Source of the DNA: Bacteroidales bacterium
GTDB taxonomy: Bacteria; Bacteroidota; Bacteroidia; Bacteroidales; UBA10428
Assembly (NCBI GenBank): GCA_016934395.1
Contig: JAFGSZ010000029.1
Coordinates: 1 to 38,819 of the forward strand
Direction: 5' to 3'
Length of the DNA: 38,819 bases
Both the position numbers and the translations under genes were made by a program. The notes beneath the pieces were generated by a model. That model searched no databases, was not told the origin of the DNA, and worked only from the letters and a program-made list of their open reading frames with translations. Shown here piece by piece: positions 1 through 38,819 of the stretch; within the stretch, counting starts at the first letter, position 1; each line of letters starts with the position of its first letter.

Positions 1-1136
1 AGAAATTATCAGTAAAGTCAAAACAAACAGCCGATTATTCAATCATCTTCAATCAATTGGAGATCCTTGTTAATTTAACAGATGAAAAACAGATCATACA
101 GGTGGGGTTTGATTTGTTAAATAGTTTATATGCCCCATCACACATTGTATTTACACGTTTGTTAAATAAACATAATGAGCGGTTCGAGTTTAACGGTATA
201 TATAATAATCAGCCACAGAAAAGCGAAAACTGTTTTGAAATAAAAGTTTATCATTCAAATAAAGTATTGGGAATATTTGAAATTAACGGAATTCAATTTC
301 CCCAATATCTTAGTGAATATAAAAAGACAGGAGTGCTATTAAGTTATCTTTTGGGACTGGCGATTGCAAATGCCCGAAAATATGAAATTACCATTGAACA
401 AAAAAAACAACTTGAAGCGTTTTCACTGGAATTGCAAAAGACTAATAATTCAAAAGACAAATTTTTTTCTATACTGGCGCATGATTTAAGCAGCCCATTT
501 CATTCTCTTCTGGGAATGAGTGAATTTTTAAACACAGAAATTGAAAAGGGAAACATTGAGAAAGTTAAAAAATTCAGCGATACCATTTATCAGACTATAA
601 CTAAAACATATAATTTATTGACAAATCTGTTGGATTGGGCACAGTCTCAAACAGGAAAAATCCAATTTAAGCCGGAATTATTCTTTTTGTCAGAAATTGT
701 AGATGAAATAATTTTATTACTAAACGCTCAGGCAGAAAACAAAACTATTACTCTAAACAATTTAATTCATGCTGATTTAAGCGTATATGCTGATAAAAAC
801 ATGTTAAGTACGGTAATTAGAAATTTAGTATCAAATGCAATAAAATATTCAAATAAAAATGGCATAATTACCATATCGGCTTCTGGTAATGAACATATAC
901 GCCAAATATCGGTTTCAGATAATGGTATTGGAATAAGTTTAGAAAACATTGAAAAACTATTTCAGATTGAGAAAGTTATAAGTAGGCCCGGCACCCATGA
1001 GGAAACAGGAACAGGATTGGGTTTAATACTTTGTAAAGAATTTATAGAAAAACACGATGGTGAAATTTGGGTAGAAAGCGATATTGGAAAGGGCAGCATT
1101 TTCCATTTTACATTGCCAGTTAAAAATTCAAAATAA
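1..1136 (+). CDS. Sensor histidine kinase, 5'-truncated by the window edge
   Basis: The reading frame is open from the first bases (first full codon at 3), so the gene starts outside the window; the TTG at 57 is not a convincing start. Counting from that TTG, residues 1-110 look like the end of a GAF-type sensor domain, 110-133 form a short coiled coil, and a HisKA domain follows with phospho-acceptor His142 in SILAHDLSSPFHSLLG. The ATPase domain shows the N box NLVSNAIKYS, G1 box DNGIGIS and G2 box GTGLGLIL, and ends in the usual FHFTLP strand. The visible part has no membrane segment, so it is either cytosolic or anchored by the missing N-terminus. It should autophosphorylate and pass phosphate to a response regulator, but no partner lies directly downstream. 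The family is certain; the signal is unknown. Confidence 0.93.
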   Translation, partial: KLSVKSKQTADYSIIFNQLEILVNLTDEKQIIQVGFDLLNSLYAPSHIVFTRLLNKHNERFEFNGIYNNQPQKSENCFEIKVYHSNKVLGIFEINGIQFPQYLSEYKKTGVLLSYLLGLAIANARKYEITIEQKKQLEAFSLELQKTNNSKDKFFSILAHDLSSPFHSLLGMSEFLNTEIEKGNIEKVKKFSDTIYQTITKTYNLLTNLLDWAQSQTGKIQFKPELFFLSEIVDEIILLLNAQAENKTITLNNLIHADLSVYADKNMLSTVIRNLVSNAIKYSNKNGIITISASGNEHIRQISVSDNGIGISLENIEKLFQIEKVISRPGTHEETGTGLGLILCKEFIEKHDGEIWVESDIGKGSIFHFTLPVKNSK

Positions 1137-1186
1137 AATTATTCCTTTCGCTTGCCAATCAACAATCAAACTACTAATCCCAAACA

Positions 1187-1417
1187 ATAAGCCCGGGAGG
1201 TTCAATAAACAACTACCATACAATCCATCCAGCTAAAACCATATCTACAGGCCATCTGTGTTTACAAGCTATGTACAAAATAAACCCTTAGATTAAAATT
1301 CCCATTCGCCTTCCCTCAACTTAATTTTATGTCCAATTGCTTGTTGTGAATGGAACCTATTTGTTCTGAATACTTATATTCTTATATTTGAACAAGATAT
1401 TTATAAAGGACATGAAC
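1187..1417 (+). repeat. Family A dispersed intergenic repeat, copy A1
   Basis: The 329-nt spacer between the kinase and the next gene has no gene and is mostly a diverged copy of a repeat seen four more times here. The middle part (about 1256-1290, TTTACAAGCTATGTACAAAA) matches the copy at 38772 and, more weakly, 33270. The 3' part (1360-1417) carries the promoter module shared with 9499, 33438 and 37594. The 5' hairpin seen in copies A2 and A5 is reduced to a CCCGGG stretch. Confidence 0.6.
1360..1390 (+). promoter_or_regulatory. Repeat-borne promoter of the 1466 gene pair
   Basis: TTTG at 1360-1363, a 19-nt spacer, then TATATTTG at 1383-1390. This is a full match to the Bacteroidota housekeeping promoter (-33 TTTG, -7 TAnnTTTG). 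Transcription should start near 1397, leaving a leader of about 70 nt. Confidence 0.72.
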
Positions 1418-1465
1418 CTTACCTCCTTATAAGCTATTGGCTACTTTATTAGTTAAGCAGTATAA

Positions 1466-2260
1466 ATGAAAAAGTTCAATAAACCCATACATAAAATTAT
1501 CCTTTTGGCTGTAACGCTTTTAATAGCCGGTCAGGCATCTGGACAAGATACATTATTCACCCCTCCTGGGTATCCCACAGGTATCCTATTCCAATGTGGC
1601 CTGGGTAATTATACTATAAAAGACGAGTATATTTCTAAAGAGAAATATTCAGGAAGACTCCCCTATTTTTCAATAGGATGGACGAAAGGACATGACAACT
1701 ATGTTTATCGGCTTGAAATGACACTTAGAAACTCAGATGAAATATACAATAATAGTGTTTCATCTGAAATCACGCAGTTTTCGCTTAATCAGGGTTTTCT
1801 TTATCCATTGAAAAAAATATTTTTATTTAATAAAGAGTTCTATGTTTGGCTGGGGCCTTCAACCGATTTCTTCTTCAATTATAACAAACCAAATATCGCG
1901 GTTTCAGGATTTGATTATGCTCAATCATATGCAGGTTTGTTTTCTTTAGGGTTTAATGTTGATGGCATATATATTCTAAGTCATAAATTTCAGGTGGAAT
2001 CTTTTATCAGGACATCGGCCCTTTCATTAGGTTGGCGTACCATAGACAATGAAGAAGATGATCAATCTCCTGTGAAACCTCTTACACTATTTTCAGGCTT
2101 GAATTCTTCATTTGATCTGGGAATACGCTATTACCTGTTGAACACATTATCGATAAGCGTAGCGTATAAGTTGGAATTCGTCCGCATCAGCGCCTGGGAA
2201 AAACTGCTTTCTGCGAGTGATAACTTGGTGATCGGCTTAAATTACCGGTTTAAAAAGTAG
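1466..2260 (+). CDS. Secreted outer-membrane beta-barrel-like protein
   Basis: A 264-residue protein with a signal peptide (hydrophobic ILLAVTLLIAG, likely cut after about residue 26, ASGQ). The mature part alternates short amphipathic strands rich in Tyr, Phe and Gly (YFSIGW, YRLEMTL, FYVWLG, FDLGIRYYL, LSISVAYKLEF) and ends in LVIGLNYRF, as outer-membrane barrels do. It probably sits in the outer membrane as a small barrel of about 8-12 strands. Only 3 nt separate it from the S41 peptidase lipoprotein gene, so the two are cotranscribed from the promoter at 1360. I do not recognise a named family; function unknown. Confidence 0.75.
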   Translation: MKKFNKPIHKIILLAVTLLIAGQASGQDTLFTPPGYPTGILFQCGLGNYTIKDEYISKEKYSGRLPYFSIGWTKGHDNYVYRLEMTLRNSDEIYNNSVSSEITQFSLNQGFLYPLKKIFLFNKEFYVWLGPSTDFFFNYNKPNIAVSGFDYAQSYAGLFSLGFNVDGIYILSHKFQVESFIRTSALSLGWRTIDNEEDDQSPVKPLTLFSGLNSSFDLGIRYYLLNTLSISVAYKLEFVRISAWEKLLSASDNLVIGLNYRFKK

Positions 2261-2263
2261 TCT

Positions 2264-3286
2264 ATGAAATTAGTGAAGTTGATATCTTGTATTGTTTTAG
2301 GATTCCTGATCTTCGGTTGTGAAGATGCCCTTGTAAAATCTACTGATTCTAGCCGGAATTTGGAAGATTTCGAAGCTGCCTGGCTACGGGTGAACGAAGT
2401 ATACCCATTGCTCGAATTTAAAAAAATAAATTGGGATTCATTGTATATTGTATATCGCCAGCGCATGGAAATGGCAAGGGGTGATGAATTTTATTTCGTT
2501 TTACACGATTTACTTGCAGAATTGAAAGACGGTCATGTTTATTATCATACTGATGGCGGTGGTGAAGTTTATCCGTTTTATCCTCAACGGCATTTTAAAG
2601 ATCGTCATGCTTACAGCCCCTTTGTTGTGCGAAAGTATTTTGATAAAGAACTACGACTAACAGAAAGCGGAAGTGCAGAATACGAAATTACTCCTGAAAA
2701 TATTGGGTATGTATTTCTTTCGGACTTTCACGGAAACTACATTTCCGGTGAATTTCAAAATATCATTGAATACCTTAAAAACACAAAGGGTTTGATTATT
2801 GATATCAGGCAGAAAAGAGGTGGCGACTATCAAAATGTTCTTACTATTGTCAGCTGGTTTTTAATTGACCCACTCGAACCTCCGAAATTGTACTTTTTGG
2901 GTGAACTGATTGAACAATCCCCTATTGAACCAAGTGAAATTTTCACATATACTAACCCGGTAGTAGTTTTAATTAACGGCTCAACATTTAGTGCAGGAGA
3001 GATTACTACAGAGATTCTAAAACAATTGCCAAATATTACCGCTGTTGGAGATACTACTGGCGGTGGCGGTGTAGCATCAAATAGTTCCCCGCCAAAGGCT
3101 GTCGGCAAATATCAACTTCCGAGTGGAAAGCTAATCTACATTGGAACAGGATACGTCGAGCGCTATGACGGACAACCCTTTGAATGGATTGGTATTCCTC
3201 CGGATATTCGTGTGGAACAAACAGAAATGGATATAAAGAACGGCAGAGACAAGCAATTGGAGTATGCAATAAATATGCTGATGTAA
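2264..3286 (+). CDS. S41 family peptidase lipoprotein (C-terminal processing protease-like)
   Basis: A 340-residue lipoprotein: signal segment with lipobox LIFGC, lipidated Cys19. Residues 35-95 hold the helical N-terminal region including LKDGHVYY, typical of S41 enzymes. The tail-specific protease core covers about 145-330, with GLIIDIRQKRGG (176-187) and the catalytic serine Ser243 in NGSTFSAGEI. No convincing PDZ domain is present between 100 and 145, which is usual for short Bacteroidota members. It is expected to cleave proteins or peptides in the periplasm or at the cell surface. It lies 3 nt after the barrel protein gene, so it may process that protein or its cargo; that link is inference. 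Confidence 0.88.
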   Translation: MKLVKLISCIVLGFLIFGCEDALVKSTDSSRNLEDFEAAWLRVNEVYPLLEFKKINWDSLYIVYRQRMEMARGDEFYFVLHDLLAELKDGHVYYHTDGGGEVYPFYPQRHFKDRHAYSPFVVRKYFDKELRLTESGSAEYEITPENIGYVFLSDFHGNYISGEFQNIIEYLKNTKGLIIDIRQKRGGDYQNVLTIVSWFLIDPLEPPKLYFLGELIEQSPIEPSEIFTYTNPVVVLINGSTFSAGEITTEILKQLPNITAVGDTTGGGGVASNSSPPKAVGKYQLPSGKLIYIGTGYVERYDGQPFEWIGIPPDIRVEQTEMDIKNGRDKQLEYAINMLM

Positions 3287-3370
3287 ATATTACAATAAAA
3301 AACTACTCCCTTTAAAATAGGAGAAAGTTCTTAACAAAGTAAAATTGCATAGGGCGGCTTGCATTTTCAT

Positions 3371-3400
3371 TTTGTATGTATAATGTCTATATTTATTTTG
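3371..3400 (+). promoter_or_regulatory. Possible promoter of the GH8 gene
   Basis: TTTG at 3371-3374, a 19-nt spacer and an imperfect -7 element, TATTTTGA, starting at 3394. It lies about 100 nt before the GH8 start. The -7 match is partial, so this is tentative. Confidence 0.3.
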
Positions 3401-3502
3401 AAATAAAATATTAAGTTAACCGCTCTGGTGACTGCATCATCATGCGCATAAATTTAATTTATTGCAGATTAAATTATACTATTAATACTAAGTTTTGAAC
3501 TG

Positions 3503-4816
3503 ATGAAAAAAAAATATTCGTTAACCTTACTGACACTAGTATACTCCGGTTTGAGTTATGGGCAGGGAACATTACCAGCGAATGACTGTAACAAGGATGT
3601 TGAGGATTCCCGGGGAACCATGATTCCCTGGGAAAAGGGCGCCCGGGAAACAGGCATTTACCGGAATCTCTTTCTAGAAGCCGGGTATAGTCAGGCTGAT
3701 ATTGATGCTAAACTGGCCAAGGCCTATTATGATGTATTTGAAGGTCCGAAACGGGTGTATTTTGAGGTAGGTGATTCCATGGCCTATGTTTCTGATTTAA
3801 AGAATCACGATGCCCGTACAGAAGGCCTTTCTTACGGAATGATGGTGGCCGTGCAGCTGAATAAAAAAGAGGTTTTTGACCGCTTATGGCGCTGGACTAA
3901 AGAATATATGCAACATCAGGGCGGGGCCCGGGATGCCTATTTTGCCTGGAGCGTGGATCCGAAAACCGGAAAACATAATTCGGAAGGATCTGCTTCGGAT
4001 GGTGAATTGTATTTTATTACCGACTTGTTGTTTGCTTCCAACCGCTGGGGAAATGAAACCGGAATTAATTATTACGCCGAAGCCCGAAGAATCCTGGATG
4101 CCATGTGGAGTAAAGACGGGACCGAAGGAATTATGAATGTTATTAACGTTGAACACAAACAAATCAACTTTGTACCGGACAAATTCGGATATGACTTTAC
4201 CGATCCATCGTACCATTTGCCGGCATTTTTTGAAATCTGGGCGGAATATGCCGAAGACGGGCATGAACAATTTTACAGGGATTGTGCCGATACTGCACGG
4301 GTTTTTCTTCACAAGGCTTGTGATCCTGTAACCGGCCTAAATGTGGACCTTACAGAATTCAGCGGGGCTCCCAAAACAGCATGGCGACGGCCCAGCGCTT
4401 TTCGCTATGACTCCTGGAGGGTACCCATGAATATTGCCATGGATTATTCGTGGTACGCCAAAGATAAAGAATGGCAGCAGGATTATGCCGTAAGGTTCCA
4501 GAACTTTCTTTTTTGCCGGGGTATTGATACGTTCGAAGACCAGTTCAACCAGGACGGAACGCTGCCCGACTATATCCTTTCTGCCGGAGGATATCAGAAA
4601 TTGCGGCATTCACTGGGTCTGGTGTCCACTTCTGCCGCAGCTTCTTTAATGGGAACCCAGGCCAAAAGCTGGAAATTTGTCGATGCCCTGTGGAATGCAA
4701 GACTGGAACCCTATGAAGATGAGTATTTTGATCCTTATTATGACGGGTTATTGTACCTTTTTAGTATAATGCACTTAAGCGGAAATTACCGGATCATAAG
4801 TCCTGTAATAAATTAA
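3503..4816 (+). CDS. Glycoside hydrolase family 8, reducing-end xylose-releasing exo-oligoxylanase-like
   Basis: A 437-residue protein with a signal peptide (LTLLTLVYSGLSYGQ), so exported, probably to the periplasm; no lipobox or T9SS tail is seen. The body is a GH8 (alpha/alpha)6 barrel. The region ARTEGLSYGMM holds the expected acid Glu107, SASDGELY holds Asp166 as a substrate-site residue, and RYDSWRVPMNIAMD holds Asp303 as the likely base. These motifs resemble the Rex-type exo-oligoxylanases (EC 3.2.1.156), which remove xylose from the reducing end of xylo-oligosaccharides, more than endo-cellulases; this is recall of the family, not a search. The gene stands alone, ahead of a two-component system, and fits with the GH51 enzyme at 9640. 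Confidence 0.88.
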   Translation: MKKKYSLTLLTLVYSGLSYGQGTLPANDCNKDVEDSRGTMIPWEKGARETGIYRNLFLEAGYSQADIDAKLAKAYYDVFEGPKRVYFEVGDSMAYVSDLKNHDARTEGLSYGMMVAVQLNKKEVFDRLWRWTKEYMQHQGGARDAYFAWSVDPKTGKHNSEGSASDGELYFITDLLFASNRWGNETGINYYAEARRILDAMWSKDGTEGIMNVINVEHKQINFVPDKFGYDFTDPSYHLPAFFEIWAEYAEDGHEQFYRDCADTARVFLHKACDPVTGLNVDLTEFSGAPKTAWRRPSAFRYDSWRVPMNIAMDYSWYAKDKEWQQDYAVRFQNFLFCRGIDTFEDQFNQDGTLPDYILSAGGYQKLRHSLGLVSTSAAASLMGTQAKSWKFVDALWNARLEPYEDEYFDPYYDGLLYLFSIMHLSGNYRIISPVIN

Positions 4817-4908
4817 AACAAATATGCCCTTTGAATAATCAATATCAAATTAAAGCAGGTGGTATTAAATGGGCATAACCCGAAAAATATAGTGTTTAAA
4901 ATAAGGGT

Positions 4909-5973
4909 ATGATTAAAACGATCTATAATAAGAACCAATATATCATTAACCTGTTAATCTTCAATATATTTTGGAATACGGTTAGAATAATACAGTGGAA
5001 GGAAATTCAACCGGAAAGGTTTTCGTTCATATTAAAATACATAACAATTGATTTTGTGATGGTATTAGCAATTTGCCTGCTTATGGTTTATATATACAAA
5101 TGGGCGGCAAACAAAAAACCGCTAGTAATACCGGTTGCTGTTTTTATCTGCTTTTCAATATTTTTTGCAGGATTGGTCATACCACTTGCAAATTCCGTTA
5201 AGGATTTTATATGGCCCGAGGGGATTTTATATAAAACTTCACTTGAGGTAATAAAGTCATCGTTCTATTATTATATCTGGTTTATTATCGCTTTTGGCGG
5301 AATATTTTATTTAACACGGTTCCGATTAATATATTTACAACAAAAGGAAGCCATCCTGAAAGCAGAATCCCTGGCAAAAGACACACAATTAAAAATGCTC
5401 CGGTATCAGATTAATCCACATTTTTTATTTAACATACTGAATTCACTTCATGCGCTTGTGGATGAAAACAAAAACATTGCAAAAAAACTAATTATATACC
5501 TTTCGGAATATTACCGGTTTACATTGGATAAACAAGTTCAAAAAAACTCAATAAAAAATGAAATCAGTATCATTGAAAAATATTTTGAAATTCAAAAAAT
5601 AAGATTTGAAGAAAACCTGGAGTATGAAATCACTGTGGATGAAAAAGCAAAATCCATTCAAATTCCATCATTCATTATCCATTTACTCGTTGAAAATGCC
5701 ATTAAATATGGTTTAAAGTGTTTCGAAAAAAAACTGGTCATTAAACTGAATATTATCCTGGATAAAAAAAAACTGTCCATTTCAGTTGTTAATTCGGGAA
5801 AATTAATTCCTGCTAAACAACATGCCACAGCTTTGAATGAAGGAACTGGCAGCGGCATAGAAAACATAAACAATCGTTTAAAATTATTCTATCAGGAAAA
5901 TTTTGCTTTTTCACTCCGTGAAGAAAACGATTGGGTAATAGCAAAAATAGATATTGACAAAAACGGTTTATGA
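4909..5973 (+). CDS. LytS-type sensor histidine kinase (His_kinase family)
   Basis: A 354-residue membrane kinase. Four hydrophobic segments lie at about 11-28, 43-62, 72-94 and 119-137, followed by a short coiled coil (140-162). The His_kinase signature QINPHFLFNILNSL carries phospho-acceptor His171, and a degenerate ATPase domain follows with the N box LLVENAIKYG and the glycine loop GTGSGIENINNRL. This is the Bacteroidota LytS/YpdA-like type, with no separate periplasmic sensor domain, so the signal probably acts in the membrane. The stop overlaps the start of the response regulator by 4 nt (ATGA), which shows translational coupling. Confidence 0.92.
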   Translation: MIKTIYNKNQYIINLLIFNIFWNTVRIIQWKEIQPERFSFILKYITIDFVMVLAICLLMVYIYKWAANKKPLVIPVAVFICFSIFFAGLVIPLANSVKDFIWPEGILYKTSLEVIKSSFYYYIWFIIAFGGIFYLTRFRLIYLQQKEAILKAESLAKDTQLKMLRYQINPHFLFNILNSLHALVDENKNIAKKLIIYLSEYYRFTLDKQVQKNSIKNEISIIEKYFEIQKIRFEENLEYEITVDEKAKSIQIPSFIIHLLVENAIKYGLKCFEKKLVIKLNIILDKKKLSISVVNSGKLIPAKQHATALNEGTGSGIENINNRLKLFYQENFAFSLREENDWVIAKIDIDKNGL

Positions 5974-6698
5974 ATGAAATTTCAACCATAATCATTGATG
6001 ATGAACGATTAGCCAGGGTTAATCTCAGAAAACTTTTAGAGCCCTTTACCCACATTATAATCGTTGGCGAAGCCGGTTCGTGCAAAGAGGCTATTCAATC
6101 GATAAACCTGAACCAACCCGAATTAATATTCCTGGATATCCAACTGATGGGTGAAACCGGATTTGATTTGCTGGATAAAATAAACTCCGGAATACAGGTT
6201 ATTTTTGTAACCGCTTATGATGAATATGCTATTCGTGCTTTTGAGATGAATGCCCTGGATTACCTGTTAAAACCTGTAAATCCGGAACGATTAAAAAAAA
6301 CTATCGAACGGATATCCATCCCCTCAACTAAAAATAGATTTTCGAACAGGAAGTTTAATTACAACGACGCTGTTTATGTAAATCTAAATAGTAATACTTC
6401 AAAATTTCTGAGAATACGTTCGATCATATATATCAAGCCTGTTGGCAATCATACAAAGCTTATGACAAATGAAAAAATAAATTGCGTGGTTTTAAAAACC
6501 CTGAAGCAGTGGGAAGATGAATTGCCTGAAGAAAATTTTATACGTATTCATCGTTCAACCATCGTAAATATTGAGTATATCATCAGAATCGAGAAATACT
6601 CAACAGCCTGCCACCGAGTATATTTAAAAAATGTTACCGAACCCTTTGAGATTAGCAGAAGGTTCCTGACGCAATTAAAGGGAAATTATAAAATCTGA
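5970..6698 (+). CDS. LytTR family response regulator
   Basis: A 242-residue protein with a receiver domain (5-115) and a LytTR DNA-binding domain (about 140-240). Receiver landmarks are IIIDDERLA at the N-terminus, phospho-acceptor Asp56 in LIFLDIQL, Thr81 in FVTAYDEYAIRAFE and Lys101 in YLLKPV. The LytTR domain shows FIRIHRSTIVNIEYI and EISRRFL. Such regulators bind pairs of short direct repeats about two helical turns apart; a set of this kind sits directly after this gene (6703-6756), so a likely target is the PD40 lipoprotein gene at 6895. Partner kinase: the overlapping gene upstream. Confidence 0.93.
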   Translation: MNEISTIIIDDERLARVNLRKLLEPFTHIIIVGEAGSCKEAIQSINLNQPELIFLDIQLMGETGFDLLDKINSGIQVIFVTAYDEYAIRAFEMNALDYLLKPVNPERLKKTIERISIPSTKNRFSNRKFNYNDAVYVNLNSNTSKFLRIRSIIYIKPVGNHTKLMTNEKINCVVLKTLKQWEDELPEENFIRIHRSTIVNIEYIIRIEKYSTACHRVYLKNVTEPFEISRRFLTQLKGNYKI

Positions 6699-6702
6699 AT
6701 TT

Positions 6703-6756
6703 ACCGCCTATATCACGGTTTTGCCGCTTATCATCTTTTTATACCGCTTATCATTT
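6703..6756 (+). promoter_or_regulatory. Putative LytTR operator: three direct repeats with 20-nt period
   Basis: Three copies of CCGCYTAT(A)TCA begin at 6704, 6724 and 6744, exactly 20 nt apart: ACCGCCTATATCA, GCCGCTTATCATC and ACCGCTTATCATT, counted from the base before each core. They lie between the response regulator stop and the next gene, about 13 nt upstream of a TTTG (6767-6770) that may be a -33 box, with a weak -7 (TATGATCA, 6791-6798) 20 nt further. The geometry suits activation by a LytTR dimer. Binding itself is inference. Confidence 0.6.
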
Positions 6757-6894
6757 TCAAATTGCTTTTGCTGGATTTTGTTTCTTTTTTTATGATCAAC
6801 AAAACTTTACACAATTACTATTATTCATCCTGTAAAACAAATATTGTTTGAATATATTTTTAAAAATATTCAGCAAAACTTAAAACCAATCAAT

Positions 6895-8091
6895 ATGACT
6901 AAGTATGTATTTATTGCAGCTGCCTTATTTCTTATACTGGCTTGTAACAGGCATACCGGTTATGAATATTTTGGTCAAACTCCTCCCGGCGATACACCTG
7001 AAATTTTTGCTCCGGGTATTATCTCTCTCGATAACCGGAATGAAAGTATGATAACCTTTTCTCCCGATGGCAAACAATGCTATTTTACCGTGAGCGAGAA
7101 ACCCTGGAACGATGTTCGGATTATGGAATCGGTGTATAAAAAAAGCGTGTGGACTACACCAGAAATTGCACCGTTTATCAGCAATTATGCCATGTGCCCC
7201 AGTATTTCATCCGATGGTACAAAACTCTTTTTTATCAGTTCGTATAAGGGCGCCAGTGCTGGCGTTAACCAGTGCCAGCGTACTGCTAACGGGGACTGGT
7301 CTGCACCTGCGGAAATGGACAGCCTGATCAATTCCGGGTTTAATGAGTATAGTTGTCACCTTTCCAGTAGGGGTACCATGTATGTTTGTTCCTGGCGTTC
7401 CGGTGGTGCAGGCGGCTGCGATGGCTGGCGTATTCCTTCAGTAGATGGGCAGTTTCAGAAAGCGGAAAACCTTGGTGCGCTGAATTCTAAAGTCGGTGAT
7501 TGTCTTTGGGCACCCGGACCGGATGAGGAATATCTTATCTTTCAATCCCGCCGTCCGCCCACTGGAAACGCCGGTGGCTTTTTTGAAACTGATCTGTTTA
7601 TAACCTTCGCTTTACCAGGGGGAGAATGGTCAGCACCCCAAAACCTGGGATCCGAAATAAACAGCGATTCAACAGATGGTTTCGCCTGGATATCGCATGA
7701 TGGTGAATATCTCTTTTTCTCCAGCAACCGCAGTGGATCATATGATATTTACTGGGTACGCCTTGATTCGGTGTTAAAAAACACCCCTAAAATTCCGTTA
7801 ACAGCTGAAATTCAGGAGCCCGATGATTATGTGTTTTATCAAAAGTTTGACTTTAAAACTAGCCTGCATTTTGATTTGAAAAAACCCGGATACACAAAAC
7901 TGACTATTTATAATCTGGCTGGTGAAAAAATAAATACAATACTTGATGAGTACAGGCTGGCTGGCGAAAATGAATTTGTTTGGGAAGGTGACGGGTATCG
8001 CAAAGGAAAATATATTTGTGCGTTACAACTTAGTGAAGAAAAAGCTGGAAAACCATATTTGGAAACGGCAATACAAGTATTGTTGCGGTAG
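6895..8091 (+). CDS. PD40/TolB-like beta-propeller lipoprotein
   Basis: Start taken at the ATG at 6895, not the in-frame TTG at 6844, because it puts a clean lipoprotein signal first (FLILAC, Cys17); 398 residues. The centre has WD40-like PD40 blades, each with S-x-DG-x-x-hydrophobic-F: FSPDGKQCYFT, SSDGTKLFFIS, APGPDEEYLIFQS and ISHDGEYLFFSSNRSG. The final 85 residues (YTKLTIYNLAGEKI to GKYICALQL) resemble a FlgD-like Ig fold. It is a surface or periplasmic lipoprotein; propellers of this type usually bind protein or glycan partners. The probable operator upstream places it under the LytTR system, so it may be that system's output or part of its sensing. Confidence 0.82.
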   Translation: MTKYVFIAAALFLILACNRHTGYEYFGQTPPGDTPEIFAPGIISLDNRNESMITFSPDGKQCYFTVSEKPWNDVRIMESVYKKSVWTTPEIAPFISNYAMCPSISSDGTKLFFISSYKGASAGVNQCQRTANGDWSAPAEMDSLINSGFNEYSCHLSSRGTMYVCSWRSGGAGGCDGWRIPSVDGQFQKAENLGALNSKVGDCLWAPGPDEEYLIFQSRRPPTGNAGGFFETDLFITFALPGGEWSAPQNLGSEINSDSTDGFAWISHDGEYLFFSSNRSGSYDIYWVRLDSVLKNTPKIPLTAEIQEPDDYVFYQKFDFKTSLHFDLKKPGYTKLTIYNLAGEKINTILDEYRLAGENEFVWEGDGYRKGKYICALQLSEEKAGKPYLETAIQVLLR

Positions 8092-8194
8092 AAAAACCAA
8101 TCAGATGCTGTTTACTTAACTGTTTCTCCGGAATGTTAGTAAATTATGGATTGTTAAAAGTTGAACCTATTTTAAGAAATAAACTATTATAGCT

Positions 8195-9256
8195 ATGAAA
8201 AGAACTTTTTTCGTAAGCCTTATCCTTTGTATAACCGGCATGGCAATTTATGCGCAGGCAGTATATGTCGATAGCAATACCGGAAATGATAAAAACCAAG
8301 GCACAAAGGAGGCTCCTGTTTTCTCAATTCAAAAAGCTGCTGAAATCATCAGAAGTAAGGATAATTCCATATACAGCATGAAAATAAATCCCGGAATTTA
8401 TATTCTTGATCATCACGTGCAAGTTGCATCTGAAAAAGAGATGGCCGGTAAACGTATTGTTATTGAAGCAACTATTTTACCTGACGAGCCGGGATGGACA
8501 CCTGATAAAATGCCTGTAATTGTAAATAAGGCCGTAAAAGGCGAAATATCAATAAGTTATCATTGGGTTGTGAGTTTTTTAGTTGAGGAAAGCCATGTTT
8601 CAATCCGGGGAATTAAATTTCATGGATATTTTTATCCTCATACCAGATATTTTCCAATTGCCAGAATGGATAAAGCAAAAACAGATCTGGCTGTGGAGCA
8701 ATGTATGTTTGTTGGCGAAGCAAATATTTCACAGATTCAATCAGGAATAATTGCATATGACAATGAAGTAAAAGTGGATCATTGTATCTTTTATAAATTA
8801 AGAAATGCGGGAGTATTTTTCTCCGATCCTGGGAATGGAATTAAAACTGGCACTTCAGTCACCAATTCCATTATTTATGGTGTTTCACACGTAATATGGA
8901 TAGGTTCACCTGAAAAAGAATTTCAATTTGAATACAATATCGTCTCCAATTGCAATTATGTTTTTATTAAAAGAATTACAAACACAACAAAATACCAGGT
9001 TGAGAATTGTATCGTAGTAAAAAACAAATATTTCACGGGGATACCGGACAGTGTGCGTTTGAATCCGGTAGAATTTGAAATGATCGAGAAAAATGTACAA
9101 AAACAGGGTGAAATTTCCCTTATATTAACCGGTAATGATGATAAGCCCGTCTTATTAAGTGTTGATGAACCACTCCCGAATGATTATATGCATCCTGTAC
9201 CTGGATCGCCCGGATATAATTTAGGAGCAGGATTATTTGGATTTCAAAAAAAATAG
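8195..9256 (+). CDS. Secreted right-handed parallel beta-helix protein
   Basis: A 353-residue protein with a signal peptide (LILCITGMAIYAQ, cut near residue 20). The mature N-terminus YVDSNTGNDKNQGTKEAPVF is the DUF1565-like opening common to secreted beta-helix proteins and polysaccharide-lyase-like enzymes. It is followed by repeating short strands (VSIRGIKFHG, DLAVEQCMFVG, VKVDHCIFYKL, TSVTNSIIYGV, YQVENCIVVKN), the rungs of a pectate-lyase-like helix. I cannot identify catalytic residues of a named lyase or GH28 family, so activity on pectin, alginate or chondroitin should not be assumed. It ends just before the terminator-like hairpin of repeat A2. Confidence 0.75.
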   Translation: MKRTFFVSLILCITGMAIYAQAVYVDSNTGNDKNQGTKEAPVFSIQKAAEIIRSKDNSIYSMKINPGIYILDHHVQVASEKEMAGKRIVIEATILPDEPGWTPDKMPVIVNKAVKGEISISYHWVVSFLVEESHVSIRGIKFHGYFYPHTRYFPIARMDKAKTDLAVEQCMFVGEANISQIQSGIIAYDNEVKVDHCIFYKLRNAGVFFSDPGNGIKTGTSVTNSIIYGVSHVIWIGSPEKEFQFEYNIVSNCNYVFIKRITNTTKYQVENCIVVKNKYFTGIPDSVRLNPVEFEMIEKNVQKQGEISLILTGNDDKPVLLSVDEPLPNDYMHPVPGSPGYNLGAGLFGFQKK

Positions 9257-9270
9257 ATACAAACCATTAA

Positions 9271-9312
9271 CACAAAAACCGGTTTCCCGGCTTACGGGAG
9301 ACAGGTTTGTTT
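9271..9312 (+). terminator. Terminator-like hairpin after the beta-helix gene
   Basis: AAACCGGTTTCCCG pairs in parts with CGGGAGACAGGTTT around the loop GCTTA: inner stem TCCCG/CGGGA (9284-9298), outer AACC/GGTT (9277-9280 with 9304-9307), followed by TTTGTTTTATT. The equivalent hairpin in copy A5 also follows a stop codon and is also followed by T-rich DNA. Confidence 0.5.
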
Positions 9313-9498
9313 TATTGCAAAAAATGAAACAACCAACCAGGATAAAAAACGACTTAAGTATCTCCACCTTGATGTTTTTGTTTTTTTACAAGACAAGCCA
9401 GCCAAAAAACGTCGCGAATTGTCAGCTCTCCCCTTCACTATTACCAACCAAAACAAGAAAACAAATCCGCCGTGTTTACATACTGTGCATTTATGCTA

Positions 9499-9529
9499 TT
9501 TGATCTGAATACTGGAATTCTTATATTTG
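9499..9529 (+). promoter_or_regulatory. Repeat-borne promoter of the GH51 gene
   Basis: TTTG at 9499-9502, a 19-nt spacer, TATATTTG at 9522-9529. This is a full Bacteroidota consensus and identical in layout to 1360, 33438 and 37594. The expected start is near 9536, about 100 nt before the GH51 ATG. Confidence 0.72.
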
Positions 9530-9639
9530 AATGAGATACTTAAAAGAAAACTGAACATAAAAATCTTTTAGACTGGTGGTTATTTTTTTAATGCTCATAG
9601 ATGATAAATTCTGATAGTAATAATTGTAATACTTTAAAA

Positions 9640-11178
9640 ATGAAAAAACTAATCATTACACTTTTATTGGGAAGTTGCTTACTTCTTTCAGAGGCTCAAA
9701 ACAAAGTCTATTTAAATGCTGATTCAGCGAAAACAAAAATAAGCAAACACATTTACGGACACTTTGCTGAACATGTTGGCGGCAACATCTATGGAGGAAT
9801 GTATGTTGGTGAAGAGAATACAACCATTCCACATACAAACGGTGTTCGCAATGATGTGATTAAAGCACTTCAGGATTTGCATATCCCAAATTTACGATGG
9901 CCGGGAGGATGTTTTGCCGATACCTATCATTGGAAGGATGCTATCGGGCAAAAAAGCGAAAGGAAACCAATTGAAAATATGTCCTGGGGTAATTATCGTG
10001 AAGACAATAGTTTTGGAACCAATGAATTTCTGAATTTATGTGAACTGCTCGGTGCAGAACCTTATTTGGCTGTAAATATGAATTCGGGAACAGTTCAGGA
10101 AGCGGTTGAGTGGGTTCAGTATGCGAACCACGCCAACGGAACAAGTTATCTGACCGATCTTCGGAAAAAAAATGGTCGCGATACACCATGGAAAGTTACT
10201 TTCTGGGGTATTGGCAATGAATCGTGGGATTGTGGTGGTCATATGACAGCCGATTACTATATCAATCTGTATAAACGTTATGCCACTGCCATGACCAGCT
10301 ATTTTAATTCGGAAAATCTTTTCAGAATAGCTGTGGGACCAGGTTTTCCAGACTATGACTGGACAGAGACAATAATGAGAGATGTGCCCGCACGTCGCAT
10401 CGAAGGATTATCGATTCATCACTATGCTGTAAACTGGGATCATAAAAGTTCTTCGTATGAATTTAATGATGAAGAATATTATACTACCATGAAGAGTGCA
10501 TGGTTTATGGATGAATTTATTACGAAAAACTGTGAAGTAATGGATAAATATGATCCTGAGAAAAGAGTAGCGCTAATTGTTGATGAATGGGGCGGATGGT
10601 ATGATCCGATCCCCAATGTAAAAGGAGCCTTGTATCAGCAGAATACTATTCGGGATGCTTTGATTGCCGGTCTTACACTCAACATCTTTAACAATCATGC
10701 TGACAGAGTTCGGATGGCCAACCTGGCTCAAACAGTGAATGCACTCCAATCGGTTATTTTAACGCAGGATGAAAAGATGATATTAACTCCAACCTATCAT
10801 GTAATGGAAATGTACAAGGTACATCAGGATGCCCTTCTTGTGCCGGCAAATGTTATTTCTGAAGATGTTGTCCGCAACGACAAAAAGCTCCAGGCTCTTT
10901 CAGTTTCAGCTTCAATTGACGAATCAGGTAAAATGCATATCTCATTAACAAACATTGATAATAAAAATAACCAAAAAGTTGAAATTGAGATAGAAGGTTA
11001 TACTCCAAAAAATGTAACAGGGAGAATGTTAACCTCAACAAAAATTCAGGATCACAATACATTTGATAGTCCTGAAAAGGTTGTTCCATCTGATTTTAAC
11101 GAGACAAAACTGTCGAAAAATAATTTGATAATTAATATGCCTCCAAATTCGGTTGTTGTTTTAGAACTTGATAAATAA
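9640..11178 (+). CDS. GH51 alpha-L-arabinofuranosidase
   Basis: Start set at the ATG at 9640 rather than 9601, because the signal peptide (KKLIITLLLGSCLLLSEAQ) then begins directly after Met; 512 residues. The N-terminal GH51 signature HIYGHFAEHVGGNIYGGM (37-54) and LRWPGGCFADTYHW (85-98) begin the (beta/alpha)8 barrel. The acid/base is Glu194 in WGIGNESWDCGGH and the nucleophile is Glu316 in LIVDEWGGWYD; a C-terminal beta-sandwich ends at VVVLELDK. It removes alpha-L-arabinofuranosyl side groups from arabinoxylan or arabinan oligosaccharides, probably in the periplasm. It is transcribed from the repeat-borne promoter at 9499. Together with the GH8 enzyme it suggests arabinoxylan-oligosaccharide breakdown, although no SusC/D pair is next to it. 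Confidence 0.95.
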   Translation: MKKLIITLLLGSCLLLSEAQNKVYLNADSAKTKISKHIYGHFAEHVGGNIYGGMYVGEENTTIPHTNGVRNDVIKALQDLHIPNLRWPGGCFADTYHWKDAIGQKSERKPIENMSWGNYREDNSFGTNEFLNLCELLGAEPYLAVNMNSGTVQEAVEWVQYANHANGTSYLTDLRKKNGRDTPWKVTFWGIGNESWDCGGHMTADYYINLYKRYATAMTSYFNSENLFRIAVGPGFPDYDWTETIMRDVPARRIEGLSIHHYAVNWDHKSSSYEFNDEEYYTTMKSAWFMDEFITKNCEVMDKYDPEKRVALIVDEWGGWYDPIPNVKGALYQQNTIRDALIAGLTLNIFNNHADRVRMANLAQTVNALQSVILTQDEKMILTPTYHVMEMYKVHQDALLVPANVISEDVVRNDKKLQALSVSASIDESGKMHISLTNIDNKNNQKVEIEIEGYTPKNVTGRMLTSTKIQDHNTFDSPEKVVPSDFNETKLSKNNLIINMPPNSVVVLELDK

Positions 11179-11249
11179 TAAAGATGCCTTTGCGGAAACA
11201 CCAAAAAATATAATACGTGCCTGGATTTTAAATGATTTAAAAACAACGA

Positions 11250-11378
11250 CCCGCTAACGCCGCTAGCTACTGTACAAGCCCTTTTTTAAGCAGAAATTAA
11301 AAAAAGATTTTACATGATTAGAGATACAAGAATTAAATTTTATTGCCTGATGGAATAACCAGAATTTCAGGATTAAAT
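11250..11378 (+). repeat. Family B intergenic repeat, copy B1
   Basis: The 588-nt spacer after GH51 contains this repeat about 70 nt after the stop. It starts CCGCTAACGCCGCTAGC and contains CAGAAATTAAAA (11291) and GAGATACAAGAATTAAATTT (11321-11340), then ATTGCCTGATGGAATA. Copies B2 (12213) and B3 (33043) share these blocks in the same order. The rest of the spacer (11379-11766) has no gene; near 11591 TATGCATTTATACTATT resembles an inner piece of family A, probably a decayed fragment. Confidence 0.6.
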
Positions 11379-11766
11379 TTCAATGGATACGGAAACGTAA
11401 AAAAAGCATTTGTTATATTTTGTAAAATACCATTATATTGATTTATACGGTTTGATAATTGAACTGCCTTATGAAATTATAAACAATGATGACTGAAAAA
11501 GCCTGAAAAATACAAATTCTTAAAATACATTATATTATCGAGAATACCAGTATTTATATCAAAAAACGGATATAGCACAGAATGGCATTAGTATGCATTT
11601 ATACTATTCCTGTGATCGATTTTTTCTTCTATTTTGGGATAGATTTTGAAGATATTTTAAGCCTAATAATCTGGATAAAGTCAGAATTTTGAAAAAATAA
11701 AACCTGATCCATGATTATTTTATTATATTGCTCATTGATTTGTGATGTAAGTTTTTATGAATAATA

Positions 11767-12198
11767 ATGAATAAAAACTTCTATAAATATTACATCCTTA
11801 AGGATAAGAATCTTTATATAGAGATTTTGAAGGGAAATTTTGACTTAGCTGACTTTATAAATCTTAAAAAAACAGAATCCGAAGATCCTGACTTTGACCC
11901 AAATTTTAATTCTATTTTGGATATCAGAAATATTGAGAATACATTTTCGAAAGATATAAAAAATGATTTGGAAAAATTTTCGAAAATTATTAAAACATTA
12001 CAAAGTGTTACAAAAAGAAGAAAAGCAGCCATAATTACATGTAAACCATCACAAGTTGCAGGAAGTACCTGGTATCAGTTAATTGATGACAGGGGTATTG
12101 ATTATAAAGTATTTTCAACCCTTGAAGCTGCAACAGAATGGCTGGGAATTAATGAAATTGATTTAAAAAATATTGATTTTAGTCTAACAGACAGTTAA
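11767..12198 (+). CDS. Small cytosolic protein, STAS/SpoIIAA-like (function unknown)
   Basis: A 143-residue protein with no signal peptide or membrane segment. It has a mixed alpha/beta pattern (YYILKDKNLYIEILKG, DFDPNFNSILDIRNI, RRKAAIITCKPSQVAGS, STLEAATEWLGI). This recalls small Bacteroidota proteins of the STAS/SpoIIAA-like fold in which a DPxFxPxF segment leads into a strand. That assignment is from memory and weak; no phospho-acceptor serine is obvious. Direct copies of repeat B lie on both sides (11250 and 12213), and the gene is solitary, which gives it a cassette-like setting. Confidence 0.65.
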   Translation: MNKNFYKYYILKDKNLYIEILKGNFDLADFINLKKTESEDPDFDPNFNSILDIRNIENTFSKDIKNDLEKFSKIIKTLQSVTKRRKAAIITCKPSQVAGSTWYQLIDDRGIDYKVFSTLEAATEWLGINEIDLKNIDFSLTDS

Positions 12199-12212
12199 AA
12201 TCGCAGCCTGAA

Positions 12213-12325
12213 AAACGAAGCTTTTGCACAACCTCTGCTTCATACAGAAATTAAAACAGGTTTTACCTTTTTAGAGATACAAGATTTAAATTTTATTGTC
12301 AGATGGAAGTACATGAATTTCCTGT
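12213..12325 (+). repeat. Family B intergenic repeat, copy B2
   Basis: Begins about 15 nt after the preceding stop. It shares with B1 CAGAAATTAAAA (12245), GAGATACAAGATTTAAATTT (12274-12293) and ATTGTCAGATGGAAGTA, and shares TTGCACAACCTCT (12224) with B3. Confidence 0.62.
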
Positions 12326-12329
12326 TTGC

Positions 12330-12442
12330 GAGGTTAAAATCCTCACGTAAAAATACTTTTTTATATAAGAGGGGCTAAAGCCTAAAAGCAGTTTAACCTC
12401 ATGATGAGATTGCCGAATGAAAAATACAATGGCTTAAAGCAT
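12330..12442 (+). repeat. Cluster of small TTAAA/TAAA-centred inverted repeats
   Basis: Three short dyads lie in the gene-free stretch after B2: GAGGTTAAAATCCTC (12330-12344), GGCTAAAGCC (12373-12382) and GGCTTAAAGC (12431-12440), with ATGATGAGATTGCC between the last two. The layout looks like a decayed intergenic palindromic element. Confidence 0.35.
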
Positions 12443-12654
12443 CTTAAAATGAAGAAGAAAAGCCATTTATTCATTCGATTTGGCATTACACACCCATATC
12501 AATCTTCGAAAGCTTAAAAAAGAATATTTTGTAGTAAATAAGAAACCTGAAATATTCCCATAAAGTAAGTGAAAACTCTTTATCCCTTATTAACGAAATA
12601 CCGGTGATTTGTACTTATGTTTTCTATTGTATCAGTAATATAAAATTATTTGAT

Positions 12655-12723
12655 ATGAAATTATTAATATTACTTTTATTAACTATTCAGGGCAACACAA
12701 TAAAATATTGTCCGGATTTATAG
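12655..12723 (+). other. Possible 22-codon peptide or gene remnant with signal-like sequence
   Basis: ATG at 12655, then MKLLILLLLLTIQGNTIKYC and stop at 12721. The start is a clean hydrophobic signal-like segment, but the frame closes after 22 codons. It could be the start of a lost secreted protein gene or a chance run. It ends 26 nt before the AraC-type gene. Confidence 0.2.
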
Positions 12724-12749
12724 ACCGTGCCCAATTCTGATGTTGAATT

Positions 12750-13907
12750 ATGGAAGTAATATTTTTGTTTGGAACAGTACAGGCTTTTTTTCTTTCTTTT
12801 TTAGTTTTTACTAAAAAAAATAAATCAACGGCTGATTATGTGCTGGGCGCCTGGATGGCCTTTATAGGATTGCATTTGCTTGATTTTTATTTTCATTCAA
12901 CAGGGTTGGCTTTTCAGTATCCGCATTTGCTGGGTTTAGGAGTGAGCTTTCCGATGCTGGAGGGACCTTTTATGTTTGTTTATATACTCGTAATGATTAA
13001 TAAAACAGGACGTTTAAAACCAGCATATTTGCTTCACGCACTTCCTTTTCTGTTTTTTACCGTTTATCTTGCCTGGGATTTCTATTTTCTAAATGCCTCA
13101 GAAAAGCTGGCGTATTACCGGGCACAACAAAATATTAATTTTGGTCCGATATTAAGGGCCCTTTCTTTTGGAAACGTGTTTCTTGGTCCTGCTTATGTTG
13201 TATGGTCATTGTTTAAACTCAGAAAGCATTCAAAAAACATTTCGGAACAATTCTCTTATACGGAACAAATCAATCTTAACTGGCTGAAATATGTGGTTGC
13301 CGGTTTGGGATTTGTCTGGATAACAGTTCTTATTACAAAAATCGGTATTTTTTCTCCTTTTTTAACTTTTGATTGGGAAAACCGCCTGATTTATCTCTCA
13401 GTAACAATTGCTGTATTCTTCCTGGGCTTTTTTGGTCTGAAACAGCAAACTATTTATATTAATGAGCCGGGCCGGGTGGGAAACCGGGTAGCCCTTACAA
13501 AACAAAACGGGGAAATACCGGCAGAGCGCTACAAAAAATCCGGTTTGAGTGAACAAAATGCAAAGGAATATCTTTACCGCTTGCTACAGTTTCTGGATGA
13601 AGAAAAACCTTACCTTAACGGTAAATTAAGCCTTAAAGATGTTGCCGCTCAACTTAGCATTTCCATAAATCATCTTTCCCAGGTCATTAACGGACAATTG
13701 GGCGTAAGTTTTTTTAATCTTATAAACAAGTACCGTGTTGATGAAGTGAAATCAAGGATTACAAATCCTGAATACAGGCAATTAACGTTACTGGCAATAG
13801 CATACGACTGTGGATTTAATTCAAAATCGAGTTTTAACAACATTTTTAAAAAAGCTACCGGTCTTACCCCTTCCCAATTCATTAAAGAAAAATGTCCAAT
13901 ACAATAG
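12750..13907 (+). CDS. Membrane-bound AraC family transcriptional regulator
   Basis: A 385-residue protein. The first 230 residues contain about seven hydrophobic segments (for example VIFLFGTVQAFFLSFLVF, LLHALPFLFFTVYLAWDF, LIYLSVTIAVFFLGFFGL), the seven-helix sensor module often joined to AraC domains in Bacteroidota. After a linker, residues 275-383 form the AraC/XylS DNA-binding domain: LSLKDVAAQLSISINHLSQVIN is the first helix-turn-helix and LLAIAYDCGFNSKSSFNNIFKKATG the second, ending TPSQFIKE. It probably senses a lipophilic or membrane signal and controls nearby genes; the target is not evident, but the downstream operon at 14163 is the nearest candidate. Confidence 0.9.
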   Translation: MEVIFLFGTVQAFFLSFLVFTKKNKSTADYVLGAWMAFIGLHLLDFYFHSTGLAFQYPHLLGLGVSFPMLEGPFMFVYILVMINKTGRLKPAYLLHALPFLFFTVYLAWDFYFLNASEKLAYYRAQQNINFGPILRALSFGNVFLGPAYVVWSLFKLRKHSKNISEQFSYTEQINLNWLKYVVAGLGFVWITVLITKIGIFSPFLTFDWENRLIYLSVTIAVFFLGFFGLKQQTIYINEPGRVGNRVALTKQNGEIPAERYKKSGLSEQNAKEYLYRLLQFLDEEKPYLNGKLSLKDVAAQLSISINHLSQVINGQLGVSFFNLINKYRVDEVKSRITNPEYRQLTLLAIAYDCGFNSKSSFNNIFKKATGLTPSQFIKEKCPIQ

Positions 13908-14044
13908 TATTGCAGCATTTTGAATATGCGCAATTATAGAAATTAGTCCATTCCTATAAGTCTGGTCGATTGGTATTTCTCTTTTATACAATTTTATCTC
14001 ATCAATTATTTTTAGTGCGTAATTATTAAAAAATGAAACTACGC

Positions 14045-14097
14045 AACAGATCAACTATTATATGGACGTTGAAAAATTTTCTGATGATCTGTTTTTT
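14045..14097 (+). terminator. Possible terminator after the AraC-type gene
   Basis: AACAGATCA (14045-14053) pairs perfectly with TGATCTGTT (14085-14093) across a 31-nt loop, and a run of six T follows (14092-14097). The long loop lowers confidence. Confidence 0.35.
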
Positions 14098-14110
14098 CAG
14101 GTTAACCTGA
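14097..14110. promoter_or_regulatory. Perfect 14-bp palindrome upstream of the 14163 operon
   Basis: TCAGGTTAACCTGA reads the same on both strands. It lies 53 nt before the start of the SafE-like gene, where an operator for a dimeric repressor or activator would be placed. No consensus -7 box is clear beside it. Confidence 0.35.
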
Positions 14111-14162
14111 TGAAGTGGTAATAAACTTTCATAAGAACAACAACTAACATAATTTTTAGAAC

Positions 14163-14792
14163 ATGATCTTAACAGAAGGTTTTTTATTGGGAATAAGCAC
14201 CGGCGCAGTGTGTTTGGTATATTGCGGCCCGGTATTAATTCCTTATTTGCTGGGTGAAGGTAAAAATGTTCGTCAAAACGCTTATGTCCTGATTCTTTTT
14301 TTATCCGGCAGAATACTGGCCTATAGTATCGTTGGTTTTTTAGCAGGCTTGCTCGGGACGGTACTTTTACAGTCAATACTCTATAAATCGTATGTATTTG
14401 GGGTGATTTATATATTGCTTGCAGTTCTCCTTATACTGTATGGTTTTTACCGGTTCAAAGAAATATGCCTGGGACATTTACAACAAAAAATAAATTCAAA
14501 TTTACGGAAACAATTCCCCCGGATAGTACCCTTTATAAGCGGGGTAATTACAGGATTCAATATTTGTCCTCCTTTTCTGATAGCAATTACAAAAGCTTCT
14601 GATACAGGCAGTATTACTTCAGGTATTTTATTCTTTCTGATGTTTTTTATGGGTACATCATTATATTTTGTGCCCCTGCCATTTACAGGATTTTTAAAAA
14701 GGCAGCAGGTTTTCAGGATAATCGGCAAATTTGCCTCCATCGTAACAGGTTTTATCTTTTTATACCAGGGAACATTGAAAATTTTAAACTAA
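14163..14792 (+). CDS. SafE/DsbD-like integral membrane protein (two buried cysteine motifs)
   Basis: A 209-residue polytopic protein with about six transmembrane segments and no cleaved signal. It resembles the TauE/SafE-DsbD_2 group, related to CcdA. Two matching motifs mark an inverted-repeat membrane core: CLVYCGPVLIPYLL in the first segment (Cys17, Cys21) and GFNICPPFLIA in a later one (Cys135). In CcdA/DsbD such prolines and cysteines carry electrons across the membrane as a thiol pair. Here it is followed 16 nt later by a membrane polyferredoxin, which suggests a redox or metal (copper) handling role similar to genes near cbb3-oxidase assembly loci. The substrate is unknown; sulfite export should not be assumed. 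Confidence 0.8.
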   Translation: MILTEGFLLGISTGAVCLVYCGPVLIPYLLGEGKNVRQNAYVLILFLSGRILAYSIVGFLAGLLGTVLLQSILYKSYVFGVIYILLAVLLILYGFYRFKEICLGHLQQKINSNLRKQFPRIVPFISGVITGFNICPPFLIAITKASDTGSITSGILFFLMFFMGTSLYFVPLPFTGFLKRQQVFRIIGKFASIVTGFIFLYQGTLKILN

Positions 14793-14808
14793 ATATAAAA
14801 TAAAAATA

Positions 14809-15951
14809 ATGTCAGATTATTTCACTACCCATAAAATTGGGAGGTCCTTATTGCTGGCTCTTCCAATGATAATATTAAATTTTATGTTAATCACCCGTGG
14901 GAATCTTAATTTCAGCGGTAGTACAGATGTAATCGCATTTTCCATTACATTTCTGTTTTTCAGCTATTTATTTTTTATGATGTTATATTCCGGAAAAACC
15001 GATAAGTATCGTGCAACCGGTTTTATTGTTTTTGCAATGTTTTTTGCCTTCACTTTTATAGTTAATCTGATTAAAATACGGGGAACAAATACATTCGATA
15101 ATGAAACTATACTGGCATGCGAAATACCCATGTGCCATATACCTGCCTTTATGTTTATTATACCGGCAGTCTTCACCAAAACTATAATATTTCCGGGTAA
15201 CATCGGCTCAATTACCTTTATGCTTATTGCAACTGTCGGGATGAGTATTGTTTTGGGACGGGGAATTTGCAGTTGGGGTTGCCTTTTTGGTGGTTGGGAT
15301 GAGTGCGCCTCGCGTATAACACGAAAGCCGGTTATAAAAAAAGTAAACGCTGTATTCAGATGGACCTCCTTTGCAGTGCTATTAATTGTAGTACTCTGGT
15401 CGGCTGCCACCTTATCACCAACCTATTGCTGGTGGCTCTGCCCGTTTAAGGCAGTTACCGAATATGAAGAAGTAAGCTCGTTTAGCATACTGCTTAAAAC
15501 CATTGTATTCAGCTTGCTTTTTGCAGGGCTGGTAATTGTTCTGCCCATACTTACTAAAAAAAGGATACAATGCGCAACTTTTTGCCCGATGGGGGCATTT
15601 TTATCCCTCACCAATAAAATTAATATTTTTGAAATTCGCATCGATAAAGAAAAATGCAACAATTGTGGAACGTGTTCCAAAATATGCCCAACGCTTTCGT
15701 TAAGCAAAACAAACATAGAGGAAACACGTCCTTCAATAACCTGCACCAAATGCGGGAAATGCATCGATGTATGCAGTAGACACGCTATTCAATACCATAT
15801 AAAAGGAACATCGGTAATAAGAAATATAAGCTTATCACGATATTTGTTTTTATATCCGGCATTTATATTACTCGTAATTTTTGCCGGTGCTGTGATACAA
15901 CATGGTATTGTTTTAATTATTAACCTTATAACCACAGGCAGTATGCTGTAA
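14809..15951 (+). CDS. Membrane polyferredoxin, 4Fe-4S (NapH/CcoG-like)
   Basis: A 380-residue protein with about five to six transmembrane segments. Cysteine motifs run CEIPMCH (104-110), RGICSWGCLFGGWDEC (151-166), CWWLCP (207-212) and CATFCPMG (255-262), like the NapH/NosR/CcoG membrane family. Two ferredoxin motifs follow: CNNCGTCSKICP (Cys283, 286, 289, 293) and CTKCGKCIDVCS (Cys312, 315, 318, 322). A last membrane helix ends the protein. It should move electrons between the cytoplasm and a membrane or periplasmic partner. CcoG is known to reduce copper(II) for oxidase assembly, but this protein lacks CcoG's long C-terminal domain, so only the class is sure. Its neighbours, a SafE-like protein and a single-pass protein, resemble a ccoG-ccoH-type set without the oxidase. 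Confidence 0.9.
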   Translation: MSDYFTTHKIGRSLLLALPMIILNFMLITRGNLNFSGSTDVIAFSITFLFFSYLFFMMLYSGKTDKYRATGFIVFAMFFAFTFIVNLIKIRGTNTFDNETILACEIPMCHIPAFMFIIPAVFTKTIIFPGNIGSITFMLIATVGMSIVLGRGICSWGCLFGGWDECASRITRKPVIKKVNAVFRWTSFAVLLIVVLWSAATLSPTYCWWLCPFKAVTEYEEVSSFSILLKTIVFSLLFAGLVIVLPILTKKRIQCATFCPMGAFLSLTNKINIFEIRIDKEKCNNCGTCSKICPTLSLSKTNIEETRPSITCTKCGKCIDVCSRHAIQYHIKGTSVIRNISLSRYLFLYPAFILLVIFAGAVIQHGIVLIINLITTGSML

Positions 15952-15990
15952 TTTTTAATTCTTAAACAACAGTTTATAAAATAGTAAAAG

Positions 15991-16452
15991 ATGAAAAGGA
16001 CAATCAGTATTCTGGCAATTATTTGGGCATTTTTTTGTACATTCATTATCCTTATAATTTTCATAAAAGGCCCGCAATTCACCCGGCTATTCGGTAAATT
16101 GCCCAGTATGATAATAAGTCCGGTTTATGCCGGAGGCGATTTAAACTATGTTGTTGAAGGAGACAGTTTAAAAATTGCGGTTAACAAACCTGTATTTGAA
16201 GCGCTGATCGGCGAAAGCGCAAAAGGTTTTGTGCAAATTACCTTTTCGGGAACCGGGAATTTGCCACAACTTATTGAACAGGAAATTGACTACGACAAAG
16301 ATTTAAAACCAGACTTTAAATTAAAAATAAACACCATTGAAAACAAAACCGAATATTTATCGATCAGTCCCAATGCCGGACCACTTATTGTTTCGTCAAA
16401 AGTACATGACGACTGGGTAGTCAGGATAAAAGTGAGAAATAAAAAAAAATAA
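15991..16452 (+). CDS. Single-pass membrane protein with periplasmic beta domain (possibly FixH/CcoH-like in role)
   Basis: A 153-residue protein: one N-terminal transmembrane helix (ISILAIIWAFFCTFIILIIFI, 5-25) and a soluble remainder rich in beta strands (LNYVVEGDSLKIAVNK, GFVQITFSGTG, WVVRIKVRNK). Size and topology are like FixH/CcoH, the small partner of CcoG, but I see no clear sequence signature, so this is a positional guess. It lies 39 nt after the polyferredoxin and 6 nt before the S33-type hydrolase, so all belong to one transcription unit. Confidence 0.6.
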   Translation: MKRTISILAIIWAFFCTFIILIIFIKGPQFTRLFGKLPSMIISPVYAGGDLNYVVEGDSLKIAVNKPVFEALIGESAKGFVQITFSGTGNLPQLIEQEIDYDKDLKPDFKLKINTIENKTEYLSISPNAGPLIVSSKVHDDWVVRIKVRNKKK

Positions 16453-16458
16453 ACTGAA

Positions 16459-17919
16459 ATGAAAAATATAGTGTTACTCTTTCTTATTATTTCATTAAAC
16501 AGCTATGGACAAAATGAACTTTCGGAAGGATTTAAAAAAACGGCTGTTAAAATTGGCGATACACGGTTTGAGCTATACAAGGGCAAAATTAAAGTAAAGA
16601 TAAACCGTGCCGACTCTGCTTCGGGTTATTTATCGCTCCCGATATTTATTTATAAGTCACCTTCCGAAACACCCGCCGAACCTATTGTATACATGTCTGG
16701 CGGTCCGGGGCAGACGAATTTTGATCATGTGCCACCCGGGAAATTTCTGGCAAACCATGATTATATTTTTATCGGGTACAGGGGTGTGGACGGGTCTGTA
16801 CAGTTAAAATCGAAGAAATTAAACAGGTCGATGAAAGGGCGTCATTTTAAGTTGATGAGTGACGAGTCACTGGATTACATGGGTTCCTGCATGCAAGAGT
16901 ATTTAAAAGATATCACCGGGCGGGGAATTGATATCAGCAATTATACAATGATCGATGTAATTGATGACTTTGAGGAAGTAAGAAAGCTGTTGGGATATTC
17001 AAAAATAAATTTATACAGTGCAAGTTATGGCACCCGGGTGGCCCTCTTGTACAGCTACCGATATCCCGATGTAATAAAACGTTCGCTAATGGTTGGGGTA
17101 AACCCGCCCGGGCACTTTGTCTGGTGGCCCGAAAATACGGAGCGTATTATAAAAAAGTACGATTCCATCTACGCAACTCAATCCAACGGTGATAATATAT
17201 CAATTGAAGAGAGCATCAGGCTGGCATTTTTACATATGCCTGCACGATGGTCATTCTTCAGGCTGGATGCAGATAAAATTAAGGCTGCATCATTTTTATT
17301 GCTGTATGGTAAATCAAGTGCAGTTATGGCATTTGATGCATACCGGAATGCTGCCCTGAAAAAGGACTACAGCGGTTTATACCTGATGCAGCTGGCCTAT
17401 GATTATCTGGTCCCTAAAAAGATGGGTGCAATGGGTGATTGTATAAGCAAATCTGCAAGCGCCGATTTTGATCCGGAATTAAATTACAGGCAGTTATTCC
17501 GTCCGGATAGTCTTACGATCGGAGCGCCGATGTCTATGCTCACTTGGGGAGGGTTTGGTATTCTCCCGATAAAAATGATAGATGAAGAATACCGGAAGCC
17601 GCGAATCAGCTTAACCGAAACACTTATGATCAGCGGAAATCTTGATAATACAAACCCTTCGGAAATTGCTAGGGAAAAACTTTTACCCTGGTTACCTAAT
17701 GGGAAGCAAATAATTCTGAAAGATATGTCACATTGCGGCGATCTTATGTGGCTGCAACGTGATGCTTATAAACACATGGTGTTACGATATTTCGACGAAG
17801 GTATTGTGGATACTTCATTATTCAGGCACGACCCGGTTTCTTTTGAGCCCAAAAAAAGCTTTAACAAAATGGCGAAAGTATATTATCCTGTTGTGTTTTT
17901 AGGGAGCCTTATCTATTGA
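16459..17919 (+). CDS. Secreted alpha/beta hydrolase, S33 peptidase-like
   Basis: A 486-residue protein with a signal peptide (IVLLFLIISLNSYGQ). The core has the S33/TAP-type oxyanion motif MSGGPGQTN (79-87) and the nucleophile Ser189 in LYSASYGTRVALLYSYRYP. A likely acid lies in SGNLDNTNPSEIA and a likely base in DMSHCGDLMW near the C-terminus. Members of this group act as aminopeptidases on short peptides (prolyl or tripeptidyl) or as esterases; the exact substrate cannot be read here. Only 6 nt separate it from the preceding gene, so it is cotranscribed with the redox module although no functional link is known. Confidence 0.85.
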   Translation: MKNIVLLFLIISLNSYGQNELSEGFKKTAVKIGDTRFELYKGKIKVKINRADSASGYLSLPIFIYKSPSETPAEPIVYMSGGPGQTNFDHVPPGKFLANHDYIFIGYRGVDGSVQLKSKKLNRSMKGRHFKLMSDESLDYMGSCMQEYLKDITGRGIDISNYTMIDVIDDFEEVRKLLGYSKINLYSASYGTRVALLYSYRYPDVIKRSLMVGVNPPGHFVWWPENTERIIKKYDSIYATQSNGDNISIEESIRLAFLHMPARWSFFRLDADKIKAASFLLLYGKSSAVMAFDAYRNAALKKDYSGLYLMQLAYDYLVPKKMGAMGDCISKSASADFDPELNYRQLFRPDSLTIGAPMSMLTWGGFGILPIKMIDEEYRKPRISLTETLMISGNLDNTNPSEIAREKLLPWLPNGKQIILKDMSHCGDLMWLQRDAYKHMVLRYFDEGIVDTSLFRHDPVSFEPKKSFNKMAKVYYPVVFLGSLIY

Positions 17920-17963
17920 TAGACTATAGGTAAAGCATTGTTAAACAAAACAACATTTGAGAA

Positions 17964-19220
17964 ATGCCTGGCGTTCTAATGAATGAAATAAATAAAAAAA
18001 ACTTTAGACGGATGAAAAAACGTAAAAAACGGTTGATTGTTCTTTTGGTTTTTTTAATGATTACAATAGTTTTGATACTTATCAAGCCCAGGGCTCCTCA
18101 ACCGCCAAATTCTGTTAAAACGGTTGCCGGACTTGAAGCTTACCTGGAAAATCTTGCGGATTTTGGGATTCCTCCCGGTATGACCCTGGTAGTGGTTAAA
18201 AATGATAGTATTATTTACAGCAAAGGTTTTGGCTGGGCAGACATGCCGAAGAAGATCCCTGCCACACCTGAAACAGTGTATCATTGGTTTTCCATCACTA
18301 AAATAGCCACCGCCATTGCAATTCTTCAGCTTCAGGAACAGGGAAAGTTACAACTGGATGATTCTGTGGCAAAAATTCTCCCTTTTTTTAACGTGCAATA
18401 TCCCTCTGCAACAAGCAGGGCAGTTTCGATACGGAATCTCCTGAACCACAGTTCCGGCTTACCTGATCCCATGTTTCGTCTGCTTAGATGGATTCATTAT
18501 GAAGGAGATCCGCCTGTTAACCAGACGGCCCTGGTGAAAAAAGTACTTCCTGATTATTCAAAGCTAATTTTTGAACCCGGAGAAGATACAAAGTACTCCA
18601 ACTTTGGTTATATGGTATTGGGGGCAATTATAGAGAAATTAACAAACCAGAGTTATGAAAATTATATCAGACAGAATATTTTGGAAACGCTTGGAATGAA
18701 TCATACGGATTTTGTATATACCAAAGAAATGGAAGCCCTTGAAGCGGCAGGTACAAATCCCGTATTTGATTTCTCTGCCCTTGCTGTTCCCTTTGTAAAA
18801 GGATCTCTCGGGTCTGGGATTTCCGGAAAAAATATATGGTTTAAACGTTTTTACAACGACCAGACACCGCCGAGCGGACTAATCGGATCTGCGACAGATG
18901 CTGCGCGTCTGGCTATGGCGTATTTGAATAAAGGCGAGTTGAACGGCTGGCGTATACTTACGGAACAATCCGTTACTACCATGACCCGTGAAAGTCATAT
19001 CAAAAAAAAGAACAAGCCGGATTCTAATCGTGAACAGGGAATCGGCTGGCAGGTCCATAACAAAGATGAATTAATGCCTGAGCATACCGGGGGTGGTCTG
19101 GCATTCCATACCATGATGCGGCTTTACCCTGATAAAAACCTCGGATTTATTCTGTTTACAAATAGTACAAAGAGAGAAGCCAGGAGAATTTTAAATTTGG
19201 CTGCTACTTTAGACTGGTAA
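17964..19220 (+). CDS. Serine hydrolase, beta-lactamase/S12 family (membrane anchored)
   Basis: A 418-residue protein whose start is uncertain: ATGs at 17964, 17979 and 18012 are all in frame, and the last leaves a basic MKKRKKR before the single membrane anchor (LIVLLVFLMITIVLILI). The penicillin-binding-like fold shows all three motifs: Ser110-Ile-Thr-Lys113 (SxxK), Tyr211-Ser-Asn (YxN) and His374-Thr-Gly in EHTGGG. It faces the periplasm. The class includes esterases, D-aminopeptidases and cell-wall enzymes; it is not evidence of beta-lactam resistance. It follows the S33-type hydrolase by 44 nt and is probably in the same operon. Confidence 0.88.
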   Translation: MPGVLMNEINKKNFRRMKKRKKRLIVLLVFLMITIVLILIKPRAPQPPNSVKTVAGLEAYLENLADFGIPPGMTLVVVKNDSIIYSKGFGWADMPKKIPATPETVYHWFSITKIATAIAILQLQEQGKLQLDDSVAKILPFFNVQYPSATSRAVSIRNLLNHSSGLPDPMFRLLRWIHYEGDPPVNQTALVKKVLPDYSKLIFEPGEDTKYSNFGYMVLGAIIEKLTNQSYENYIRQNILETLGMNHTDFVYTKEMEALEAAGTNPVFDFSALAVPFVKGSLGSGISGKNIWFKRFYNDQTPPSGLIGSATDAARLAMAYLNKGELNGWRILTEQSVTTMTRESHIKKKNKPDSNREQGIGWQVHNKDELMPEHTGGGLAFHTMMRLYPDKNLGFILFTNSTKREARRILNLAATLDW

Positions 19221-19242
19221 AACCATATTGCAGACTTTACAT

Positions 19243-19287
19243 CCCGATTTTATAGATCGGGAGCACGCGAGTAGGTTATGCTGCTCC
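19243..19287 (+). terminator. Hairpin pair after the S12 hydrolase gene
   Basis: CCCGAT-TTTATAG-ATCGGG (19243-19261) begins 22 nt after the stop. It shares bases with a second dyad, GGAGCA (19260-19265) with TGCTCC (19282-19287), so the two stems are mutually exclusive. No T run follows, so factor-independent termination is doubtful. The rest of this 379-nt spacer holds the promoter at 19421 and nothing else recognisable. Confidence 0.35.
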
Positions 19288-19420
19288 ATCCTATGAAACG
19301 CATCAAAACGCTGAAACATCAACAGATAATTATCCCCGTCACGAGAATTACTTCGATTTTCTGGATTAGTTTTATGAAATAGTATGCTAAAATAAGGTAA
19401 ACATCATTATTATGTTTATA

Positions 19421-19450
19421 TTTGAAAGGATTTAAAAGTTTATAACTTTG
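19421..19450 (+). promoter_or_regulatory. Promoter of the 19600 gene
   Basis: TTTG at 19421-19424, an 18-nt spacer, TAACTTTG at 19443-19450. This is a full match to the Bacteroidota consensus. The expected start near 19457 gives a leader of about 140 nt. Confidence 0.6.
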
Positions 19451-19599
19451 TTAACCTTATTAAATACGGATATGTGAATACTCTGATTTATTCTTTTGTA
19501 TTCTGATTGTCTTATCATATATCAGGAGTTTTGTTGAGAATCTGTATGGAAAAACTTTTTTAACAGATAAAATTCATTAATTAAAAATAAAAAGCAATT

Positions 19600-21144
19600 A
19601 TGGATCGGCGTTCATTTTTAAAAACGAGTGGCAGCATTGCCGTTGCTTCAGCACTTGTTACACGGGGAGCATATGGTTTTGTGCCGGCGCATAACTGGGA
19701 AAAATATGATTTTGGCTCCGGGCCCGTAGTCACAAACCGCTTAAACCAGGGACCATTTCCCATATATGCTCCGGAAGAAATAGTTCCCGATAGTGAAGTA
19801 GTTATGGCCACTACCGCTTCAAAAAAGATACTGAAAAATTTTGGAATGGGTTTGATTGTTTATGTATCGGGTGATATTGGACCTCCAAATATACCTGGTG
19901 AATCGCTTGAAAAGTCGATCGAAGATCTGGTAAAACTCCCCTTTGTTCAGAAGATATATATGCGACCTGACTGGCGGCAGGTTCAGAATCAAGCCGGAAA
20001 ACTGGATTTTATCGATTACTGGAAAATAACTTTCGATTTAGCCAGGCATTATAATAAGCAGATTGCATTCAGGATAATGCTTGAGAATCCGGATGTGCCG
20101 TACCTGGGTGCCCCGGAATACCTTATGGACAAAATCCCTTATGTTAAATTAAAAGGCGAATGGCCCGGAAGCCCAAATAGTATTCGCACGACAAAAGAGC
20201 ATAAAATGCCGCGTTACGATCACCCGGAATATCAGGAAGCATTCTACGAACTTAACGCTTTACTTGCCGATGAATTAAATGGTAATCCCATGATAGAATA
20301 TATGGATACCTTCATGTATGGCTTTTGGGGAGAAGGGCATTCCTGGCCTTTTGAGGGGCACCCCTTTCCTGATGATCTTACAGCAGAGCAGACTTTTTTA
20401 AAAATGCTGGATGTTCAGTTAAAATTCTGGACTAAAACCCCGCTGGTTACGAATACACAACCCGACTTCAGCCGGGTCGGAAATTCCGAGTTGTTGGATA
20501 AAACCATTCGCACGCACAACTGGATCCGTACCGATACCATTTTTATTGAGAATATGCAGATTGAGTCCCTCAGCAACCGGCCGCCCTGGATAGCAGCAAT
20601 CAGTGAAATTGGATTGCGCACCCTTGACCGTTTGGAGACACATGATGGAGTGGATATGAATGCAAATATTATTTCTCATGTGCTTGATTTGGGAGCTAAC
20701 TACTGGTCACTATGGAACTGGCATAACATATCAGCAAAAAATATTCTGGATTACTATGAAAGAAATCCTGAACCTATTGATGAAATCAATCGCAGAATAG
20801 GATATCGTGTTCGTCCGTCATGGATATGGAAATTTACAAAAGACGGACATCAGGGATTGATATTCGGCATGGTGAATGATGGGATTGCAGCTGTACCGGG
20901 TGTGTTACGCCTGAACGTTTTCAGCGAAGATGGATCAGTAAATGTCGGTGGCAGTATCGATGCCGGATACCCTAAACAGACTGGTGTTTTCCAGGCCATG
21001 ATTTTGCTTCCGAAGGGAGTCGATTGGAAAGGATTACACTTTAAAGTGGAGTTGGAAGTGAAGGGGCAGATGTATCCGGTAGAAATGGCTTGTCAGCAAA
21101 AAACAAATGCCGATGGTTCTTTAACCCTCCAACCAAATTTGTAA
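19600..21144 (+). CDS. Tat-exported TIM-barrel-like protein, possible glycoside hydrolase (DUF4832-like)
   Basis: A 514-residue protein opening with a twin-arginine signal (DRRSFLKTSGSIAVASALV), so it is exported folded. The body has strands and motifs typical of a TIM-barrel glycosidase-like fold: IYMRPDWRQVQ, QIAFRIMLENPDVPYLG, EYMDTFMYGFWGEGHSWPFEGHP, LVTNTQPDF and GANYWSLWNWHNIS. The Glu in YGFWGEGH and the acidic residues in MIEYMDT are candidate catalytic residues. The C-terminal part (from about 400) is a beta-sandwich beginning NRRIGYRVRPSWI. It recalls the DUF4832 group, but I am not certain. It converges with the beta-glucan locus and may act on the same polysaccharide. Confidence 0.72.
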   Translation: MDRRSFLKTSGSIAVASALVTRGAYGFVPAHNWEKYDFGSGPVVTNRLNQGPFPIYAPEEIVPDSEVVMATTASKKILKNFGMGLIVYVSGDIGPPNIPGESLEKSIEDLVKLPFVQKIYMRPDWRQVQNQAGKLDFIDYWKITFDLARHYNKQIAFRIMLENPDVPYLGAPEYLMDKIPYVKLKGEWPGSPNSIRTTKEHKMPRYDHPEYQEAFYELNALLADELNGNPMIEYMDTFMYGFWGEGHSWPFEGHPFPDDLTAEQTFLKMLDVQLKFWTKTPLVTNTQPDFSRVGNSELLDKTIRTHNWIRTDTIFIENMQIESLSNRPPWIAAISEIGLRTLDRLETHDGVDMNANIISHVLDLGANYWSLWNWHNISAKNILDYYERNPEPIDEINRRIGYRVRPSWIWKFTKDGHQGLIFGMVNDGIAAVPGVLRLNVFSEDGSVNVGGSIDAGYPKQTGVFQAMILLPKGVDWKGLHFKVELEVKGQMYPVEMACQQKTNADGSLTLQPNL

Positions 21145-21667
21145 ACATTCAAATAAAAAATTAATAGAGTGGCCAATTGTCTTCCCATTTAATAGGTATT
21201 ACCCAGGCTTTACATTTAAATTCAGGAAGTTACTGAAACTCCAACTGCAGGATAATCTATTCAAATTAGCTTATCGTGACTACAACTTTAAAGATATTGA
21301 ATAACTGACAAAATCTTTTTAATTGGAAAGGCTTTATTTTCTTCAGCATTATAGAATTCCGACTTGCCTAATCTATTTACCAAAGATTCTGAACATGCTT
21401 ATGTTTTTCCGAGAACATCATTAAGATTTTTTTAAAATATGCCGTAGTTATTGACAGGTATACCTGCTACTGGTTATTTCTACTGGATATTTTTTCAGGA
21501 AATGCTGAAAAAATTAATTTTATTCATAAAGTATACACTTTATGATGTCAATAATCAATTGTACCAGGTCTAATTGTTGTATTTATAGTTGGTGATGAAT
21601 ATTTACAGTATGTTGCTTTAAATGAAAAAAAGGATTCCATTATGTTAATGTAGTATAAATTATATTT
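21145..21667. other. Gene-free convergent spacer
   Basis: A 523-nt AT-rich stretch between two genes that face each other. The only structure I see is the dyad at 21490-21513. No open frame with a recognisable product, no promoter and no copies of repeats A or B. Confidence 0.5.
21490..21513. terminator. Possible bidirectional terminator
   Basis: TTTTTTCAG (21490-21498) and CTGAAAAAA (21505-21513) form a perfect 9-bp stem with a 6-nt loop, giving T-rich ends on both strands. It lies between converging genes, as a shared terminator would. Only two G-C pairs, so it is weak. Confidence 0.4.
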
Positions 21668-22717
21668 TTAGATCTTAATAATTTTTATAATTTTTATCAT
21701 TTCAAGATTTTGAATAATAATAAAATATATCCCAGCTTTTAAAAAAAAAAGATCAATATCAATAGTTGACTTGCAAAGCTTATTCCGCGATATTAGAATT
21801 TTGCCGTAAATGTCAGCAACCGATAATGAATACTCTTTTAAATATTCCAATCCTGATAAATGCAGATTATCTCGCACAGGATTGGATGAAATAATAATAT
21901 TTTCGTTTTGTAATACACGTGTTTCAACATCAGTATATTCTTTCTGGTATACACGAACATAGTCAATTTCATATCGCTGAGGAAAAACGGATTCGTCAAC
22001 GCCCTCTGCTCCACCCCAGTTTCCGCCAACGGCAAAATTTAAAATAATATAAAATTCCTTATCAAAGGGCCAGTACTGCCAGTCGCGGCCGGCACGCCTG
22101 TAACTTCCGAAAAGGTATTCATCAACATACCATCTTATTGTGTCAGGATCCCATTCTATGGCATATATATGAAAATCATTTTCAACACCATAATAGGTGA
22201 TTGAATTTGAAACACCACTTGATCCAAAGTTTTGATATGTGTGAACTGTACCATGAACTTTGTCGGGCATGTATCCCACATATTCCATAATATCAATCTC
22301 GCCATTATCCGGCCATAAACTTGTTCCGTAAACCTGGTTTTGCGGCATCATCCAGAAAGCCGGCCAGGTACCGGCGCCCTGCGGCAGTTTTGCCCGCATT
22401 TCAACCCGCCCGTATCTCCAGTAGGCTTTGTTCCTAGTTTGCATTCGGGCAGAGGTATAATTATAGCCGTTATACACTTCTTTTATTGCAGTAATTACAA
22501 GTTTGCCTTCTTCAATAATAGCATTTTCAGGTCTGCTTGTATAGTATTGAAGTTCATTATTTCCCCAGCCGTTATTACCGTTGCCGATCTCAAAATTCCA
22601 GTTGGAGACATTTACCGTATCCAAATCAAATTCATCTGCCCATACCATCTGGTAATCCTGTGCATTGCCAACTGCTGAAAAACAGATAATAAAAATCAGG
22701 TATATTATTTTTTTCAT
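21668..22717 (-). CDS. GH16 beta-glucanase (laminarinase-like) with T9SS sorting domain
   Basis: A 349-residue protein with a signal peptide (LIFIICFSAVGNAQ). The GH16 jelly-roll spans about 22-255: WADEFD, WGNNELQYYT, YGRVEMRAKLPQGAGTWPAFWMMP and the catalytic motif GEIDIMEYVG with Glu140 (nucleophile), Asp142 and Glu145 (acid/base). The extra residue in ExDxME marks the laminarinase/lichenase type; FYIILNFAVGGNWGG and YEIDYVRVYQ close the domain. Residues about 270-345 are a type IX secretion C-terminal domain (IIISSNPVRDNLHLSG, KAGIYFIII), so it is sent to the cell surface or medium, with an unusual repetitive Ile/Lys tail. Last gene of the SusC/D operon. It probably cuts beta-1,3 (or mixed) glucan outside the cell. 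Confidence 0.93.
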   Translation of the reverse strand: MKKIIYLIFIICFSAVGNAQDYQMVWADEFDLDTVNVSNWNFEIGNGNNGWGNNELQYYTSRPENAIIEEGKLVITAIKEVYNGYNYTSARMQTRNKAYWRYGRVEMRAKLPQGAGTWPAFWMMPQNQVYGTSLWPDNGEIDIMEYVGYMPDKVHGTVHTYQNFGSSGVSNSITYYGVENDFHIYAIEWDPDTIRWYVDEYLFGSYRRAGRDWQYWPFDKEFYIILNFAVGGNWGGAEGVDESVFPQRYEIDYVRVYQKEYTDVETRVLQNENIIISSNPVRDNLHLSGLEYLKEYSLSVADIYGKILISRNKLCKSTIDIDLFFLKAGIYFIIIQNLEMIKIIKIIKI

Positions 22718-22755
22718 TAAAAAGTATTTATAATAGATTCATGTATTCAATTAAA

Positions 22756-22790
22756 TTGTGTGCTCTGTAAGAAAATCACAGAGCACACAA
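22756..22790 (-). promoter_or_regulatory. Strong 13-bp stem-loop between the PKD lipoprotein and GH16 genes
   Basis: TTGTGTGCTCTGT (22756-22768) and ACAGAGCACACAA (22778-22790) pair perfectly around a 9-nt loop. It lies inside the 118-nt gap in the operon. No T run follows on the minus strand, so it looks more like an RNA-stability or partial attenuation element than a full terminator. Confidence 0.55.
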
Positions 22791-22835
22791 TATCAAAATT
22801 CAACCTTTTATTTAGGGTTTCTGAGTCTGGTAATA

Positions 22836-24320
22836 TTATTCTAAGGCAAAATCGTCAAAATAAAATGTACCGTCACCTTTGTTTGCTCCTTCATCACCAA
22901 ACTGCACTATAATTTTATCATAATTCTCGTTTGTGGCCACTTCACTGAAATCAAAAGTCAGTTCCACCCAGCTATCATCGGTAACATCCTGAATTTTTCG
23001 TTCAGTTTGTGTTTGCCAGGCATTTCCACCCATTTTTGAATCCTGTAATTTTACGGCAACAGTTTTAACTGCAGTAGCAGCATCAACATAAACTTTCATC
23101 TTAAACACATTGCGTGTTGACAGATTCATTCTGAAGGGCAATTCAAACTGAATATTTGCATAATCCTGGGTACCACGAACATATTTGGCTACCTTGGCAG
23201 AAGTGTTTATTCCGCCTGATGCAGGATTATCAAAATTTTCATCAAATAAGGCAGGGCTGTTGTCTTCTACCCAGGTAATATTTACGGCTTCATCATCAAA
23301 ATTATCCGAAATATCATTTGTTTCCAATGGCTTTTCAACAATAACTTCAATTTCATCGTCCGGAATCTGTGATACATCTTTATAGGCAACAAGTGTAATA
23401 CGTCCGATCTGTGGACCCCGTGCCTGATCAACTCCATTTTCATTTCCTCCCCAGGGTGTAAAAAGAACCAGGGTATCAGGCTGATCACCCCCATCTGCAT
23501 AATGATAAACTTCATAAAAAGTTTCTTCTGCAGGTTCATCTACCACTAATTCAGTACCGGTGTCCATGGGGCCAAAATGACCGCCTTTACCTTTCAGTAC
23601 AATACGTCCGAAATCACAGTCGGCGTAAAACGACGCATTTTGTATTTCATACGTCAGGCTGCTGTTATTTCCCCATGTGCTGCAGTCTTTCCCTCCCAGG
23701 CTTATCCAGCTTGTTGCATCCGGCCATCCTTGCGGATCAGGAGTTTCCCCAAAAAATGCTCCGGGACGCAGAGTCCAGCCTTCAGTTTTAAATTCAAAGG
23801 ATCCATCGGGTTTAAAAATATACTGATGGTGCCTGATTGTATTTCTGAGATCAACAGGTAATGAATGGTTTTTTGTCCATGAATACCACCAGTCATTATA
23901 ATTATCAGGATTTAACATCACAACTCCTGCATCAAATTCCAGCCTCCATATTTTTCCTGTGGCTTCATCTCCACCGAGAAACTGTTGAAAGGTCATACCG
24001 GAAATGGTTACATCCTTAGAACTTAAATCCGTAACATCTCCGTTTATTGCTACAAGAGTTATGGTAAAGGTGCCTGTACTGGAATAGGTATATGAGAATG
24101 CCGTGTCACTCTGTGTTCCCGTATTCCCATCACCAAAATTCCACTCGTAAGTCAGGGCTTCTTCCGAGTCGTTTTTAATATTTACTTTAAATCCGTCATA
24201 TTCATCATTTGCAACGGTGAACCTGGATTTTACTTCCGGATCCGGTGGCCCATCGTCATCCTTTTTACAGCCAATTAACAGGCTTATGGAAACTAATAAT
24301 AATAAAATTGATTTTTTCAT
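22836..24320 (-). CDS. PKD-domain surface glycan-binding lipoprotein (SusE/F position)
   Basis: A 494-residue lipoprotein: lipobox LLIGC, Cys18, followed by KKDDDGPPD, an acidic stretch resembling the Bacteroidota lipoprotein export signal. Residues about 32-110 form a PKD domain (YEWNFGDGNTG, FSYTYSSTGTFTITL). The middle (115-330) contains GKIWRLEFDAG and YIFKPDGSFEF, as in surface proteins of beta-glucan loci. The last 150 residues (NFDDEAVNITW to GTFYFDDFALE) look like a carbohydrate-binding jelly-roll. It sits 16 nt after susD and before GH16, the usual place for a surface glycan-binding protein, so it probably holds laminarin-like chains for SusC/D and GH16. Confidence 0.85.
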   Translation of the reverse strand: MKKSILLLLVSISLLIGCKKDDDGPPDPEVKSRFTVANDEYDGFKVNIKNDSEEALTYEWNFGDGNTGTQSDTAFSYTYSSTGTFTITLVAINGDVTDLSSKDVTISGMTFQQFLGGDEATGKIWRLEFDAGVVMLNPDNYNDWWYSWTKNHSLPVDLRNTIRHHQYIFKPDGSFEFKTEGWTLRPGAFFGETPDPQGWPDATSWISLGGKDCSTWGNNSSLTYEIQNASFYADCDFGRIVLKGKGGHFGPMDTGTELVVDEPAEETFYEVYHYADGGDQPDTLVLFTPWGGNENGVDQARGPQIGRITLVAYKDVSQIPDDEIEVIVEKPLETNDISDNFDDEAVNITWVEDNSPALFDENFDNPASGGINTSAKVAKYVRGTQDYANIQFELPFRMNLSTRNVFKMKVYVDAATAVKTVAVKLQDSKMGGNAWQTQTERKIQDVTDDSWVELTFDFSEVATNENYDKIIVQFGDEGANKGDGTFYFDDFALE

Positions 24321-24336
24321 TTTAGCTTTATTTTAG

Positions 24337-25860
24337 TTAATAATTCGGATTTTGCAAAAGCAGATTATTTAAATTAATTTCTGTTTCAGGTATGGGGAAA
24401 AGATCATGTTTCCCTGTTTCAAAGGGCATCATATAATCTGTTATCGCTACAGATTCGTTTTCACGGTAGGCGTTCATAACCTGTTCGGCAATGCCCCATC
24501 TTACCAGGTCAAAAAACCGGTGGCCTTCCATCGCCAGTTCTACCCTTCGTTCGTGCCGTATGGCATCCCTCAGGTCTTCCTGGTTGTCAGTATAGCTGCC
24601 ATAGGGAAATGCCGGCAAAACAGAAGGATTGTTATTACGGGCCCGCAACCTTACTCTCTCGAGCGCTGCTTTGGCTGCCGGAAGATCATTGATTTCACAG
24701 GCAGCTTCAGCGTACATCAGCAAAACATCGGAAAACCGTATAACTTTTTGATTTAACGGGCCCCTTGTAGGATGTGCAAGAGTATAACCCTCCAGGGCAT
24801 ATTTCCTGCTGTGATAGCCATTCCCAAGGTACAGGTCTCCGTCGGGTCCGGTTATTGTGGCATTTCTCCTTGGATCTCCGCTTTCAAATTCATTTAGAAG
24901 GTCAACTGTGGGCCGGTTAAATCCCCAGCCTAGTGAGCCAACCCTGGTTCGCTGCATGATAATGATAAATGTACCGCGGGTATAGCCGTTACCATCCCCG
25001 TAGTCGCTGGTAGGTTCTTCCATGTATTGGACTTCAAATACGGATTCCGTCCCATTTTCTCCAGCCAGTGAAAAATTGGATGAAAAACCCGGCTCAAGAT
25101 CATACTCCCCGGATAAAATTACCGAATCACCCCAGGCTTTTGCTTTGGTCCATTCCTGATTATACAAATAAGCCTTCATTAAAAGAGCTTGCGCTGCCCC
25201 CTTAGTGGCCCTTCCCAAATCTTCATCAGCATAAAGACTTTTCAGCCACAGACCTGGTATGGCGGATTCAAGATCGTTGTAAATCAGCGAATAAATAGTA
25301 TCCCGCAGTGCACGGGGTTGTTTGTATTCCGAAGGATCGAGGGTGAGGGTAATTTTAGGAATACCCCCAAAAACGCGTACAAGACGAAAATAATAATATG
25401 CCCTGAGAAATTTTGCTTCAGCTACGAGCCTGTTTTTTAGTGATATATCCATGGTCTCATCAGGCTGAATTTCAGGAATCTTGTTTATGGCCAGATTACA
25501 CCTGTAAATTCCCTGATATTGTGCCCTGTAGAATTCCAGTAAAACTTCGTTGCTAGGAGTGGCAGTAAAATTTTCAAGAAGAAACAAATCGTTCATATCA
25601 TTTATATTATTACCCCCTTTCAGAGCATCATCCGATACCACATCGCCCAGCATCCATTCATTAAAATAGGTATGATTAAATTCCCATTCCAGTGGAACAT
25701 ACGCGGCGTTAACAGCCAGAACAGCATCATTCCCGGTTTTATAAAAATTTTCAATTACAGTGTCCACAAGGGGTTCCTTATTGAGAAAATCTTCAGAACA
25801 GCTAGTAATCACCACCAGTGAAGCGATTATTAATAAATATTTTTTCTCCATTTTATTCAT
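24337..25860 (-). CDS. SusD/RagB family nutrient-binding outer-membrane lipoprotein
   Basis: A 507-residue lipoprotein: lipobox VITSC, Cys21, then SEDFLNKEPLVD, the classic SusD opening. TPR-like helices in the N-terminal half include LVAEAKFLRAYYYFRLVRVFGGIP, and the C-terminal half has the conserved ending region RHERRVELAMEGHRFFDLVRWG and LFPIPETEINLN. A second in-frame ATG 9 nt downstream could also be the start. It forms the lid of the SusC channel and binds glycan at the cell surface. 12 nt after susC, hence cotranscribed. Confidence 0.96.
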   Translation of the reverse strand: MNKMEKKYLLIIASLVVITSCSEDFLNKEPLVDTVIENFYKTGNDAVLAVNAAYVPLEWEFNHTYFNEWMLGDVVSDDALKGGNNINDMNDLFLLENFTATPSNEVLLEFYRAQYQGIYRCNLAINKIPEIQPDETMDISLKNRLVAEAKFLRAYYYFRLVRVFGGIPKITLTLDPSEYKQPRALRDTIYSLIYNDLESAIPGLWLKSLYADEDLGRATKGAAQALLMKAYLYNQEWTKAKAWGDSVILSGEYDLEPGFSSNFSLAGENGTESVFEVQYMEEPTSDYGDGNGYTRGTFIIIMQRTRVGSLGWGFNRPTVDLLNEFESGDPRRNATITGPDGDLYLGNGYHSRKYALEGYTLAHPTRGPLNQKVIRFSDVLLMYAEAACEINDLPAAKAALERVRLRARNNNPSVLPAFPYGSYTDNQEDLRDAIRHERRVELAMEGHRFFDLVRWGIAEQVMNAYRENESVAITDYMMPFETGKHDLFPIPETEINLNNLLLQNPNY

Positions 25861-25872
25861 TATTTTGCCGGA

Positions 25873-28800
25873 TTATAAGTTTAATGTCAAACCAACAATA
25901 AAGGTTCGTGCCTGGGGATACGTTCCCCTGTCGACACCATAATCTAAAGTACCGGTGTAACCGATCTCAGGATCAAAACCGGTATATTTTGTAAATGTGA
26001 GCAGGTTGGTACCGGATACATAAATTCTTAAAGCCGAAACACCTGCTTTTCCGGTAATTTTATTATTGAATGTATAACCCAACTGGGTATTTTTTAACCT
26101 GAGATAACTCCCGTCCTCAATATAGCGGCTGGATGCTTTAAGATTTGCCGCACTTCCTTCCGGATCCGGAAGCGTATTTGATGATCCTTTCCCGCTCCAG
26201 GCATTTACCATATCACTTTCCAGATTTGTATAGCCTGTACCCTGAGTAAAATATTTGTTGCAATTAAATATTTTATTACCGTATACACCCTGAAAAAATA
26301 ATTGCAGGTCGAAGCCTTTGTATTCTGCGCTTGCATAAAATCCATAGGTAAGACTTGGATAAGGATTACCCAGGTTGATTTTATCGTTTTGATCAATTTT
26401 ATTGTCATCGTTCTGATTCACAAACCTGAAATCACCCGGCTTTGCACCCGGCTGGATCATTTGTCCCAATGAATTTACATGTTCTTCTACTTCATAATTA
26501 TCCTGGAATATGCCGTTTGTCTGATATCCGTAAAATGCTCCGACCGGATCACCGACTCTGGTACGTGTAAGATATTCTCCAAAAAATGAAGCCTCGTAAA
26601 TATCTTCCCCGCCACCGAGTGATAAAACTTCATTTTTTAAGGTAGCAAAGTTTCCACCTATTGTATAAAACAGGTTTCCTACCTTATGCTTAAATTCGGC
26701 AGAAAATTCAAACCCCTGGTTGCGTATGCTTCCTGCATTTACAAAGGGAAATTGCCGCAATCCAACATTCCCGGGAACCGGAATGGCTACAAGCATATCC
26801 TTGGTATCTTTAATATAATAATCTCCGGACAGCGATAATTTGTTGTTCAGCATTGAAATATCAATACCTGCATTGGTTTGCTCTGTGGTTTCCCATTTTA
26901 TATCATTATTGGCAATGCTTAGCGGCGCGGCGCCGGTTGCAAGGGCCGGAGTATCACCGAAAACATAGCTTACGAATGTTGTTCCTGCATTTATGCGAGT
27001 AGTAAATGCATAATTACCGATTTCCTGGTTGCCGATCCTTCCCCAGCCCCCCCGGATCTTTACCGAGTTAAAATATTCCTTCATATTATGGAAAAACTCT
27101 TCTTCACTGAGTTTCCATCCTAGAGCCAGTGACGGGAAAGACCCCCATTTATTATTCTTCCCGAACCTTGACGATCCGTCTCTGCGAATATTAAAAGTTA
27201 ACAGATATTTGTTATTATAAACATAATTGATCCTGCCGAGATAGGATAATATCGACCATTCCCATCCGGTACCCCCGATTGTCGGATTTTGCGTTGCTGC
27301 ATCAAGGTACCACAGATTGGGACTTTCGTTTGGCAAATCGGTTTTACTTCCCCCGAGGTAATCATAATCACTTTCCTGTGCGGTCATCCCGATCAGCATT
27401 GTAACATCATGTTTTAAAGCAATAGTGTTTTTATAGGTAAGTGTATTTTCCAACAACCACATGGTATACCTTTCATAATTATGCTCAAGGAAATTATTTG
27501 GCATATTATCATTGGCTGAAATATAATATTCAGGTTTAAAATTCCCGCCCTCGCCATACGAAACATCAGTACCTAGATTTGACCTGAAAATAAGATCGGG
27601 AAACAGGGTAATATCCGCATAAACGTTCCCTACAATGCGGTTCCAAGTATCATGCGGATTCTCCAGTTCTACCATACTAAGCGGATTTTTAAGATTAGTG
27701 GTAGTAGAAGGAGTTATTCTGCCATCGGGATACCTTACCGGGTCCCAGGGTGCAAGTGAAATCGCACTGTTAAGCACTGAATAATTTTCATTATTTGTGG
27801 CAACCCCCCTGTTTTTGGAGTTATTTAATGAAATGTTTTCGCCAATTTCCAGGTATTTTGTAAGCTCATGTGATGAATTTACCCTGAATGTAAATCGTTT
27901 ATAATTTGAAGAAATAATGATCCCTTCCTGGTCAAAATATCCCAGGCTGATTGCATAATTGCTGTTTTCATTTCCTCCGTCAAAAGAGAGATAATAATTG
28001 CTGATTCTTGCATTTTTCTTAAAAACCACATCCTGCCAGTCGGTATCGTAATTTTCATAATTAATATCGGCAGGAATATAGGGATTTATGGAAAGGTTAA
28101 AGGTATTGTAAACCCACGTTGAAAAATCCCCGTCGTCAGAAGTATACCCTTTAAAAGCGGCATATTGCTCCCGGTTCATCAGGTCGAGTTTGTTCCATCG
28201 GTTTTGAATACCCGTATACATTTCAAACCGGGTATTCATTTTGTTCATAGCGCCTTTGCGGGTTGTTACAAGGATTACGCCATTTGCACCACGGGAGCCG
28301 TAAATAGCAGCTGCTGAGGCATCTTTAAGGATTTCTATCGACTGTATGTCGTTGGGGTTTAAATAATTTATATTATTCAATAAAACCCCGTCTACCACGT
28401 AAAGAGGACTGCTGTTATTTACTGTACCTATTCCTCTTACCCTTATTGTCATCTCACTTCCGGGTTGCCCCGAATTTGCGGTTACCATTACTCCGGAGGC
28501 GCGTCCCTGAAGGGCCTGGTCAATTCCTGAAACAGGTGTCTGCGTTATTTTTTCGGATGAAACAGATATTACTGAACCGGTAATGTCACTTTTTTTCTGA
28601 GTGCCGTATCCAATAACATACACCTGCTCAATATTTTCAAATTCTGGTTCAAGTAAAACATCCATTTTCATATCGGAATTAATAATATGTTCCTGGCTTA
28701 AAAAACCTACATAGCTGAATATTACGGTATCCGCATGAGCAATTGTAAGTTCATATTTACCTTCCCTATCTGAAACGGTTCCCGAAGTGGTTCCTTTTAC

Positions 28801-28932
28801 CAGAATACTCACTCCTACAAGGGGACCGTTATCTTCAGCTGAAACAACAACTCCTTTTATAGTATGTTCCTGTGCATGGCTACTTAAAACCCACACAGTG
28901 ATGATTAAAAAAAGGAAAAGAATTTTTCTCAT
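25873..28932 (-). CDS. SusC/RagA family TonB-dependent outer-membrane transporter
   Basis: A 1019-residue protein with a signal peptide (FLFLIITVWVLSSHAQ). An N-terminal carboxypeptidase-regulatory-like domain (IKGVVVSAEDNGPLVGVSI to GKYELTI, about 23-95) is followed by the TonB-box/plug region with VYVIGYGTQKKSDITGSV and the SusC signature IEILKDASAAAIYGSRGANG. The remainder is a 22-strand barrel ending RTFIVGLTLNL with a terminal hydrophobic residue. No extra sigma-regulator (STN) domain is visible. It imports oligosaccharides, here probably beta-1,3-glucan fragments, with TonB energy. First gene of the operon, with a good promoter at 29033-29002. Confidence 0.97.
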   Translation of the reverse strand: MRKILFLFLIITVWVLSSHAQEHTIKGVVVSAEDNGPLVGVSILVKGTTSGTVSDREGKYELTIAHADTVIFSYVGFLSQEHIINSDMKMDVLLEPEFENIEQVYVIGYGTQKKSDITGSVISVSSEKITQTPVSGIDQALQGRASGVMVTANSGQPGSEMTIRVRGIGTVNNSSPLYVVDGVLLNNINYLNPNDIQSIEILKDASAAAIYGSRGANGVILVTTRKGAMNKMNTRFEMYTGIQNRWNKLDLMNREQYAAFKGYTSDDGDFSTWVYNTFNLSINPYIPADINYENYDTDWQDVVFKKNARISNYYLSFDGGNENSNYAISLGYFDQEGIIISSNYKRFTFRVNSSHELTKYLEIGENISLNNSKNRGVATNNENYSVLNSAISLAPWDPVRYPDGRITPSTTTNLKNPLSMVELENPHDTWNRIVGNVYADITLFPDLIFRSNLGTDVSYGEGGNFKPEYYISANDNMPNNFLEHNYERYTMWLLENTLTYKNTIALKHDVTMLIGMTAQESDYDYLGGSKTDLPNESPNLWYLDAATQNPTIGGTGWEWSILSYLGRINYVYNNKYLLTFNIRRDGSSRFGKNNKWGSFPSLALGWKLSEEEFFHNMKEYFNSVKIRGGWGRIGNQEIGNYAFTTRINAGTTFVSYVFGDTPALATGAAPLSIANNDIKWETTEQTNAGIDISMLNNKLSLSGDYYIKDTKDMLVAIPVPGNVGLRQFPFVNAGSIRNQGFEFSAEFKHKVGNLFYTIGGNFATLKNEVLSLGGGEDIYEASFFGEYLTRTRVGDPVGAFYGYQTNGIFQDNYEVEEHVNSLGQMIQPGAKPGDFRFVNQNDDNKIDQNDKINLGNPYPSLTYGFYASAEYKGFDLQLFFQGVYGNKIFNCNKYFTQGTGYTNLESDMVNAWSGKGSSNTLPDPEGSAANLKASSRYIEDGSYLRLKNTQLGYTFNNKITGKAGVSALRIYVSGTNLLTFTKYTGFDPEIGYTGTLDYGVDRGTYPQARTFIVGLTLNL

Positions 28933-29001
28933 AGGTGTTTTTGTGGTTAGCGGTTTAGATAATATTTACAAATAAATATTTACAGGTTATTATCCTTACT
29001 T

Positions 29002-29033
29002 CAAATCTAAGGTTTGAAAACGGTGAAGGCAAA
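29002..29033 (-). promoter_or_regulatory. Promoter of the SusC-SusD-PKD-GH16 operon
   Basis: On the minus strand TTTG (29033-29030), a 20-nt spacer and TAGATTTG (29009-29002) match the Bacteroidota consensus fully. The start should lie near 28995, about 63 nt before the susC ATG. The regulator gene ends 110 nt upstream, so the regulator probably binds between 29034 and 29146. Confidence 0.62.
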
Positions 29034-29121
29034 AGGAGAGATACTTTTTGATTTTTGGGTGAATACGTTTTAACTACGTTTTTTTTACAATTTTTCAATA
29101 ATTCTGAAAACCGGAAGATAA

Positions 29122-29145
29122 AACATATATTTTTTCAGATATGTT
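29122..29145 (-). terminator. Weak hairpin directly after the regulator gene
   Basis: AACATAT (29122-29128) pairs with ATATGTT (29139-29145) around a 10-nt loop just past the regulator's stop codon; it is all A-T except one pair. Termination is uncertain. Confidence 0.25.
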
Positions 29146-29146
29146 A

Positions 29147-32011
29147 TCACAACCGGAGTATAAAATCATTCAGATTATCAGTCTGTTCAAGCCCCATTCT
29201 TTTTCTGATCCTGAACCTGGCTGTTTCCACCCCTCGTATTGACATATTCAGTATCTGGGCAATTTCTTTAGTTGAAAGATTCATTCTTAAGTACGCACAT
29301 ATTTTAAGGTCTGAATGCGACAAATCGGGATATAACTCTTTAAGTTTTTGAATAAAATTATTATTTGCCTGATCGAACCTGAGTTCAAAATCTTCCCAAT
29401 GGTCATCTTTTAATTCTTTTTCAATAAAATGTTTAATCGAATCCAACTGATTGTTAAATTCCATCTTTGTTTCAGGGCTGATGTTTTCGAGAAGCTTTTT
29501 TATCTCGAGCATTTTTTCGTTTTTATAAATAATCTTCATGGCAGAAGCTGCCAGTTCTTTGTTTTTATTTTCCAGATCAATCATTAATCTTTCCTCATGA
29601 TATTTAATCTGATCTATTTCACGCGCTTTTTCCTGCTCTTCAATAATTTTCTTTTTCTCCTGCTCAAAATGCCTGGTTTTTAACCTGAAGAATATCCATA
29701 TAATCAAAAATGCGACCAGGATATACATTGAATAAGCTACAGTCTTTTTATACCAGGGGGGCAGAATAGTAAACCTGAATACATTTTCTTTGGATTCCTT
29801 TTCATATACATTTTTTGCTTTGACATGAAAGGCATATCGTCCCGGTGATAAATTTGTAAATTCCCTGAATCGCGTGTCCGTCCAGTCCGACCATTCCTCA
29901 TCATATCCTTCCAGATAGCTCGCATAATCCGTCAGGCTAATGTTTTCATAATAACATGCGGTGTAATCAAACCTGATACTATGCTGGTTAAACGGAATTA
30001 CTACTTTCTTTACCTGTGTTGAATCCCCGAAGTAGGCAAGCCGTTCATCATACAATACTTCATGGTTTATCTGACTTGTAACACCTGTAATTAGCAAATT
30101 AAAATCATTATCAGGCTGAAAGGGTATCTGATAGTTAAAAAATACCAGACCGCTTTTTGTGCCGAATAATGCATTGCCATTTTCAAAAAAGAAAATATTT
30201 TCAAAACCTGGATAATAATCCAGCGACAGTTTTCTTGCCGGAACATTCAGAATGGAAAAAGAACCATCGGAATTCATGGTAAGAATCTTGGTTACCTCAC
30301 CGGCAATACACCATATTCTGCCCTGGGTATCTTGACGCATGTACTTTACCTGACCTGAAGTACCTAAAAGCGGGCCAAAAATGGGATGAACTACCACAGA
30401 ATCTGATTTTTTATCATATTTATAAACTCCATTCTGGGTTCCAAATATTATTTCGTCATTTATTTTAAAAACATTGATAAATAAATCAGATGGAAAACCC
30501 TTCCTGCTGTTATAAAAATGTACTTCTTTTATGGAATCGGCTGCCGCCGATAAAACGATTTTATATACTCCCTTTAAACCATGAGATATCCATATGTTGC
30601 CATCTTTGTCTTCTTCCGCAACACGGCTTGTTTCCGAAAATCCGGAAAGCTTCTTTACAAATTTCAGTGATTCCCCTTTTTTTCTAAACATTATCAGACC
30701 TTCGTAAGTTCCTGCCAATACGATTTCCGGATGCCTGCTTGGCCGTATTAATGTCCATACACCAATACCATTGAAAATATGATTTGCTTTATTAGTTGTG
30801 ATCTCATACAGGCCGTCCGCAGTGCAAAGGTAAAGTCGATCACCAAGTGTATCGAGTTTCCAGCATATATCTCCGGTACCCGGGATTTTATCAAAAGTAA
30901 GCTTCGACAACGAACGGTTCCAGGGGGCGCAGTATAATCCGGAATGTGAGCCTGCAAAAATTTTATCTTTAAAAAGAAATGAAGTGTATACAGAAAACGG
31001 ATTCTCAGGATCAATTGTAATATTATATAAGGGAGACGAAGCTTCTACAATGTCGATACCTTTTTCATTCAATATCCACCAGTTTCCAATCTTATCCTCA
31101 AAAACCTGTTTTATATGATTATGGCCCAGGCCATCTGATTTTGTTATGTGCTTATAGACCACTCCATTTCTGTCAAATACAATTAATCCCTTGTCTGTTG
31201 TACCGGCAAGAAACATACTATTATTTAAATGAATTCCGCATAAAAACCTGTTGTTGTTCAATATGGTTGTATCCGAAAGATAAAAAGGTGTAACCGACTT
31301 AAAATTATATTTCACCATTTTTCCATCATCAAAACCAATCAGCAGTTCATCATCAGTAAAACCGGTGATAAAAGCTATATTACGGTCTTTAAAAAATGAC
31401 CCCCCGGAAAGGCTTTCCAGGCTGTCGGCTTTTAATTCATATAACTCGTCTCCGTGTATAAAAATTCTATTGCCGACTTTAAAGCAGGATTTAAACGGAT
31501 GGGGGGTTTTTATAATTTTAAATGAACTTCCGTTGTATATAAACAAGGCATTCCATGAAAAAAATAAGATCCTGTTATTTATATTGAAGATTTTCCAAAT
31601 TGTGCCGAAATTCTGCTCCTGCCGGGGTAAAAGGTCTACAAGAGAATTCATGGCAATGCTGCCGTTTTCAGTATCAATAAATCCCATAAAATCCTGCCCC
31701 CCCACATACAACCTGTTGTGCCCAAATGCCAGTGAGCGGGTGATGCTGCGGTTCAGCGGAACCTGGATGATGCTCCAGTTACTTCCGTCAAATTCAAGTA
31801 TGCCATAATCGTTGGCAAAATACATTACCTGTCTCGAATCCTGAACAATATCCCAATTTTGATTCGATACCACAAAATCTTTTTCACTAAATGATGTTAT
31901 AAAGGGTATCCCGATCCTATAATCCTGGGAAAATAGCTGGGAAATCTGCAGGACAGGCAGGAAAAGTAAAATCAATTTCAGTACGAACAGCGGTTTTGAG
32001 ATAAACAACAT
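29147..32011 (-). CDS. SusR-like one-component regulator: beta-propeller, Y_Y_Y domain, membrane helix, LuxR-type HTH
   Basis: Start set at the ATG at 32011; the earlier in-frame TTG at 32038 is less likely because the signal sequence (LFVLKLILLFLPVLQISQLFSQ) follows the ATG directly; 954 residues. Residues 30-620 are propeller-type sensor repeats (FGTIWKIFNINNRILFFSW, YVGGQDFMGFIDTENG, NIWISHGLKGVY, RIWCIAGEV). A Y_Y_Y domain follows (FDYTACYYEN, YASYLEGYDEEWSDWT, LSPGRYAFHVKAKN), then one membrane helix (SMYILVAFLIIWIFF), a coiled coil, and a C-terminal LuxR-type HTH (LSHSDLKICAYLRMNLSTKEIAQILNMS). There is no kinase or receiver domain, so it senses oligosaccharide in the periplasm and binds DNA itself, as SusR does. 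Upstream of susC on the same strand. Confidence 0.92.
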   Translation of the reverse strand: MLFISKPLFVLKLILLFLPVLQISQLFSQDYRIGIPFITSFSEKDFVVSNQNWDIVQDSRQVMYFANDYGILEFDGSNWSIIQVPLNRSITRSLAFGHNRLYVGGQDFMGFIDTENGSIAMNSLVDLLPRQEQNFGTIWKIFNINNRILFFSWNALFIYNGSSFKIIKTPHPFKSCFKVGNRIFIHGDELYELKADSLESLSGGSFFKDRNIAFITGFTDDELLIGFDDGKMVKYNFKSVTPFYLSDTTILNNNRFLCGIHLNNSMFLAGTTDKGLIVFDRNGVVYKHITKSDGLGHNHIKQVFEDKIGNWWILNEKGIDIVEASSPLYNITIDPENPFSVYTSFLFKDKIFAGSHSGLYCAPWNRSLSKLTFDKIPGTGDICWKLDTLGDRLYLCTADGLYEITTNKANHIFNGIGVWTLIRPSRHPEIVLAGTYEGLIMFRKKGESLKFVKKLSGFSETSRVAEEDKDGNIWISHGLKGVYKIVLSAAADSIKEVHFYNSRKGFPSDLFINVFKINDEIIFGTQNGVYKYDKKSDSVVVHPIFGPLLGTSGQVKYMRQDTQGRIWCIAGEVTKILTMNSDGSFSILNVPARKLSLDYYPGFENIFFFENGNALFGTKSGLVFFNYQIPFQPDNDFNLLITGVTSQINHEVLYDERLAYFGDSTQVKKVVIPFNQHSIRFDYTACYYENISLTDYASYLEGYDEEWSDWTDTRFREFTNLSPGRYAFHVKAKNVYEKESKENVFRFTILPPWYKKTVAYSMYILVAFLIIWIFFRLKTRHFEQEKKKIIEEQEKAREIDQIKYHEERLMIDLENKNKELAASAMKIIYKNEKMLEIKKLLENISPETKMEFNNQLDSIKHFIEKELKDDHWEDFELRFDQANNNFIQKLKELYPDLSHSDLKICAYLRMNLSTKEIAQILNMSIRGVETARFRIRKRMGLEQTDNLNDFILRL

Positions 32012-32560
32012 TTGCTTTGTTTTTGGTGGTATAAGCAAACATAATTTGTGTGCATAAAAGTAGAAAAATTCATAATGAACACTATAGTTTTGTTAAAAAT
32101 TAAATTTCGGATTCTTTAAAAATCATTTTCATGAGAATCTGATGCTGTTCCTCTGCGTGGTTTTGAATACCTTATGCCATTTCAGAAGTACATCTTCGAT
32201 CTTAAAATATTTTATATCCAAAACTACCTATACAGGAAATAAAAATCATTTTATCTGTTATCCGGAAATTTTTTCTCCGGCAGCAAGATATTATGAACAA
32301 AATAAACAACCTTCAGCCTGTTTTAGTGTAATTACTTCGTTTTATTAAAATGGGGCATATTAAAGTTAATTAAACAAGTTTAAGGTCTTATTATTTTCTA
32401 AAACAGAATATTGAAGTTTTTTTGAATATCTCTTAAAAAGGTTATATTTATATGTCAACAAATATATTTCAACAGAGGTTTTTAGACAACCTTTCGTTAA
32501 CGGGCATTTTGTGATGTCTTCAATTATAAATGGAATTTTTAGACTATTAACTCATTAATT
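32012..32560. other. Gene-free divergent spacer
   Basis: About 550 nt of AT-rich DNA between the minus-strand regulator and a plus-strand lipoprotein gene. It contains the plus promoter at 32421-32450. An open frame at 32142-32348 has no signature and no good start and is left out. No clear promoter for the regulator was found. Confidence 0.45.
32421..32450 (+). promoter_or_regulatory. Probable promoter of the NTF2-like lipoprotein gene
   Basis: TTTG at 32421-32424, an 18-nt spacer, TATATTTA at 32443-32450, one base off consensus. The leader would be about 100 nt. Confidence 0.5.
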
Positions 32561-33031
32561 ATGAATTACAAGATAATTATTTTAATTGTTGGTGTATGTA
32601 TTACATTAGGTTGTTCAAATAACAATAAAAAAAGCCAGACAACTAAGATAGATGTCGACAGTATTAAATCCCTGATTCTTGATAAGGAAAATGCTACCTT
32701 AGATAGATGGTATAATGCTGACCCTATGGGTTTTATTGATAATTCATGGGATGATGTAACATACTTTGATCCATCATTAATAAACAGAGTTGACAGTATT
32801 GATGCCTTTAGAGATTTTTTAACACCAATAATTGGCAAGGTTCATGTTCCAATCCATAAATTTGATAAACCCCTAGTGCAGGTTTTTGGCGATATTGCAA
32901 TCTTGACTTTCACTGATGTATTTGCTGTTGATACAGTAACATTCCGTTGGCATGCAACCGAAGTTTATCATTGCAGAGAAAATGAATGGAAACTCATACA
33001 TACTCATTGGACAAAATCGGAGATAAAATAA
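32561..33031 (+). CDS. NTF2/SnoaL-like (DUF4440-type) lipoprotein
   Basis: A 156-residue lipoprotein: signal with lipobox TLGC, Cys18, and a SNNNKKS spacer. Residues 34-153 show an NTF2-like cone fold: LDRWYNADPMGFIDNSWDDVTYFDP, then strands VFGDIAILTFTDVFAVD and TFRWHATEVYHCRENEWKLIHTHWT. Such domains bind small ligands or act as isomerase-like enzymes; no activity can be assigned. It is a solitary gene with its own promoter and is followed within 15 nt by repeat B3, giving a cassette-like unit. Confidence 0.8.
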   Translation: MNYKIIILIVGVCITLGCSNNNKKSQTTKIDVDSIKSLILDKENATLDRWYNADPMGFIDNSWDDVTYFDPSLINRVDSIDAFRDFLTPIIGKVHVPIHKFDKPLVQVFGDIAILTFTDVFAVDTVTFRWHATEVYHCRENEWKLIHTHWTKSEIK

Positions 33032-33042
33032 ACTATAAAAAG

Positions 33043-33160
33043 CTCCCGCTAACACAGGCAGCTGTTGCACAACTTCTTTTTCAAACAGAAAATAAAATGG
33101 ATATTACTTTTATAATAATACAGGATTTATTTTAAACTAACAGATAGTATAACCCAAATA
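33043..33160 (+). repeat. Family B intergenic repeat, copy B3
   Basis: Begins 12 nt after the stop: CTCCCGCTAAC (shared with B1), TTGCACAACTTCT (shared with B2), CAGAAAATAAAA, then more diverged sequence with ACAGGATTTATTTTAAACTA and a short CAGATAGTATAACCC matching the end of B1. Confidence 0.55.
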
Positions 33161-33254
33161 TCCCGATTATTTTCCAAGAATACAGAAGGTAAAAAAGCGA
33201 ACCATGCCTAAAAGATAAACACAACCCTACTCTAGCACATTCCAAAAACGAAAT

Positions 33255-33514
33255 TACGGGTAATCTTTAAGTACAAGCCTTGCATAAAATATACTGCAAG
33301 GTATTGATTTGAACCAGTTTTTTTTTTACATTTAACTATAAGGTATTGGGAAAAGAAATAAACTTTTAGATTCGTATTTCTGTAAAACTTTGTTAGACTC
33401 AGTCTTATTTCCAATTTTATGTTATAGATATACCCTGTTTGACCTGAATACTTAAATTTTTATATTTGAATGAGATAATAAGTGTGAACTATATATAAAA
33501 TCCTTTAAAAGTTA
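33255..33514 (+). repeat. Family A dispersed intergenic repeat, copy A3
   Basis: The segment TACAAGCCTTGCATAAAATA (33271-33290), continuing to TATTGATTTGAAC, matches the end of copy A5 at 38776-38819. The promoter module is at 33438-33514. The 521-nt spacer 33032-33552 is thus mostly repeat B3 plus this A copy and has no gene. Confidence 0.62.
33438..33468 (+). promoter_or_regulatory. Repeat-borne promoter of the GNAT gene
   Basis: TTTG at 33438-33441, a 19-nt spacer, TATATTTG at 33461-33468, followed by AATGAGAT as in copy A2. The expected start is near 33475, about 78 nt before the ATG. Confidence 0.7.
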
Positions 33515-33552
33515 GAGGCAGGGCCGACAATCTTACTAACTTACGAGTTAAC

Positions 33553-34092
33553 ATGAAACAATACTTAACAGGAGAAAAAATTAAGCTCAGACCTGCTACG
33601 ATGCAGGATAGAGAACACATATTTCTTTGGCTCACAAAATCTAACTTAACCCAGGAAATGATGGGACCGCCAAATTATCCTGATAGCAAAATACCAACAT
33701 GGAAAAAGTTTATAAATGATTATCGTGATTATTATTTTGATGGATCGCCACTCAACGGACAATGTTTTATAATAGAGCATAACGGACAGGAAATAGGTCA
33801 AATAAATCATAACAAAATAGATACGTTATCAAAAACAACCGACCTTGATATTTGGCTAAGCGATAGAAAACATACAGGTAAAGGTTTTGGACCAGATGCA
33901 ATAAATTGTTTATGCAATTATCTGCATAAAAAATACGGATGCAATAAATTTGTTATCTCTCCTTCAGGAAGGAATTTACGAGCAATAAGATCATATGAGA
34001 AAGCAGGATTTGTAATGACAGATGAGAAGCCTGAAGCGTCTGAAATGGATTATAACGATAATGTAATTTTAATAAAAACCATTGATATTTAA
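33553..34092 (+). CDS. GNAT family N-acetyltransferase
   Basis: A 179-residue cytosolic protein with the GNAT fold: KIKLRPATMQDREHIFLWL opens it, EHNGQEIGQINH is the central strand pair, DLDIWLSDRKHTGKGFGPDAI is the acetyl-CoA loop (a Q/RxxGxG/A variant, TGKGFG), and SGRNLRAIRSYEKAGFV is the classic C-terminal motif. It resembles the RimJ/AAC(6')-like branch, but the substrate (protein N-terminus, amine or aminoglycoside) cannot be told. It stands alone behind a repeat-borne promoter. Confidence 0.88.
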   Translation: MKQYLTGEKIKLRPATMQDREHIFLWLTKSNLTQEMMGPPNYPDSKIPTWKKFINDYRDYYFDGSPLNGQCFIIEHNGQEIGQINHNKIDTLSKTTDLDIWLSDRKHTGKGFGPDAINCLCNYLHKKYGCNKFVISPSGRNLRAIRSYEKAGFVMTDEKPEASEMDYNDNVILIKTIDI

Positions 34093-34182
34093 TGATACCC
34101 ATCCATCGATCAATGGAAACCATTGAAAGAAATGACGTAAAAATGACTTAGTCTTGACATAATAAGCCTTAAAATACCTTAG

Positions 34183-34190
34183 TACTTTTG
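34183..34190 (+). promoter_or_regulatory. -7 element close to the XRE regulator start
   Basis: TACTTTTG matches TAnnTTTG and ends 8 nt before the ATG at 34199. Transcription would then start at or within a few bases of the ATG, giving a nearly leaderless mRNA. No TTTG is found at the right distance upstream. Confidence 0.35.
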
Positions 34191-34198
34191 TTTTAGTT

Positions 34199-34774
34199 AT
34201 GAAAAACAAATTAATAGCAAAGGAGATAAAAAAGTTGAGAAAAAGAAAAGGATTTTCTCAGGAAAAATTAGCTGAAGATACGGGTTTAAGTCTTAGTACC
34301 ATTCAAAGAATAGAGAATGGTGAAACAGAACCAAGGGGACATACCTTACAGAGGCTTGCTGCTAGCTTTGGAATATTGCCTGATAAAATAACCAACTGGG
34401 AAATTATAGAAGATCCGTATATCATTAAATTATTGAGTTACACTCAACTCAGTTTTCTTGCTTTCCCGGTTTTGGGCATATTAATACCTTTTATTATCTG
34501 GATACAAAAAAAGGATACGGTAAAAGGTTTAGAAAAATTAGGTAAATCCATACTTAATTTTCAAATCACCTGGACAATCACGTTATTTTTAATCTATATA
34601 ATATTGGCATTAAGTATAATTTTCAGTAAACCCTCTATCTACAATACAAAAACCATTTATATAACTATTGTCGGATTATATTTATTTAATGTTTTTATGA
34701 TTTTTCTGAACACAATCCGTTGTACGAAAATGAAAAAAACGTACTATATACCGGCAATCAGAATTTTGAGATAA
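34199..34774 (+). CDS. Membrane-tethered XRE family regulator (HTH plus DUF4870-like membrane domain)
   Basis: A 191-residue protein. Residues 5-65 are an XRE helix-turn-helix (IKKLRKRKGFSQEKLAEDTGLSLSTIQRIENGETEPRG read in two parts at 10-30 and 30-47). Three hydrophobic segments follow at about 80-102, 118-142 and 153-175, in the arrangement of DUF4870-like domains. The DNA-binding part would be held at the inner membrane, facing the cytoplasm. The CPBP protease gene begins 17 nt after its stop, which suggests that the regulator may be released by intramembrane cleavage; this is inference. It may also repress its own operon. Confidence 0.85.
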   Translation: MKNKLIAKEIKKLRKRKGFSQEKLAEDTGLSLSTIQRIENGETEPRGHTLQRLAASFGILPDKITNWEIIEDPYIIKLLSYTQLSFLAFPVLGILIPFIIWIQKKDTVKGLEKLGKSILNFQITWTITLFLIYIILALSIIFSKPSIYNTKTIYITIVGLYLFNVFMIFLNTIRCTKMKKTYYIPAIRILR

Positions 34775-34791
34775 CCAGACATTTTAATACC

Positions 34792-35415
34792 ATGATCTTA
34801 GATAAATTTATTGGTGCATTATTGCAGGTGCTTATATTTGGCATTATCCCTTTATTGGTGTACTTATTCAGTAAAAAGAGACTAAAGGGATTCTTCAGGT
34901 ATATTGGTTTGATAAAGCCAGTTAAAAGAACTATAGTCTGGGCAATTGTAGTTTCATTTATCCTTATAATTACAAGTATATTACTACCAGCAGTGTTTCC
35001 TGAAATAAAAGAACTTATGACCATGCAAGGGACTGTTGCCGGCAATTTAAAAGCCATGGGATTATCATTCAGTTCAGTAATAATTCTTACTATTATGGCA
35101 TTGATAAAAACATCATTTTCTGAAGAAATATTATTTAGAGGTTTTATAGCAAAACGTTTAATAAGTTGGTTAGGCTATACTGCAGGAAACTTAATACAAG
35201 CTATAATATTCGGACTCATGCATGTTGGCTTATTATTGCTGATTTCGGAACCTAATTATCCATTTCTTATATTTGTTTTTATCTTTTCAGGAATTGCCGG
35301 ATACTTATTAGGATATATAAAAGAAAAAATTGGAAATGGAAGCATCATACCCGGGTGGATAGCACACGGAATGGCAAATCTTATTTCATTTTATTTAGTG
35401 GCATTTGTAATGTAA
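34792..35415 (+). CDS. CPBP (CAAX/Abi) family intramembrane metalloprotease
   Basis: Start set at the ATG at 34792, 17 nt after the XRE gene, rather than the in-frame TTG at 34720; 207 residues. It has about six transmembrane segments. The family motifs are intact: Glu111-Glu112-x-x-x-Arg116 (SEEILFRGF), His144 in FGLMHVG and His192 in WIAHGMAN. These place two glutamates and two histidines around a metal or catalytic water in the membrane. Bacterial members include bacteriocin-immunity and surface-processing proteins. The close XRE membrane regulator is a plausible substrate. The next gene follows after 14 nt. Confidence 0.9.
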   Translation: MILDKFIGALLQVLIFGIIPLLVYLFSKKRLKGFFRYIGLIKPVKRTIVWAIVVSFILIITSILLPAVFPEIKELMTMQGTVAGNLKAMGLSFSSVIILTIMALIKTSFSEEILFRGFIAKRLISWLGYTAGNLIQAIIFGLMHVGLLLLISEPNYPFLIFVFIFSGIAGYLLGYIKEKIGNGSIIPGWIAHGMANLISFYLVAFVM

Positions 35416-35429
35416 TAAAGAAAAAATAT

Positions 35430-36356
35430 ATGTTTTGTGAAAATTGCGAAAATATAGCAAAAGATAGTTATAAATATTGTCCTGAATGTGGTCAAATGTT
35501 TATTGAAAAACTTACTGTAAAAGATTTGCTGAATAATTTTGTATACAATTATTTCTCTGTTGATTCTCGTTTTTTTAAAAGTTTTATTCCACTGCTTTTT
35601 AAACCCGGAAATTTACCTGAGGTATTCGTAAAAGGTAAGAGAATGAAATATTTACATCCAATACAATTTTATTTATTCATTTCACTGATATTTTTCTTTC
35701 TGCTTTCAATTTCAACAAAAAATCAACGTGAAAATTTTAATCAGTTTTTGGAAAAAGGATTTGCAAATAGTAAAATTTCAAATACAGCAGATCCTGACAA
35801 TACAGATATGAAGAAAGGTCCTAAAATTGTTTATAGTTTTGATAATGCTAAACTTGACAGCTTAATCTCTATAAATGCCTCAAAAGAAGAAAAAATAATG
35901 GTAATTGGGTATAAAAAAGGTGACCATAGATTTAAATCATATTTATATTCTCAAATATTGAAAATTTATGAAAAAAGTGGCAAACAAATTTTAGATATAT
36001 TTTATGATATTATTCCGGTTGCTTTATTTTTCTTTTTACCATTATTTTCTGTTATTTTAAAACTTTTGTTTTATAAAGAAATAAATTATTCATATCATTT
36101 AGTGTTTAGCTTCTACTTCTTTACCTTCTTTTTTTTAGTATTCTGTATACATATAATTTTGAGCAAATTTTTCTCTATTCCTCTTTGGATTCTTTTGTTT
36201 TTAAGTAGTGTCTATCTCTTCTTTGGAATAAAAAAATTCTACAAGAAAAAAATTATTACAACACTGGTTAAGACTTTAAGTATAATGGTTATTAATTTAT
36301 TTATGTTAATACCATTCTCTCTGCTTTTATTATATATCACTGTATTGTTGTATTGA
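35430..36356 (+). CDS. DUF3667-like membrane protein with N-terminal zinc ribbon
   Basis: Start set at the ATG at 35430, directly before the zinc ribbon, rather than the frame's first codon at 35355, which lies inside the CPBP gene; 308 residues. The zinc ribbon is CENCENIAKDSYKYCPECGQ (Cys3, 6, 17, 20). LTVKDLLNNFVYNYFSVDSRFFKSFIPLLFKPG then matches the DUF3667 pattern, followed by GKRMKYLHPIQFYLFISLIFFFLL and two to four further membrane segments near the C-terminus. Function unknown. 14 nt after the CPBP protease gene, so it is in the same operon and may be part of the same membrane system. Confidence 0.8.
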   Translation: MFCENCENIAKDSYKYCPECGQMFIEKLTVKDLLNNFVYNYFSVDSRFFKSFIPLLFKPGNLPEVFVKGKRMKYLHPIQFYLFISLIFFFLLSISTKNQRENFNQFLEKGFANSKISNTADPDNTDMKKGPKIVYSFDNAKLDSLISINASKEEKIMVIGYKKGDHRFKSYLYSQILKIYEKSGKQILDIFYDIIPVALFFFLPLFSVILKLLFYKEINYSYHLVFSFYFFTFFFLVFCIHIILSKFFSIPLWILLFLSSVYLFFGIKKFYKKKIITTLVKTLSIMVINLFMLIPFSLLLLYITVLLY

Positions 36357-36707
36357 TTTATAGATTAATAAGGAACATAGAAGAAACCGTTGCCAACAAA
36401 AAACGAACTGAAAAAATGGAAAAAACTATATTAACCCGATAAAATCGGAGAACGTGAAAACGAACAAAACATATAAAACCCTGAACGCCCACCAAAACTC
36501 AGCTAAGTTTTATCCTGTATTCCTGTGTGCCTGAATAAACATACACTTTATTTTGATAGTGTTTCACTCTTAATATCTTTGAATAAACATAGCGCTAAAC
36601 AGGATGTTGCCGGTAGTTATCAAATAGTGATACAACACCATTAACCTTGTGTTTCAGGCTTAAACATATCTTAGAAAAACATAATTAATTTTCAACCATG
36701 TAAAACT
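36357..36707. other. Spacer with an ACCGTTGCCAAC block and a promoter
   Basis: The 351-nt spacer starts with GAAACCGTTGCCAACAAA (36384-36401), a post-stop block of the kind often seen after accessory genes in Bacteroidota (from memory). A short CCGAT-AAA-ATCGG hairpin lies near 36437. TGAATAAACATA occurs twice (36532, 36580), flanking the promoter at 36552. Confidence 0.4.
36552..36581 (+). promoter_or_regulatory. Promoter of the esterase gene
   Basis: TTTG at 36552-36555, an 18-nt spacer, TATCTTTG at 36574-36581; full Bacteroidota consensus. The leader would be about 120 nt. Confidence 0.58.
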
Positions 36708-37503
36708 ATGAAAGAATTAATAAGAAATAGTGTCCTCACCTTGCTTTTAGTATCTTCAGTAAATATTCTAAAAGCTCAAAACGGAGCAGAAATTACCGAT
36801 TCGATTTATTCGGAAATACTGAAAGAAAACAGGACCATTACTATTCGGTTACCGAAGGATTATGTAGCGGATTCGGCTAAAAAATATGAAGTTATTTACA
36901 TTCTTGATGGTGAGTGGAACATGAATAATTTTTCGTTTATCTATAGTTTTGCTATGGAAGATAAATTTGTTTCGCCGGTTATTCTTGTTGCCCTGCCAAA
37001 TACATATATTGACGGACAAAATATGCGCGACCGGGATTTTTTACCCTTAGAAATGAAAAATAATAAGCGGGCAGGGAGCGCGGATAAATTTATTGAATTT
37101 ATTAAAACAGAAGTAGTACATTATATCGATAATAAACTTTCAACGAACGGAGTACGGAGCCTCTTCGGACATTCATACGGAGGATTGTTTTCGATGTACA
37201 CCTTACTAACCGAACCCGATCTGTTCGGAACTTATTATTGCTCAGATCCGCCCTTTGGCTGGGAAAACAGATACGTTGAAAAATTAGCCGAAGACATGTT
37301 TTCTGAAAATCCGGAACTTGATAAAAAAATTATGGATTTCGGGCACTTCAAATAATTCCAGCATAAAAGATATGCAGAAAATTCTTGAAAAACTTGCACC
37401 GAAAAAACTGATCTGGCATACGGCAATCTATCCTAACGAAAAACATAATTCTGTAAGGCTTAAAGGTATTTATGACGGGATAAAATTTTGTAATAAGGAA
37501 TAA
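36708..37503 (+). pseudogene. Secreted esterase (PF00756-type), frameshifted at an A7 run
   Basis: The first frame (36708-37355, 215 codons) encodes a signal peptide (VLTLLLVSSVNILKAQ), the esterase strands ITIRLPKDY and YEVIYILDGEW, and nucleophile Ser156 in LFGHSYGGL. It then stops early. The remaining domain continues in the +1 frame (from about 37323 to 37503): KKLWISGTSNN, APKKLIWHTAIYPNEKHNSV and GIYDGIKF, which carries the expected catalytic His. The two frames join cleanly if the run of seven A at 37323-37329 had six. So this is an intact-looking 264-codon esterase broken by one base: a real mutation, an assembly error, or a slippage site. Relatives act on feruloyl, sialyl or siderophore esters; the substrate is not known here. 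Confidence 0.82.
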
Positions 37504-37566
37504 TGATTTGAATAGATTTCATATATCCATAATGGTTCATCCCTTAAAAACCTGAAACAAATTCAC

Positions 37567-37671
37567 TGCGTTTAAAGCTGTACATTTATACTGTTTGATC
37601 TGAATCCTTAAATTCTTATATTTGAGTGAGATACTTATTAGGAAACTATACATAAAATCCTTTTAAGCTGG
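37567..37671 (+). repeat. Family A dispersed intergenic repeat, copy A4
   Basis: TGCGTTTAAAGCTGTACATT (37567-37586), then the promoter module and downstream ACATAAAATCCTTTTAAGCT, closely matching copies A2 and A3. It lies in the 434-nt spacer after the esterase; the remainder (37672-37937) has no gene, only a possible TGTTGC/GCAACA dyad at about 37813-37850. Confidence 0.7.
37594..37624 (+). promoter_or_regulatory. Repeat-borne promoter of the collagen-like lipoprotein gene
   Basis: TTTG at 37594-37597, a 19-nt spacer, TATATTTG at 37617-37624. The next gene starts about 310 nt later, so the leader is unusually long for this family. Confidence 0.65.
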
Positions 37672-37937
37672 CACACTTTTTGAAAAAATTACATTCAAAA
37701 TGGAAATAATCAAGTTTTAACTACAACGTTTTATCTGCATGGAATGCTGCCGGGATTGACTTAATGAATAGGACTATTGGCATCTTTGGTTACATTTATA
37801 TTTCCCCGGAATATTTTGATGTTGCCAAATAAAATAAATGAATAGCAACATTTAATAAGCATGAAGAAAAGGCACCTGCAAAAGGTTAGTATATTAAACA
37901 GGCTGTTAAAAATTAAAATAATTAAAACGATAAAAAA

Positions 37938-38468
37938 ATGAAAAGAAAAATTAAACGTATTTATCTGCTTGCAGCATTTATATCACTTGTGGTAATGGGT
38001 TGCACCAAAGAAGGGCCGGTTGGTCCAGCCGGACAAGACGGACAAGACGGACTAGATGCTACGGTTTATTATTCCGAATGGTTTAGTCCCACGGAGTGGT
38101 CGGGTGAACCGGGGGATTGGTATTTTGAAGCGATTGCTCCTGATTTAACAGAAGATGTTGTGGAAGGTGGGGTAATTTTAGCCTATGTCTGGCTTGTTGG
38201 TGATTTATATGAATCAAATTCAGTAAGACCCCTTCCTGCTTATGCTGTTGGGGCAAACTGGAGTTTCTTAATCTATCAGTATGGCTCAATTGAGTTTACC
38301 TGCGATATGATTGGTATACCTGCAACTACCGGAAACTACTTTCGATTTATTGCCATTCCGGGTACCATTTTAGCATTAAAGTCCACATCATCTGCCAACA
38401 TTAGTGAGCAGGAACTGAAAAATATGCAATATCAGGAAGTTTGCAAATTATTTAATATACCTGAATAA
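37938..38468 (+). CDS. Lipoprotein with short collagen-like repeat
   Basis: A 176-residue lipoprotein: basic start, lipobox VMGC, Cys22. Directly after it, residues 27-41 read GPVGPAGQDGQDGLD, five Gly-x-y triplets as in collagen-like Bacteroidota lipoproteins, followed by a globular domain (YYSEWFSPTEWSGEPGDWYFE, VVEGGVILAYVWLVGD, GNYFRFIAIPG). Its C-terminus (ISEQELKNMQYQEVCKLFNIP) looks helical. The collagen stretch probably acts as a stalk that lifts the domain from the membrane. Function unknown; it follows a repeat-borne promoter. Confidence 0.8.
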   Translation: MKRKIKRIYLLAAFISLVVMGCTKEGPVGPAGQDGQDGLDATVYYSEWFSPTEWSGEPGDWYFEAIAPDLTEDVVEGGVILAYVWLVGDLYESNSVRPLPAYAVGANWSFLIYQYGSIEFTCDMIGIPATTGNYFRFIAIPGTILALKSTSSANISEQELKNMQYQEVCKLFNIPE

Positions 38469-38540
38469 AGAAATACCGGACTATTATTTGAGGGTATATT
38501 TCCAAAAGATGGTGGGTTTTTAAATCCCATGCCATGCCCC

Positions 38541-38579
38541 CACAAAAACTGGTTTCCCGCCTTGGGGGAGACCTTTGTG
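38541..38579 (+). terminator. Terminator-like hairpin after the collagen-like gene
   Basis: GGTTTCCC (38551-38558) pairs with GGGAGACC (38566-38573) with one mismatch, and flanking CACAAA (38541-38546) pairs with TTTGTG (38574-38579). TTTTTAT follows. It is 72 nt after the stop codon. Confidence 0.5.
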
Positions 38580-38597
38580 TTTTTATAAATGCCCACT

Positions 38598-38620
38598 GGC
38601 GCGCTTTTGCAAAGCGTGCC
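38598..38620 (+). terminator. GC-rich 10-bp stem-loop inside repeat A5
   Basis: GGCGCGCTTT (38598-38607) and AAAGCGTGCC (38611-38620) pair with one G-T wobble around the loop TGC. It is strikingly GC-rich for this spacer, and no T run follows directly. No equivalent was seen in copy A2. Confidence 0.4.
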
Positions 38621-38819
38621 ATATATTGTATTTACTCTTTATTTGCCCCTGCAAAAACCGGTTCAAGTGTCTCCACCTAGACCTTTTTGTACCGGGCAAC
38701 AAGCGCCAGAATTAACCAGCCCCCACCTCCCCCACACTTTTGCAAACCAAAACCCAAAAGCCAACCCCGCTGTGTTTACAAGCTGTGCATAAAATAAACC
38801 GTTAGTTATTGATTTGAAC

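Follow-up and report, generated by a model that had tools for sequence, protein, structure and literature searches.

In Escherichia coli, the histidine kinase BtsS and the LytTR response regulator BtsR (YehU/YehT) act on a pyruvate transporter gene located elsewhere. The published BtsR motif is ACC[GA]CT[CT]A. The region upstream of btsT (yjiY) contains ACCGCTTA and ACCACTCA at a period of 21 nt, and by eye an imperfect GCCGCTCA lies 20 nt upstream of this pair (E. coli K-12, L268 3416–3464, minus strand). A second E. coli system, YpdA/YpdB-yhjX, also relies on a LytTR regulator with two direct repeats, which YpdB binds sequentially and cooperatively according to passages of PMC4847170. The same passages describe LytTR operators as 9–11-nt repeats separated by 11–13-nt spacers. 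Excerpts of PMC6193735, including its Table 3, place such repeats mostly 10–11 nt upstream of the promoter and indicate that the motifs of different LytTR regulators look alike. Also in those excerpts are the LRS systems, in which the regulator is paired with an inhibitory membrane protein and the repeats precede the system's own operon. Examples are ACCACTTAT-11-GCCACTTAT, 10 nt before the promoter, in Treponema bryantii, and TCCGGTATTCA-11-ACCGGAAATCA-11-TGTA-19-TATCTTTG in B. thetaiotaomicron.

We analyzed a direct-repeat array in a 38,819-nt stretch of DNA from a Bacteroidales bacterium (the window). This locus shares with BtsS/BtsR the combination of a kinase with a LytTR regulator, and its repeat core is matched by the btsT pair. 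It differs in period (20 instead of 21 nt), in its predicted target, a PD40 gene adjoining the regulator gene, and in the score of its regulator, which falls below the BtsR cut-off. With LRS operators it shares direct repeats of 9–11 nt, spacers of mostly 11–13 nt and a position mostly 10–11 nt before the promoter (PMC6193735). Unlike in LRS, the regulator is paired with a histidine kinase instead of a membrane inhibitor devoid of a kinase domain, and arrays of the window type stand mainly before other genes. The YpdB repeat GGCATTTCAT and its target, as given in the passages of PMC4847170, are different from those of the window. With 9-nt cores, 11-nt spacers and 10 nt before the −33 position, the window-type arrays fit the published geometry. 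This agrees with the proposal of a first-pass annotation that the repeats follow the LytTR pattern of direct repeats about two helical turns apart. Among the matches listed in the open-access literature for LytTR sites or regulons in Bacteroidetes/Bacteroidota and for LytTR together with PD40, the motif is not described. The only LytTR sites described for the phylum among these matches are the LRS-like Bacteroides repeats in the available parts of PMC6193735; the accessible passages of PMC5431176, PMC9504724 and PMC10653868 contain nothing useful on the motif, and those of PMC5552118 give no motif letters.

The repeat array and its gene neighborhood

All three copies are on the plus strand. 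Copy 1 (6703–6713, ACCGCCTATAT) starts 4 nt past the stop codon of the regulator gene and is followed by copy 2 (6723–6733, GCCGCTTATCA) and copy 3 (6743–6753, ACCGCTTATCA). Relative to the 11-mer of copy 3, which served as reference, copy 2 carries one mismatch and copy 1 three (8 of 11 letters agree). The exact 20-nt phase of three repeats noted in the first-pass annotation is present, since the 20-nt step occurs twice. Its consensus CCGCYTATCA describes copies 2 and 3 without mismatch and fails for copy 1, which reads CCGCCTATAT; the unit common to all three copies is [AG]CCGC[CT]TAT.

The frequency of such an arrangement was estimated by simulation, using a rule chosen with the array already in view (10-mers whose three pairwise comparisons together give at most four mismatches). 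Equal-phase triples with a period of 20–22 nt appeared in 1 of 150 order-1 and 2 of 150 order-2 Markov windows; for any period of 14–30 nt the corresponding counts were 2 and 0 of 150. For the 196-nt intergenic stretch, 0.04% of 20,000 simulations contained a triple at 20–22 nt. A chance triple is found in about 1% of simulated windows of the same make-up.

A scan of the window's genome for CCGCYTATCA-N8-14-CCGCYTATCA, as suggested earlier, returned a single exact match, at the array itself. A second convincing array beyond 6703–6753 was not found in this genome, and a search before the window's kinase gene returned none. No inverted repeat with both arms inside the array was listed; one weak pair places a single arm over copy 2. 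On the minus strand at 7059, inside the PD40 gene, there is a weak pair (20 nt, 6 of 22 mismatches) that is probably due to chance.

The sensor histidine kinase gene (4909–5973, plus strand; Pfam PF06580 His_kinase, 8.2e-23) encodes a protein with a hydrophobic N-terminal half, as judged by eye, so this kinase is probably located in the membrane. It shares 46% identity with its counterpart at the equivalent place in locus L129. The regulator gene (5970–6698, plus strand) encodes Response_reg (1.9e-21) and LytTR (3.3e-20) domains, both above the Pfam cut-offs. Because its start at 5970 overlaps the end of the kinase gene at 5973, the two form a complete two-component pair, and the earlier description as an orphan system does not apply. 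The best NCBIfam model for the regulator is BtsR (NF008677, equivalog), with a score of 156.1 bits where the cut-off is 246; by this score the protein is BtsR-like and not BtsR. Behind the array follows the predicted target (6895–8091, plus strand), a PD40 beta-propeller protein (Pfam PD40, 2.1e-13) that looks like a lipoprotein from its N-terminus (by eye) and shares 32% identity over 287 columns with the PD40 protein that follows the array in L232. The next gene encodes a DUF1565 protein (Pfam). Domains and coordinates thus agree with the placement first proposed, directly behind a LytTR regulator gene and upstream of a PD40 lipoprotein gene.

The gene content of the window also includes SusC/SusD and T9SS sorting domains, which together with the promoter boxes suggest Bacteroidota. 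On the minus strand, positions 21668–32038 hold a polysaccharide utilization locus with GH16, a PKD protein, SusD, a SusC-type TonB receptor and a Reg_prop/Y_Y_Y regulator (Pfam). A class-C beta-lactamase-fold gene is located at 17964–19220, similar to genes after arrays in L236 and, by eye, L235. The only pair before it is a weak one at 17598 (21 nt apart, 6 of 22 mismatches), which falls within the open frame preceding the gene.

Co-conservation with one regulator clade

The first-pass annotation had named a lack of conservation at orthologous loci as one of the outcomes that would refute its reading. Across 393 genomes of the order, the listed matches closest to the regulator of the window are found in genomes G251 (59% identity), G330 (58%) and G150 (55% and 58%, the second truncated at a contig end), followed by G379 and G253 (49% each). 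All seven regulators that are at least 48% identical to that of the window are followed by two 11-mers exactly 20 nt apart, which end at most 63 nt past the stop codon. These seven come from six genomes, the window's own among them. Of the 112 LytTR regulators below 48% identity, only one has such a pair within 180 nt of its stop codon (Fisher p 1.4e-10, a value that ignores relatedness). The array is therefore conserved in orthologous loci.

These counts rest on 119 regulator places, obtained from 168 homologous frames by removing 17 that end short of query residue 200, two with too short a flank and 30 duplicates; they represent 89 clusters at 80% protein identity and leave out two regulator matches at 43–44% (G316:C87 and G316:C11). 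A pair was accepted with at most 6 of 22 mismatches, a spacing of 20 nt and a position within 180 nt after the stop codon. Binned by identity, pairs occur at 7 of 7 places at 47% or above, 1 of 11 at 42–47%, and 0 of 101 below 42%; two of these 101 have a pair at spacings other than 20 nt. We also inspected the 260 nt that follow the stop codon at 20 loci including the window, 18 of which were chosen by regulator similarity; the G251 locus came from a motif search, and two further stretches were selected for their arrays. For all seven regulators at 48% or above, the first copy starts 15–33 nt past the stop codon and the second ends by nucleotide 63. Among 13 regulators at 39–46%, one has a pair (L250, a TATCG variant).

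A tree built from 40 of 107 regulator sequences unites the seven in one clade with support of 98/95 and places the regulator of L250 outside of it. Pairs with at most two mismatches occur in 7 of 393 genomes of the order, namely all six genomes with a clade member and G194 (p 1.4e-12). Genome G194 has arrays and no clade member; copies of the ACCGCTTATCG type stand at 20 nt on two short contigs that contain no LytTR gene (L132 3784–3834 and L133 1389–1419). They resemble the TATCG variant of L250. The L132 array, with three copies, is perhaps a tandem duplication because its two spacers are identical.

More distant relatives gave no comparable signal. Exact CCGCYTATCA pairs among 23 genomes of the family are limited to the window's own. 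No close ortholog of the regulator was found in the other 22, so their lack of pairs is uninformative. A GTDB 220 scan also returned no close ortholog (best match 42%), and among 99 relatives including the window's genome the best other regulator is 41% identical. In these two sets, allowing at most one mismatch per 8-letter copy, only one pair stands behind a regulator at 20–22 nt. At L137 5996–6024 (G061; the same place as L019), ACCGTTTACTT occurs twice at 21 nt, 137 nt past a different LytTR regulator gene, and is probably the own site of that neighboring regulator. Relatives across the class came from nine of 395 genomes, including the window's; the other eight (38–44% identical, all contained in the 119 places) lack a pair with 20-nt spacing. 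When repeats behind 83 regulators were sought de novo, there was no general excess at 20–22 nt (3, 1 and 0 cases) compared to 6 cases at 18 nt. The array is therefore a feature of this clade and not of LytTR genes at large.

A loose scan for ACCGYTTA-N7-19-ACCGYTTA matched 45 of 393 genomes, and reversed-pattern controls matched many genomes too. A LytTR gene was present in 5 of 20 stretches of the first set, mostly with a period of 20–21 nt, and in none of 35 stretches of the second. Only L129 and L137 were counted as regulator-adjacent; L131 was set aside because its pair falls within the open frame of the regulator itself, and L140 and L145 because the pair is more than a kilobase away.

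Promoter layout and downstream genes

Scanning the 393 genomes of the order for ACCGCTTATCA-N9-ACCGCTTATCA with at most three mismatches yielded 19 places in 13 genomes, against 8 matches in 8 genomes for the reversed pattern. Matches in G288, G405, G111, G053, G310 and G024, with three mismatches each, were treated as background. Fourteen arrays can be aligned free of gaps well past the last repeat. They follow the layout ACCGCTTATCA-N9-ACCGCTTATCA-N8-TTTG-N19-TTNCTTTG, or core-11-core-10-TTTG if expressed with the 9-nt core ACCGCTTAT. TTTG stands 8 nt past the array in 9 of the 14 and at offset 35 also in 9, with both present in 7. Passages of PMC7366714 give the Bacteroides sigma-ABfr promoter consensus as TTTG near −33 and TAnnTTTG at −7. 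The relatives' promoters approach this consensus, mostly with T in place of A in the −7 box.

The window itself compares poorly. Its conserved −33 position (6762–6765) reads TTGC, and its −7 position (6785–6792), which ends in TTTG in 9 of the 14 promoters, reads TTTTTTTA and is weak. The first-pass annotation had assigned the −33 element to a TTTG 13 nt downstream of the array. This TTTG does exist at 6767–6770; since the relatives place theirs 8 nt after the array, we dropped the assignment as probably wrong. The distance from array to start codon is 142 nt for the window's PD40 gene, compared to 62–74 nt in L129, L232, L234 and L237 and 105 nt in L235. Judging from these boxes and the long leader, the window's promoter may be weak and strongly dependent on an activator, or shifted, or decayed.

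The annotation had also suggested cooperative binding at three sites. A third upstream copy with at most three mismatches is limited to 3 of the 14 arrays, that of the window (20 nt) and both arrays of L233 (21 nt), and thus to 2 of the 7 regulator-adjacent ones. Cooperativity of a triple site is therefore not a conserved feature. Nor would a third copy be peculiar to the window's system, since the imperfect third copy upstream of the E. coli btsT pair is of the same kind.

A propeller-type gene follows 9 of the 14 aligned arrays. In L232, L234 and the window, the first gene behind the regulator-adjacent array encodes a PD40 protein. Its counterpart in L129 is PD40-related, with 18.9 bits where the Pfam cut-off is 20.9, whereas L237 has a Kelch protein and L235 a CarboxypepD_reg protein in this place. 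In L233 (G150, 5873–7647), the array precedes a class I lanthipeptide precursor (NCBIfam lant_leader_L1a) and a LANC-like gene; this lanthipeptide is a possible regulated peptide product. Additional arrays occur elsewhere in the same genomes. Two arrays of G251 are on contigs other than that of the regulator: L130, where the first gene encodes a protein paralogous to that of L129 (43% identity; counted with L129 among the propeller-type genes), and L236, where an SBBP propeller is followed by class-C and metallo-beta-lactamase-fold genes. G253 carries an array on another contig before a receiver-only protein (L238). In G379, an array about 6 kb away on the same contig (L235, at 5179) precedes an SBBP propeller, and in G150 one about 1.9 kb away (L233, at 5745) precedes a Kelch protein. 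In G330, an array at 8290 of L232 is followed 56 nt further on by the sensor kinase gene itself, the only case of an array before the kinase gene.

Alternative explanations and proposed mechanism

From these comparisons, we consider it highly probable that the array is the activator operator of the adjacent BtsR-like LytTR regulator and that it controls the PD40 lipoprotein gene. Several observations count against this operator reading. The window has poor boxes (TTGC and TTTTTTTA), the −7 box of the relatives has T for A, and the window's leader is longer than those of the relatives. In the other 22 genomes of the family, neither the exact array nor a close regulator ortholog was found, the window's genome offers one convincing array and none before the kinase gene, and arrays occur with an out-of-clade regulator (L250) or in a genome that has no clade member (G194). 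Chance or neutral tandem duplication can hardly be the origin of the array. The triple alone would be expected at the simulated frequency given above, but the spacers differ in sequence, genomes of five families retain the copies together with their 20-nt phase, and the distribution of the pair (7/7 versus 1/112) and the clade tree contradict this origin.

With 11 LytTR matches in the window's genome, and with the similarity of LytTR motifs noted at the outset, the array could in principle serve another of that genome's LytTR paralogs. We judge this very unlikely, because the array tracks a single regulator clade and LytTR regulators L239, L240 and L248 of the same genomes have no array behind their genes. 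It is somewhat easier to imagine, though still improbable, that the adjacent regulator binds and represses, or that the array serves a promoter placed unlike those of the relatives, for example nearer to 6895. The weak boxes and the long leader of the window would suit such a model. In the relatives, however, the array sits upstream of the −33 box, the place of a LytTR activator, with an N8 spacing in 9 of 14 cases, and in L129, L232, L234 and L237 the next gene is again of the propeller type (the L129 PD40 match being below the Pfam cut-off).

For an activator operator, the following mechanism can be proposed. The kinase (4909–5973) would sense a signal and phosphorylate the regulator (5970–6698). 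The LytTR domains of the activated dimer would then bind the two good repeats, which are predicted to share one face of the helix at a distance of about two turns, directly upstream of the −33 region. The bound regulator would recruit RNA polymerase and thereby promote transcription of the PD40 lipoprotein gene (start at 6895), possibly with the weak third copy as an auxiliary site.

A LytTR switch of this kind is known; what is new is the defined motif together with a regulator clade and a list of targets. Whether this amounts to a regulon is a more evenly balanced question. It could equally well be true or false that the BtsR-like clade, found in six genomes from five families of the order, uses a single rigid layout (two 11-mers at 20 nt, N8, TTTG, N19 and TTNCTTTG) to control a small regulon of exported beta-propellers (PD40, Kelch and SBBP), joined by serine and metallo-beta-lactamase-fold hydrolases and, in a single genome, by a lanthipeptide. 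LytTR regulators are numerous in these bacteria, and a conserved candidate operator, a clade and a short list of targets are now joined. This makes gel shift and reporter tests straightforward and offers a way to approach the propellers of the PD40, Kelch and SBBP types. If the regulon is real, it would tie an undescribed signal to the deployment of surface or T9SS-exported propellers.
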